A stretch of 64,000 nucleotides of DNA from Tenrec ecaudatus. Its lineage: Eukaryota; Chordata; Mammalia; Afrosoricida; Tenrecidae. Shown in pieces: positions 1 through 64,000 of the stretch (the stretch's first letter is position 1; each line of letters starts with the position of its first letter). The translations under genes were made by a program, and so were the position numbers. The stretch covers positions 130,376,731 through 130,440,730 of the forward strand of contig NC_134535.1 of assembly GCF_050624435.1 (NCBI RefSeq), written 5' to 3'. Under the pieces are notes generated by a model. It saw nothing but the letters and a program-made list of their open reading frames with translations, was not told where the DNA came from and searched no databases.

Positions 1-169
1 AGCAGGGTGGGAGGGTGGGTCAGGGCTGTTGTGGGGAGGGAGCCGGACCTCCTGCAACCCCACCCTGACCAAACACGGAACTCCGGGATCATCTTCCTGC
101 TCTACCATGAGGCTGGGGAAGCAGATAGGCACTAGGCGGAGGCGCGGGCAGCCTGGCACTAGTGAATTC

Positions 170-330
170 ACTTGTTACAGCAGGCTTATGAGATAGGTCC
201 TGTCTTCATAATCAGTCCCGTTTTCCCCATGAGCACAGCAAGTCTCTGGGAGGTTGAATACACTTGCCTGGTGGCACACAGTTAATGAGAGGCTGAGCTG
301 GGGTTTGAACCCAGGAAGTTTGGCTTGGTT
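170..330 (+). mobile_element. MIR
   Basis: gtctctgggaggttgaatac, acttgcctggtggcacacag and gagctggggtttgaacccag are the MIR core order. Confidence 0.8.
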
Positions 331-1000
331 CTGATGCTCACCGATCCTGGGTCCTCAGGATTATTAGCCCTCAAAGCTTGAGTTTCTCCTCTCTTCAGTG
401 AAATGGGAAAGATGAACTCAGGTGAGCGAATGGATTTGAAAAGGCGCCATGGTCAAGGCTTACTCGCCCTCCTTTGCTCCTGGCGTCTTGTTCCGAGAGT
501 TTGCTGTTCAGTGCTCCATTATGCTCCTCCTCCTGAGACTGAAACACATCCCCCTGGGACTTCTGCCACTTGCCACACTGTCATCCACATTCCCTGAGCC
601 CCTGCAGTGTCGGGGCCCTGTAGGGCATGTGCTTTAGGAAGAGAAGACTTTATTCCCTGCAAGTCAGTCCCCTTGGGGATGATGATGCCTCTCCAATGAT
701 GCCAGGTGTGCAGTGTCGTAGGCTTTCTTGTGGCTTCACAGAGGAGGAGGGGTTGGAGGTGGACCCAGGAGAATGGGAAGACTGCAGAACGCTGCAGCGG
801 AGAGTGGAAGGTGAGGGATGTGTGTAGAACATTGTGGGCGAAAGTATGTTCAAGAACGGAGAGCAAGCCAGGCTCTCCATGGGAGCCTCTCCAGAGGAGG
901 GGCCGAGTCCCCAGTTGAGTCTTCTCGGCTTTCAGCAGAGCCTCCCACCTGACAGCTGCCTTCCTTGGGTTTTCATGGCCAGGAAGTTGTGGTTGGCAGG
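331..1000. other. Unassigned intergenic sequence
   Basis: The open frames here are chance. No exon, RNA gene or clear repeat was recognised. Confidence 0.6.
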
Positions 1001-1230
1001 TGCCATTGAGTTGGTTCTGACCCATAGTGACCTTACTTATGGACAGCCCTGCCGGGCCCTGCCCCATTCTCGTGACTGTTGCGATGTTTGAGCCCATTGT
1101 TGCAGCCACTGTGTCCGTCTGTCACTTTGAGGGCCGTCCTCTTTGCTTTCTCTGTCCCTCTGCTGTCCACGCAAGCTGTCCTTCTCCAGGGACTGGCCGC
1201 CCCACCATCCTTCATACATCCCAAGTTCCA
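1001..1230 (-). mobile_element. RTE/BovB-type LINE 3' fragment
   Basis: On the minus strand it encodes ATMGSNIATVTRMGQGPAG in one frame and GGAASPWRRTACVDSRGTEK, VTDGHSGCNNGLKH in another, both matching the 3' part of the RTE ORF seen at 33291. It is frame-shifted and short. Confidence 0.78.
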
Positions 1231-3125
1231 ATTCGTCTCGGAGTTTTACAACTGTTTCTTCTCACCTTGAGTTGTGTTCCATCAGTCAATGAACATCCCA
1301 AAGACTCCCCTCCCACAGGCTCTAGTCCATTCGCGACACCACGGTTGACTCTACTTTGAGACAGCAGTCACATTTCCTGTGCCCTCGGACCCGCGGGGCC
1401 CATCCTCTGGCACTATCTCTGACAACGGCTTCAGGATCTGGCGTTGTTTCCGAGCCACGCATAGGTCTCTAGCCGCTCCTCCAAAGTAGGCAGCCGATTC
1501 CTTCTTCATTGTCTGTTCTTGGTCTGGAAGTTCTGCTGAAGCCTGTTCATCTGGGGCGTCCCTGCTGGCATTTGAAATACCAGGGATGCAGCATCCAGCT
1601 TCCAGTATCACAGCAACATGCAAGCCACGCAGCAGGACGTAGGCGATGCTGCTAGGCCCCCGGGTGTGGGTGTGGTGCAGCCTGGCCTGGGAGGCCCTGC
1701 AGCAGCCTTTCCCTGGGCACGGCAGTGATAGGCTGGCTGCCCTGGGGGGAAGAGAAAGATCACAGGGCAGGGAGGGGGGCAGGGGACTGCGCCTGTCTTC
1801 AGCCAGGCTGCTTTTCTGTGGGGGAGCAGAATGCAGGTTTCAAGATGACTCTTGAGAACCTGAAAAGAAACCTAGAGACTTTCTGCTCAGGGGCCAGGCC
1901 GCAGCACCGCCGCCCCCAGATGAGAGCACTGCTGGGGGACCGAGAGGCCATCCCGGGGCAAGTCCTCTGACTCATGCTCAGAAGCCGGGGAAGATAGCAT
2001 CACGGCTGCTGGTGGTTACATCTTCCACAAGGCTGGGCTAAATGAGCACTTCGGATAACTGCCGGCCATCGAGCACAAGGAGGGTCTTGAGGCCGAAGGT
2101 CTTCTGGGTGGAGTCTTGCGCAGACACTGCCAGACAGGGCCTCCCTGAGAAGGCTGCCCGACTCTCCTTTCTGTGTGTTTTGTTTTAGAGTCTCTGGTGC
2201 GTGGGGGGGTGTGGGGGGTGGCGGAGGGGGCCGAGAGTGGGGTGTGCACAGGGTTTGGCTCCACACAGTCCTTCCTGGGTGGTCCACCTTAATGTGCCTG
2301 CATGCACAGTGGCTGTGCCACCCGATGACCTCTCCACCAGGGCCATCTCTCTGCTGTGGATTTGAGATGACTTCTGGGCTTTAAAGGGCTCTTCTTCCTG
2401 CCAACCGAGCTCCTGTATGACCAGGGGCCTCCCTTGGACCAGGCTCCGTGCTCAGTGTGTTCCCAGGCTCCGTGGGAAATCTCCCAGCAGCCCTGTGGCG
2501 TGGCTCTTGGTCTCTTTCCCGTGGAGGAAGATGAGCAGTAGGGGGCTCAGCCATGCACCCCGGTCTTCTCCTCTCTGTTGCCAAACGTGGCGTTTTTTAG
2601 AGGACCCCTACCTGGGCACGTCGTCGTCATCTTCTCCAGAAAGATTCTGGAACTGGCATGGATTTGGCTTTGTATCCCGTGAGCTGCATTCCGAACAGTC
2701 TCTGAGCTGGGAGCCTTCGTCAAAGAGAGTTTTTCTTGAAAAGTAGATTAATTAGATACCATGGATCAGTGGCTAATGGGAGTCTCCCAACTGGTAAATT
2801 AAACTTTAAACAAATTGCACATGTGCTCTAAAAGGGTGGGTCTGGCTCTGGCAGCAGGCAAACCTTCCCCAGCTGCAGGAGGCTTGGTCACTGCCTTGGT
2901 TCTGCCCTGGATCCTGACTGGCTGTGCTTTGCTGTCCCGTCTTGGTCTCTGGCTGCCACCTGACTGCATCTTCTCAGGACGCAGTTCACCCCTGGGCTTG
3001 AGTGCACTGGCTGCAGACACTACCTGCCAAGCCTGTCTCCCGTTCCTCCAGCAGGCGTTCCTTCTGGCAGGGCATTTCGTGGGCACACGTTCTGTGGTGT
3101 CTTAGTACCTTCTCTTTGGACTGCA
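1231..3125. other. Unassigned, GC-moderate intergenic sequence
   Basis: Sequence at 1360-2780 is moderately GC-rich without a CpG island, with a G-run tract near 2205-2235. No supported gene. Confidence 0.55.
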
Positions 3126-3300
3126 TGAATGGAGCCCTGGTGGCTCAGGGGCTAATGCTCCAAGGCTCACTGAAAGGTGGGTGGTTCAAACCCACCAGCC
3201 TCTCCTCAGAAGGAAGATGAGGCTGCCCGCTCTCTTAAGTATTGACAGCCTGAAAACCCGGCGGTGGGGGGCAGCGGCACTCTGTCCTCACGTGTTGCCA
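3126..3300 (+). mobile_element. AfroSINE
   Basis: Head ggagccctggtggctcagg, box-B-like ggttcaaacccaccagcc, body gaagatgaggctgcccgctc and tail tctgtcctcacg are present; the 3' end is diverged. Confidence 0.8.
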
Positions 3301-3484
3301 GGAGTCACCATCAACCCAACGGTAAAGCATGTGAATCTTCCTGGTTCCTGCTATGTCCCCCGGCACCAGCTGTCCTTGAGTCATGAATGAGATCTGGTCC
3401 TAAGCGTACCCTTCAATCTACCTAAATCTTCAAGTGGGATTTGTAGGTAACATATGATATTCATTTGGCCTTCCTTCTGTGAAA

Positions 3485-3690
3485 ATAGGTAGCGTATCAC
3501 AGGGGAGAAGGGCTGCAAATGGTAAGGCAGCAGTTTGAACAACCTCCCCCAAAGAAAGATGTGGCTTTCTGCTCCCAGGAAATGCACAGCCTTGGAAACC
3601 CGGAGGGGCAGCTCTCTTCTGCCCTGGGGGCTTGCTAGAAGCCAGAGAATCAACTCAACGAATCCCCTTCCCCCACTGGTTTTAGTGCAA
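3485..3690 (+). mobile_element. AfroSINE, diverged
   Basis: The body is clear (aaagaaagatgtggctttct, ccttggaaacccggaggggc, tcttctgccctggg), with a weak tRNA-like head (ggtaaggcagcagtttgaac). Confidence 0.65.
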
Positions 3691-3739
3691 AAAATAAGTC
3701 TGGCACCTTTTCAGTGATTTGAAAGTGTTGGATTGGGGA

Positions 3740-4240
3740 AGGGAATGCGAGCTCACCTTGGGCGCACGGAAGAATGACGATCAGTTGAGATGCAAACACC
3801 ACAAAAGGAGTTTTAATTTTGGACTAGCTCGAGCTAGGGCCTTCTTCCCTCCACTGCCCTGCACAGCGGGACCTTGCGTCCAGAAAGGAATCAGCCCCGA
3901 GTTCTTCGTTCCCTGGGCTTTTATGGGGCCAGGGACAGCGGGGGTGGGGGTGGGGTGGGGGGACAGTCCAGTGTTGCTGTTCTTTAAACTTATTGGAGAA
4001 AACTTCTGGCATCAGCGTTGTCCAGTGGTGGTTGGTGAGCAGTTCCGCTTGTATTCTCAACTGGTCAGTTGGGGGAATGGTGGTCGCTGCTCCCTACTGG
4101 TCAGTCTGGGTGATGCCTTCTCTGACAGAATTACCTCAGTGTCCAGAAATCTGAAATTAGAGCTTAAGCCTGCCCCAGACTTTGGTTTTATATGGCCTGT
4201 CATGGTGCTGGTGCCGGCAGTTGTAAACCAGGACCCCACA
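3740..4240 (-). mobile_element. Possible degenerate LTR-type fragment
   Basis: A 226-codon open frame crosses 3719-4399, but the sequence looks like non-coding repeat rather than protein. It carries aggagttttaattttggact, tgggcttttatggggccag and a purine/pyrimidine layout that I associate with reversed long terminal repeats. No retroviral gene is present. This is a weak call. Confidence 0.3.
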
Positions 4241-4254
4241 AAAGCAGCTTGTGT

Positions 4255-4450
4255 GACCAGTGACTTTGGTGACCCCGTGCCTGTGGTGACAGAGCGCCTA
4301 GAAGCTCTGCAGGGTGTCCTTAGCAGTCGTCTCTGTAGCCGGTCACCAGGTCTTCCTCTGTGGGCAGATGCCAACGGCCAACCGTCCACCGGGAGTTGAA
4401 CGCACGGCGTCTGCACCGCCAAAGGACTTCACCGTGCCTCAGCCCCACCA
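4255..4450 (-). mobile_element. Possible diverged SINE, minus strand
   Basis: ggtgaccccgtgcctgtgg and later gccaacggccaaccgtccac, gtctgcaccgccaaaggac resemble reversed SINE tail and head. The resemblance is weak. Confidence 0.35.
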
Positions 4451-5484
4451 TATCTGTAAACGCCGCTCTTCCTGCTGGACCTCAGCGACTCAGTTTGCCT
4501 CCTCCTAGATGGTGAGATGGCTTCCCGTGAGGAGCTTTGTTCCAATTCTGGGTGTGTAGTTGTATAGAAGCAAGCACAGCTGACCCTGCCGTGAAACACA
4601 GGCGTCTGTCCCAGAAGGCTTCCAGAATCTGCATATGCTGGGTGATACGTCCCTCGAACGCATGGCCATGGGGTTCAGAACCCTGCAGAAGGTGGCCTGG
4701 GGTGCAGAGCGGAAGCAGGAGGGACGAGACTCAGCCTCCACGTGGCCCGCTACCCACCAGGAAAAGCAGATTAAACACAATCAAGGGCTTGTTTGATGCC
4801 TGCTGTCTGGTGTCTTTTTAGGCCTGGGCACAGGGGCAGAGGCAACCCTCTGCAGTTCGGGCAGCATCCTGGGCCTGACGGGGTGCTTGGTTCAGGTCTG
4901 TCTGCTTCAGCCTCCTGGTTTCCTCTCTCGTTCACTCAGCCCTGCAGTCAGTCCATGCTCTGTCCACCGCCCCCATCAGCAGCTCCCCGGGGCCAGGCTG
5001 TCTCAGAGATGCTTCAGGAGGTGATATTAGCTAGCACAGTGACAGGCATGGCTGACCGTGGCCTGTCCCCTCTTGGGAGACACAAGGGCCCATTCCATTA
5101 CTCATGGCACTTAGCCTGTGAGCTCCTGGCCAACTGGACTCATTTGAGCTCAGGCGGATGTGATTTTATTTTCTTGACTAAGGGCAAATGGAGGGATTGA
5201 GGCCTTGTCCTCTGCCCTGCCCCCTTGGAATGCAAATGGGAGCCCATGGGCGGTCCTGACAGTCTCCTCCTAGACCTAGATGTGGGGAAGCAGAGCCTGG
5301 AAACCCTGCGCTGAGAGTCGCCCGGGGCAGCAACTTCAGCCCGGTGGCATCCTCACCAACTCAGCGGCCTCCCTCTCCAAAATGAGAGCTCTTCATGCCT
5401 CTAAGGACTCTTATAAGATGGAATAAAACAATGAGAATGTGCTTAAAGGAGAGAAGATCTTTTTGTTGAAGTCTGTATATATGG

Positions 5485-5487
<3 letters not shown>
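4451..5487. other. Unassigned intergenic sequence
   Basis: It contains no recognisable gene or repeat other than short GC-rich stretches. Confidence 0.55.

Positions 5488-5554
<67 letters not shown>
5488..5554. repeat. (TA)n simple repeat
   Basis: About 33 uninterrupted TA dinucleotides run directly into the left arm of the foldback at 5555. Confidence 0.97.
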
Positions 5555-5557
<3 letters not shown>

Positions 5558-5700
5558 AATTACAGTCTCAGAAACCAGCATTGAGTGAGTGAATATATAT
5601 TATATAATATTATATATCATATCACATAACATCACATCATATTATATTATATATAATCACTCACTCACTCAATGGTGGTTTCTGAAACTGTCATTGCTTA
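5555..5700. repeat. Imperfect inverted repeat (foldback) around an AT-rich core
   Basis: The left arm (about 5555-5600) contains ttacagtctcagaaaccagc then attgagtgagtga. The right arm (about 5650-5700), reverse-complemented, contains gacagtttcagaaaccacc then attgagtgagtgag. The core between them is nearly pure A/T with tatcatatcacataacatc. The arms derive from AfroSINE tail sequence in opposite orientations. Confidence 0.85.
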
Positions 5701-5812
5701 TGGGACTGGAAAGTCCAGTCTTTCTCCCACGGACCTGCTGTTGGTTTTGAACTGGGGACCATGTGGATTGCAGCCCATCACATGGCCACTATACCACCAG
5801 GGCTCTATATAA
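5690..5812 (-). mobile_element. AfroSINE, minus strand, partial
   Basis: It shows ccagtctttctcccacggac, gctgttggttttgaactgg and the reversed head taccaccagggctc. It continues from the right arm of the foldback. Confidence 0.82.
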
Positions 5813-5929
5813 ACAGATAAAGATATAGATATATAGATGTTGCAGCCAATGGCCTTTCTCTTTGTTTGTCACTCTAGACTTACTCACTTGCCTCTTACAT
5901 CATTATGATGAGATCCATTCAGTGCCGGG

Positions 5930-6150
5930 GTCATGGAACCCGGTGGTATAATGGTTACTTATTGGACTGCTAACTGCAAGGTCAGCAGTTCAGAACCACC
6001 AGCTGCTCTGAGGGAGAAGGATGGAACTTCCTACTCCTATAGAGAGTCTTGGAAACTCACAGGGGTGGTTGGTGTCTACCCTGTCCTACAGGGCTTCTCT
6101 GAGCCGGGTAGACCCCATGGCAGTGAGTTTGGTTTATTTGGGGGTCATGG
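5930..6150 (+). mobile_element. AfroSINE
   Basis: The copy is nearly full length: aacccggtggtataatggtt, aaggtcagcagttcagaacc, accagctgctctgagggaga, ctaccctgtcctacagggc and ggcagtgagtttggttta. Confidence 0.88.
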
Positions 6151-6589
6151 TCACCAGGGTGAACTGAACAGTCTTTTGAGGGCATCGAGGCTCAGCCAGT
6201 GTCCCACAGCTCAGAGCTGTCCAGCTTGCTGACCCCATCCTCTCAGGAGGAAGTAGAAAGGGACCGTCTGACTGGGGCTGAGACTCTGGACTGGGTTTCC
6301 ATCAATGATAGCCTGGGGACCCCAGAAATAGAGTGGGGAGCGCAGTTTACCTGCAGAGTGGGGAAAGGAGGCTCTGCGTCTTTAAGGAAGCATGTCTTTG
6401 ATTAGCTGCAGCTCAGCCCTCCCGCTGCAAATATTTGGCCGGGAGGGTGGAGAGTGGCGAGTCGGACGGTAAACCAAGGTAAGAGTGGGCTGGGAGTCAG
6501 TGCTTGTGCATGTGTTTGTGTGCGAGTGTGTGTGTGACAGAGTCAGAGAGATAATGGCTTGCTTGGTGCAGATTCCAGGAGCTGGATTG

Positions 6590-6690
6590 AGCTTTCTACT
6601 GCCGTAAACATTTACAGTCGCAGAACCCTATAGTGGGTTGCTATGAGTCAGTATTGACTCGAAGGCAGTGATTCTGAGTTTGGTGTTGAT
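6590..6690 (+). mobile_element. AfroSINE 3' half
   Basis: Only the right half is present: tttctactgccgtaaacat, gttgctatgagtcagtattg and actcgaaggcagtgat. Confidence 0.78.
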
Positions 6691-6699
6691 TCAAGTCAT

Positions 6700-6830
6700 C
6701 TCTCCTGCATTGGGTGTAATCACCGTTCACTTAGAGGTGAGGAGACAGGCTCACAGAAGATGAACCTCTTCTCAAGGCCACACACTTAGAGAGTGTGGAA
6801 TTTGAATTCAAATTCAGCCACTTGGGCCCC
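6700..6830 (+). mobile_element. MIR
   Basis: gaggtgaggagacaggctca, tctcaaggccacacacttag and gtgtggaatttgaattcaaa match the MIR core. Confidence 0.7.
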
Positions 6831-6964
6831 ACAGCCCCATTCTCTGGACACTGGGTTATGGTGACCTTGGTGATGACCCTTTGTGATGACTGAGCTTCCT
6901 GCACATGACACAGCAGCCCCTGCTTTTAAATATTGACAGCGGGTGTGAGACAGGTCCCAGTCCT

Positions 6965-7085
6965 GCAATGTATAAGAACGCCCGAAGCATCCAGAAGCCT
7001 ACTCCAGATCACAGAGGTAGCAAATAGCAGAGCACGGATGCAAACTCAGGTCTTTGAATTTCAGGGCCAGACCTGTAGTTTCACT
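6965..7085 (+). mobile_element. MIR fragment
   Basis: gatcacagaggtagcaaata and gcaaactcaggtctttgaat follow the right part of MIR. Confidence 0.6.
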
Positions 7086-7165
7086 GACACCCTCACGGAA
7101 AGATGGGCTCTGGCACGATCTCTTCCCTGGAAAAGTGTTTCACAAGGAAACAAGCAGAGATAGTG

Positions 7166-7253
7166 TCTTCTTAGGCATGGTCCACTGCTTTGTTAATCTC
7201 TGTCTAGCATCTTCTTAGGCATGGTCCACTGCTTTGGTTCTTCTCTGTCTCTT
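7166..7253. repeat. 44-base tandem duplication
   Basis: tcttcttaggcatggtccac starts at 7166 and again at 7210, and is followed in both by tgcttt and a tctctgtct section. Confidence 0.9.
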
Positions 7254-7513
7254 AAGTCCTAAGTGGAACTGAGATTGAAGGTCCAGGTTGGGGTCAGGGA
7301 TCTCTCAGTATGAGGGATCTTACGGATGTAGACTTCTATTTGGAGGGAGAGCCCTGGGGAAGGAAGGCTGTAGGGTTCAAGGGCAGTCAGACTGTTTTGC
7401 ATGGAGGTGGGGCCGGACGTTCTAGGAGGCTTCCAAATATTCATGGAAACCTGGAAATGGAATGGAATGTTCCCAGGAGCATTTTGAAGTGTCTTCCTGT
7501 TTTGTGACCTCAT

Positions 7514-7772
7514 AGGACCCTTGGTGGTGTAGTGGTCGCTCATTGGGCTGCTAACTGCAAGGTCAATAGTTTGAAACCACCAGCTGCAGTGCGGGAGAAA
7601 GATGGGTTTCCTACTTCCATAAAGAGTTACAGTCAGAAGTTGGTGTGTGTGTGTGTGTTTGCACACATGGTCTGGATATGTTGGAAATACTCAGAGGCAG
7701 TTCACCCCTCACCTCTAGGGTCGCTATGAGTCAGCGTCACTCGCTGACAGTGGGTTTGTCTTTGGGTTTGAG
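7514..7772 (+). mobile_element. AfroSINE with internal TG-rich insertion
   Basis: Head acccttggtggtgtagtgg, gctaactgcaaggtcaatag, and tail gggtcgctatgagtcagcg. The centre is enlarged by a (TG)n run near 7640-7656 and flanking sequence. Confidence 0.85.
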
Positions 7773-9900
7773 ATTTGAGGAAGCACATTATTCTTAAATT
7801 GCGAGTGACATTGGAATCCAGGGTCTATCTCCCAAGGTTTGTGCGCACACAGCCTATATTTTTTTAAGTGAAGAAATCATACACATTTTCGTCAAGATGT
7901 TAGTTAGATTCGGTACTGGAAAGATGTCTGGCAAGCACGGTCCCGGTAGCCTAGGTTCCTGCATTGTGAAACAAATGCCAGGAGTCTATCTTGAATCTGC
8001 AGCAAAGCGGCCAACACCTTGACTGCTAGCAAGAGTTCATCCACTTGCTTACGTGTCAGTGTTTGAAGTGACGACAAATCGACATTCATTTTACAGCTTC
8101 TGGGTGCATAAACTAGGTGGAGAGCTGCCATATGCGTCTGCGCCTGTGTTCACAAATAACTTTGCGTAAGTGGCACTTATTTTAAGAAATTGTAAGCCGA
8201 GAGATGAATCCATGTGGCTCAGAGATTCCAGCAGCAGGAGATGGCAGCCAGGCGCGAGGACAGGCGGGTCTGGTTCCAAGTCTGCGTGCAGATTCCCAAG
8301 CCTGTTCCCTCTTTCATTACACACGTGACCCAGAGAGCCCGGGATCCGAAGGCCGTGACCAGTGGATGCCTTCCATCCTTTCTTGCCAGTCCATGAATGC
8401 TTTTAGGAAAATCATTTTTAAGACTTTATTAAAAAAAATTTAGTTTGCAGGATGGCCCATCTAGGCACTTAGGTTCCTCTGTTGCTGGAGAAGGACATTT
8501 AGCCGATTTAAAAGGGGCAAAATGATGGGAAGGGAACGTAACCAAGCAGAGGTGTCATTTAGGAACCTGGAACGACACACCCACCGCACTAACTGCAATG
8601 TTAAAGTTGCATGTTAATTTTTCGTCTGAAGATAGACGCAGCCAAGGGTCTAAACTGTCCACCGGTTTGACACGCACCCCCCAACAACACTATTTCGAAG
8701 ATGCAAGCTGGACAACCTGTGGTGAGAGTCCACTCCTTTCGCCCCATGGCCACGTGACGCACCGAGAAGCTGTGCCCCAAGATGGTTTATTGTTTCATAC
8801 AATTCATTCGTACCTAACTAAGAGCAATAAAAGAGGTACACAAAACTAAATGATAAGAAAGGATTATAAAATAGGAGGGAAAATATTAAATAAAACCTGG
8901 CCCAAACCAACAGAGCTGTTAGTTAAGGTATTTCCATGTAGCTTCTTAATTGGCATCCTCACTCACCTTGTTCTTCGCTGTGATCCGAGCACCACCTGCC
9001 ATGCGAGGTCTCCTTCACCATCTTTTCACTGTGGGAGGAGGATCCCACGCCTTTAGAAGTAGGCCGATTAGACACTAGTCAGCGTGTTTGATAGGTTAGA
9101 AATAGCTGATTTCGCTTCTCTCAACATATGTTCAAATTTGAAAACAACAACCAAAAAAAACCCAAACCCGTTCCACTTCTGCCAAACGTGCAGCAACTGT
9201 TCTGATACGATTTTCGGCTCTTGGAACGCTTTCCGGCGCTGCATGCTGCGCTCATCACATCTCGCGGGGGTGTGGGGTGCCCACAGAGCTGAAACGCAGG
9301 CCAGTGTCCCCCTCTGGTGGTGGGGCACTTTTCCTCTTTCCATCTAGGTTTGTTTATGGGAGTAACAAACACAGGGAATGAAACGTGGTATTTGATTAAC
9401 AGTATAATGAGTTTTATGAAATGAATAAATAGTCCAAGCATAGTCCCATCTAATTTTTTTATGCCTACCCATGGACGGAAGGAACCCCAGTAAGAGTGCT
9501 TAGATGAAGCAGCCGTGCAGGAGACTGTCCAGGAGAGTCAGGAGTGCCATTTGGGAGTCCCACCCACTTTAAGGAGAACCCGGATGACAAGTGTCATTTT
9601 AACCACCGCTTTGGTGAATTCAATTGAAAAATTAAGTCTCTCTTCTGGCGGGAAGCAGCTGAATCCCTCCCCCGACATCATTATCCCTTTCCAAATGATC
9701 CCACCCTGGTGCTCAGCCCCCATGACTGAGCTTTTTAAAATTCAATAGCTGGAGCCTGATCAGAAGGGGGTGTGTATGGGACTGGCATGCCGACTGGAAC
9801 AACTTCAAATTCTCAATGGAATCCGGAGCTTCTGGAGCCATTGAAGCTGGGTGAACACCTGGTACCTAATGTGTTAGATGATCCCCTGAACGAAGGCACG
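7773..9900. other. Unassigned, AT-richer intergenic sequence
   Basis: It includes short poly-A runs near 8430 and 9150 and a small cluster of CpGs at about 9205-9275 that is too short to call an island. Confidence 0.55.
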
Positions 9901-10095
9901 AGGAGCCCTGGTGGCATCGTGGTTATGTGTTGGGCTGCAATCTGCAAGGTCAGTGGTTCAAAGCCACCTCCCAGTCCTCAGGAGAAAGACAGGGCTTTCT
10001 ACTCCAGGGAAGAGTCACAGCCTCCATACTCAGAGGCAATTCTACCTCGTCCTGTAGGGTCGCTATGTGTCAGCAACGGCTGGAGGGTGGCATAT
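9901..10095 (+). mobile_element. AfroSINE close to the minisatellite
   Basis: It shows aggagccctggtggcatcgt, gtgttgggctgcaatctgc, aaggtcagtggttcaaagcc and tgtagggtcgctatgtgtca. It ends about 245 bases before the 24-base array begins. Confidence 0.87.
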
Positions 10096-10337
10096 TTGGG
10101 ATCGGTTTGGGAGAGGGCATGAAACCTTGCAGTGAGAATCCTCTCCAAGCGAGGGGCACCCAGCTGGAGTGGCAGTGAGATGGGACCACACCCACACAGG
10201 TACACACCCAGAAGTAGCGTGGCCACACCAGATGAGGAGTCCGACTTCAGTGGGCTGAGTTGAGACAGAAGTCCTGCATATCTAGTTACTTAGTTCCCGG
10301 GTGTGCTGCTCGCGCTGCTGCGCTGATGCCTGCTTGC

Positions 10338-13300
10338 AGAAGCACCTGTGCAGTCTGTGACAGAAGACCCAGTGGAGGCTGTAACAGGGACTCCAGTGCA
10401 GGCTGTGACGGAGGACCCAGTGCAGGCTGTAACAGGTACTCCAGTGCAGGCTGTGGCAGAGGACCCAGTGCAGGCTGTAACAGGGACTCCAGTGCAGGCT
10501 GTGGCAGAGGGCCCAGGGCAGGCTGTGACAGGGGCTCCAGTGCAGGCTGTGACAGGGGCTCCAGTGCAGGCTGTGACAGAGGGCCCAGTGAAGGCTGTGA
10601 CAGGGGCTCGAGTGCAGGTTGTGACAGAGGCTCCAGTGCAGTCTGTGACAGAGGGCCCAGTGCAGGCTGTGACAGGGGCTCCAGTGCAGGTGGTGGCAGA
10701 GGGCCCAGTGCAGGCTGTGGCAGAGGGCCCAGTGCAGGCTGTTACAGGGGCTCCAGTGAAGGCTGTGACAGGGGCTCCAGTGAAGGCTGTGACAGGGGTT
10801 CCAGTGCAGTCTGTGACAGAGGACGCAGTGCAGGCTGTGACAGAGGCTCCAGTGCAGGCTGTGACAGAGGCTCCAGTGCAGGCTGTGGCAGAGGGCCCAG
10901 TGCAGGCTGTGACAGGAGCTCCAGTGCAGGCTGTGACAGAGGACCCAGTGCAGGCTGTAACAGGGACTCCAGTGCAGACTGTGGCAGAGGGCCCAGGGCA
11001 AGCTGTGACAGGGGCTCCAGTGCAGGCTGTGACAGGGGCTACAGTGCAGTCTGTGACAGAGGGCCCAGAGAAGGCTGTGACAGGGGCTCGAGTGCAGGTT
11101 GTGACAGATGCTCCAGTGCAGTCTGTGACAGAGGGCCCAGTGCAGGCTGTGACAGGGGCAACCAGTGCAAGCTGTGACAGGGGCACCAGTGCAGGCTGTG
11201 ACAGAGGCTCCAGTGCAGTCTGTGAGAGAAGGCCCAGTGCAGGCTGTGACAGGGGGTCCAGAGCAGGCTGTGGCAGAGGGCCCAGTGCAGGCTGTGGCAG
11301 AGGGCCCAGTGCAGGCTGTGACAGGGGCTCCAGTGCAGGCTGTGACAGGGGCTCCAGTGAAGGCTGTGACAGGGGCTCTAGTGCAGTCTGTGACAGAGGG
11401 CCCAGTGCAGGCTGTGACAGAGGCTCAGTGCAGGCTGTGACAGGGGCTCCAGTGCAGGCTGTGGCAGACGCCCAGTGCAGGCTGTGACAGGGGCTCCAGT
11501 GCAGGCTGTGACAGAGGACACAGTGCAGGCTGTAACATGGACTCCAGTGCGGGCTGTGGCAGAGGACCCAGTGCAGGCTGTAACAGGGACTCCAGTGCAG
11601 GCTGGGGCAGAGAACCCAGGGCAGGCTGTGAGAGGGGCTCCAGTGCAGGCTGTAACAGGGGCTTCAGTGGAGGCTGTGACAGAGGCTCCAGTGCAGGCTG
11701 TGACAGAGGCTCCAGTGCAGTCTGTGACAGAAGGCCCAGTGCAGGCTGTGACAGGGGCTCCAGTGCAGGCTATGGCAGAGGGCCCAGTGCAGGCTGTGGC
11801 AGAGGGCCCAGTGCAGGCTGTGACAGGGGCTCCAGTGCAGGCTGTGACAGGGGCTCCAGTGAAGGCTGTGACAGGGGCTCCAGTGCAGTCTGTGACAGAG
11901 GGCCCAGTGCAGGCTGTGACAGAGGCTCCAGTGCAGGCTGTGACTGGGGCTCCAGTGCAGGCTGTGACAGAGGACCCAGTGCAGGCTGTAACAGGGACTC
12001 CAGTGCAGGCTGTGACAGGGGCTCCAGTGCAGGCTGTGACAGGGGCTTCAGTGGAGGCTGTGACAGAGGCTCCAGTGCAGGCTGTGACAGAGGCTCCAGT
12101 GCAGTCTGTGACAGAAGGCCCAGTGCAGGCTGTGACAGGGGCTCCAGTGCAGGCTATGGCAGAGGGCCCAGGGCAGGCTGTGACAGGGGCTCCAGTGGAG
12201 GCTGTGACAGGGGCTCCAGTGCAGGCTGTGACAGAGGGCCCAGTGCAGTATGTGACAGGGGCTCCAGTGCAGGCTGTGACAGAGGCTCCAGTGCAGTCTG
12301 TGACAGAGGGCCCAGTGCAGGCTGTTTCAGGGGCTCCAGTGCAGGCTGTGACAGGGGCTCCATTGCAGTCTGTGACAGAGAGCCCAGTTCAGGCTGTGAC
12401 AGGGGCTCCAGTGCAGGCTGTGACAGAGGCGCCAGTGCAGGCTGTGGCAGAGGGCCCAGTGCAGGCTGTAACAGGGACTCCAGTGCAGGCTGGGGCAGAG
12501 AACCCAGGGCAGGCTGTGACAGGGGCTCCAGTGCAGGCTGTGACAGGGGCTTCAGTGGAGGCTGTGACAGAGGATCCAGTGCAGGCTGTGACAGAGGCTC
12601 CAGTGCAGTCTGTGACAGAAGGCCCAGTGCAGGCTGTGACAGGGCCTCCAGTGCAGGCTATGGCAGAGGGCCCAGTGCAGGCTGTGGCAGAGGGCCCAGT
12701 GCAGGCTGTGACAGGGGCTCCAGTGCAGGCTGTGACAGGGGCTCCAGTGAAGGCTGTGACAGGGGCTCCAGTGCAGTCTGTGACAGAGGGCCCAGTGCAG
12801 GCTGTGACAGATGCTCCAGTGCAGGCTGTGACTGGGGCTCCAGTGCAGGCTGTGGCAGAGGACCCAGTGCAGGCTGTAACAGGGACTCAAGTGCAGGCTG
12901 TGGCAGAGGACCCAGGGCAGGCTGTGACAGGGGCTCCAGTGCAGGCTGTGACAGGAGCTTCAGTGGAGGCTGTGACAGAGGCTCCAGTGCAGTCTGTGAC
13001 AGAGGGCCCAGTGCAGGCTGTGACAGAGGCTCCAGTGCAGTCTGTGACAGAGGGCCCACTGCAGGCTGTGACAGGGGCTCCAGTGCAGGCTGTGACAGAG
13101 GACCCAGTGCAGGCTGTAACAGGGACTCCAGTGCAGGCTGTGGCAGAGGGCCCAGGGCAGGCTGTGACAGGGGCTTCAGTGCAGGCTGTGACAGGGGCTC
13201 CAGTGCAGTCTGTGACAGAGGGCCCAGTGAAGGCTGTGACAGGGGCTCTAGTGAAGGCTGTGACGGGTTCCAGTGCAGTCTGTGACAGAGGGCGCAGTGC

Positions 13301-16300
13301 AGGCTGTGACAGAGGCTCCAGTGCAGGCTGTGACAGAGGCGCCAGTGCAGGCTGTGGCAGAGGGCCCAGTGCAGGCTGTGACAGGAGCTCCAGTGCAGGC
13401 TGTGACAGAGGACACAGTGCAGGCTGTAACAGGGACTCCAGTGCAGGCTGTGGCAGAGGACTCAGTGCAGGCTGTAACAGGGACTCCAGTGCAGGCTGTG
13501 GCAGAGGGCCCAGGGCAAGCTGTGACAGGGGCTCCGTGCAGGCTGTGACAGGGGCTACAGTGCAGTCTGTGACAGAGGGCCCAGTGAAGGCTGTGACTGG
13601 GGCTCGAGTGCAGGTTGTGACAGATGCTCCAGTGCAGTCTGTGACAGAGGGCCCAGTGCAGGCTGTGACAGGGGCTCCAGTGCAAGCTGTGACAGGGGCA
13701 CCAGTGCAGGCTGTGACAGAGGCTCCAGTGCAGTCTGTGAGAGAAGGCCCAGTGCAGGCTGTGACAGGGGCTCCAGTGCAGGCTGTGGCAGAGGGCCCAG
13801 TGCAGGCTGTGGCAGAGGGCCCAGTGCAGGCTGTGACAGGGGCTCCAGTGCAGGCTGTGACAGGGGCTCCAGTGCAGGCTGTGGCAGAGGGCCCAGTGCA
13901 GTCTGTGACAGAGGGCCCAGTGCAGGCTGTGACAGAGGCTCCAGTGCAGGCTGTGACAGGGGTTCCAGTGCAGGCTGTGGCAGAGGGCCCAGTGCAGGCT
14001 GTGACAGGGGCTCCAGTGCAGGCTGTGACAGAGGACCCAGTGCAGGCTGTAACAGGGACTCAAGTGCGGGCTGTGGCAGAGGACCCAGTGCAGGCTGTAA
14101 CAGGGACTCCAGTGCAGGCTGTGGCAGAGGACCCAGGGCAGGCTGTGACAGGGGCTCCAGTGCAGGCTGTGACAGGGGCTTCAGTGGAGGCTGTGACAGA
14201 GGCTCCAGTGCAGGCTGTGACAGGGGCTCCAGTGCAGGCTGTGGCAGAGGGCCCAGTGCAGGCTGTGACAGGGGCTCCAGTGCAGGCTGTGACAGGGGCT
14301 CCAGTGCAGTCTGTGACAGAGGGCCCAGTGCAGGCTGTTTCAGGGGCTCCAGTGCAGGCTGTGACAGGGGCTCCATTGCAGTCTGTGACAGAGAGCCCAG
14401 TTCAGGCTGTGACAGGGGCTCCAGTGCAGGCTGTGACAGAGGCTCCAGTGGAGTCTGTGACAGAGGGCCCAGTGCAGGCTGTGGCAGAGGGCCCAGTGCA
14501 GGCTGTGACAGGGACTCCAGTGCAGGCTGTGGCAGAGGGCCCAGGGCAGGCTGTGACAGGGGCTCCAGTGCAGGCGGTTACAGAGGCTCCAGTGGAGTCT
14601 GTGACAGAGGGCCCAGTGCAGGCTGTGACAGAGGCTCCAGTGCAGGCTGTGACAGGGGCTCCAGTGCAGGCTGTGGCAGAGGGCCCAGGGCAGGCTGTGA
14701 CAGGTGCTCCAGTGAAGGCTGTGACAGGGGCTCCAGTGCAGGCTGTGACAGAGGGCTCAGTGCAGGCTGTGACAGGGGCTACTGTGCAGGCTGTGACAGG
14801 GGCTCCAGTGCAGGCTGTGACAGAGGGCCCAGTGCAGGCTGTAACAGGGACTCCAGTGCAGGCTGTGGCAGAGGGCCCAGGGCAGGCTATGACAGGGGCT
14901 CCAGTGGAGGCTGTGACAGGGGCTCCAGTGAAGGCTGTGACAGGGGCTCCAGTGCAGGCTGTGACAGAGGGCCCAGTGCAGGCTGTGACAGGGGCTCCAG
15001 TGCAGGCTGTGACAGAGGGCCCAGGGCAGGCTGTGACAGGGGCTCCAGTGCAGGCTGTGACAGAGGGCCCAGTGCCGGCTGTGGCAGAGGGCCCAGTGCA
15101 GGCTGTGACAGAGGACCCAGTGCAGGCTGTAACAGGCACTCCAGTGCAGGCTGTGACAGAAGACCCAGTGCAGGCTGTAACAGGGACTCCAGTGCAGGCT
15201 GTGGCAGAGGGCCCTGGGCAGGCTGTGATCGGGGCTCCAGTGGAGGCTGTGACAGGGGCTCCAGTGCAGTCTGTGACAAAGGACCCAGTGCAGGCTGTGA
15301 CAGGGGCTCTAGTGCAGGCTGTGACACCGGCTCCAGTGCGGTCTGTGACAGAGGGCCCAGTGCAGGCTGTGACAGGTGCTCCAGTGAAGGCTGTGACAGG
15401 GGCTCCAGTGCAGGCTCTGGCAGAGGGCCCAGTGCAGGCTGTGGCAGAGGGCCCAGTGCAGGCTGTGACAGAGGACCCAGTGCAGGCTGTAACAGGGACT
15501 CCAGTGCAGGCTGTGGCAGAGGGCCCAGGGCAGGCTGTGACAGGGGCTCCAGTGGAGGCTGTGACAGGGGCTCCATTGCAGTCTGTGACAGAGGGCCCAG
15601 TGCAGGCTGTGACAGGGGCTCCAGTGAAGGCTGTGACAGGGGCTCCAGTGCAGGCTGTGACAGTGGGCCCAATCCAGGCTGTAACAGGGACTCCAGTGCA
15701 GGCTGTGACAGAGGGCCCAGGGCAGGCTGTGACAGGGGCTCCAGTGGAGGCTGTGACAGGGGCTCCAGTGCTGTCTGTGACAGAGGGTCCAGTGCAGGCT
15801 GTGACAGGGGCTCCAGTGCAGGCTGTGACAGAGGGCCCAGGGCAGGCTGTGACAGGGGCTCCAGTGCAGGCTGTGACAGGGGCTCCAGTGCAGTCTGTGA
15901 CAGAGGGCCCAGTGCAGGCTGTGACAGGGGCTCCAGTGCAGGCTGTGACAGAGGCTCCAGTGGAGTCTGTGACAGAGGGCCCAGTGTAGGCTGTGACAGA
16001 GGCTCCAGTGCAGGGTGTGACAGGGGCTCCAGTGCAGGCTGTGGCAGAGGGCCCAGGGCAGGCTGTGACAGGTGCTCCAGTGAAGGCTGTGACAGGGGCT
16101 CCAGTGCAGGCTGTGACAGAGGGCTCAATGCAGGCTGTGACAGGGGCTCCTGTGCAGGCTGTGACAAGGGCTCCAGTGCAGGCTGGGGCAGAGGGCCCAG
16201 TGCAGGCTGTAACAGGGACTCCAGTGCAGGCTGTGGCAGAGGGCCCAGTGCAGGCTGTGACAGGGGCTCCAGTGGAGGCTGTGACAGGGGCTCCAGTGCA

Positions 16301-17111
16301 GTCTGTGACAGAGGGCCCAGTGCAGGCTGTGACAGAGGCTCCAGTGCAGGCTGTGACAGGGGCTCCAGTGCAGGCTGTGGCAGAGGGCCCAGTGCAGGCT
16401 GTAACAGGGACTCCAGTGCAGGCTGTGGCAGAGGGCCCAGGGCAGGCTGTGACAGGGGCTCCAGTGGAGGCTGTGACAGGGGCTCCAGTGCAGGCTGTGG
16501 CAGAGGCTCCAGTGCAGGCTGTGACAGAGGGCCCAGTGCAGGCTGTGACAGGGGCTCCAGTGCAGGCTGTGACAGGGGCTCCAGTGCAGGCTGTGACAGG
16601 GGCTCCAGTGCAGGCTGTGACAGAGAGCCCAGTGCAGGCTGTGACAGGGGCTCCAGTGCAGTCTGTGACCGAGGGTCCAGTACAGGCTGTGACAGTGGCT
16701 CCAGTTCAGGCTGTGACAGAGGCTCCAGTGGAGTCTGTGACAGGGGCTCCAGTGCAGGCTGTGGCAGAGGGCCCAGGGCAGGCTGTGACAGGGGCTCCAG
16801 TGGAGGCTGTGACAGGGGCTCCAGTGCAGGCTGTGACAGAGGGCCCAGTGCAGTATGTGACAGGGGCTCCAGTGCAGGCTGTGACAGAGGCTCCAGTGCA
16901 GGCTGTGGCATAGGGCCCAGTGCAGGCTGTGGCAGAGGGCCCAGTGCAGGCTGTGACAGGGACTCCAGTGCAGGCTGTGGCAGAGGACCCAGGGCAGGCT
17001 GTGACAGGGGCTCCAGTGGAGGCTGTGACTGGGGCTCCAGTGCAGGCTTTGACAGAGGGCCCAGTGCAGGCTGTGGCAGGGGCTCCAGTGCAGGCTGTGA
17101 CAGAGGGCCAT
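10338..17111. repeat. Giant minisatellite: about 282 copies of a 24-base unit
   Basis: From gcacctgtgcag near 10343 to the loss of pattern at 17111 the sequence is an unbroken head-to-tail array of a 24-base unit; a clean copy is 16560-16583. The parts of the unit are GTGCAGGCTGT, then GACAGGGGCT, then CCA. Common variants change the middle (gacaggggct, gacagagggc, ggcagagggc, gacagaggac, aacagggact) or the start (gtgaagg, gtggagg, gtgcagtc, gggcagg). The unit is about two-thirds GC, with 10 G to 6 C on the + strand, and the consensus lacks CpG. Five of its six reading frames have no stop, so long ORFs appear on both strands (for example 11475-15989 + and 14887-16911 -). In the + frame it reads VQAVTGAP, VQAVTEGP and similar. 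Five indels not divisible by three and two in-frame TAG changes are present. It is most simply a non-coding VNTR. No transcription signal was recognised, although a spliced coding use cannot be excluded from sequence alone. Confidence 0.97.
11475..15989 (+). other. 1504-codon open frame inside the minisatellite (probably not a gene)
   Basis: This is the longest open frame in the window. It consists of the 8-residue repeats VQAVTGAP, VQAVTEGP, VQAVAEGP, VQSVTEGP and VEAVTGAP. Around 13264 a two-base deletion shifts it to the SAGCDRGS frame, and a one-base deletion around 13537 returns it to the first frame. It ends where CAG has become TAG (15987-15989). The frame resumes at once and meets another TAG at 16911-16913. 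There is no signal peptide, unique domain, Kozak-like start or conserved flank. It is listed so that it is not mistaken for a gene. Confidence 0.8.
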
Positions 17112-18647
17112 AACTGCTGTTACAGCAGCATCCACAGCCTCTGTCAAGGAGCTACAGCTCCCTCACAGGGTTCTATGAAATTAAGGTTCGGGATTTTCGT
17201 TTATTTTTTGAGGAGCTTTGTGCCCATCTCCTCCCACCTGGAGTTCCCTGCCTCTCCTTTGTGCCCCATGGCACCTCTCCCACTGGGTGCCTTTCCTCAT
17301 CAGGAGGGGCCGGGTCTCCCTGCTGTGCGTTACTCAAGCCCTGGGCCCCGAACACCTGCTAAGTGGCTGTCACATCCATGGGGCTCAAAAATGGGTCCCC
17401 AGCCAATGACTGGAGTGGCATGCCTTTTAGAAAATGGGAATGTGTCTCCTCTGGGGGAAGGATTGAGGAGCAGGGGACCGGGGGCTGCGGGAAAGGGGGA
17501 TAGGAGGAGTGACGAGTTTGTGGCCTGGAAGTTTGGCAAGGTCATTGTCGGCATGGTGGGTTATGATTCAGGGACCAAGTTCCATATTTGGGTCTTTCTA
17601 AGTGTGCAACACTTCACATCAAATCTGCAGCAGATCACCAATAAAACCCCGGTGGGCCGACCCAAGGAGGCTGCGTGGAGCCCCATGTTAAGGGCATTTA
17701 ATATTTCAAGAGTCAGTGGTTCAGGGATGCCATCCGGGACCTCAGTTCTTTCTGTTTCTCGGCTTTGCCCTCCGATTCTCCCTTCGGAGGCACAGCTTGG
17801 CTGTAGAAATTCTGGTCTGCGCACACACTGGGAAAACACATCACCAGAGGAGAAGGTCCCTGTATCTCCCCTTTTTAAATGGCCGGAAAAACCATTCCCA
17901 GAAGTACCTTCTGAACACCCCCACATGTCTCCATAAGCAGAGGTGGTCACAAGCCCAGCTCTGACCGTCTCCCCTGGCATCGGGCCGGGGGATGTCTGGG
18001 AGCTGGGGTGGAGCCCTGAGCAAAGTGGGAGCGATACTTTGAAGGAGGGAGGGAGAAATGGATGTTGCTCCGGCAAGCAACGGTGTTGCCTTCAAAGCCT
18101 GACCCACACCTCAGCTGGGAGATGATTTTAAAAGTCACAGGATGGAAGCGAAGTGACTTCAAAGGTCTTTTCCACCCTGAGAGCCTCTAATGAATAACTT
18201 GAAGTCAGAGTGTGGAAACCTCTCCTCTGTCTGTCCCCCTGCAGGTCATGCCCTGACCACAGTGGCCCTTCAGGAGGCTGGCACCAAGGCACAATTGGAC
18301 CAGCAAGCTGCTAGTTGAGGGTGAGGCGGCCCGGCTGGCCACTCTCCCCCATGAGCTCAGCCTGGCTCTCCACCCTGCACTTGGCACCACCAAGCCCCTT
18401 CCTGCAGAGGGAGCTGCAAGAGGAGCCCTGGGGGATTCAGAGGACGCTCCTGGACAGACAGCGTGGTCCAGCTTCACTGCCTTCGGGGTATGTAATGGGA
18501 TATGCAGCTCCTTATGGTTCCTGGGTGCCCGTAGCCCTGAGAGCAGCCACCGTGAGCAGGCTGGGCCAGAGAAACACATGTCCTGAAAGATGCAGAAGGG
18601 AGCAGCATCTCTTCTAGGGGCCTCTGACTTCTTCCCCAAATGGAAAA
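17112..18647. other. Right flank of the minisatellite, unassigned
   Basis: The open frame that leaves the array runs on to 17936 by chance; its residues after GHNCCYSS have no recognised domain. No repeat was identified. Confidence 0.55.
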
Positions 18648-18800
18648 ACTGCCATTGAGTCGACTCCAATTGGTGATGGTCCCATGTCTGTCTAGGGTTT
18701 CCAATGTCTGGTGTTTCCGGAGTTGGTCAGCAGGTCTCTCTTCCAGGATGCCTCTAGGCTGCACTTGGAGCTCCAAGCTTGAGCTTAACCTTTCTACTAC
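18648..18800 (-). mobile_element. SINE, minus strand, diverged
   Basis: aaactgccattgagtcgact at the left is a reversed SINE tail. The remainder is diverged. Confidence 0.55.
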
Positions 18801-18849
18801 CAGTCTCCTAAATTACCTATTTGCACCCCACAGGGACTGCCCCACCCCC

Positions 18850-19050
18850 TTTCTGCAGACCTAAACTCCAGTTTTGACTCATGGAGACCTAATCGTATAG
18901 GATAAGGCTGCCCTTGTGGGTTTCCCAGACAGAAACCGTTTATGGGAGTAGAAATCCCCATCTTTGCTCTGTGGAGTGGCTGGTGGTTTTGAACTGCTAA
19001 CCTTGTGATTAGCAGCCCAATGCATAAGCTATGATGCCACCAGGGATCCA
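18850..19050 (-). mobile_element. AfroSINE, minus strand
   Basis: It has gacagaaaccgtttatggga, gtggctggtggttttgaact, gcagcccaatgcataagct and the reversed head gatgccaccagggatcc. Confidence 0.85.
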
Positions 19051-21000
19051 ACTTTTTGCAGACCTCCTTCAAAAGTCTGTCAGTGAGCTGACAAGAGTGG
19101 GCGCTCCCAACCACGTGGATATCATGTTTTCTGCTTATCAGGTGTATGGACAGACTGCAGGCAGGCCCTCCGGAAAGGAAGGGAGAAATGCTAGCAAGGT
19201 GTCGGAGAGACTAGAATGCCCATCAACTACTGGTGGGACCTTAAGATGTGACCGCCCAGTGGACCACAGGGCAGTGTTTCCTTAACAAGCTGGAAATAGA
19301 AAGGGGGTGCTCCAGCAGTCCCACAACCAGGTATCTAACATCGAGAAACAGGATCGACGGCACGAGTAGATCCTATACGCACACCCACGTTCACCTTGGA
19401 GCTAGTCACAATCGAACAAAGGCGGAAGCCGCCTCAGTCCCCATCGGCAGGTGGATGGATCAACAAACTCTGGTGCCCGCACACCAGGCATGATGGCACA
19501 ATGCTGGAGACTGAAGACCAGAATCCCACTGCTGTTTGAGTGTACACACACACTCAGTGCCAGCTAGTCGCTCGGCCGCATGGTGCCCCCGTGCGCAGTA
19601 GAGGGCGTTGTGCTTTGTAGGGTTGTTTCAGTGACTGATTTCTCAGCAGTAGATTGCCAGGCTTTTATTTGGAGGGCCTCTGAGTGGACCCACACTTCTA
19701 AACTTTCTGTTGGTGTGTTAACTGTACACACTGCCCGGGGCATCCTTTTGTGGCGAACTTTGCAGTAAAACCTGACCCATTAAGGTGCTGGGATTTTTCA
19801 CTTCCTTGGGCAGCGTGGTCAGTGGTATCTGTTGAACACCCTACTGAGATGCAACGGGATCCAATCCCTCTGGCAGGGAGCTGCTCCGAGGTTACTTGGT
19901 GTGCTCACTCAGGTGACAAGCCTGGGGACAGACAAAGGGTTAGGTGTGAATAGTAATGGTGTCCTGGTGGAAGTGACAGGCCCTCTGCTCTCTTGGCACC
20001 CTAGGGAAGTTTGCTTGAGCTACAGCTCAGCTGGACACACCAAGAAGCGGGGCCCCAGTGGAGGAATCCTAGCCTCCCATGATCTCCCTATGTACAGGAC
20101 CAATCCGGGCGAGGCTTGCCAGTGGGGAACAAACAGCTCGGTGTGGTCCCAGACAGCCTTAGCTGTAGAGGAATGCTGGGGGATACTCCATCTGCCCAGC
20201 ACCTGGAGACCTTGAAGTTCCCAAGGCCATAAGAAGCTGATTTGGGGGCTGACCTCTCCCACCAGAGAGAAGGGAGAGCCTTACTGTATCCTGTGGGAGA
20301 GGAAGGACTATTAGGCCCAACTAGCTAGCTAGCCTAGTGTCAGGCAATGCGGAGAGTCACAGGGATCAGATACTGAACAACCCGCTTGTCTCCACTCGCG
20401 GTGAAACTTGGGCCCTCTGCTGCCAGCTTCTGTGCCACCCCGCGGCAGGACCTGCTGGTGCAGGAGTTACCGACTGGAAGCCTCTGCATGTGCATTGTTC
20501 ATAGGGACAGGCCTCACGACCCTTCTTCCACCTGTGTTCCAAAGTCAAAGCTCTTCTTGTTGCTGCTGCCACCCCGCTGTGCAGCCTTCTCCCCATAACC
20601 GCCTTTACTGGCTCCTTCCATATTGTCTTCCATCGAAGCCTTCCAACCTTCCTTGTGGCAGACACCAAGCAGTCAAACAGACACGCTGCCTCGCTCCCGT
20701 CCTTTCTGGATCCACTGCAGCGGACTGCACACGCCGGCTGCGTCCCTTGACGGTGTCACGCCGTCATCTAACCTGGAGCTCTGTCTACATCAGCACATGG
20801 CGAGTGCCCTGCTCATTTTTACAGGGACTCGGCCCCCTGATATGGGTGCCCCTACTTTAGTTAACCAAATCTTCGACTGATGATGGGCAGGCATTGTTCT
20901 TATTCATTTGTATCGAGTCCAAGCAACTCTGAAATAAACAAACCCACCATTTCATAGGGGGAGGTGACACGTATTATAAACAAACAAACAAATAAACCAA
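19051..21000. other. Unassigned intergenic sequence
   Basis: Nothing coding is supported. A caaacaaacaaat run near 20981 is simple sequence. Confidence 0.5.
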
Positions 21001-21095
21001 ATGCATTGCCATTGAGTCGATGTTACCTAACAGCCACCCTTGTTGGGCAGCATAGGGCTGGCCTCGTGGGTTTCTGACTCTGTAAAGCCCTGGGG
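21000..21095 (-). mobile_element. AfroSINE 3' half, minus strand
   Basis: gcattgccattgagtcgatg and ctggcctcgtgggtttctga mark a reversed tail; the head is missing. Confidence 0.7.
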
Positions 21096-21254
21096 TATTT
21101 CTGAATTACCCAAAGGGTGGGAAACAGGTCTGTAATTTAAACTTCATGTTGTCCATTGGCTGGATTTGAGCAGCTGCTGCTGATTCTGTTAACAGCACTC
21201 CAATTATGCTGCTTTCCTTGTTCTAGGCTCAGGAGGATAGGGAGGCAGCTCTTG

Positions 21255-21597
21255 TACTTGTGTTAGTCTGGGTAGACTAGAGAAACAAATTCATAGATAC
21301 TCAGTTGAATATTGAGAAAACATCCCAGCCCAGTCCAGATCAAGCCCATATGTCCGATATCATCCCATATGTCCAATGCCAGTTTATAAAGTCCTCTTCA
21401 GACTCATGAAACACCTGCAATGATGCTGAATGCAGGAAGATCACAGGCTCGTGGGTGGGAAGTCTTGTGGATCCAGTGGCGTTGTAAGCATTTCAGTGCT
21501 GGCATGGGTCTCCACGTGGTTCCTCCAGCTCCCAGGGTTCTGGCTGCATCAGGGTAGCTTCATGTGGCTTCCCAACAGAAATATCTCACAGGGAGTT

Positions 21598-21666
<69 letters not shown>

Positions 21667-21830
21667 TCTCCTGCCTCCAAGGAGGAAGACAGGAGTTCCC
21701 AGAATCCTCAGGAGAAGACCATGCCCACACAAAGGCCTCGTTGGCTATATCCTGATTGACAGATTAGACTCCACCCCTATACTCTTAATCCTCCAATTGA
21801 CACCAGATTATGTAACTATGAAAACCCTCA
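21255..21830 (+). mobile_element. Unnamed interspersed repeat, copy 1 (contains GA tract)
   Basis: It begins gtgttagtctgggtagacta gagaaac and ends near aattgacaccagattatgta. The end reappears reversed at 37130 (ataatctgttgtcaatttga) and the start resembles 46440. I do not recognise the family name. A (AG)n tract sits in its centre. Confidence 0.6.
21601..21662. repeat. (AG)n simple repeat
   Basis: About 31 uninterrupted AG dinucleotides lie within unnamed repeat copy 1. Confidence 0.98.
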
Positions 21831-21915
21831 TGCCTTTTCGGCATAGAAGGTGGAAGCCCAAGAAGAAGGGGAGAGAGGAAAAACACTGCATGGATGGGAC
21901 TGATGAATTGGCTCA

Positions 21916-22110
21916 TCAGGGGTCCCTGGTGGTGCAGTGGGTGAAGCACTGGGTTGCCAACCATAAGGATGATGCTTCCAACCCACCAGCCACCTTGCAG
22001 GAGAAGGACGAGGCTGTCTGCTCCCGTAATGATTCCCCAAACCCTGTGGAGCCCTTGGACTCTGTTCGATAGGGTTGTCACCGCGTCAGGATGGGCTGCA
22101 CAGCAAGGGG
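21916..22110 (+). mobile_element. AfroSINE
   Basis: It shows ggtccctggtggtgcagtgg, tgaagcactgggttgccaac, aggagaaggacgaggctgtc and a mutated tail (gatagggttgtcaccgcgtc). Confidence 0.85.
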
Positions 22111-22321
22111 CACTTGGCTCATTGAGGTTAGTTGTCTGGACCCCTGAGTCTGCAGGCCCTGCCTTGCCCTGTCCCCATGCCTTCCTCTCTGGAAGGAGAG
22201 GAACTCTGCTTCTCTGTTGGTCCAGCACCTTCTGCTTGGAGACCAGCAGTAAGAAGGCACAGCAGCAGACAGCGCTGTTTTATTACAGACTATTATCTCC
22301 ACTGTGTAGAGGAGGAAAGAC

Positions 22322-22508
22322 TGTCAATTCTGACTCACAGCCACCCTGTAGGACAGGGCAGAACTGCCGCTGCCCTTTTCTAGACTGTAATCTTTACGGG
22401 AGAAGAACACATCATGCTTCTCCATCAGAGTGGTGGGTGATTTCAAACTGCAGACCTTGAGGATCGCAGCCCAATGCATAACCACTACGCCGCCAGAGCT
22501 CCTCCCAG
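22322..22508 (-). mobile_element. AfroSINE, minus strand
   Basis: ctgtaggacagggcagaact, gggtgatttcaaactgcaga and the reversed head ccactacgccgccagagct are present. It sits about 250 bases left of the hAT element. Confidence 0.86.
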
Positions 22509-22755
22509 AGAAATGTAAAGTACTTGGGGTTACTTTTAGACCCCCAGGGATTGGTTGGGCCGGAGAGAGCCTGATGTGATGGTTCATCTGCTAGGCTGCC
22601 TCCAAGTCTTCCACGGAAGTGAGCTGGGGTTTAGAGTAGAGTCTGTTGTCGGTCCTAGTGCCGTGAAGACACCACGACAAAGAAAAGTGAGCTGTCTCTG
22701 AAAAATGGATGAGATCATTTTTATCAACCCCACAGAGGTCCTGGTTCCTGTATTG

Positions 22756-22983
22756 CAGGCGTCCTCAAACTACGGCCCGCGGGCCAAATGCGGCCTGCCA
22801 AGGACATTTATCCAGCCTGCTGGATGTTTTTGCCCCGTTTTGTTTTTTATTTTAAAATAAGATATATGCAGTGTGCATAGGAATTTGTTCATAGTCTTTT
22901 TTTTTTTTAACTATAGTCCAGCCCTCCAACGGGTCTGAGGGACAGTGAACTGGCCCCCTGTTTAAAAAGTTTGAGGACCCCTG
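22756..22983. mobile_element. Short non-autonomous hAT transposon (OposCharlie1-like) with target-site duplication
   Basis: The element begins CAGGCGTCCTCAAACT and ends AGTTTGAGGACCCCTG, an inverted pair typical of hAT termini. It is flanked by ctgtattg on the left and ctgtactg on the right, a 7/8 match to the 8-base duplication that hAT insertion makes. Inside it has the motif acggcccgcgggcc near the left end and ccagttcactgtccctcag (reverse complement) near the right. It is 228 bases long and has no transposase. From memory it resembles internally deleted OposCharlie1 elements, which spread horizontally among several tetrapods including tenrec. Confidence 0.88.
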
Positions 22984-24177
22984 CTGTACTGGGAACCACC
23001 TTGTCATTCTGACAAGCGACTGCTTGCCCTTCACGGCTGCTCACTCCTGAGGGTATCATTGGACTGGCTTTCTCAGGCCCCACACATTTATTGAGCAACT
23101 TCTGGTTGCCAGGCACTGTGATAGTATGAGAGATAAGATGGGTGATCCACACCCTGGTCCCGGCATCTCGTTAGGACATGCCAGCTGAGAGCTGATGCCA
23201 CCTGGTAAACACGGCTGCATCCGGCTGGGGCCTTGACCGAAGAAACAGATTCACTGTGGAGGCACAGGGTGAGGGGTCCAGCTGCCTTGGGCCTGCATCG
23301 TCGGACACTGCTCTGTCTGTCGAAGTAAGGAAGTGAGCGGCCCGGAAGTGGAGGCCTGTGAGCTGGGGTGTTGTGCCATCTTCTGCCCACAGCACGGGGT
23401 GAGCATGAGCCTAGGGTGCCGCGCTGGCTGGAGGCGTTTGGCTCTTTGAGTCACGGTTGACTCAGGAAACCCCCTTCCCATCTGTTGTCCCCAGCTCAGG
23501 TTTTCTTGTTCCTGGTCATTTGATTCGTCACAGGAAGCCACAGCACCACTCGGGTGAGGCAGTTACACTGGGATGAATCCCTCTTCCCCAGGAAGCGACT
23601 CGGAGCTCCAGGCAGCTGAGGCCGGAGAAACAGACGTGTGTCTGTGTGAGAGTAGGGGGGAGGCCAGGGCGGGAGGGCGGGGAAGTTCTCAGGCACTGCA
23701 GTCAGCCTCTGCAGTGACCTCAGCACAAGGGTTTGTAGACTGGGCGTCTTCCCCGAGGGAGGCTCCTTTTCTGGCTGTCTGCTGGTCTTTTCTTCTCAGC
23801 GGGGATGCCCCAGCATCTGTCCGCCCATGGTTTCCTGGACAACGAAGGCTTTTGCATTTTCTCTCTCTTCCTCTGAGTCCAGTGCAGGGCAGCCTACAGG
23901 GAGGAGAGGGCGGTGGGGAGGGGGGTGGCTGGTGCAACTGCACTAAACAATGGTGTCCAAACTCAGCCACGTGACTGCTAGGGACCTGTTCTCTCTCACT
24001 GCAAAGCAGCGGTTTTCAGGCTCACAAAGTTGCGTTCAGCATGCTGATGGAATGCAGAGGCAAGCCCACTGTGGAGATGCAAGAGAAGTACCCGGCTGTT
24101 GAGTTGTCCTCCAAGGAACTTAGAGTGGGAGCAGGGGGACAGTTGACTTCATCTTCTGGGGGCCTGGTTCTTCCTCT
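22984..24177. other. Unassigned sequence with L2/MIR-like stretch
   Basis: ttattgagcaacttctggtt and gccaggcactgtgatagtat near 23090 are L2/MIR-like. No gene is supported. Confidence 0.5.
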
Positions 24178-24770
24178 TCTTTTATTAAGTCATTTAATTG
24201 GGGGCTCTCCCAGTTCGTATAAAATTCCATACATCGATTGTAACAAGCTTTATTTGTACATATGTTGCCATCATCATTTCCAAAACATTTTCTACTTGAG
24301 CCCTTGGTATAAGCTCCTCATTTTATCCCCTCCCTCCCTCGTGAATCCTTGATCATTTATATATTATTATTTCACCTCTTGCACCGTCCATTGTCTCCTT
24401 TCACCCACATTTCTGTTGTTCATCCCCTTGGTGGGGACAGTAAATATTCAACCTTGTAATGGGTTCCCCCTTTCTCCCCCTTCTCCCTCCCCAACCATCC
24501 CTGTACCCTCATGATATCACTACTCCCACTACTGTTCCTGAGGGGTCTATCTGTTCTGAATTCCATGTGTGTAGAGCTCTTCACAGTACTAATGTGTGCT
24601 CTCCGGTCTAGCCAGGTTTGTAAGGTAGAACTGGGTCATGGTAGTGTGTAGTGGAGGTGTGTGTGTGGGAGGGGGTGGAGTGGGAGGAAGAAGAATTCAG
24701 GAACTTGAGGAATGATGTGTGATTCGTCGTTGCTGTACTGCATCCTGCTTGAACCGTCCCTTTCTTATGC
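24178..24770 (-). mobile_element. LINE-1 3' end, same family as the copy at 56818
   Basis: It shares with the 56818 copy the order: T-rich start, ttaattgggggctctcccag, tccatacatcgattgtaaca, tttgtacatatgttgccatc, cttgagcccttggtataagc, a ctccct-rich tract, gtctagccaggtttgtaagg, and gattcgtcgttgctgtactg. It is a truncated 3' end with no coding capacity. Confidence 0.65.
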
Positions 24771-25822
24771 CACTTCTGTTGGGGATTTCCAATTATCGGC
24801 CTGTTTCTTCTTGAGAAGGATGAACGAGTTGGGTTTGGTCTGTGCTCCCAGGAGGGCCCACCAGGGCCGAGTGTCACAAGCTTTCAGTGTGTGTGTGTGT
24901 GTGTAGGATTGGCTTAGGGAATCTTAGGAAAATTCCGTTTCTGATCCTTTAGTTCTGGACCTCCTAAGATTCTGCCTTTCCAACACATGTCCAGGGGCTC
25001 CTGCTGGCTCCACCTCGGGACCACACAGTGAGTCTGAGGGCCCCAAAGGGCATTTTGAAAACCTGTGGGAGTGGCGTTTGGTTGTCACGACAACTTAGTG
25101 ACACCTACAATTAGTGATACCTCTGGCATATGGCCGGCATTACTGTGTAGGGTTTTGTGGTTCAATATGGAGACCAATTCAGTCTCCTTATTGCTCAGTC
25201 ATTTGTCCTGCCCAAGCTCAACTGATCACACATATTAACCAGGACCGAGTTCCTACTTAATAACCTGGAAAAGCTTTAACAAACGTTGTACCCAAAGCCC
25301 AATAGTAATAGAAGACCCAGTTGTTTCCTAAATACAAAGCTTAATGGAATTAAAAGAACATCTTGGATTTACTGGATAATGTTGCCAGGCCATGCGTTCT
25401 GCCTGCTTCTACCCTAGAACATTTCCAAGCACACATTTCCGTGAAAAGGATTCACGCCATACATTGTCACTGAAAAAGCAAGGAAAACTATTTGCAGATT
25501 TGTCGCAAGTGATTTGAGTCTTGGTTGAATAGACCCAGAACCGAATATCAAATTAGCAAAGCCCCACGAAATGTCACAGCTATGAAAATGGTTTAAAAAT
25601 ATTTTATGTTCCTATGACCTAGGTTGATAATATTGTGCTAGTATGAGAACTCTCTAGGGAAGATTAGACATTACCATTGGGCGGGTGGCTTCTCTTTTGC
25701 TGGTCACCCTTTCTCTGATATGCTCCATAGAGGTCTACCAGACCACATTTCCCCCAGTGCACTCTCCGCTCCCCATTGCCTAAACTTAAAGGAGATAGTT
25801 CCCAAGGTACTTTTCATGCTGG
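24771..25822. other. Unassigned intergenic sequence
   Basis: A short (GT)n run lies at about 24885-24904. The rest is AT-richer with no recognised element. Confidence 0.5.
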
Positions 25823-26012
25823 AGGAACCCTGTGGTGCTTTGGGAGAAGCATTGGGCTGATAACTGAGAAGTCGGTGGTTCAAACCCACCAGCAACTATT
25901 TGGGGGAAAGATGAGGCTGTTTGCTCCAGGGAAGGTTTGCTCTCTTGGAATCCTCTACGGAGTTGCTATGAGGCAGAACTAGCTCCAATGCAAGGAGTCT
26001 GGGCTTTGGGTT
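25823..26012 (+). mobile_element. AfroSINE
   Basis: It shows ggaaccctgtggtgctttgg, gcattgggctgataactgag, ggtggttcaaacccaccagc and gttgctatgaggcagaact. Confidence 0.84.
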
Positions 26013-26810
26013 TAACACCGAGGACTGAATGTATGCTCAGCTCAATGGGCGGGGCTTCCAAATTGGAGACCTAGTTCCCATGCTACTTGGTCACGTCCCT
26101 GACCCATGTCACTGCATAGTAAGTTATTATCACATGATACTTACAAATAAAGCTTAGCTCATCTGTAAAGCTAATAGGCTTCCACAGCTGTAATTGATTT
26201 GGCATGCTGTCCCAAGCTCAGTGAGAGGTGGTCCCCCCTTTCTGTCACTGTCAGTGTATCAGACAGATGCACAAGTTAGTTCTTATTCTGGTGTTCTGGT
26301 GTTCACCTGAATCTCTGTAATACTTATATGGAGTCGATTCTAGTCTTCTGCTCAATCTACACTTACCTCCGACTAATTGCTGTTAGGTAGGTGTAAGCCT
26401 TGGCTGCTTCATTAGGTTTGACCCAGAATGATTCATGGGGAAATACTATTGAAATAGGTTTCATTTGATGATAAATTGCTTTCCTTTGTATTATAATTTA
26501 GCGCTAGATGATGCAAACAGGTCAACTAACTTACTCATCCATTTTGTTTCTGAATGATAGAGTGTTACCAAGTATTCATTATCGACATGGGGCACAGTTG
26601 GAGAGTGTGGGGAACGACTGCACTCATGGTCTCCAAGTTCTCTGACAGTCTCTGTACAACACGTTCGAAGACAACAGAGGACGGTCTGGCGTGCAACTAA
26701 ATTGGAAAAAAAAATGAGAGCATGACCCGTTTAAAAAAAAAAAGTCAGTCTCAGCCATATTGTTTTCTCGGATGAGGTTCTAGAAATAAATCCTCCAAGA
26801 CTTAAAGCAG

Positions 26811-26935
26811 CGGTTCTCACCCCTGCCTGCGCTTCAGAGACATAGTCACGACTTGGTCCCACCCACCCAGGATGGTTTGAAGTAGATGCTCTGGAGTGAG
26901 ATCTGGGCAGGTGGGATGTTATCAAACAGAAGGTT
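26811..26935 (+). mobile_element. MER5-like hAT remnant
   Basis: It begins cagcggttctcacccctgcc, followed by ttcagagacatagtcacgac, as in MER5-type hAT remnants. The other terminus is unclear. Confidence 0.5.
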
Positions 26936-27505
26936 GAGGACGGTGTTTCCCCAAGTGGGCTGAAACAATTGGGGGAGGGGCTGAAAAAGCAGATACCTAC
27001 ACTTTATCCTGGATGATGGACTCGAGTATAAATGTTTTTAATTGCCTGAGGCTGCTGACCTTATTTTCTTCAGGAAAGGGGGCAGGAGGCCAAGTATATT
27101 TGGGAACGTATGGTCTAGAATCACTGCCAGATAGGCAAGTAAGAGTGAGTGAGGAGGAAGACTATGGAAACATTGTTTCCGGTATGGGAGAGCCAAAAGG
27201 GAATGGCAAATGAATGGAAGCAGAGGCAGGGCTCCGTTGAGGAGTGTGACTCTCCAAGAGGAGCACACCTCATTCTGCAGACACCCCACCAAAGGGATTC
27301 CTGCAGGTGACGTCTTCCCCTCCGCCCGGTTCCCTCTTACCTCAGTGTCTAGTGTTCAACGCACCTCCTTAGATCTCACAGGCCCCCAAAGCCAGGGAAG
27401 TGGATTTGCACTTAATTCCATGAGCAGCGGGGCCCTTTGAAGAGCGGCATGGCCATGTTTCAGTGAGCGAGGCCGGCCTGGCCCACGATGGCCTGTCTTA
27501 GCATG

Positions 27506-27690
27506 TGGAGCTCTGACATGCTGTGGGATAAGCATTGGGCTTCAAAGTAAAGGGTTGATGGTTCAAAACTATCAGCTGCTTCCTGGGAGAAGCGACTCTC
27601 CGGTCCATTAAGGGTTTACAGTTTCAGAAACCCTGTTTAGGGTCACTATGAATCGGGACCGATTCAATGGCAATGAGTTCGGATTTTTAG
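27506..27690 (+). mobile_element. AfroSINE
   Basis: It shows taagcattgggcttcaaagt, ttgatggttcaaaactatc, ggtcactatgaatcgggacc and gcaatgagttcggatttt. Confidence 0.83.
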
Positions 27691-27704
27691 GTATCCATTC
27701 TAGG

Positions 27705-27872
27705 GGGCTTCTGGGTGGGGCAAACAGTTAAGCATTTAATTACTCAACAAAAGGTTGGCAGTTCTAACCCACCCAGATGCGCCTCAGAAGACAGGTGACC
27801 AGAGGGAGCTATTCTACTCTGCACACGTGGTGTCACTCTGTATTGACTTCAACGCAACAGCAACTAACAGTA
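27705..27872 (+). mobile_element. Afrotherian SINE, second copy in tandem
   Basis: ttctgggtggggcaaacagt, aaggttggcagttctaaccc and the tail cttcaacgcaacagcaacta (RTE-type) are present. It follows the previous SINE by about 15 bases. Confidence 0.75.
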
Positions 27873-29033
27873 ACCTGTGCCCTCTGATCTCTACCTCACT
27901 TCCTGAAAAGCCATGGCATGATAATCCCGTCTGCAGATTGGTAAACTGAGTCAAACCACTTCTGCTGCATTCTCCAATCTTCAGACCCCCAAGTTGAAAT
28001 GAGAGCAGCCAACACGGAAGCACACACAATGCCAACTGCTCTTGGTTAATAACCAGTCCGGAGCCATCCTGTGGGGGTATTGCACAAAGCAGTACAGATC
28101 CATGCCCTACTTTCTGCAAACTTAAGCAAGTGAAACTTTCATTAACAATGTCCAGGAAGCAGAGCCCTCCCTGACTTTCCTGATTGGCTCAGCAGGAGCC
28201 AAGAGGGGATGTGAGTGTTGTATAAGAATTCACTAACCACATTACACAATCTGGCGTATGCATTTTCCAGGGATTGTGGGGACAGCTAACTCAGAAAGGG
28301 CCAATAGTGTGGGAACCCAGAGGTCACCCTGAGTATGATATTGCCTTCAGGGTGGAGAGAAGCAATTAAATTCTGTCTGGCAAGAAACATCGAGGGACTT
28401 CAATGGGCTGAGCTGGGGTGGAGTGTGGGTCCTGGATTGGATGGAGACGAAAGAGAAGAAGCGGCATGGAGCACCTGGCCCACGGCTATTGTTAGTCTCA
28501 TCACTCACTGTGAGTGATGTTGGGAGTTTCTATTACCCATTGTCCTAGAAACGAAGAGGGTGTAAGAATGCCTACCTTTCCTCTCCTGTGAACAAGTGTA
28601 TTAAAGGAGGAGGGTCTCTCCTCTGCAGGGACATCACTATCTGACACCATCAGCTCAACAGCTTCTGTTTGAATGTTGGGGGAGATGTTGCAGGATGCTG
28701 AAGACAAGTCAGAGCAGAGCATTTGGCCTCAAAAGAGTAGCCGTAGAACTTCCCCCCACCCCCACCCCTGATGAGGAGGTGCTAGGCTAGGTCGTTCAGG
28801 GCATCTTCCTGTCTCAAGCAGGCCTGGCACCCATTCTTATCTACTATGGATGGTGAAGGGAAAGGTCTGGAAGCTTAGGTGGTTTTAGGATTGAGGCTAG
28901 GGAGCAGGGATGGACCATCCTTGTTGGTGTGACTCTATTTCACCTTGGTACTTACTGGCTTTCTACTTAAGCCTCCTTGTCAGAAAGCTAAGGACCAATG
29001 GAAATAAATTTAATTGCAGTGGACTATTCCATA
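27873..29033. other. Unassigned intergenic sequence
   Basis: No exon, RNA gene or repeat was confidently seen. Confidence 0.5.
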
Positions 29034-29166
29034 TGGTGGGAGAAAGATGAGGCTTTCTGCTCTCATGCAGAAGTATAGTCTCAGAAACCCATAGAGGCAG
29101 TTTTATTATGCCCTATTGGGTCGCTGTGAATAGAAATCAACTCAATGGCAATGAGTTTGGTTTTAT
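29034..29166 (+). mobile_element. AfroSINE 3' two-thirds
   Basis: gggagaaagatgaggctttc, agtctcagaaacccatagag, gggtcgctgtgaatagaaat and ggcaatgagtttggttt are present; the head is missing. Confidence 0.82.
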
Positions 29167-29384
29167 TCTGTGTGAAAACACACACATATTTTCAAAATCT
29201 CCATTGTTGAATACATCCTATTTGTGAGGAAACCTGAATGGCTTCCTCACTCAGGGTTGGTAGAGGGGCGGATACATATGACATCACATGATGCAGAGGG
29301 CATATGATACAATTTCACCACCTAAACCATGAGGTGAAACAGTGAACAACACTGGAGAAATCCTGACATGACAGTTCCAGTCAA

Positions 29385-29720
29385 TGTCAACGTATGCCCA
29401 AGTCCATCTATCCATCTGTTCAACAGACACTGATGTTTCTCAAGCCAGACACTACAGGAGTGTATTGAGACTGTGGCCAGAAATAAGACAGGCACCCACT
29501 GGCCTCAAGGAGCTTATTGTCCACCAGAGAAAACAGATGTTAACGATAGAACTCAAGTTGTTAATTAAATACCCAGACACAAATGCCAAGAAGGAGTACA
29601 GGATCCAGGAACATATGCAATAGAGTATGTACAGATGAGGAAACTGAGGCCCACAGAAAGAAAGGAGCCCAGCAAGATGACCTAGCTAGTGATGACTGAG
29701 GTGGGATGAGAGGTCACTGA
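29385..29720 (+). mobile_element. MIR/L2-like pieces
   Basis: caagccagacactacaggag, caaggagcttattgtccacc and cagatgaggaaactgaggcc are typical of an old L2/MIR mixture. Subfamily uncertain. Confidence 0.55.
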
Positions 29721-29904
29721 CTCCCATTTCTGTCTTTGTTTGAGGCTGGGAACAATGATTTGTCCAGGTCAGGGGCGGATTTGTCAACCATTTTATGAAA
29801 GTGACCAGGCCTATGAGTGGTTTTTTTGTTTGTTTTTAATCACAGAATAGGGAATTGTTTATGACCTTGAGAGGGGTTCTTCCCATAAGTCAGACTTTTG
29901 ATGC

Positions 29905-30095
29905 TATCAAGTGGATTTGAACACACAGTGAGTCCTGTGTGTCAGAGTAGAACGGGGCTCCAAAGGGTTCCAAGAGTGGATTTTCAGCAATAGACCCCCA
30001 GGCCATTCTTTCAGGTCCTTCTGTGTGACTCCAACCTCGAGCCCTTTGGTAAGTGGCAGAGCATGTCAATGGTTTGTACCATCCAGGGACTCTCC
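29905..30095 (-). mobile_element. Possible SINE, minus strand
   Basis: gtcagagtagaacggggctc, caaagggttccaagagtgg and the end gtaccatccagggactc read as a reversed SINE of the second afrotherian type. It is diverged. Confidence 0.5.
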
Positions 30096-30559
30096 TTTCT
30101 AACAGGAGGATGCTAGTTTTAAGTTAAAGGAGACCCCTGTTGAGGTTATTGTCTGTGTGTTGACATCAGATATTCTAAGCATGTGTGATGGAGTGTCAAA
30201 GGAGCTGGTCCCCTGGAGGACATCAGCACTGCCTCCACACCAGCTCGCAGGGACACACTGGTGTTCTCGCATCCATTCTGAAAGTGGCTGCTCGAGTTTA
30301 GTTCAGCCTTATTCAGCCTCGTCTCCTTGCTTCCATTTGACTCCATCTTCCATCCTATCTTTACACTGCCCTGCCTTCTTGACCACTGACTGCATGAACG
30401 TAGGGAGATTACTTGATCTTTCTCACCCTCCTGTGTAAATGAGGTGGACAATATCACCGAGGCTATATTAGGACCAACTGAGAGTCTAGTCTGTAGTTAT
30501 GCACTGAGGCATTGGTGGGTAATGACTGGTGGTAGCAGTCTTGTCGTCCACACCGCATG

Positions 30560-30815
30560 CACACCTCCATCCTGTCAGTGGGGGTGATGCCAAGGGGGGT
30601 TGAGTGGATCTTCCAGACTAAGACAGTCAAGGAAGAAAGGTCTGGTGATCTGCTTCAGAAGATCAGCCAGTGGAAACAACATAGATCACAATGGTCCACT
30701 CTGCAGCACATGAGGGGGCACAGCGCGGGATCAGGCAGTATCTTCATTCTACCTAGCAGAGGTCACCCTGATTTGAGGGCGACTGGACTCAGCGTCAACT
30801 AACAACAACGATAGT
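30560..30815 (+). mobile_element. Long-type afrotherian SINE (RTE tail)
   Basis: It contains tctggtgatctgcttcagaa, gatcagccagtggaaacaac, tgggtgcagcaca-like sequence and the tail gcgactggactcagcgtcaa followed by ctaacaacaacga. The tail is shared with RTE at 33770. The right end is clear and the left end is approximate. Confidence 0.65.
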
Positions 30816-30929
30816 AGCACAGTGCCTCGACCATCTTAGTTGTCTGGGGTGTGTTAGTTCCTGGAACTTCCAATGACTCCTCATTACCTACACAACTAAG
30901 GAGTAAACGCATTCGGAATTCAGTTCATC

Positions 30930-31360
30930 CAGGGAGCACTCCTGGATGACTGTGCCATGTGCTAGTCATTGTCCTGAGTCCTGTGGCTACAGGAGGGTGA
31001 GCCACGGTCACTGACCTTAGGGAGCTGTACATACAGTGCAGCGTAGCCACGTACACTGCAGTGTGATTAGTGATGACACAGGGAACCTGTCTCCTCGGCA
31101 GAGCGTCCCAGGTCTCCCAGCTCCCCTAGCCTTCCTTGCCTCTCACTCTGGCTTTGGGCCCTTGTTTACTGTTCTCTAACTCACTTTCCCAAAGACTTCC
31201 CACGCTTCTCCCAGTGCCCCAACCCCAAAGTTCTGGAGACCCTTCCACGCTGTTCCATGAACCTGGAATTTCCTCCCAGCTCCTCATCGCCAGCTCCACC
31301 TGTCCTCCCGTGGTCACCTCCATGTCCCATTCTCCACAGGGTTAGTCTTCGCCCAGCTCA
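30930..31360 (+). mobile_element. L2-like sequence
   Basis: tgtgccatgtgctagtcatt, ttagggagctgtacatacag, and then gctgttccatgaacctggaa form the usual L2 order. Details are uncertain. Confidence 0.45.
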
Positions 31361-31857
31361 TCTTCTTATTGTATTTTTATTTCGGAAAATATGCTATTAT
31401 GTAATACATGCTGATTGGAAAATATTAGGGACCACATGAGATGATGAAGAAGTGGCTACAAACCACCCAGAATCCCACTCATCAGAGAGAACCACTGTTA
31501 ATGTTGTGCTCGCTTTCCCGCCAGGCTTGTTTCGTCACACACGTGCACACACCCGCTGCTGTCTCCCTGCCCTTTCTGCTTGCTTCTTTGCAGGGCAGTT
31601 TGTCTGATTCATCCAGCTTTGTTAGACAGAAAGGTCAAGAACACCCAGCCATGCACCTCTTGCTCCACGAGCCACTCTGTGCATGTCAGCTGAGTAGAAC
31701 AATTTGGCCAATTGGCGTGGCTTTGGAAGCCAGCACCCAGTGAAGTTTGTGCAGACCTGCAAACTCCTGCCCATTCCTTGAGCACATAGGAACTGCTGGC
31801 CAGTCGGCCACAGTGCTGGGGGCTGGGGGAAGGGGCTCAAAACCAACCTCACTGCTA

Positions 31858-32062
31858 CTGCATCGCCATAGCAATTCTATAGGGCAGGAGAGAACTGCCG
31901 CTGTGAGTTTCTGAGAGTCCCCCTGTGCGTTTCCGAGATAAGACCGTCACTGTTTATGGGAGTAGAAAGCCAGTCTTTCTCCCGAAGAGCTGCTGGTGGT
32001 TTTGAACTGCCGGCCATGAGGATCACAACCCAATCCATAAACACAATACCACCAGGCCTCCA
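31858..32062 (-). mobile_element. AfroSINE, minus strand (first of a pair)
   Basis: It shows tctatagggcaggagagaac, cactgtttatgggagtagaa, gctgctggtggttttgaact and aataccaccaggcctcc. Confidence 0.88.
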
Positions 32063-32172
32063 TGCAGCAGTAGAAAACCCTGTCTTTCATCCAAAGAGCG
32101 ACTGGTGGTTTCGAACTACTGACCTTGCAGTTATCAGCCCAATGCATAACCACTATACCACCAAGGCTCCTA
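32063..32172 (-). mobile_element. AfroSINE, minus strand (second of a pair)
   Basis: It continues directly with agtagaaaaccctgtctttc, actggtggtttcgaactact, cagcccaatgcataaccac and the reversed head ccaccaaggctcct. The 3' half is missing, as if the first copy inserted into the second. Confidence 0.86.
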
Positions 32173-33219
32173 GGGGAAAGGGGCTAGAGCGCCACAATGA
32201 CTCCTCTATGGCTTTCCCACCGGCCAGCGACTAGCTGTGCTCCTGCCACAGCCAGTACTGAAGAGCAGCTCGGAGCCTCTGAGGGGACCAAGGCCCTGTG
32301 CTCTCTGGCTCGCTTTAGAATGGCACAGTGGTCCTGGCAAAGCTTTCTTCAGCCCCATCCCCTCGGCTCAAAAACACAGCGTTGGCGTTTCCGCCCAGGG
32401 CTGAGTGGGGGAGAGTGTCATCTCTGAGAGGGCAGTTTGGGCTCTAAGATACTCGTTGCTTCGATTAACATTCAAGAGACAATTGAGCTGGAGTTGGGAG
32501 TGAAAATAACACTGGCTTTTTTCCAAAAGTCTCAGCGCGGGGAGGCTGAGACCAGGTCAGGAGGGGGATGTAGTCCACAAGGCCACCCGTTAAAGCAAAG
32601 CCATGCACACAAAAGAGAACTTTGGGGTGGGGAGGGGGGTGGGGGGACAAGGCAGGACTGGCAGAGGAAGGAAATGTTAATGTCTCCCCAGGATCCCTCC
32701 AAGATGTGCGGGAACCATGGGAGGCTGGTGGGACGTGGAGACCTTCCAGAGACGAAGCGTGCATGGAACAACACGCAGAAGTGCTTTGGGGTGGGGAGTG
32801 CCAGAACTGTGGAAACAGACATGCGGGAAGCAAACCCATTTGCCACCTGCGATGTTCATTTGAGTGTGGTCTGCTGGTTGCTCGCTGGGGGTCTTTATTT
32901 ATCAAGGGTGTGTGGCCCATCGGAACTTGTGTCCAGAATCCAATTTCTCAGTGGGAATTTCTTGACAAGAGCAAGAAGAAAGTACACAAAGTTTTGGCTT
33001 CTGAAGAAAAGCATCTAAAACCCACATAAAATGAAAGGAAATGATAGGGGAGGCGTGGGGATGGGGACCCAAATCACTGATTTGGGTGATGGGTAGAAAC
33101 CGTGAGTAGAAGGATGGCCAGAGAGCCCTTTGGTACATAGTAAAGGGACGAGGCGAGAGGGGGTGATGCTGGGTTCAGTCACTGAGACGAACTTCCGGGC
33201 CAGTATTTCCCCTCTCCAT

Positions 33220-33290
33220 TCACCTGGGTGGTGGCGCAGTGGTTAAACACTTCTCTGCTCAATAGAAGGCTGGCCATTCAAATTGAATTC
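33220..33290 (+). mobile_element. SINE head fused to RTE piece
   Basis: cacctgggtggtggcgcagt, ggttaaacacttctctgctc and aggctggccattcaaattg are the tRNA-like head of a SINE; RTE sequence continues immediately to the right. Confidence 0.7.
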
Positions 33291-33775
33291 TTCTCAAAAT
33301 GTTGAACTGCAAGGATGTGACCTTGAGGGCCATGGTATTTTCAACAGCCTCCCCGGCATGTTCAAGTCGGACATTGAATAAGGAAGATGGAAGAAAAAGT
33401 GAGGCATTTGAACAATGGTGCTGGTGGAGAAACTTGAAAGTACCCCGGACTGCCAAAAGAACAAACACACCTGCCTTGGAAGAAGTAGAGCCGGGTGCTT
33501 CTCAGAGACAAGGATGGTGGGACTTCATCCCACACACTTTGGGCATGTTGTCAGGAGAGACCAGTCCCCGGAGGAGGACATCAGGGGCAGTAAGAGGAAG
33601 GCCCTCCAGCAGCTGGGCTGACACAGTGGCTGCAGTAATGGGCTCAAACAGAACGACCATTGTGAGGATGGCACGGGACTGTCAGTGCGGCTTTGATTGT
33701 GAGTCCTTGAATGGGCCGATATGACTCGAACCGGCTAGGCGGTGCCTAACAACAACAACAACAATAACAACAGGA
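33291..33775 (+). mobile_element. RTE/BovB-type LINE 3' end with (AAC)n tail
   Basis: An open stretch at 33299-33724 encodes RTE residues such as GWWDFIPHTLGMLSGETS, PRRRTSGAVRGRPSSSWADT and VAAVMGSNRTTIVRMA. Beyond its stop the DNA runs tatgactcgaaccggctagg, then a taacaacaacaacaataaca tail. This tail is shared with the tails of some AfroSINEs here, supporting mobilisation of the SINE by this LINE (known for RTE-dependent SINEs; inference for this copy). It directly abuts a short SINE head at 33220-33290. Confidence 0.83.
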
Positions 33776-33824
33776 ATCCTAGTAGACTCGAAGACAGTAG
33801 ATTTTGGGGGAGCATTTTGCTCAT

Positions 33825-34030
33825 CATTGAGGAGTCCTGAGTGGTACAAAGGGTGTGGTGCTCGGCCATTAAAGGAAAGTCTGCAGGCTCCAGGCTGCCC
33901 AGAGGCACCTTGGGAAAAAAAACCTTGCCAGTTTGGGTTATTTGTGAAAAAATTGCCACTGAAAATCCTATGGAGCACAGTTCTACTTGGACGTACCTGG
34001 GTTTGCCTAAGCCACCTGGCTTCATATGGC
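33825..34030 (+). mobile_element. Diverged SINE
   Basis: aggagtcctgagtggtacaa, tgctcggccattaaaggaaa and atcctatggagcacagttct follow the SINE order (head, box B, tail). Several indels are present. Confidence 0.55.
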
Positions 34031-34415
34031 TCTGAACAAGTAACGGAACTGCTGCAGTCCTGATGGGTGACGTGGTGCAGCCTGGGATCCAAGGGCCCAA
34101 GGAGCAAGGGGCTTGCTGAAAGTGACTAGTCATGTGAAATAATATTTACTAGTAATATGCAATAATATTTTCTCTCTCTCATAAATCCCCAATCTAATTT
34201 CTTTCTTGATTTCTACATTGCCAATGTAAGGTAAAGGGACTTAGTGGGAAAAGCAAGTTTGGGATGTTTGGTTAGAATCCCAGCTGACTTAGGACACACT
34301 TTAAATATTTTTTCCAGCCTCAATTTCCTTATCTATATTTGATTCAAACTCTCCTGGGATGTGTCCCTAACTGGCTTATGTACTGCTTCCTGCTTCTTGT
34401 AAAATTTTCTCTGGT

Positions 34416-34845
34416 TTCACTCAGTCCCTCAGTCAGATAGTCACTCACTCATCCAGTTACTTATTCACTCACTCAGTCACTCAGTAATTCAATCATTCAT
34501 TCACTCACTCAGTAAGTCAGCCACTTATTCATTCACTCACTCAGTCACTCAGTAATTCAATCATTCATTCACTAATTCACTCAGTAAGTGAGCTTTCACT
34601 CAATCACTCACTCAGTAACTCACTCATTCACTCACTCACTCAGCCACTTACCCAGTCACTCACTCAGCCCTTACTTACTCACTCACTCACTCATTCAGTA
34701 ATTCAATCATTCATTCATTCACTCATTCAGTGTGTCAGCCACCCATTCACTCACTCACTCAGTCAGCCACTTACTCACTCGGTCCCGCAGTCATTCGCTT
34801 AGTCACTCAGTCACCCAGTCCCTCCCTCCTTCCCTCCCTCAGTCC
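34416..34845. repeat. Degenerate (TCAC)n / (TCAN)n tract
   Basis: About 430 bases are built from tetramers cact, cagt, catt and aatt in irregular order (actcactcactcag and similar), with longer near-copies about 110 bases apart (aattcaatcattcattcact). Confidence 0.93.
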
Positions 34846-36539
34846 CTCAGTGCTTCGGCCCCTCAGTCAGATGTGACTGTAAGTGCTGGGAACACAGCAG
34901 TGAGACTTATGTGGACAAGCTCCAGGCATTAGGAATATCATGTGAGCCCCCAACATTATTTAAGGTTTTTCCAGTAGCTTCATTAAACAAAGTAAAGGAA
35001 ATAAGTGAAATTAATTTCATAATATACTTTCTTGAATCTAATACACCCAAAAAAGTACCCAAAGGAACAATGGTTGGTAAGTACTCAGCTACAAACAGAG
35101 CGGCTCAGTGGGGGAGAGAGCCAGAGATCTGCTTCCACAGAGATTATAACCTAGAGGGATGGACTCCATCCAGGCCCACATTGAGATTTGAAAGAATATT
35201 TTTACATGCATATTTGTATATGCTCTAAATAGATCCATCTATATCGTAGAGCATACGAAGTTATGAAAATTTCTTAGCCACAACCAAATAGCTTGTAAGA
35301 ATGCGTCAGTGGTCTTGGGGCTTAGGACCATTACCATGGGAGATCGCTAAGTCTCTGAATGACATAGTTCACCAAGACAATGCTCTACACTGTATGGTGG
35401 TAAGTCGAGATTAGAGTCTTAAAAACTTGAGTTACCATCTACGTTGCAACTATGGGCCTCTCTCAGACTAGAAGAAAGAAGAGAGAGGAAAATAAAAGAC
35501 TTGAGGAGATGATTAGACCCACAGATGAATGGGCCAGGTGAACCACAGCCTCCTTTGAGAGCAGAAGAACTAGATGGTGCCCAGCTGCCACTGCTAACTG
35601 GTTTGATGGGGACCACGGGAGGGGCTGGACCAAATGGGAGAGAAACATAGAACAGAACTGAAAGCCATTAAAAAGACCAGACTTATTGGTTTAATAGACT
35701 GGTGGGGCCACTCAGACTACGGATCGTAGACAACCTTCACACCTGGAACTAAGCCCACTCCTGGAGATCACCCGTCAGCCAAGCAACAGGCCATCAAAGT
35801 GGCCATGACACTCACGAGGTAGGGACTCCTCAGAAGCATCCACTATTTGAGAGCAAAAGGACAGCATTTACCCAAAAGCAAAGCTCAGACGGCAAGAAGG
35901 ATGGCTGGAAATGGGGAACCCTCGGAGGAAGTGGGGAGAGCACTGTTATATTGAGGGGATTGCAATGACTGTCCTACAACAAAACTGTGCATCAGTTGTT
36001 GAATGGAACACCACATTTCTCTGTAAACTTTCACCCAAATCACAGTTAAAAAAAACCCAAAAGGCAACTTCAGCCTAGAATTCCCAATGGGACAATTGTA
36101 CTCCATCACACGGGGTTGTGGTAAGTCAAGCATTAGCTCAACAGCATCCAGAAACAACCACAACAGAGTCCACAATCATTTCAGTATGGAATCAATCTGA
36201 AGAAGTACTAATGATATATTCTTACACCCCTTTGAAGTTAGGCCTTTGAAATCTGGGATATATTTTACAGCCATTTGAATTAGTCCCAGCTCAGGTGCCC
36301 CATAGCCTCCTGTGATTTCCACGGCCGTGAACTTCTCAGGCTTAGAAGCGTGACTCTGCCAACCACCAGCGGGGGACACCATCTCCCACAGTGCTCAGTC
36401 CCACCTCCCAGAGGCACACTGAGTTCATGGCGAACGAGGGAGAATATCCGTCTCGCACAGTCTTACCTAGTCTGTGGGCTCAGGTAATGGGACGGCACCG
36501 AACTATTCTCTCTCTAATCATCGTCATCGTAAAATAACA
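34846..36539. other. Unassigned, AT-rich sequence, possibly an old repeat
   Basis: Stretches such as ggcttaggaccattaccatg and ggtgaaccacagcctccttt look like decayed repeat, but I could not assign a family. Confidence 0.4.
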
Positions 36540-36770
36540 AGGCCTTGTTGTTAGATGTCCTTAAGTCAGCTCTGACTCAGTCACTTTATGTCTAACATTG
36601 CCTGGTCCTCTACCATCTTTACCATCTTCATGCTGGCTGCTGCATTTGCTCATCGCCCAGCACTATCTCTATTTGTGCAATACTCTGCTGTGGTTCATAA
36701 GATTTTCAATGGCCTCCTTCCACCACCCGAAATATATCATAGGAGCTTTTTCCTTGTCTGGTTTGGTCTT
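36540..36770 (-). mobile_element. RTE-related SINE/LINE piece, minus strand
   Basis: The segment reads gttgttagatgtccttaagt, ctgactcagtcactttatg, attgcctggtcctctaccat, and a gctgcatttgctc section. This is the arrangement of an afrotherian SINE/RTE head in reverse, diverged. An AfroSINE in the opposite orientation follows at 36776. Confidence 0.5.
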
Positions 36771-36775
36771 AAAAG

Positions 36776-36952
36776 AAGCCCTGGTGGTGTCGTGGTTATG
36801 CATTTGACTGTGATCATGATCGGCAGTTCGAAATCACCCACAGCTCCACAGGACAAAGACTGGGCTTTCTAGTCCCAGAAACAGTTACAGTCTCAGAAAC
36901 CCACTGGGGGTCGCTATGAGTCAACATTGACTCGATGGCAGTGAGTTTGGAT
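36776..36952 (+). mobile_element. AfroSINE
   Basis: It shows gaagccctggtggtgtcgtg, cggcagttcgaaatcaccc, gggggtcgctatgagtcaac and cgatggcagtgagtttggat. Confidence 0.87.
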
Positions 36953-37104
36953 TGCCTCTGCTTCATTATGACGTGTACTAACCTGGTGGCCGTGGCTCTG
37001 CTGCCGTGTGTGAATATTATTGGAAGATTTTCCTTATCGCCAACCCCCATTGTCAGTGTAAATAGTGTCCAGTCACTTAAGAGTTTAATCTGTATAAGTC
37101 AACA

Positions 37105-37445
37105 ATTCATGTAGTTCTGTGGTAGTTATATAATCTGTTGTCAATTTGAGAGGATTAGGAGTGAAGGGGTGGAGTCTAGGCTGCCAATCAGGTCATTGCT
37201 AATGATGCTCTGTGTGGGCATGGCCTTCTCCTGAGGACTCTGGGAATTCCTATTTTCCGTCTTGGAGGCGGGAGACGTGCTCTGTCTGCTGACTTCCTGA
37301 GAGACACTCTACTGACAAAAAGACATAGCACTACACTGATATACCCTGTGCCCTGGGAACTGGATAGCCTTATCTGCTATCATTTGATCATACAAATAAG
37401 ATGGCACAATCATTGAACGTCATCTTCTAATGCATATGTGTGTTG
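37105..37445 (-). mobile_element. Unnamed interspersed repeat, copy 2
   Basis: The sequence ataatctgttgtcaatttga, ggggtggagtctaggctgcc, aatcaggtcattgctaatga and catggccttctcctgagga is the reverse of the right half of copy 1 (aggcctcgttggctatatcc, attgacagattagactccac). Confidence 0.65.
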
Positions 37446-38204
37446 TAAATAAGATACTAACTCATAAGTGATATGTGGAGATCACAAGCCTATTTGTAGA
37501 CTCTAAAGTATCATAGCGAACTTTGCAGTCCTTGTGGATGGCTGTTTCTGAACACCTTCCAGTCGATGGCGTGTCCAGCGGGTTCACTATAGGCCAGATT
37601 GCAGCTGTGGTCCTCCCTGTAATATCCAAAGGCAACGGGGGACGTAATCCAACTTCAATGTTCTGTTCCCACTGTGTGCCAGCAGCGGGCATTTTCTGAG
37701 TATCGTTTATGAATACATCGCAGTGAAAATTCAGTGGATTGGCAAGCAGACTAGGCAGGTGTTTGAAGCCTTCGCCAGCTTGTTCAGGGCTGAAACCAGT
37801 CTTTTTGTTTGGCCTTGGTTGGCCAGCGACACCATTGGCTCTGCACAGCATTGTTAGAGAGAGGCGCCCGAGACCTTGATGAGGGACCTAGAGTCCTCTC
37901 TCAGTCTCAAGAATCCAGGAAGCCTCCTAATACGCTCAGAAGGGAAGGCCCCAGACGGCACCACCTGCTTTCTAAACATTCCAGGCGGCCTTCCTCAATG
38001 GGGTTATCCCAGGGGTGGGATTCCGCCGGGATGCACGGGTTCAGTAGAAGAAATACCTGATTTTTGTGTGTCTGTTGAGTGTGGCAAACCCATGGTGAAA
38101 ATGGCACCTGTAATCTGGGTTCTTTCCAAGATGGGTGACTGGGCAGTTGCTCAGTGTGGAAAGAGCTTTCCCTATTGAACAGCACCTACTAAGTGCATGC
38201 ATTT

Positions 38205-38345
38205 GTTGTCTGAACTATCAGCTGCAAGAGGGCAAAAGCTGTGCTGGTTTTTGTCCCCTACTGTCATTTTGGCACCTCACACCCTGCCTGAATGTAACAG
38301 GTGCTCAGGAAATACTGAATGAACAGTTGGATAGATGGGTGACCG
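38205..38345 (+). mobile_element. L2-like 3' end
   Basis: ggtgctcaggaaatactgaa and tgaacagttggatagatggg resemble the L2 3' terminus. Confidence 0.45.
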
Positions 38346-38694
38346 GCTGAATGCTGTACTAGGACAGGGGATTGGAAGCAGGTGCGGATCATTTCCCGTG
38401 GGTGAGTCACTGTCTATATATGTCTCCTCTGTGAGCTCCGGCTAAGGTTTGGACTTTGGTCTTCACCTAAAGCACTGTAAATGACCCCAGTCCCTTTCGC
38501 TATCAGTACTCTTACCTCTTGTCATCTCAACTATACTCTCCAATCACACGACCAAACAGCATTCTGTCTCCAGGTACACCGCCTTAACACTTCAAACTGC
38601 CCTAGACAGGAAGGCCTCTCCTTTCCCTGTCCCCAAGCCGGGTCTTCCTGCAGCCTTTGGTCTTGCCCTGCTAGTGAGATTCAGTATTGTGGTT

Positions 38695-39310
38695 AGAGAC
38701 TGTCGGCTTGGCTCTGACTCATAGCAACCTGTGCATAAATATTGAATAGACTACCGCCTGGTTCTGCAGCAGCCTCCTGAGAGTTGCTATGCTTGCGTAC
38801 ATTGTTGTAGCCAGTGTCTCGATCCATCTTCCCGAGGATCCCTCTTCTTGGCTGACCCGCTCCCAAGAAGAATGTCCTTCTCCAGGGACTGGCCCCCCTT
38901 GACAGCGTGTCCAAAATAAATCAGGCGAAGAAGTCTTGCTGCCCTCGTTTCTAAGGCGGCCTTCTGGTTGTACTTCCTCCCAGACAGACTCGTCCCTTCT
39001 TCTGGCGCGTTCAGTGTTCTTCACCAACCCCATGGCCCCCAGGCCTTCACTTCTCTTCGGTCTTCATTTTCCTTCCTCGGCTTCCGCACACGAAGAAGGC
39101 GACTGAAAAGACCATGGCTTGGGTCAGAGGCACCTCACTCATCAAAGCAACATCTTTGCTCTTTAACACGTTACAGAGGTCTTTTTGCCGCAGATCTCAA
39201 CAATGCAATACGCCATTTGATTTCTAGACGGTTGCTTCCGTGTGCATGGATGGCGATTAGAGAACAATCAAATCCTTGAGAGCTTCAAGTCCTGTTACGT
39301 TTCTTCTAAA
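38695..39310 (-). mobile_element. RTE/BovB-type LINE fragment
   Basis: Read on the minus strand, the encoded piece contains GLVKNTERARRRDESVWEE, then GRLRNEGSKTSS and LFWTRCQGG, a stretch I recognise from the C-terminal part of afrotherian RTE (BovB-like) reverse-transcriptase ORFs. On the + strand the landmarks are gtccttctccagggactgg (38874), ggcttgggtcagaggcacct-like sequence (39116) and gaggtctttttgccgcagat (39176). It is truncated and frame-shifted, so no product is expected. Confidence 0.82.
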
Positions 39311-39481
39311 GGCAAGGAAATGTTTCTTGGTATAATTCATTCTCTCTCTCTCTCTCTCAAGGTTGAGTGTTCACGGTGTAAGGTACCCCATCTGTGGACT
39401 GTTTGCAGAAAACTTCAAGAATATTGCTCAGAGCTGGGCTTCTGGGACAGCATGTCCAGTTTACCCTGGGCTGGGCCACCC

Positions 39482-39484
<3 letters not shown>

Positions 39485-39538
<54 letters not shown>
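39485..39538. repeat. (AC)n microsatellite
   Basis: About 27 uninterrupted AC dinucleotides; a likely polymorphic marker. Confidence 0.98.
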
Positions 39539-39540
<2 letters not shown>

Positions 39541-40204
39541 GTCTTCCCCGACTTGGCTAGGCAATCTCAGGGTTTGGGGGGGCTAAGAAAACTAAGCTGT
39601 CCTCACACCTTTCCTTCTCCTCTTCAAAAATCCAGAAGTCGTTTTCTTCAGGGATATTAAAAGTCTGCTGGGGAGGAAGTGTCCCCCCTCCCCAGTTTCC
39701 CCCACAGCATCATAAAAGCCCCATGCTCTGTGAGCCCCAGCAGCAACGGGAGTGAGGTTCCTCTCTTGTTCATTTCCTAGGGCGGATTCAAACCACCAGT
39801 GTCAAAATTGTCCTCCAGAGGTGAAGAATCACCTGTCCCCCGAAGAGCCAGAGCAAGCAAGGTGAGGGAGGGAAGGCAAGGCGGGCATGTCGGCCACGCA
39901 CGTGGCCCGCCTCCTGTGGCCCCTTGGCTGCAGGTCCTGCGTGGACCAGTGGCAGGGCTGCTGCCGTCCGCGTTCCTGAGGTTCTGCAGCACACCCTCTG
40001 CTCTGGGAAACGGCTCTTCTGAGGAACTTGGGAAGCTTCAGAAGTTCCCGATGGCAGGAGTCTCTTCCTCCCCGACCAGCAACTAGGCGAACACCTCTTG
40101 CCTTTGTTTCAAGCAGGCCCCTGGAAGAGAGCGCTTGTCCCCTTTCCTGGCTGTGTCACACAGGGCCAGAGCACCTGGGATTGGCTGGCCTCTTTCGCTT
40201 TCCC

Positions 40205-40640
40205 TTTTTATTCAAAGGTCATGTTATTGGAGGCTCTTACGGCTCTTATCACAATCCCTATATCGATTGTATCACGCGTATCATGGTACATGTTAATATC
40301 CTTCTTTCCTAGACATTTACTTTCTGTTGAGCCCTTGGGATCAGCTTGTCTTTTGCCTCTCCAACACCCTCGTGATGCCTTGATGGATCATAAATTATTA
40401 TTATGTTCATGTCTCACACCGGCCACTCTCGCCCTTCCCGCATGGTTTCTGTTGTTCATCCCCCTGCGGTGGTGTGGGTGTGTGGTTGTGTGTCCATCAT
40501 CTCAGAAGGACTACTTCTCCAAAGCCCCTTCTCACTCACAGGCGCCAGTCCCACCTTGGACAGTGCCCATTGGCCTCTGCCCCCCACTCATTCTCCTCTT
40601 TCCAACATCTCCCAGAGCAGTGGGACCTCACAATCAGGGT
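40205..40640 (-). mobile_element. LINE-1 3' end, third copy of the family
   Basis: It reads ttattcaaaggtcatgttat, ggctcttatcacaatcccta, atcgattgtatcacgcg, ttgagcccttgggatcagct, and a pyrimidine-rich tract with ttctgttgttcatcccc. It is the most diverged of the three copies and is in the same orientation. Confidence 0.6.
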
Positions 40641-40834
40641 CTCATCCGACCCTCCTCCCAGGGGCCAGGGAGCGAGGGAACAGGTCTTGGCCAACTTTCC
40701 TAAGATCACATGGCCATGGTGTCAACCTGTGAGCCTGAGTTTTTGACACCTGATCGGTGCCTTCCTTCCACATCTGCTGACAGAGAAGCCTGTGATGGAC
40801 AAGGACGGGGACAGGAAAGGAAACTCAGACGCAG

Positions 40835-41030
40835 GGTTTGATGGGGGATGAGTGGTTTAGCGGTCACTAAGCCCTGGCAGTGGGGTGGTCGGCAGTTGGA
40901 AACCACCAGCAGCATCTCCGAAGAAGAAAGACTGGGATTTCCCCTCCCATCGAGAGTTCCAGTCTCGGAAACCCCCCAGGCGTCGCTGGGAGTCGGCATG
41001 GACCCACGGCAGTGAGTTTTGTCGGTGGTG
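40835..41030 (+). mobile_element. AfroSINE, diverged
   Basis: It shows gtggggtggtcggcagttg, gaaaccaccagcagcatctc, agtctcggaaacccccc and gcgtcgctgggagtcggcat. Confidence 0.8.
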
Positions 41031-41124
41031 GTGCTGTTGCCGTGGTCTGAGATAAGGACTGGCGTTGTCTCTGCAGGTTGGGCTCACTATTGTGCTTGTT
41101 CTCCTTCGGTTTGCTGCCAGCCAC

Positions 41125-41256
41125 TCACACCCACGGTAAGAGTGTGCTATTGAACTTCACACCCACGGTAATAGTGTGCTATTGAACCTCACACCCACGG
41201 TACTAGTGTGCTATTGAACTTCACACCTATGGTAATAGTGTGCTATTGAACTTCAT
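41125..41256. repeat. 32-base minisatellite, four copies
   Basis: Copies start at 41125, 41157, 41189 and 41221, each tcacacccacggtaatagtg followed by tgctattgaac. Spacing is exactly 32 bases, and the copies differ at one to three positions. Confidence 0.93.
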
Positions 41257-41793
41257 AACTCCTCAGATTGAAATTCAGGGGGAGCTCAGTGGCTTGGGAC
41301 TTCCGCTGGTCCTTTGTACCGCCTCAGTTTAACACCTAGTGTATTAGATTGCAGTTCTTTGTTGTATGCTCCGCTTCCCCTCGGGCAGCAAAGAAAGCCT
41401 ATGCTTACATTCATTCTTTGTTCATTCCTAACTGCAGGTATTCACGCAGGTGCTTCACTGCACTAGGCACAGGGAATAAGCTGCACTCCTTCCTCTTGAG
41501 GCGTTTGTAGCCGTCTGTCTGTCTGTCTGTCTCTCTGTGTCTGTGTGTGTATCATGGGAAAGGACAGGACAGACAAGTCCATCTTTGCTGTGGGTAATTT
41601 CTACAGCAGAGGCAAGCCTACCCACAGCAAAGATGAACAAAGCTTCTTCTTTTTTTAAAAAGCCATTTGGTGATATGTATTGACAGCTTTAAAAAGGGAG
41701 AATACAAAATACTCTTCGACTTAATGAGATGAACTTTAATAATAAAAACAGTCATCATAATAGGAGTCACTGACTGTGTACCAGATGAGAAGC

Positions 41794-41942
41794 CATAGGG
41801 GCACTGAGGAATAAGCATTGGGCTGCTAACTACAAGGTCAGTGGATCGAAGATCACGGGATGCTCCGAGTGGGGAAAGAGGAGCCTGTCTGCTCCCATAA
41901 AAAGTCGCAATATCCGAAAACCTCTCAAGGGTCACTGGAGGT
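41794..41942 (+). mobile_element. AfroSINE, truncated
   Basis: It shows gaataagcattgggctgcta, actacaaggtcagtggatcg, gtctgctcccataaaaagt and aagggtcactgg. Confidence 0.8.
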
Positions 41943-42009
41943 GTAACGAAACCACTCAGGATGAGTTTTTATTGTTGTCTATCTATCAGACATTGTACAT
42001 CATATTTTA

Positions 42010-42160
42010 TGTACCAGGTATTTTGGATATACTATAAAACTCTTTTAGTTCTTATAGTAATTCTGCAAAATAAGAATCATCATTCCAGCTAAAGAAACAG
42101 AAGTCTTAAATAGTGGGGACAGATTTAGGATTGAATCTAAATGCTACCCCTAATTTCTCA
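42010..42160 (+). mobile_element. MIR
   Basis: gtaattctgcaaaataagaa and ccagctaaagaaacagaagt correspond to the MIR core. Confidence 0.55.
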
Positions 42161-43047
42161 TTTTTCTAGGGCCTATTGCTTAACCTCTCTGCAACTGTTT
42201 CCTGAGGTCCGCGTATTAAAAAATGATACTGATGAAAGCCAGAATGAAATACCAGCTTTTCTTTGTGGGATGATCTCCTTTTAAAAAAATTATCTCTGCT
42301 ACAGCAGATCTTCGTCTTAAATTGGAGCGTCTGCTTCAATCACAAGGGAGGCCGAGCCGCGCTGTGCGGAGTGACCAAAGAAGGGCGCAGCTCGTGGACA
42401 CCCCTCTGTAGCTGCACACACGTGACTTGTTAGCACATCTTGCAGCTCTACTGCTGGTCTTTTGTCCCCTCGTTGTGGAAAGGCTAGTCTGAAATATTAT
42501 CCTTACATGCCCTTCCTCATCCGCCTGGGTCAGCGCCTGCCTTGTTGATGAGCCCCAGGACTCACTTTTGCAGAGAAGTTGGAACATCTTAACCCAAGGG
42601 AGAACGAAGACTTGGGACCAGGGAAAGGGTCGGGGCCATTGGAATGAACACAAAAAAAGACGGAGATTGTGAGAGGAGGTCTAGAATGCAGACAATAGAG
42701 GCAGGGGCAGATCACCCAATAAGCTAGCAAGCACAGGCTTGTGTGAGCTTACATTCAAATCCATAGCGAACAAGGATGTGGCGTAAGCATGAGAAACTGT
42801 TCACAACCGTTTAGTCAGCAAGCATAAGTAAGACTGCGCTACCTTTGCTTACTGGGTACCCCATTCCAAGGTCAATTTGAAAAGAGGCTTTGATTCTCTA
42901 AGAAACTGTGGTGAGGTTGGCAAAGAGAGAGATGCCCGTCATGAAGCATATCCTTTGATGAGGTGAGGAAATGTGACACCGTTCACCACAGATTAGCAGG
43001 TAAGCCTAGGAAGCCCATGTTGACCTTGTTTATGGCACCCTGTTGGC
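42161..43047. other. Unassigned intergenic sequence
   Basis: No supported gene or repeat. Confidence 0.5.
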
Positions 43048-43222
43048 TCTGGAGAGCCTTGACGACTCTATTGGGTAAGTGTTGGACTACGAACCACAGG
43101 GTTGGAGGTTCCAACGCATCAGCCACACCAAGAAGGGCAAGATGAGGCTCTCTGCTCCAGTGAAGTTTTATAGCCTCCAAAGTTATGTAGAGGGTGGTTA
43201 CGTGTCAGAATTGGCTTATAGG
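43048..43222 (+). mobile_element. SINE (first of a tandem pair)
   Basis: It shows gagccttgacgactctattg, ggttggaggttccaacgcat, aagatgaggctctctgctcc and gtggttacgtgtcagaattg. Confidence 0.75.
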
Positions 43223-43435
43223 TCAGTGGCTGGCGGCTCTGTTGGATAACTGTTGAACTGTTCACCACAAGGTCTGCGGTTCAAATCCAAATTCCCCAGT
43301 CACTCTTTTAGACGAAGATGAGGCTCTCTGCTCCCTTAACGATTTACAACCGCCGAAACACAAAGGGGTCGCTCTACTCTGCCCTGTAGGGGACTATGAG
43401 CCTGATTCACCTTGACAGCCGTGGGCTCCGGGATC
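43223..43435 (+). mobile_element. SINE (second of a tandem pair)
   Basis: It shows ggctctgttggataactgtt, ggtctgcggttcaaatccaa, gatgaggctctctgctccct and ctactctgccctgtagggg. The orientation and subtype match the copy before it, with no spacer. Confidence 0.78.
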
Positions 43436-44989
43436 TGACTCAGGGTTTGGTGTTTGACTCTGGTAAAGGGGATGCAATAGGAAATATCAGCATATCGTGT
43501 TAGTTCTGAGCCAAGAGGGCTGCCTCCTTAGAACGAGATCCTCAGAAGCGGACCCTGAGAGGATGATTCGTGTGCAAGTGATGTACTACGGAAGTGCTCC
43601 CCAGAGACCCTGGGAAAGGAGAGGGGAAGTAGGTCAACAGAGAAGCTGCCCACTTTCCAGCCTGGCCTGGTCTGCCACACCTGGGAGTTCATCCCCATTG
43701 GAGACGGGGAACTGGGCCATTCCATTATTGGCCAGGGCTCTCTGGAGGGGGTGGGAGGACTTCCGGACTTCCGTTCTCCCCCTGGTGGACAAAACAGCTC
43801 CTGCAGCCCAAGAGCAGGTGTTCTTAGAGTCAGAGGTGCAGATATACCTGGCAGCTCGGGCACCCAGAAGTTGGGGGAGGGTGCCCAGATACTACTGGAC
43901 ATCTGGACGGAGCCGTGATAATGTCCCCGTGATCACAGGTCCTCGCCCTCACCATGTCTGGCTGTGCCACACTCACTCATCTGCCCCAAACCCCACCATC
44001 TTGTGCAGTGACCTCATCTCTGCAGGGCGATGGTGTTACTTTATTTTGCTTCCATGGCAGAGCGATTGTGGATGCACCATAAAACAAGACGGGGTGTGTA
44101 GAAGTCCGTTGACAAGGAGGCAGCATCGTACAAAGCCAGGTGTGTTGTTGCATCTTGCTCTGGTGCAGGCTCAGAGTCTCTGGGAGCACTTGGCCTCTCC
44201 TGGGTGCCTGTCTTGCAGACACCAGCACCAAAAGCCTTTGAAAGGAGCTGGTTCGTGTTGGGAAGAAAGCAGTCACTTTTTTTTAATGTTAATAAATGCT
44301 ACAGCAGTTTCTTTAATCGATACCAGCCGCCTGAAATACATCTAATTAACCAGCAGATATCATGCTGTGACTGTGTTTGCCTTTGATGTGTGCTCATCAG
44401 CGTCGGCAAGGAACTATTGGAAAGCTGATATGATATGACTTAGCGCTTCCAAAATGCCTTTTATCTTCAAAGCAGTTTGCAACCTCTAGTTATTAGAGGG
44501 ATTAATGCGAACAGCTGCCCTCTGATGGAGACCCCCGAACCATATGAGGGGCCTCTAATGTGTCTTACACTAGAGCAGGAGCCCTGTGAAGGGGGATTCC
44601 TAAGGAAAGTGGTCCAGTCCTGGAAGAGGTGTTTTGCACAGGGAGGAGACAGCTGTTCCCTGGATCCCTTAAGGCTAGCACAAGGAAATTGGACCTACTC
44701 TGAGGAGAAAGGATGCAGGAGAGAGTGGCTGCGTGGGCTACAGCCAGCTGCTGGGTGGTAAGATTCTTTGCTCAAGGATGCTTCCATAGAAGTCCCCCGT
44801 TTCCATGAACTGGGCGCCAGTGGGCAGGTGGCCTTTCTGGTGCCCTATGATGGGGGAGACCATGGAAGATTTGTGGGTCTCTTGATTGTGTTTCTGTGTG
44901 TGATTTTTGTTATTGTTTGGATTTTGGCTCGCTTATCAGTTTGTGTTGTTGGCACATAATCTGGTAGGAGAGCATCCAATTCGGTTTTA
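43436..44989. other. Unassigned sequence with a chance ORF
   Basis: The 282-codon open frame at 43497-44345 has no recognisable domain, no neighbouring splice context and shifting composition. I treat it as chance. Confidence 0.5.
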
Positions 44990-45135
44990 TTAATAACAAT
45001 AGCTGACACGTATAAACTCCTACTCCCCTCCACCCGCCAATTTTACAGAGGAAGCACATGAGAGGGCTTGAGAAACCTGCCCGTGGTCACCCAGCACGTG
45101 AGTGGGCGCTCAGGCAGTCTGCCCGGGAAGCCCTT
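44990..45135 (+). mobile_element. MIR
   Basis: acagaggaagcacatgagag and cctgcccgtggtcacccagc correspond to the MIR core. Confidence 0.65.
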
Positions 45136-45777
45136 GCTCTTATCCAACATAACGAAAGGTCTGCTACAGAACGGCGGTGTTGGTTCAAAGACCCGCCCCC
45201 TCTCCCCGCCAGCACCGCGTGTCAGAGACGCACGTAACAGTGACATGCAGAATGGATTCGGTTCCCACGAGGAAGAGTCTAAGCTTGAGCACGGGCGTAG
45301 CGAATGGTGTCCTGAGTAATAACAACTCCGGATCCTTGTTCCTCGCTGACAATGACATCTGCCACACTGTCCTTGTCTTGTGCAAGTCCATCGGGAAGGC
45401 AGGTGGGGACATAGGCTGGAATAACTAGCAGGCCACCTGCGAAGCCTTGGCATTTGGTTAAAAGTCCTTGATCACTGAGATGCGTTTAATAAGGGGCCTT
45501 GCCCCCTAAGTGCAGGGTGGGCTGAGTATAGATTGTAACCGCTGGAGGCATCTGCTACTATTCCTGGGCAAGCAGTACTAAGGATGCACTGGTACGCTCT
45601 CGGGACCTCCTGGGCAGAAGTACCTGCCTCCTGAGGCCTTTCTCAGTGCCGACTGGTTGGTGGCAGCTTGAGATTGCTGCCACGGAGGAAGTGTTTACAC
45701 CATGGAAATGTGAAGCTTCACACAAAGCAGAGCTTCCCCCACGCTACCTTAGAGACCGCAAACAAACAGACAAAGCC

Positions 45778-45957
45778 CACAAACTCACCTCCATTGAATC
45801 AGTGCTAACTCACAGCGACCCCCTGTGGGATTCTGAGACTGAAACTATTTACGGGAGTAGAAAGCCCAGTCTTTCTCCTGCGGAGCTGCTGGTGGTTTCA
45901 AACTGCCAACCATGAAGGTCGCAGCCCAACGCATAACCACTACACCACTAAGCCTCC
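45778..45957 (-). mobile_element. AfroSINE, minus strand, well preserved
   Basis: It shows ctccattgaatcagtgctaa, ctatttacgggagtagaaag, ggagctgctggtggtttcaa and ccactacaccactaagcctc. It is one of the least diverged copies. Confidence 0.88.
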
Positions 45958-46269
45958 TTCTCCTACCTTAGAGAAGTGACTACTAAATACTCAACATCAC
46001 ATTTTGCTCATTCTCAAGGGACAGTGAAGAAGCTACATATGCATTCATTGAGGACGAGTTATATGAAATGTACCAGGCTGAGAATGGGTGGCGGATTCAT
46101 TCAAGTGATCAAATATCTGTTCTGCACCTACTAAGATGGAATGTGCTGGGCCACTGCTTTCAAGAAAGACATAGGATGTATTGCAGATGACCAAATAGCC
46201 AGCCAGTGGAGCAATTCTGTCTAATGCTGAAAGTATGAAAGAAACACCGTCTGGCAGTGATTTGAAAGG

Positions 46270-47075
46270 TCAACCAGTAATTCCACTTGTAGATATGTAC
46301 CCAAGAGGAATGAAAGCCTGTCCACACAAAAGCCTGCCCACAAAGGCTCATACACATTATTAATAGTAGCTAAAATGTGGAGACAACCCAAGCTTCCACC
46401 AACAGAGGAGTGCATAAATAAACTTGACCTATGCATTGTGTTAGGGTTCTCTAGAGAAACAAAACCAGAACGCTAATTATTTTATATACATTTATACAGA
46501 TAGATAGCTATATAAAATAAGACATAAACAGTTAATTAAATTATACATCAGTACAAATTGCTCAGTGCAACTCAAATCCCATGAGACAGTTGTGAGACAC
46601 TAGCAGTCCTTCAAGTCTTGAGGGATGCCGGTAGTCCTCTGTAGAACAATTCAGGCTATCCGGGCACAGGCAGCAAACAGCAAGGCAGGTTACCAACAGT
46701 CCAGCTCAAGAGATGTAAATTCCAATGGTGTGGCGAAGCAGGTCTTGAAGGAACATCAAATTACAGCAACACAGTCCATGGGTTAAGTGTCCCACAGGTA
46801 GTGTAGCTTGAAATTGAGGCACAGAACAACCAAGGCAGCCACACACTGGTCCCATGATCAAAGAGCAAGAGACAAGAAAGGTGACGCTCAACGAGCCATT
46901 TATCTCTCCATCCTTCAATTAATCCCACATGTATTTATCAGACAAGCTGACACAATAAACTAAGTACCTCATTCAGACAATGGACTATTATTCGATCATC
47001 AGGAAAGTCCTGACACACAAGACAGCATAGATGGGACTGGAAAACAGTATGCTAATGAGAAGAAAGGAGGTGCAT
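46270..47075 (+). mobile_element. LINE-1 3' end split by an insertion
   Basis: The left part carries acccaagaggaatgaaagcc, gtggagacaacccaagcttc and gtgcataaataaacttgacc. After the insertion at 46438-46975 it resumes caatggactattattcgatc and gggactggaaaacagtatgc. The order is that of an old L1 3' end on the plus strand. Confidence 0.65.
46438..46975 (+). mobile_element. Unnamed interspersed repeat, copy 3, inserted into a LINE-1 3' end
   Basis: It starts tgttagggttctctagagaa, like copy 1. Interrupted LINE-1 3' sequence continues on both sides (to 46437 and from 46976). It includes ttatacagatagatagctat and agcaggtcttgaaggaacat. Confidence 0.55.
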
Positions 47076-47089
47076 GAGGATGCTCTAGG

Positions 47090-47450
47090 GGTAGGATATG
47101 TGCCCTCCCCCAATTTGTGTTGAAATCTTAATCCCTGTACCTGTAAGCATGACCTCCTTTGGAAATAGATGCTTCCTTTTGTTAGGTTAATGAGGGCATG
47201 CCCGAGTGGGGTGGGTCATAAACCTAATCACTTCTGAGTTATAGAGAGAGAAACTGACACAGAGACGCAACCAGGGAAGGCCAAGAAACTGAGGGGCTCT
47301 CAGGGCCACTGGCCAGGAAGGACTCAGCCCTGATTTGGACTTCTAGAATCCGGACCCATGAGGCACTGCATCTCTGGTCTTTAAAGGCACCCACGTGTGG
47401 GCTTTTATTTTGCTACATCAGCACCAGCTCGTGAACAAAAGAGATACCAC
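47090..47450 (+). mobile_element. Ancient interspersed repeat of the 'gaaatagatgcttcc' type
   Basis: aatttgtgttgaaatcttaa, gcatgacctcctttggaaat, aatgagggcatgcccgagtg and ctacatcagcaccagctcg fit a common old mammalian repeat whose name I do not assign. Confidence 0.55.
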
Positions 47451-47680
47451 CCACCCCAGCTTCACAGGAAGGGTAATTATAGAAATGACTGGGGGGCTGG
47501 AGGCCAGCACTCTCTGAATTGCAAAGTTTAAGGTGTTTATGTCGTTCTTCGTTTATCTGACTTTCACCATTTCATCACCATTCGTGGAATTGCTTCAGCA
47601 TCACATTTTTGAAGCAGAAAGGGAACTCCTGATGTTCTTGAAAACGAATCATAAGAGCTGACGTTGACCTACTGCGTAAG

Positions 47681-47860
47681 GAGCCCTGGTGGTGCAGTGG
47701 TTACGAGTTGGGAGCTAACTGCAACATCAACAGCTGGAAACCTCCAGCTGCTCTACGGGAGAAAGTGGAAGCTTTCTTCTCCCATAAAGAGCTACAGTCT
47801 CAGAACAGCACTGGGGCAGTTCTACCCTGTCCTCCAGGGCCACTCTGAGTCAGCAGTATC
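47681..47860 (+). mobile_element. AfroSINE, well preserved
   Basis: It shows ggagccctggtggtgcagtg, ctgcaacatcaacagctgga, cccataaagagctacagtct and ggcagttctaccctgtcctc. Confidence 0.88.
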
Positions 47861-47924
47861 ATACCGCCACCGCCCCTCCATAAGAACCCAAGGACTCCTC
47901 ACTGTCATTTGGATGGGGATTACT

Positions 47925-48110
47925 ATCAGCCAGGTGTTATGCTCTAGGGGATTCACCTGTTTTAACTTCCTGGTCCTGGTGATCTCTGAAGTAGGTACTG
48001 TCATGGTTAATTTTGGAGATGGGGAAACCGAGGCACAGAGAGATTCACATACTTGCCCAAGGTCACACGGCTGGGAAGCTGTGGGGCCTGGATTTCCACC
48101 TCAAGAGAGG
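47925..48110 (+). mobile_element. MIR, well preserved
   Basis: gtaggtactgtcatggttaa, tggggaaaccgaggcacaga and cttgcccaaggtcacacggc are close to the MIR consensus. It starts about 65 bases after an AfroSINE. Confidence 0.82.
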
Positions 48111-48464
48111 TGGCCGGGTGGCGTTCCTGTGTTCCCTGAGGAGGAAGAAGAGGGCGAGATGGCTCTGATCTTGTCTCTGCTCCATTCTCTAGCCTTCCAC
48201 CATCTCACATTCCACGTCATCATCCCCAAAGAGGGCTGAAGGCATGTCCAGTCTACTCCTTGTCTTCCTGACACAGCCCTCCCTTAGCAAATACTGCCCG
48301 TGCCCCGCACCCCCCGCTGGGCCTGACCATTGCAAGGTGCTGGGGCAGCTTCCCAGAGGGAGTGAGCCCCTGCCTGGATGCTTTCTCCAGAGCCCAGGCA
48401 CGCACGCAAGCTGGATGCTGGGAAATGAACTGGAACCGAGCCAGTGACACCTAACAACAGCAAT

Positions 48465-48575
48465 CTTTCTGGAAGCAGACCGCTGGTGTTTGCCCCCCCC
48501 ACAAATTGATTGGTGGGTTCAAACCACTGACCTTACGGTTAGCCGCTAATTGCTTAACCAGTGTGGCCCGGGGCT
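48465..48575 (-). mobile_element. SINE head, minus strand
   Basis: ggtgggttcaaaccactgac, cttacggttagccgctaatt and gcttaaccagtgtggccc are the reversed tRNA-like head; the tail is not recognisable. Confidence 0.7.
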
Positions 48576-49644
48576 GCTTCTGTTCCTTCCCAGAGGCCCA
48601 CTATTCACTATTCCATGGTAAGTACCTCATTCCCAAACATGTGAGAGCCGCCTCTGGAAAGCCTCTGCCCGCACTCTTCCTGCCCCTGCGCGGTGAGACA
48701 AGACCCGCCTTTTCCCCTTTGCCTTCCTGTGGCATTGATCATGCAGCAGAATTCACTGTGGAGGCTTCTGGGTCCTGCTGCCGAACGAGTGCTCTTCCCA
48801 CTGGAGCATGGGAAATTAAGAAGATGGGTACAGATCCTGAAGATCCTTTCTGGCCTTTTGATTTCCTGTCTGCTGCAGGAGGGCTGGGGACTTAGGGGCT
48901 GCTTTCCAGTGTGCCAAGGGCATGTTCTGGAGGAAGGTGCCAGCTGGGCTCCATCACCCCTGAGCCCAGAGTAGCTTGGAACCTTTAGGAAGGATTTTGG
49001 TTTAATCTATGAACTTTCTGATAGCAGTGGTTTATGAGCCGATAGAATTATTTTGGACGTCTGGGAAATCTTCCTGGAATTATTGACGAGCATGCTAATT
49101 TCCATTCTGAGGGGAGAAGAGCGGTCTGTATGGCAAGCTGTCGTAGAGAGAAGATAAAAAAGTAATTTCTCTTTTTCTTCTTATAACGGCCTTTCCCCTT
49201 GGTGTGCGGAATCTACCCCACCATTTCCCCTTTCACAGGTGGAGGACCTGTGGCTGAAGGGGAGTCTTTGAGACAAAAAAAGCTTCACGAGGGAGCTTCT
49301 CAAAGAACACATGGCTGAGCTCCCAAAAGGTCATCTGCTTTATTTGGAAATGGACGGGAGCCGTCCTGCTGTGGTTTGCCTTCTTGTCTCCCTGAAAGTC
49401 CCACGGGTGCCCAGCAAAGCTTGCAGGCGACTCCAGGGAGTCATGGGATTACAAAAAGAGGGCTGGAGTCGGGTGGGACTGACTATATGGGGGCATCCCA
49501 CTCACTCCTTTATTTTCAGCCTGCGTTCAAGTCCCTGCTCTAAGGGGCTGAAGAATTCTTATATGACAGTTGCTAGTGATGACTTGAAAATGGGGGAGAG
49601 CTAGGGTGTCCTAGACTTGCACGGCCTGGGGTGGCTTTGATGTG
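48576..49644. other. Unassigned intergenic sequence
   Basis: No supported gene. The right end meets the LINE-1 3' end at 49645. Confidence 0.5.
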
Positions 49645-52394
49645 CAACTTGGATTTATTTTTCTGTAACGGCTTTATTGATCTATAATTTGGTAAGATTT
49701 TGAGTGTGAGTGTGCTTGTGTGTGCACATGCTCATGAAACGTCATCTCAGTCAAGAGGTTGAAGACGTCTGTCACTCCCAAGAGTTTCCTCACCCTCTGA
49801 CCTCGCCTCTCTCCCCCATCTGCTTTCTCTCACTGTAGGTTCATTCTCATGTTAAAGTGTTTCCCATAAATGAAATCATATACAATGCACTAAAAAACAA
49901 AACAAAAACTGACTTCTTTCATTCATTTGAAAGTCATTGAATCACTGCTTGGATCAATAGTTTAATTCCTTTATTGTAGATCAGCTTCTCATGTAACTGC
50001 TTAACATTTATATACTTTACTTGGTAAAATGCCTAGTCAAATATTTTGGCTGTTTTGAAAAATCACGTTGATTGTCTTTTGTACAAACGCGTCTGAGAGC
50101 TCTTTATATCACCCAGATTAAAATATTCAGTCAGGTTTCTGTTCTGCAAATATTTCCCCCAGGATTACGACTTGCTTTTAGTTTCCTTTAATGGTGTCTT
50201 TCAAAGAGGAAAAGTTTTAAATTTTGATGAAGTCCAATTTATCAGGTTGGTTTGTCTTAATGGGCTGCGTCGTTGTTCTTGTACCTAAGAAATCTTTGTC
50301 TCGGTTAAGGTGGTTACAGTGTTTTCTTCCAGAAATGTTAGGATTTACACTGAGCCTCTGACCTATTTTGAGTTAATTTTGTATGTGGTGCAAAGTCTGA
50401 ATTAAACTCCCCTTGTATTCCTCGTTAGTAAATGGGTAGCTAATTGTCCCTGTCCCATTTGCTGGCAAGATTATCCTTTTCCCTTGACTTGTCCTTGCAT
50501 CTCTGTCAAAAATACATTGTGTGTGTCCAGATCTATTTCTGGGTTCTCTGCTCTCTCTTCTGTTCCATTTATTTAGTGGTCTGTGTCTATGCCAATGCCA
50601 CATGGTCTTGATTACTGTAGCATTAAATTCATCATGAAACCAGGTGGTGCTAATCCTGCAACTGTGTTCTTTTTCAAATTTGGTTGGGATATTCTTGGTA
50701 CTTGCGTTTTCACATCATTTAGATCAGCTTGTCGTTTCCACAGAGGACACGTTTGCTGTGATTTCATTTGCGACTGAGGTGAATCTACAGATGTAGCTGA
50801 TAATAGTCGATCTTCTAGACCTTGAACATGACACAATATCTCGTTTATTTTGCTTTCTTTAATTTCTCTTAATATTTCATAGTTTTCAATGTATAGGGAT
50901 TCACATATCTGTTGTCAGATATATCGTTAGTATCTCTATTTTATGCTAATATTCATGGCATTTCAATTTCAATCGTTTGTTGCTGGTTTATAGAAATAGA
51001 ATCGATGCTTGTGCTTAGAGCCTGCTCCTACAATTTTGCCAAGCCAACTTATTTGTTCCAGCGCTGTTTCATTTATTCGATCATCCATTTTGCAAAGACA
51101 GTTATATTATTTTTACTTCTTTCCAATCCAGGTGCGCTTTCCTCTCTCCCTCCCATTTTCCCTTTCACCCCACTACACTGGCCAAAATCTCCAACACCAT
51201 GTTCAATAGCTGTCAGAGAACATTCTTGTTTTCTCTACATCTAAGAGAAAAAGAAATTGGCCTTCCACCATGGAGTTAGATGCCCCCTTTCAAGTTGAGC
51301 AAGCTCATTTCTATTTTTAATTTGCTGAGAGTTTTCATCAGGAGGGAATGTTGGATTTGCCAACTGTGGCTTTTTTTCTCTATCCATTGAAATGGTTATA
51401 AGGTTTTTCCTTTGAACATTTGTTATTATGATAAGTTGTAGTATTGATTTTTAAAGTATTAAACCATCCTTGCATACCTGAGATAAACACTGTTTGGTTA
51501 GGATATGTTATTCTTTTTATATATGTTGTTGGATTCAATGTATTTAAAGAGAATTTTTGAATCTGTATCCATGAGGGATATTGGTCTGTAGTTTTCTGTT
51601 CTTGTGATATCATTCAATTTTGGTGTAAGGGTAATGCTGAACTTACAAAATATGTTAGGAGGTCATTACTTGTGAATATTCTTTTTTTTTGACTTGTGAA
51701 TTTTCTGAAAAAGCTTATAATAAATTGATTTTAGTGTTTGATAGATCTCTTCCATTCGATAGACAGCAGGGCATAGCTTCTTCTGTTTGGGAAGGTCTTA
51801 GACGATCAGCTTAACTGCTCTAAGTAGTACTGGGTGATTCACGTTTCTGTTTTGCTTGAGTGAGCTTTGATATTTAGTGGCATTCGAGGAATTTATCCCT
51901 TACATGTAACTTTTCATATTCATGGCACAGAGTTGCTTGCTTATCCATTTTGAATGCCTGTGGTATCTGTAATCATTACGGATGCCACCTCTCATGCTCC
52001 TGATCATTGCAATTTGTATCTTCTCTTTATTCCCCACTCCCCACAATCAATCTTGCTAGAGGTAGAGCTAACTTTTGGGGTCTTTACTTTTTCTATTATT
52101 TTTATATTTCATTGATTTTTGCTCAGATATTTATCATTTCCTTTCCCCTCCTTATTTGGGTTTGATTTGATCATTTTCTGTTTTCTTAAGGTGCAAGTCG
52201 AAGTCATGGATTTGAGACTTTATTTCTAATATGTATGTATAGTTCTTTAATGGTTCCCTAAGTACGGTTTTAACAGCATCCACACATTTTGATCTAGCCT
52301 GCTTTTCTTCTTTCAAACAGTGTTACATGGAGTTGTCGGTGAATGTGTACCTGACATGTTCCCATTTAACAGTTTCCACACAATTGTCCAGTCG

Positions 52395-52690
52395 CATCAG
52401 TCGCCTTTCTCACAGTGTGTCAGCGTTCTACTTAATTGTGCTCCGTCTGTTCCATTGCCATGCCGACCCTCCACTGTGCCAGACATAGTGTCCTTTTCCA
52501 GGGACTTTTCCATCCTGATCAAGCCAAGGGTCGGTGAGGGCAAGACAGGTACTCAGTGAGATGGACCGGCACAGTGGCCGCCACCAGGGGCCCAAACACA
52601 ATGACCGTGAGGGTGGGGCAGAGCCAGGCAGGCACACGATTCTGTGTACAGGGGTCACCAAGTCAGCCTCTAACAACAGGTTCCCTGTGC
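52395..52690. mobile_element. Two head-to-head RTE pieces inside LINE-1
   Basis: The left part (about 52395-52510) is minus strand, with tgtccttttccagggact. The right part (about 52515-52690) is plus strand, encoding GTVAATRGPNTMTVRVGQSQ, the same segment as TVAAVMGSNRTTIVRMA at 33291, and ending ctaacaacagg. The two opposed pieces suggest an inverted insertion (5' inversion during target-primed reverse transcription). Confidence 0.6.
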
Positions 52691-52844
52691 CTTCGACTTC
52701 TTTGCTTTGGAATCGCTATGAGTTCAACGTATTTTTAAATGTCCCTTTAAATATTTCTTCTGTGATGTATGGCTTATTTAGAAGATGTCGTTTAGTTTCC
52801 ACGTATGTGGGGATTTCCCAGAGGTGTTACTGTTGTCGGGTCCT

Positions 52845-52975
52845 AGTGATCCCACTACGGTCATAGTGCAGCTCACGCATAAGAACAATTGTGCAGACGG
52901 TGTGGGAGCAGGGGCATTCCATCCTGTCATGCACCGGGCTGCTGTGAGTCGGGACCAACCTGATGTCACATAACT
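52845..52975 (+). mobile_element. SINE 3' end nested in LINE-1
   Basis: gcattccatcctgtcatgca, gggctgctgtgagtcgggac and caacctgatgtcacataac form a SINE tail. LINE-1 sequence resumes on its right. Confidence 0.6.
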
Positions 52976-53470
52976 GGGATCACATCCTAGCAGACACGGC
53001 ATTACTGAATCCTTCTAAATTTACCGAGACTTATAACCCCGAGTGCGCTCTGTCTTGGTGAATGTTGCCTGTGTACTTATAGAGAAATTGTGTCCCGCTG
53101 TCGGGTGGGGTGCCCTACAAAGATCCCACAGGGAAAGTGAACTGATGGCTTATTCAAGACTTCTAGCTCCCTACACTTTTATGGCCATTTATTGTATGAA
53201 TTATTGAGTGAGGCAATCTTTTCATGTGATTGTGGATTTGTCTATTTTCCCCCTTACAGTTCTATCAGTTTTTGCTTCGTGAATTTGAAAATGTATTATT
53301 AAGCACATAAATGTCTCACTTCTTATGTCCTCTTGAGAAATTGACCGTTTTCCCCATTATGAGATTATTTTATCCCTGTTCATATTTTGTACACCAGGAT
53401 CTACTTGGTCTAATCTTAAAAGTAACATGCAGCTCTCTATTGACTCGTGTCACCACAGTGTATCTTGGTC

Positions 53471-54974
53471 TAAACGCTTTCTTTCAACCTGCTGCTTTCC
53501 CCCTGCTCAGGGGTCTGCAAGGAGCAGGCTCACCGTTGCCGCCATTGTTTCAAGTGGGCTCTGGCTCGGGACACCTCCTGCCAGACTCGGACAGTTCCCC
53601 AGGCTCTTCAGTGTCCGCTCTTCAGAAGCACATCTCCAGGTCTTTCTCCCTCGGCATCTCTGGTTGGACTCTAGCTGCTCCCTCCTTGCTGGGAGCTGAG
53701 CACTTCACTGTCCTCAGTGTCCGGGCTGCCAAAGTACAGGCTTTAACACCTGAACACATGCCTTCTTAACCCTTAGACTACAGAGACTCACACAGCTCAT
53801 ACCTGTTCCAGCCCCACACGAGGATCCCTGGCCTTTATTGCACGATGCCCAGTGTCTGGCAACCCATTTAAAAAAAAATAGACATTCCATCTGAGTTTGG
53901 TTTCAATCGGGATTATGATTCTTCTTTCTGAGATTAAAGTCCTGATGCGTAGATCGAGCCGAGCGAAGCACAGACGTGTCCAGGCCTCCCCATCAAGAAT
54001 TCAGCAAAATGTTGTGTCCGTTCCATAATCAATCAGTAAGCACATAGCGTATGCCATGTTCTGAGCCGGGAAGAGGGGTTAAAATCAAAGATGACTAGAG
54101 CCTGTTTGCTAGTTGCTTTTGGCTTTTTCATACCATGAAGTATATCAGGGGCCTGCAAGAGAGAATACTCAGAGAAGAGGCATTCATCTGATGAGAGCAG
54201 AAGGTGAGAGTGGGGTGGGTCTGATGGGGACATGGCCATACAGCGCCCTGGGCAGGCACCAGGCTGTTGTGCCCACGCTGTGTATGGGGGAAAGCTCATA
54301 TGTTACATCATCACCCAGGAGCCCTTCTCAGACCTGGTCCTGCATGTGGAGGCACTGGGAAATGTGCCAAGCCTTCTGCATGGACGCAGCCCCGGGGGAG
54401 GCAGACTCACCATGTTCACACAATCGGGTGACAGCCAGGTCGCACCATGTAGGGATGGGGCGAAAGGCCATTTCCAGGTGAGACGCTGATCAAGGGAGTC
54501 GGGGAGGGAGTGGACTGGCCAGCCTGGGTGAAGGCTGCTTTGTGGAGGCTCCGTTATCTAGAGCTGCTTCCTGGGGCCGGCAGTAGCCTCCCAGCTCTGG
54601 GCCCACAGCTCTGGGTCCTGTAGGCATTGCAGGCAGTTGACAGGAGTCTGAAATCGCTCCAGAGTCACCATGTAGCAGGGCCCGAAGCCCAGGCCTAGCA
54701 TCTGAAAATGTCAATGTCAGAAACCCACCTGGGCTCCGGGGGACTGTCTACCCTCTTCACTAACATGGACGCCCCACAAAATGCAGCGTAGGACTTGGCT
54801 AGGTTAAAAAAAACAACTGAAATATTAACTGATATTTAGAATTAGAACCTTGTCTCCTTCTAAAAGAGTCTCCATATGGGAAAAGAAAAAAAAAGTCCAA
54901 AGATATCACTATTTCCTTTTATCCCATGAATCTAATTTTTCATCTACAGTCTTTTCTTATTTTGAGAGCTGCCC
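53471..54974. other. Unassigned sequence upstream of CRACR2A
   Basis: Moderately GC-rich in places (53520-53700). No CpG island, promoter motif set or exon could be supported. Confidence 0.5.
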
Positions 54975-55115
54975 TGACTTGCAGTGTTGGCACTCAATGT
55001 GATCTTAAAGGCAGGCTGGTCCTGGCCTCTCCCTGTGCAGATGAGCAGATGGGGACATTGAGGCTTGGAGTAGTGGCAATTGCAGGGTCTAGGTGAGAGG
55101 CCAGATTTCTGCATG
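54975..55115 (+). mobile_element. MIR
   Basis: gcagatgagcagatggggac and ttgaggcttggagtagtggc correspond to the MIR core. Confidence 0.6.
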
Positions 55116-55569
55116 CCTGACACCACATTGCAAGATACGTCTGAAACCCGCCCCCTGAGGGGCTTTAAGAATCTGATGGAAGTGTGTGATGGATGAACCT
55201 CTGTTGGCTGAAGTCCGCCTGGGGCATCCCCTAGTCAGAGAGGCCAGTCCAATAGGAAGCTCCTTGAAGCCTGGGCCTGCTGGAACCTCGGCCCAGCCCT
55301 CACTGCTTGGACAAGGTCTGCAGCAGGGGCCCTGTGAGTGACGTGGACAGAATGCTTATGAGAGCAGGAAGTCCTTTCCCCGGAAACCCAGAGGAGTCCT
55401 GCCGGGAAGGGATTTGGACCCAATGCAAGCTAGCTGAATTTGGGTTGACATTTCAACTTTTGCACTAACTTTCGGAGTGGCCTTGGCCAAGTTACTCAAT
55501 CTCTCTCAGCTTTGGTTCCTCACTGGGTGGTAGCAGAAAGATGACTATCTCTTATTTCTATGGGGAAAC

Positions 55570-55770
55570 TCAACTGCCATTGAGTCGGTTCCGGTTCATA
55601 GGGACCCCTGTCACACAGGGTAGAACTGCCCCTTTGGCCTCCTGGACGTGTAACACCTTAGGGGAGTAGAAAGCTTCCTCCTTCTCCCAAGGGAGCGGCT
55701 GGTGGTTTCATACTGCTGATGTTGCAGTTAGCAGCCTAACGGGTCATCCCGACACCACCAGGGCTCCATT
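55570..55770 (-). mobile_element. AfroSINE, minus strand
   Basis: It shows ctgccattgagtcggttccg, acacagggtagaactgccc, ggctggtggtttcatactgc and cgacaccaccagggctcc. It lies about 560 bases upstream of the CRACR2A start codon. Confidence 0.87.
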
Positions 55771-56296
55771 TTAACATCGTTTTCACTTCCACTGTATATG
55801 GGAGAGACGGGAATTAAGTCAGAGAATGGACAGAGAGAGCATGGCATCAGGAGGCAACCCCGCAGAGCTGTGTCCCATGGGGCTGTCATGGGAGGATTAT
55901 TGGGAAGTGGGTCACCAGACATTTCTTCTGAGGCACCTCTCTGAGCACAGTAACCCATCACACTGCCCAGGAACTTCCTGCATCTAAGGGTATGCCCAGA
56001 GCATGGCAGCTGGCCTGTCAAGATCAGGGCTGGTGGTGTCCGTCTGTCTGTCGGTCTACAATAGGAGACATGGTGTTTGGGGCCCCTCCTTTCCATCTGG
56101 ACGTGTCTGTGTGCTTTCTCATCCCTTCCTAACCCCCCCACCCCCACCCCCGTTGCCCTGAGCTTGATGGCTAAGAAAGGTCGGGGCATGGAACACTGGG
56201 TAGTGACTCTCTGCCGCCCTCTTGTCCCTTCTCCTCCTTCTGCAGCCTTCCTCCATCGCCACCACACTGATTCTCTCTTCTGCCTCCCACGTCCAG

Positions 56297-56330
56297 GTTC
56301 CAAAAAGACTTGAAGAAGCCCTGAGTCAGG
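56297..56330 (+). other. CRACR2A: CRACR2A 5' untranslated leader of the first coding exon (acceptor inferred)
   Basis: The 34 bases before the ATG follow a pyrimidine-rich tract ending cctcccacgtccag at 56296, a plausible 3' splice acceptor. That would mean an untranslated first exon lies upstream. A second possible acceptor, ccttctgcag, ends at 56245. No promoter or CpG island is visible near the ATG, which fits a spliced leader. The choice between the two acceptors is an inference. Confidence 0.5.
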
Positions 56331-56546
56331 ATGGCTACCCCCAACAAGAGGGTGGTCTCCAGACCCCAGAGACCTGGCCGGGTGCCAAAGGGGAGTGGGA
56401 CCCCCTCGAGTCCCCTGGACAGCCCAGACTGGAAGGCCCCCCAGGAGCAGATGCCCAGCCAGGTGGCCATGCTGAGAAAGGCCCAAGAATTCTTCCAGAC
56501 CTGCGATACTGAGGGCAAGGGCTTCATCGCCAGGAGGGATATGCAG
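56331..56546 (+). CDS. CRACR2A: CRACR2A, first coding exon (residues 1-72)
   Basis: CRACR2A is a cytosolic Ca2+ sensor. It binds the Orai1-STIM1 complex and promotes store-operated Ca2+ entry in lymphocytes; a long isoform is a large Rab GTPase (Rab46). This exon opens with ATG at 56331 (MATPNKRVVSRPQRP...) and encodes a low-complexity Pro/Ser-rich head. A helix (LRKAQEFFQTC) and the first EF-hand loop follow, residues 59-70 (DTEGKGFIARRD). Loop positions 1, 3, 6 and 12 are D, E, G and D; D rather than E at position 12 and K at position 5 make it a degenerate Ca2+ loop. The exon ends CAG|GTAAGT at 56546/56547, phase 0. The head and EF-hand match my memory of human CRACR2A far better than its paralogue CRACR2B. 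Reading continues open past the donor to 56615, but that part is intronic and runs into an AfroSINE. The start is chosen because it matches the family start. Confidence 0.93.
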
Positions 56547-56606
56547 GTAAGTGGGCCCCGACTGAACTACCCACCTGGAATGCCAAATGGGTTGGCTTTC
56601 TTTGTC

Positions 56607-56785
56607 TCAGGTTGAGGGAGAAAGAGGAGATTCTCTACTCCCAGGAAAGAGCTATAGTCTCGGAAACCCACCGGGGAAGCTCCACCCTGACCTAGAGGGT
56701 CTCTACTTGGCCCGAGAGTTCTCCTCTGACCCACCGGATCAATATAAGTCGGAACCAACTGGCTGGCAGTGAGTGAGTTATCTCT
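56607..56785 (+). mobile_element. AfroSINE 3' part just after the first CRACR2A donor site
   Basis: It shows gagggagaaagaggagattc, gctatagtctcggaaaccca, agggtctctacttggcccg and aagtcggaaccaactggct. It starts about 60 bases after the splice donor. Confidence 0.8.
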
Positions 56786-56817
56786 TAGGATTAGGGTTTG
56801 CCTGTAGTGTGAAGTCT

Positions 56818-57370
56818 TTTTTTTTAATCGTTTTATTAGGGGATCAAACAACTCTTATCACAATCCATACCTACATCAATTGTGTAGAGCATATTTGTAC
56901 ATTCATTGCCCTCATCATTCTCAAAACATTTGCTCTCCACTTAAGCCCCTGGCATCAGCTCCTCATTTTCCCCCTCCCTCCCTGCTCCCCTCTCCCCCAT
57001 GAACCCTTGTTAATTTATAAATTATTGCTTTGTCATATCTTGCCCTGTCCAACGTCTCCCCTCACCCACTTTTCTGTTGTCCTGCCCCCAAGGAGGAGGT
57101 CACATGCAGATCCTTGTCATCGGTTCCTCCTTTCCAACCCTCCCTCCCTCCACCCTCCCAGTATCCCCACTCTCACCACTGGTCCTGAAGGGATCATCCT
57201 CCCTGGAATCCCTGTTTCCAGTTCCTATCTGTAGCAGTGTACATCCTCTGGTCTAGTCAGATTTGTAAGGTAGAATTGGGATCATGATAGTGGGGGAGGA
57301 AGAAGCATTTAGGAACTAGAGGAAAGTTGTATGTTTCATCGTTGCTACATCACACCCTGACTGGCTCATC
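56818..57370 (-). mobile_element. LINE-1 3' end, young-looking family, copy in CRACR2A intron
   Basis: It starts with T-rich sequence and then cgttttattaggggatcaaa, followed by tcttatcacaatccatacct and a ctccct-rich stretch. It ends near a section reading gtagaattgggatcatgata and tcatcgttgctacatcacac. The same order is seen at 24178-24770 and 40205-40640. The T-rich start shows the element's poly-A end points left, so it lies on the minus strand. The family assignment to L1 is from memory. Confidence 0.65.
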
Positions 57371-57807
57371 TCCTCCCTGAGAGCCTTCTGTAAGGGGATG
57401 TCCAGTGGCCTACAGATGGGCTTTGGGTCTCCACTCCGCACTCCCGCTCATTCGCTGTGATATGATTAAGTATACATTCTGCCCCAGGAGGACCTATCAA
57501 TGTCACCTGCACTTGGAGCCCGAGGCTTTGCCCTCTCGTACAGCATTGCAACGCATACTGTGAACGAGTGAAGGTGCTGGGTTTCAGTCAGACCTTATCT
57601 GTGAACTTGACAGTGGGAATGCCCATGTATCACAAACAGTCTCCTTCTTTTCGATATTTCTTTTCATCCCGATGAATCTGAAAAGCCGTTTTTACCTCAC
57701 TGACCTTACAAAAGCAAGCCACGGAGTGGATTTCGCCCGGGGATGTGATTTGCCCATCCTCCCCAGTCTAATGCCTCTCCGCTTTGGCTGCCAACACAGT
57801 TCCGCAC

Positions 57808-58012
57808 AGGTCCCTGTGTGGTGCCGGTGCTTCCGCACCGGGCTGCTAGTGAAAAGGTCAGCAGATCGAGCCCCCCAGGGGAAGAACGCTTTTCTGCACC
57901 CAAAAAGAGTTCGTCATGGAGCTCCACAGGGTCAGTTAGTTCTCTCAGTCCTGCGGGGCCGCTGTGAGTCAGAACCGACTTGATGGCAGTGAGTTTGGTT
58001 TGGGTTGGTGGT
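57808..58012 (+). mobile_element. AfroSINE in CRACR2A intron
   Basis: It shows cgggctgctagtgaaaaggt, cagcagatcgagcccccc, ggccgctgtgagtcagaacc and gacttgatggcagtgagttt. Confidence 0.85.
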
Positions 58013-58829
58013 GACCACAAAGTGGGTGGTTGGATGCCGCCCAGTGGTAGGTAGCAGATCACCTGTTCCCCGAATGGCAGAGAGCAGTTCTGCTGTGTCA
58101 CTCCTGGGCCTTAGAAGTCACAAATCAACAAATCCTGGGCCTTGTCAGTCTCAAACAAGCCCAGCAGCAAAAACAAAACAGTTTCTGGCTGCAAGTCCCT
58201 CAAGCTGTGGCGGTGGAGGTGTTACCGCGCCAGGAAATCTGTGAAGGGAGTAACTCAACCGCAGGCCACAGGCAACATGTGGGCCTGGGACGGTGACAGC
58301 GGGAAGTAAATCCTAGGCATGGCTGGCATCACCTACTCGCCTGTGTTGCCCATTTCTTGGGCACAAGAGAGTGGAAAACGTTGAAGAAGCCCTCGCTTCG
58401 TCTGGAGTTTTGGGGGAGTATTGCGTGCCTGGGTTGCTGGGGGCTTCGTGGCTTTGTGTAAGCTCTCTGTTCATAGAGAACAGGAGAGCTGAGTTAGGGG
58501 ATGGCGCATCCCACCTCTGCTTCTACCTGGAGCCAGAGGCAGGGGAGTGAGGGGGTGATGAGGGAGGCCAAGGAGCAGGGCTGTGACCTGTCGCTTGCTC
58601 TCTGGCCCCCGCCAGAGCGATGGTGCTTTCCTCCTGCTCCTTGAGGTCACCAACTGATTGATGGACTCGGGCAGAGAGCCAGGGGCCTGCAAGTGGCTCA
58701 GCTCACCCTTGTCTCAATCCTTGGTCCCCCCAAATTTCTGTCACCAGGACCCACTCCCAGAGCCCCACGCCACATGAGAAGCCAGAGTCAATGTGCTTTG
58801 AGGGAACCTTTGACAACTGTCGCTGCTCA

Positions 58830-58965
58830 CGGCCACCCCCGAGGGAGAAAGAGGAGGCTCTCTATTCCCGTCAAGAGGGACGGTCTCAGAACCACACAGG
58901 GTGGTTCTACCCTGTCCTCTAGGCTGCTATGGGTCAGGAAGCGATGCCGTGGCAGTGAGTTTGGT
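58830..58965 (+). mobile_element. AfroSINE 3' half in CRACR2A intron
   Basis: It shows ccgagggagaaagaggaggc, gtggttctaccctgtcctct and gccgtggcagtgagtttggt. Confidence 0.82.
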
Positions 58966-58984
58966 TTGCTGGGAAGCCGAGGAA

Positions 58985-59115
58985 GGAGGTCTCTTGGGTG
59001 GCACAGACAATCCGATGGTTGCGGTTTGCACCCACCCAGAAGCTGCTCAGAATACAGGCCTGAGGTAGACTTCTGAAAGGTCATGGCTTTGCACAGTCCA
59101 CCCCTGGGATGCAGC
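58985..59115 (+). mobile_element. Second-type SINE in CRACR2A intron
   Basis: ggtctcttgggtggcacaga, atggttgcggtttgcaccca and ttctgaaaggtcatggcttt resemble the second afrotherian SINE type. Confidence 0.55.
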
Positions 59116-60743
59116 GGGTCCCCCTGCATTGGGATGGAGCCTGTGGCCACTCATAGAATGAGGGTGGGGTGGGAGGAAGGATGCATGGAAGCATGAAGGC
59201 CTGGAATCTAGGTGGGAAGGAACGAGAGTCTTACCCTCCCTCAGGACGATGCCTTGTCTTCCTCATGAAGCTAAGCATCACCTTGCCCACACAGTGGACC
59301 GCCTCCTCAGCCCATATTCTCTCTCTGGGGTGTCTGAGACACCTGGCTGATGGGTTGTTGCTAAGCCAGAGATTCTGCTGTACGCTAAGCAGATGCACCT
59401 CTAGAATGTTTGCACACGCTTGGACTCTTCTTCTCATTTTTAAAAACCCATTCCTGTTTCATTTCATTCTTCCAATGGCTTCCTTGTCATCCTAACGCCC
59501 CCCTTTGTGACGCACCATTGTCTCCCTTATCCACACAGCCCAGCTCCCAGAAGGTCGCCACAGGACCATGTCACGTGTTCTCCTAAGTTGCCTTATGGGC
59601 CTTCACCCCTGTCAGCTCATTTTTATGTTCACATGGGTACGCACCTGCCTTCCCACAAAGCCCTGCGTTTATGGCCCTCCGCTGTCAGTCCCCTTCCCAC
59701 CAGCAATTCTGTGCAGGGCCTTCCCTTGCCCCTCGGGCAACTGGGAGAAAGGAGGCATGCCATCTGGGATGCAATGAGCTCCCCTGGGAAGTCCTCACTG
59801 GGAGGTTTGGATTTGGAGGGGACGAGAGGACACTGGCTCCAAGTTTGCAAGCCAGCCTTGTCCAGGGACCACTACACCTGTGGTGGAGGCCAGAAGGAGC
59901 GGACACAGCATGGCGACTGTGCTGCTCACCCCAGTGACTGGCTGGCTGCCCTTCCCTCCTCACTGGCTCCTTGTCAGCCCAGGGTGCATGTGCAGTGTTT
60001 GTTTATGATCAGTATCCAGCCCACCTTTAAAGCCCAGGTAGGGTTTGATCCCCGGAGAGGGCTGACACCTGAAGTGGGAGAAGGCAGCTGGCATCTCAGC
60101 AAAACAAAAAACCCAGCCCCATTGCCAAAGCGTCGGTTCCGTCCTTTCCTGTGCCTCTAGGACAAAGCTGTGGTCTTTACAGAAATACATCGCCCCCGAC
60201 TTTCGCTCTGGAGAAAAGTTCCGTTGGAACTGCTGACTTTTCCATTAGCAGCAACATGTTTATCTACACAGGGTGTGCCTTTTCAGACACAGAGATTACT
60301 GTTTGCAAGCCATATGGGGGCCGGGGGGCACACAGTAAAGTCTTTGGCATGGGGGCAGGTAATGTAGCCTCATGCTTTATCCGTAAAATGGTGCTGATAA
60401 GGCCAACCTCAAAGACTGCCATGAGAATTAAATGCAAATAAATATACATCCATATAGAATAGGTATAAGCCATACACATTATAGATATATTGATATGTCT
60501 ATGTGCACACACATACACACTGTGAGTTGCTTTGCACATGGGTTGGCACCCATGAAGTAGTAGAGGTTCTCATCTTCCAAGGAGAAAGAGGTACATCAGT
60601 CAGAAGGCATGACCTTGCTCCTGGCTTTTGATAGGCATGGACCCAGCTGTAGGCGTTCACTGGGCAGAAGGCGCTGGGGTTCAGAACAGGACAGCCGTCC
60701 ACGATCATCAGGGTGTTCACGGTGCTGTTTGGGTTGCTTTCAG

Positions 60744-60855
60744 AGGCTCCATAAGGAGCTGCCCCTCAGCCTGGAGGATCTGGAGGATGTGTTTGACGCC
60801 TTGGATGCTGATGGCAATGGCTTTCTGACCCCAGCGGAGTTTACTTCTGGATTTA
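60744..60855 (+). CDS. CRACR2A: CRACR2A, second coding exon (residues 73-109 plus one base)
   Basis: The exon follows a pyrimidine-rich acceptor (gggttgctttcag) and starts in phase 0 with [17 protein letters not shown]. It carries the second EF-hand, whose loop spans residues 93-104 ([12 protein letters not shown]). This loop is canonical, with D-D-N at positions 1, 3 and 5, G at 6 and E at 12, so it should bind Ca2+. The exon is 112 bases long and ends one base into a codon at GGA TTT A|GTAAGT (60855/60856). The EF-hand pair is split by a 4.2-kb intron between 56546 and 60744, consistent with the known exon layout of the family. An apparent short ORF starting at 60609 is only readthrough from the intron. 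Confidence is high because residues agree almost completely with mammalian CRACR2A. Confidence 0.94.
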
Positions 60856-60944
60856 GTAAGTGCTGATGGAGGCTGGGGGGTTCCTGAATGCTGGGTCTGC
60901 ACAAAGCTGCGCAAGGTATCTCCCTGCTCTTTCCTGATCTGGGG

Positions 60945-61155
60945 TAAGGTGACCAGATTTTAACATTGGTAAAGCGGGACACCAGTGGGACACCATTGAT
61001 AAAACTCATACCCTGGCGAAAGAGCCACATGGCACCTGAAAACCGTATGCCCTAGCTTGTGGTGTATTCTTTTCAAAAGTCGGGACTTTTAAAAAATGCT
61101 GCGGGATGCGAAAAATTGTTAAAATTCAGGACTGTCCCTTCTAGGGTCCTATGTA
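60945..61155. mobile_element. Probable old interspersed repeat in CRACR2A intron
   Basis: aaggtgaccagattttaaca on the left and attcaggactgtcccttcta on the right, with a cgggacaccagtgggacacc core, look like a repeat. The family is unknown to me. Confidence 0.4.
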
Positions 61156-62096
61156 GGATGAACTTTGAGAGATCCAGAGCCAAAGTTTGCAAGCTGTGAA
61201 TTCCTGGGGTCCCTGCCAAGGGCAGCTCATCGGCTTACCCCACATCTCTGTTAGTGCCCACGCCCTGCAGTTCCCAGGTCCTCCTTCCCAAGAAGGGATG
61301 AGGGATTGAAGGGAGCCCTGGTGGGAAGACCTGGAGGAGCTGAGAGGCCTCTGCTTTTCAGCCTTGAAAGCAGTAGATGACAAAGCGGAGAGACTAGTGG
61401 CATGGGTCATTCCAACCCGCATCTGCAGGAGGGACCAGCCATCAGAGGAACATTGAGAGGATCTGAGTGGATGAGTCCTTCTGAAGGCAATCAGCAGGCA
61501 GAACTGATCTGTGAGGAAGATAAAGGCATCAGGTCTACCTTCAGATCAGACACCGGCCGGGCATTGATCAGAGGAGATTGTGATCACATAGATCCACAGG
61601 CAAATGTCACTAGGCTGGCTAGGCAGCTTGAAGGTATTGGACCCCTTCCCCGACTTTCAGAAACTTATCCTCCTCAACTGAGAACGATCAGGAGACAGCA
61701 CAACCCTGACATGCAAGTAGGGAACAAGTGTCGTCCAAACTGTGGAGTTCCCTGACGTGGAAATGGCAGCCCCGTGATGGTGGTGGCGGTGGCTGGCATG
61801 ATCATTGCGGTCAGGCTGGTGGAGGGTAGTGAATGGAAAGGTCTTGCTGGTTAGGGGCGGTATCACAGAAGGTGGGTTCAGAGGCAGCCTCTCAGGGGTG
61901 CTGTCATAGCGGTCACAGCTCCCAGGCCCCAGCCTCTCCCAGTGTGCTCCTGGAAGTGGGAAAGACAGAGCTCGACTCGAAATCCAAAACATGGTGTCCA
62001 ACGATCTCGGGCTATCGGGCTTTGCCTTTTGACTTCTCCTGGAGGATCGCACCTGAAGGATGCCTGGCGACTGAGACAACCAAGCTCTTCCCGGGC

Positions 62097-62115
62097 GGGG
62101 GGGGGGGGGGGGGGG
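62097..62115. repeat. G homopolymer of about 19
   Basis: An uninterrupted run of G lies about 38 bases upstream of the CRACR2A third coding exon acceptor. The exact length may be a sequencing artefact. Confidence 0.85.
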
Positions 62116-62153
62116 TCCTGCCTCACTCAGCCCCCTGTGCCGTGCCTCCCTAG

Positions 62154-62334
62154 GTCACTTCTTCTACAGCCAGAGCCATCCGAGTCAGACGGAGGCCGGT
62201 GACCCAGCGGCCGAGCTCCAGGAAGGGAAGGTGTATCAGTCCAGAGGGGAGGAGCAGGGTGGCACTGAGGAGGACGAGGAGGCCCAGTTCCAGCTGCTGA
62301 TGGACAGACTGGGAGCCCAGAAGATTTTGGAAGA
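62154..62334 (+). CDS. CRACR2A: CRACR2A, third coding exon (residues 110-169, incomplete gene)
   Basis: After the acceptor ctccctag the exon begins GT, completing the Ser110 codon left by the previous exon. It then reads [16 protein letters not shown] and an acidic linker, followed by [20 protein letters not shown], a segment diagnostic for CRACR2A that lies just before the coiled coil. It ends GAA GA|GTAAGT at 62334/62335, leaving two bases of the next codon. All 60 codons are open. The next exon, which should begin with the start of the coiled-coil region, is not visible before 64000, so the gene runs off the window. Just upstream of the acceptor, at about 62097-62115, is an uninterrupted run of about 19 G, an unusual neighbour for a 3' splice site. 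No other exon could be placed in 62335-64000. Confidence 0.92.
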
Positions 62335-63179
62335 GTAAGTTGGGACAGTGGTTTGGGGGAATGGCATCTCAGTGGGACCTTTCTGGCTGCACAACTCCGC
62401 CGACAGACCATTCTTAAGCACTTGGGACTTGTCTGAGACTCAGTCCTGCCAGCTCAGCAGCCTGCCCCCTCCCCCTCCCCACGTTTGTAGGGTGTCTTGC
62501 TGTTCGCAAGGACTGCCTGTGGTCTGTGGTCGAGGGGTTCTGTCTCTGACTGGCCCATGAGAAATGCTCGTATCTGACTGCCCCACCCTTGGCTCCTCTC
62601 CCTCTCTGTGGTGCATCTGCTTTAACACCCGTGGCACTGCACTGCTCCCCAAGGAGTGCTCACACTTCCGGGGTCTGTGCCACACTCTAAGGGGTCCTCA
62701 GGGGGCTTTGCCACTCAACACCGCCATCTCCACCACATCTTTGCATCCCTTGGACCCAACTGTGCTCCTCTGGGGCTGCAGAGCCTCCCTGCCGCCCTCA
62801 CCCATGGGCATGCCCCAGCAAGGACATCTACTGGGGAAGTGCTTATACCTATCTCCCTGAGCCCAACCCAACCCAACCTGCTTGGGAAGCTGAGGTGGGA
62901 AATGCACCCGGTTTTCCTAGCCCACCCCTCGGATGACCAGTAGCTCAGATGGATTTTTTTTAAGGTGGTCGTGTGAATGTCCCAGCCTTCAACCTAACTG
63001 TACTTACCCTGAAGTATGCCCCCTAAGTTCTTTGGAATATGGGTCCCAGGCCTGAAATAAATGTGAAAGGACTTTAAGGGTGATGTGGTAACTAATGGAA
63101 ACCGGACAACGGGCGTGAAAAGCATACGACACCTTCTGTTCTCTCTTCCCCTTGCCTTTTTCATGTTCATTGTTGGGTC
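62335..63179 (+). other. CRACR2A: CRACR2A intron after coding exon 3 (start)
   Basis: It begins with donor GTAAGT at 62335. No further exon was found, and three SINEs in a row occupy 63180-63700. Confidence 0.75.
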
Positions 63180-63342
63180 TCCGGCCACGGCGGTGTAACG
63201 GGTTACATGCTGGGCCACTAGCTGCAAGGTCAGCAGTTTGAACCCCCGGATGCTCTGAGGGAGGAGGGGCACGGCCACTCTGTCTTCCATGGTCGCTGTG
63301 AATCCAAATTGACCAGAAGGCAGGAGTTTGGGGGTTTTGAGG
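63180..63342 (+). mobile_element. AfroSINE (first of three in a row)
   Basis: It shows gctgggccactagctgcaag, gtcagcagtttgaacccccg and tggtcgctgtgaatccaaat. Confidence 0.8.
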
Positions 63343-63347
63343 TCTTG

Positions 63348-63538
63348 GGTAAGGAACCCGCTGGCACAGTAGTTCAGGGCTTGACTGCTAAGCTAAGCCG
63401 TGGTTCCACTCACTTGGTGAAAAGACCAGGGGATCCATTCTCATGCAACTTACAATCTAGGCCACTCTATGTGACAATCCTACTGCCACATTGGCTCACG
63501 AAGAGTTAGGGTAGACTTGACAGCCCACGACAACAGAA
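63348..63538 (+). mobile_element. Second-type SINE (second of three)
   Basis: It shows aaggaacccgctggcacagt, gcttgactgctaagctaagc, cgtggttccactcacttggt and agcccacgacaacag. Confidence 0.65.
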
Positions 63539-63547
63539 CTAGGTCTT

Positions 63548-63700
63548 GGATGGAGTCCCTGGGTGGGACCAACATTGAAGGCGTCTGGCTGCTGACTGCA
63601 GTCCCCACAGAGGCACCTCAAGAGAACAGGGTGGTGATCTACTTCTGAAAAGGCACGAGCAGTCACCGAAAACCACGTGAACTTGGGCACACACCGGGTC
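63548..63700 (+). mobile_element. Second-type SINE (third of three)
   Basis: It shows ggagtccctgggtgggacca, ttgaaggcgtctggctgctg and gtggtgatctacttctgaaa, in the same order as 58985 and 30600. Confidence 0.6.
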
Positions 63701-64000
63701 GGTACAAGGTAGGGCTGGCTGGACAGCGGATCATTTCAGTTAGGTCTTGGGCTATGTGTGTGCTCACGTGGGGTGGGATGGCCTTCTGATGGGAGCTGAG
63801 GCGGAGAAGAGACTGTCGTGGGCAGTGGTTGGAAAGGAAGCAACCTCAGAAGAGACCACACAAAGTGGCTGCAGCTCTGGATTTTTAGCGGGTGGTTTGG
63901 TCGACCGTGACAGCACTAAGAATGGCTAGCGACATCTGCACCAGGGACAGAGACCTAGAGGAGAGCCCTCTGCGCAGCACCGGGCGGGCAATACGTGTGT

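Follow-up and report, generated by a model that had tools for sequence, protein, structure and literature searches.

Minisatellites are by definition tandem arrays of units of roughly 7–100 bases, which are termed VNTRs where the copy number differs between the chromosomes of a species and hypervariable where the germline mutation rate lies far above average. For satellite DNA the criterion is that the same unit forms large arrays at several loci, and in alpha satellite the higher-order repeats are multi-unit modules copied as blocks. The lower bound on unit length used here is that given in PMC8096271. The human minisatellites MSY1 and MS205 consist, like the array described below, of tandem short units with interspersed variants, and PMC2897807 attributes their growth to the copying of a single unit or of several neighbouring ones, proposing slippage for short segments and exchange or conversion for long ones. 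Human gene-proximal VNTRs are likewise tandem arrays near a gene, and in one such set lengths reach 2,373 bp at the 99th percentile and 8,938 bp at most (PMC11975116).

The array considered here lies in a 64,000-nucleotide stretch of the Tenrec ecaudatus genome (hereafter, the window) and, at 6.8 kb, exceeds the 99th percentile but not the maximum of that human set (PMC11975116). It differs from MSY1 and MS205 in its 282 units and in neighbours that are depleted of identity, and it is known from one assembly; MSY1 and MS205 have been studied by unit maps. Alpha satellite shares with it the block-copied multi-unit modules, but the modules here are a mixture of two, three and more units of no fixed length, and the exact 24-mer is confined to one locus. 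Judged by titles and abstracts, the literature on minisatellites, VNTRs and CRACR2A holds no description of this array that we could find, and we found no literature on elephant shrew minisatellites. We suggest that the array is very probably a non-coding and most likely neutral minisatellite, which grew by the copying of multi-unit blocks from a 48-base pair of units and then diverged by point mutation.

Tandem Repeats Finder (TRF), run on the window, reports one array at 10337–17106 (period 24, 282.2 copies, 83% matches, 0% indels, score 8868), confirming the strict 24-base, roughly 282-copy array of 6.8 kb that a first-pass annotation of this DNA had placed at 10338–17111, and wrap-around alignment to the unit GCTCCAGTGCAGGCTGTGACAGGG yields 282 full units and two partial end units. 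The features on which the argument rests are the following (block copies are gap-free segments with approximate ends).

10337–17106, plus strand (the G-rich strand): minisatellite array of 24-base period with 282 full units, from TRF, wrap-around alignment and GC skew.
10342–10509, plus strand: left edge of the array, units 1–7, mostly alternating GAC- and ACT-type units (that is, 48-base modules), from the string of unit classes.
10918–11772, plus strand: block of ~854 bp with a counterpart of 96.4% identity that lies 105 units downstream (from ~13435).
11160, plus strand: +1 indel within the array, from the alignment.
11423–11470, plus strand: a −1 indel in each of two units, which begin at 11423 and 11470, from the alignment.
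11541–12160, plus strand: block of ~601 bp with a counterpart of 96.5% identity that lies 37 units downstream (from ~12429).
13245–13531, plus strand: two units with indels, which begin at 13245 (−2) and 13531 (−1), from the alignment.
14490–15070, plus strand: block of ~580 bp with a counterpart of 95.3% identity that lies 57 units downstream (from ~15858).
56331–56546, plus strand: exon with the CRACR2A start codon, outside the array, from tblastn (66% identity, E 3e-26).

The indels thus number exactly five (+1, −1, −1, −2, −1), where about five with lengths that are not multiples of three had been noted; the aligner's +1/−1 pairs at 14752/14755 and 16120/16123 are ambiguities that represent substitutions, keep the 24-base register and are excluded from this count. 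Among the 282 full units 105 sequences are distinct, and mean pairwise unit identity is 85%. The head-to-tail arrangement of varying units, with its period, copy number and indels, bears out the assignment to minisatellites. With up to three mismatches allowed, the consensus unit matches 252 times in the window, while 100 shuffles gave 0.00 matches on average. The GC content of the array is 62–66% and its GC skew is ~0.25 throughout, in agreement with the description of one strand as G-rich. The majority unit is without CpG, as had also been stated, and the array as a whole has 19 CpG where 657 are predicted from base composition (observed/expected 0.03, compared with 0.34 in the remaining window). 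By contrast, the statement that most copies carry a run of four G does not hold, as there are only 109 runs of at least four G (and 232 of at least three) for 282 units.

The order of the units is far from random. Identity between neighbouring units is 0.829, against 0.852 after permutation (z −7.4; none of 2,000 permutations was as low), so that neighbours are less alike than random pairs of units, and only 2 of the 281 neighbouring pairs are identical, compared with 3.0% among all pairs. The strongest association between triplets links the last codon-sized triplet of a unit with the first of the next: units ending in GGG are followed by units starting in GCT or ACT, and those ending in GAG by GGC or GAC in most cases and by GCT in others. 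Successive units that start with xxC (that is, of GGC or GAC type) lie at a distance of two or three units in 71 of 102 cases, compared with ~39 under permutation. As similarity at a lag of two units is not raised (z 0.5), the array is not a plain dimer array; unit pairs and triplets are its building modules, and two- and three-unit modules predominate. This modular structure, which is absent from the first-pass annotation, is a modest new observation on the locus. The first seven units, with their mostly alternating GAC and ACT types, differ from the mixed interior, and may preserve part of an earlier 48-base arrangement.

Copying on a larger scale is seen when all unit lags are compared and the highest-scoring gap-free segments are taken: in addition to the three block copies listed above, a fourth extends over 743 bp at 93.7% identity. 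The best-matched block of 20 units is 97.3% identical to its counterpart, whereas in five shuffles of the units (for which every seventh start was scored) the best match was at most 91.0%. Exact internal repeats are short by comparison, the longest having 166 bp and eight pairs reaching at least 100 bp; the array has therefore diverged and is probably old, and a read length of a few hundred bases could be enough to resolve it. The earlier argument that a resolved array of this kind is rare because short-read assemblies collapse it is accordingly weak, although the length itself is still unusual. At a neutral rate near 2e-9 per site and year, the largest block copy, with its divergence of 3.6%, would be very roughly 9 million years old, an estimate that conversion would disturb. 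With such an age the array is probably present in close relatives too, and rapid turnover becomes less likely.

We compared these observations with simulations in which arrays grew from a founder of one or two units, with varied block sizes, and were tuned to the observed mean pairwise identity. Where the mean block was one or two units, z for neighbouring units was +3.8 to +48 in every one of the 80 runs. When growth began from two units and the mean block was 8, 16 or 32 units, 24 of 60 runs gave a z at or below that observed, compared with 0 of 20 for a mean block of four units and 0 of 120 for all runs with a one-unit founder; these figures hold under simplifications (that is, uniform mutation, Poisson block sizes, no conversion and four arbitrary differences between the founder units). 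The fit is imperfect, as identical neighbours, of which 2 are observed, are more numerous in the three best settings (medians of 11 to 12.5, with a minimum of 4). A first simulation, which was untuned (pair identity 0.25–0.41), reached a lowest z of only −5.5.

Taken together, these patterns would be explained if the founder was a pair of sister units (48 bases) that was amplified by tandem duplication, or by conversion-like copying, of multi-unit blocks of ~200 bp and longer, with ordinary point mutation following the block copying. Single-unit slippage would have contributed little, which we propose as the reason why neighbours differ more than random units do. As to the route of copying, a study of human pedigrees found none of 27 euchromatic de novo structural variants at a crossover, and its authors propose that larger motifs change by conversion-like or recombination routes (PMC12240836); the former result favours conversion-like copying over crossing-over between homologues. 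If alleles of the array vary in length, the differences would be expected mostly in blocks of many units and seldom in one unit. As a single locus the array is of little importance; what it usefully teaches is that a strict period conceals modules of two and three units with dissimilar neighbours, from which follows the prediction that such arrays change by blocks and not by single units.

How readily the array changes length has been judged differently. The first-pass annotation took it to be a hypervariable VNTR, that is, an array with rapid gain and loss of units by slippage or unequal exchange and with widely different alleles, and its length and GC content as well as the faster mutation of larger human tandem-repeat loci (PMC12240836) would agree with this. 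However, the scarcity of identical neighbours, the greater difference between neighbours than between random pairs, the shortness of the exact internal repeats and the opposite sign given by every run of the one- and two-unit slippage models all point the other way, and we regard hypervariability as unlikely. In our reading of the unit order, the internal structure speaks against fast turnover of single units; whole blocks may be gained or lost. An extreme version would have single-unit slippage suppressed or purged here, with block copying as the sole form of change and the dissimilar neighbours themselves stabilizing the array, so that 6.8 kb would persist for long; this we consider distinctly improbable. 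No function is required to account for the array. A functional role without coding, such as regulation of CRACR2A or a part in methylation upstream of that gene, would be in keeping with the position of the array 39 kb upstream of that gene, with the near absence of CpG and with the rarity of CpG-creating transitions (4 over six sites, compared with 103 and 51 at two other A/T sites). Yet ordinary deamination of methylated CpG gives the same loss, the variants at the two sites used for comparison are common ones that duplication has spread, and the scarcity of CpG together with the rarity of CpG-making transitions is the pattern expected from loss of methylated CpG. Neither strand of the array has a canonical G-quadruplex motif, and six 96-base single strands, sampled from both strands at three places, show no better folding than their shuffles (z 0.2 to 3.5). 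We therefore hold a functional element to be very improbable on the sequence as it stands.

The remaining alternative is that the array is an exon encoding eight-residue repeats of a protein specific to the lineage, read in the APVQAVTG or the SSAGCDRG frame. Two plus-strand frames are open for 1523 and 1195 residues, the strict 24-base unit (that is, eight codons) preserves the frame, and the variants in the SSAGCDRG frame include no stops where 6.5 are expected. However, long open frames are what any stop-free 24-base unit produces, and several of the six run open for hundreds of residues; all five indels break the frame, and the APVQAVTG frame is interrupted by stops at 15989 and 16913. Over all 664 variants, two of the six frames combine a synonymous excess with fewer stops (258 synonymous changes against 180 expected in the plus-strand SSAGCDRG frame, with the stops just given; 294 against 227 in the minus-strand PLSQPALE frame, with 9 stops against 32), and three show a clear synonymous deficit. 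We set these counts aside because they stem from a small number of common variants that spread with the duplicated blocks, and are not independent; this falls short of a formal exclusion of coding. For the 112 rare variants, both synonymous and amino-acid changes lie near expectation in the three plus-strand frames, the synonymous ones numbering 34 against 29.3 expected (APVQAVTG, a slight excess), 31 against 28.5 and 27 against 27.5 (SSAGCDRG). Two protein searches, each of which scored only the ~8,000 candidates with the most words in common with the query, gave no convincing relative; one returned nothing, and the other a single partial match that covers 6% of the query at 40% identity (E 8e-6). 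On the frame-breaking indels, the rare-variant counts and these searches the coding reading was set aside, and we judge it extremely improbable; nothing found points to a protein, and the array is, with the same high confidence that we place in the explanation as a whole, probably non-coding. It is a real, long and diverged minisatellite, and looks ordinary in all but its unusual length.

A structured RNA or DNA was also considered and rejected: no Rfam family reaches its gathering score anywhere in the window, folding of the six 96-base pieces is not above that of shuffles, and canonical G-quadruplex motifs are absent. If the motif is relaxed to loops of up to 20 bases, 20 G-quadruplex motifs occur on the G-rich strand. 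The C-rich strand at 12000–12095, 14200–14295 and 16000–16095 folds worse than dinucleotide shuffles in all three places (z 3.2 to 3.5), which perhaps reflects merely that a repeat offers few pairing partners.

The genes around the array were placed by tblastn with human CRACR2A and PARP11 protein sequences, and by these queries the array sits between PARP11 and CRACR2A. The last PARP11 exons are ~95 kb before the array; the CRACR2A start codon follows its end by 39,225 bp, and further CRACR2A coding exons are found on the plus strand at 60738–60857 and around 62150–62416. The location upstream of CRACR2A that had been proposed is thus upheld, and, as the exons mapped for CRACR2A are coding ones, the array may be intergenic or lie within the first intron. 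The genome comprises 3.92 Gb in 2,140 contigs, and the window starts at 130.38 Mb of a 175.4-Mb contig, so that the array is not near the end of that contig. Exact matching of the 24-mer CAGTGCAGGCTGTGACAGGGGCTC across the 3.92 Gb gave 37 matches, all 37 inside the array. A 39-base pattern of the unit had no exact match in collections of prokaryote and viral contigs (genome_contigs and viral_contigs), so that exchange with microbes in either direction gained no support from exact matching. This result is uninformative on mammals and so on the conjecture of the first-pass annotation that the array is private to its lineage, for which the criterion would be absence from the orthologous interval of relatives.

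No second array longer than 500 bp with a period above 6 was found in the surrounding 164 kb. Within the window, TRF lists one further row of period 24 (34816–34868, 2.2 copies) and no more; it falls in a degenerate repeat region of ~450 bp (34417–34868) made up of TCAC, TCACTCAG and CAGTCCCTC repeats. Shortly before the array, a SINE-like stretch at 9900–10090 appears to resemble the afrotherian tRNA-derived SINE. A short array of a 32-base unit (4.1 copies, 92% matches by TRF) occupies 41125–41255.
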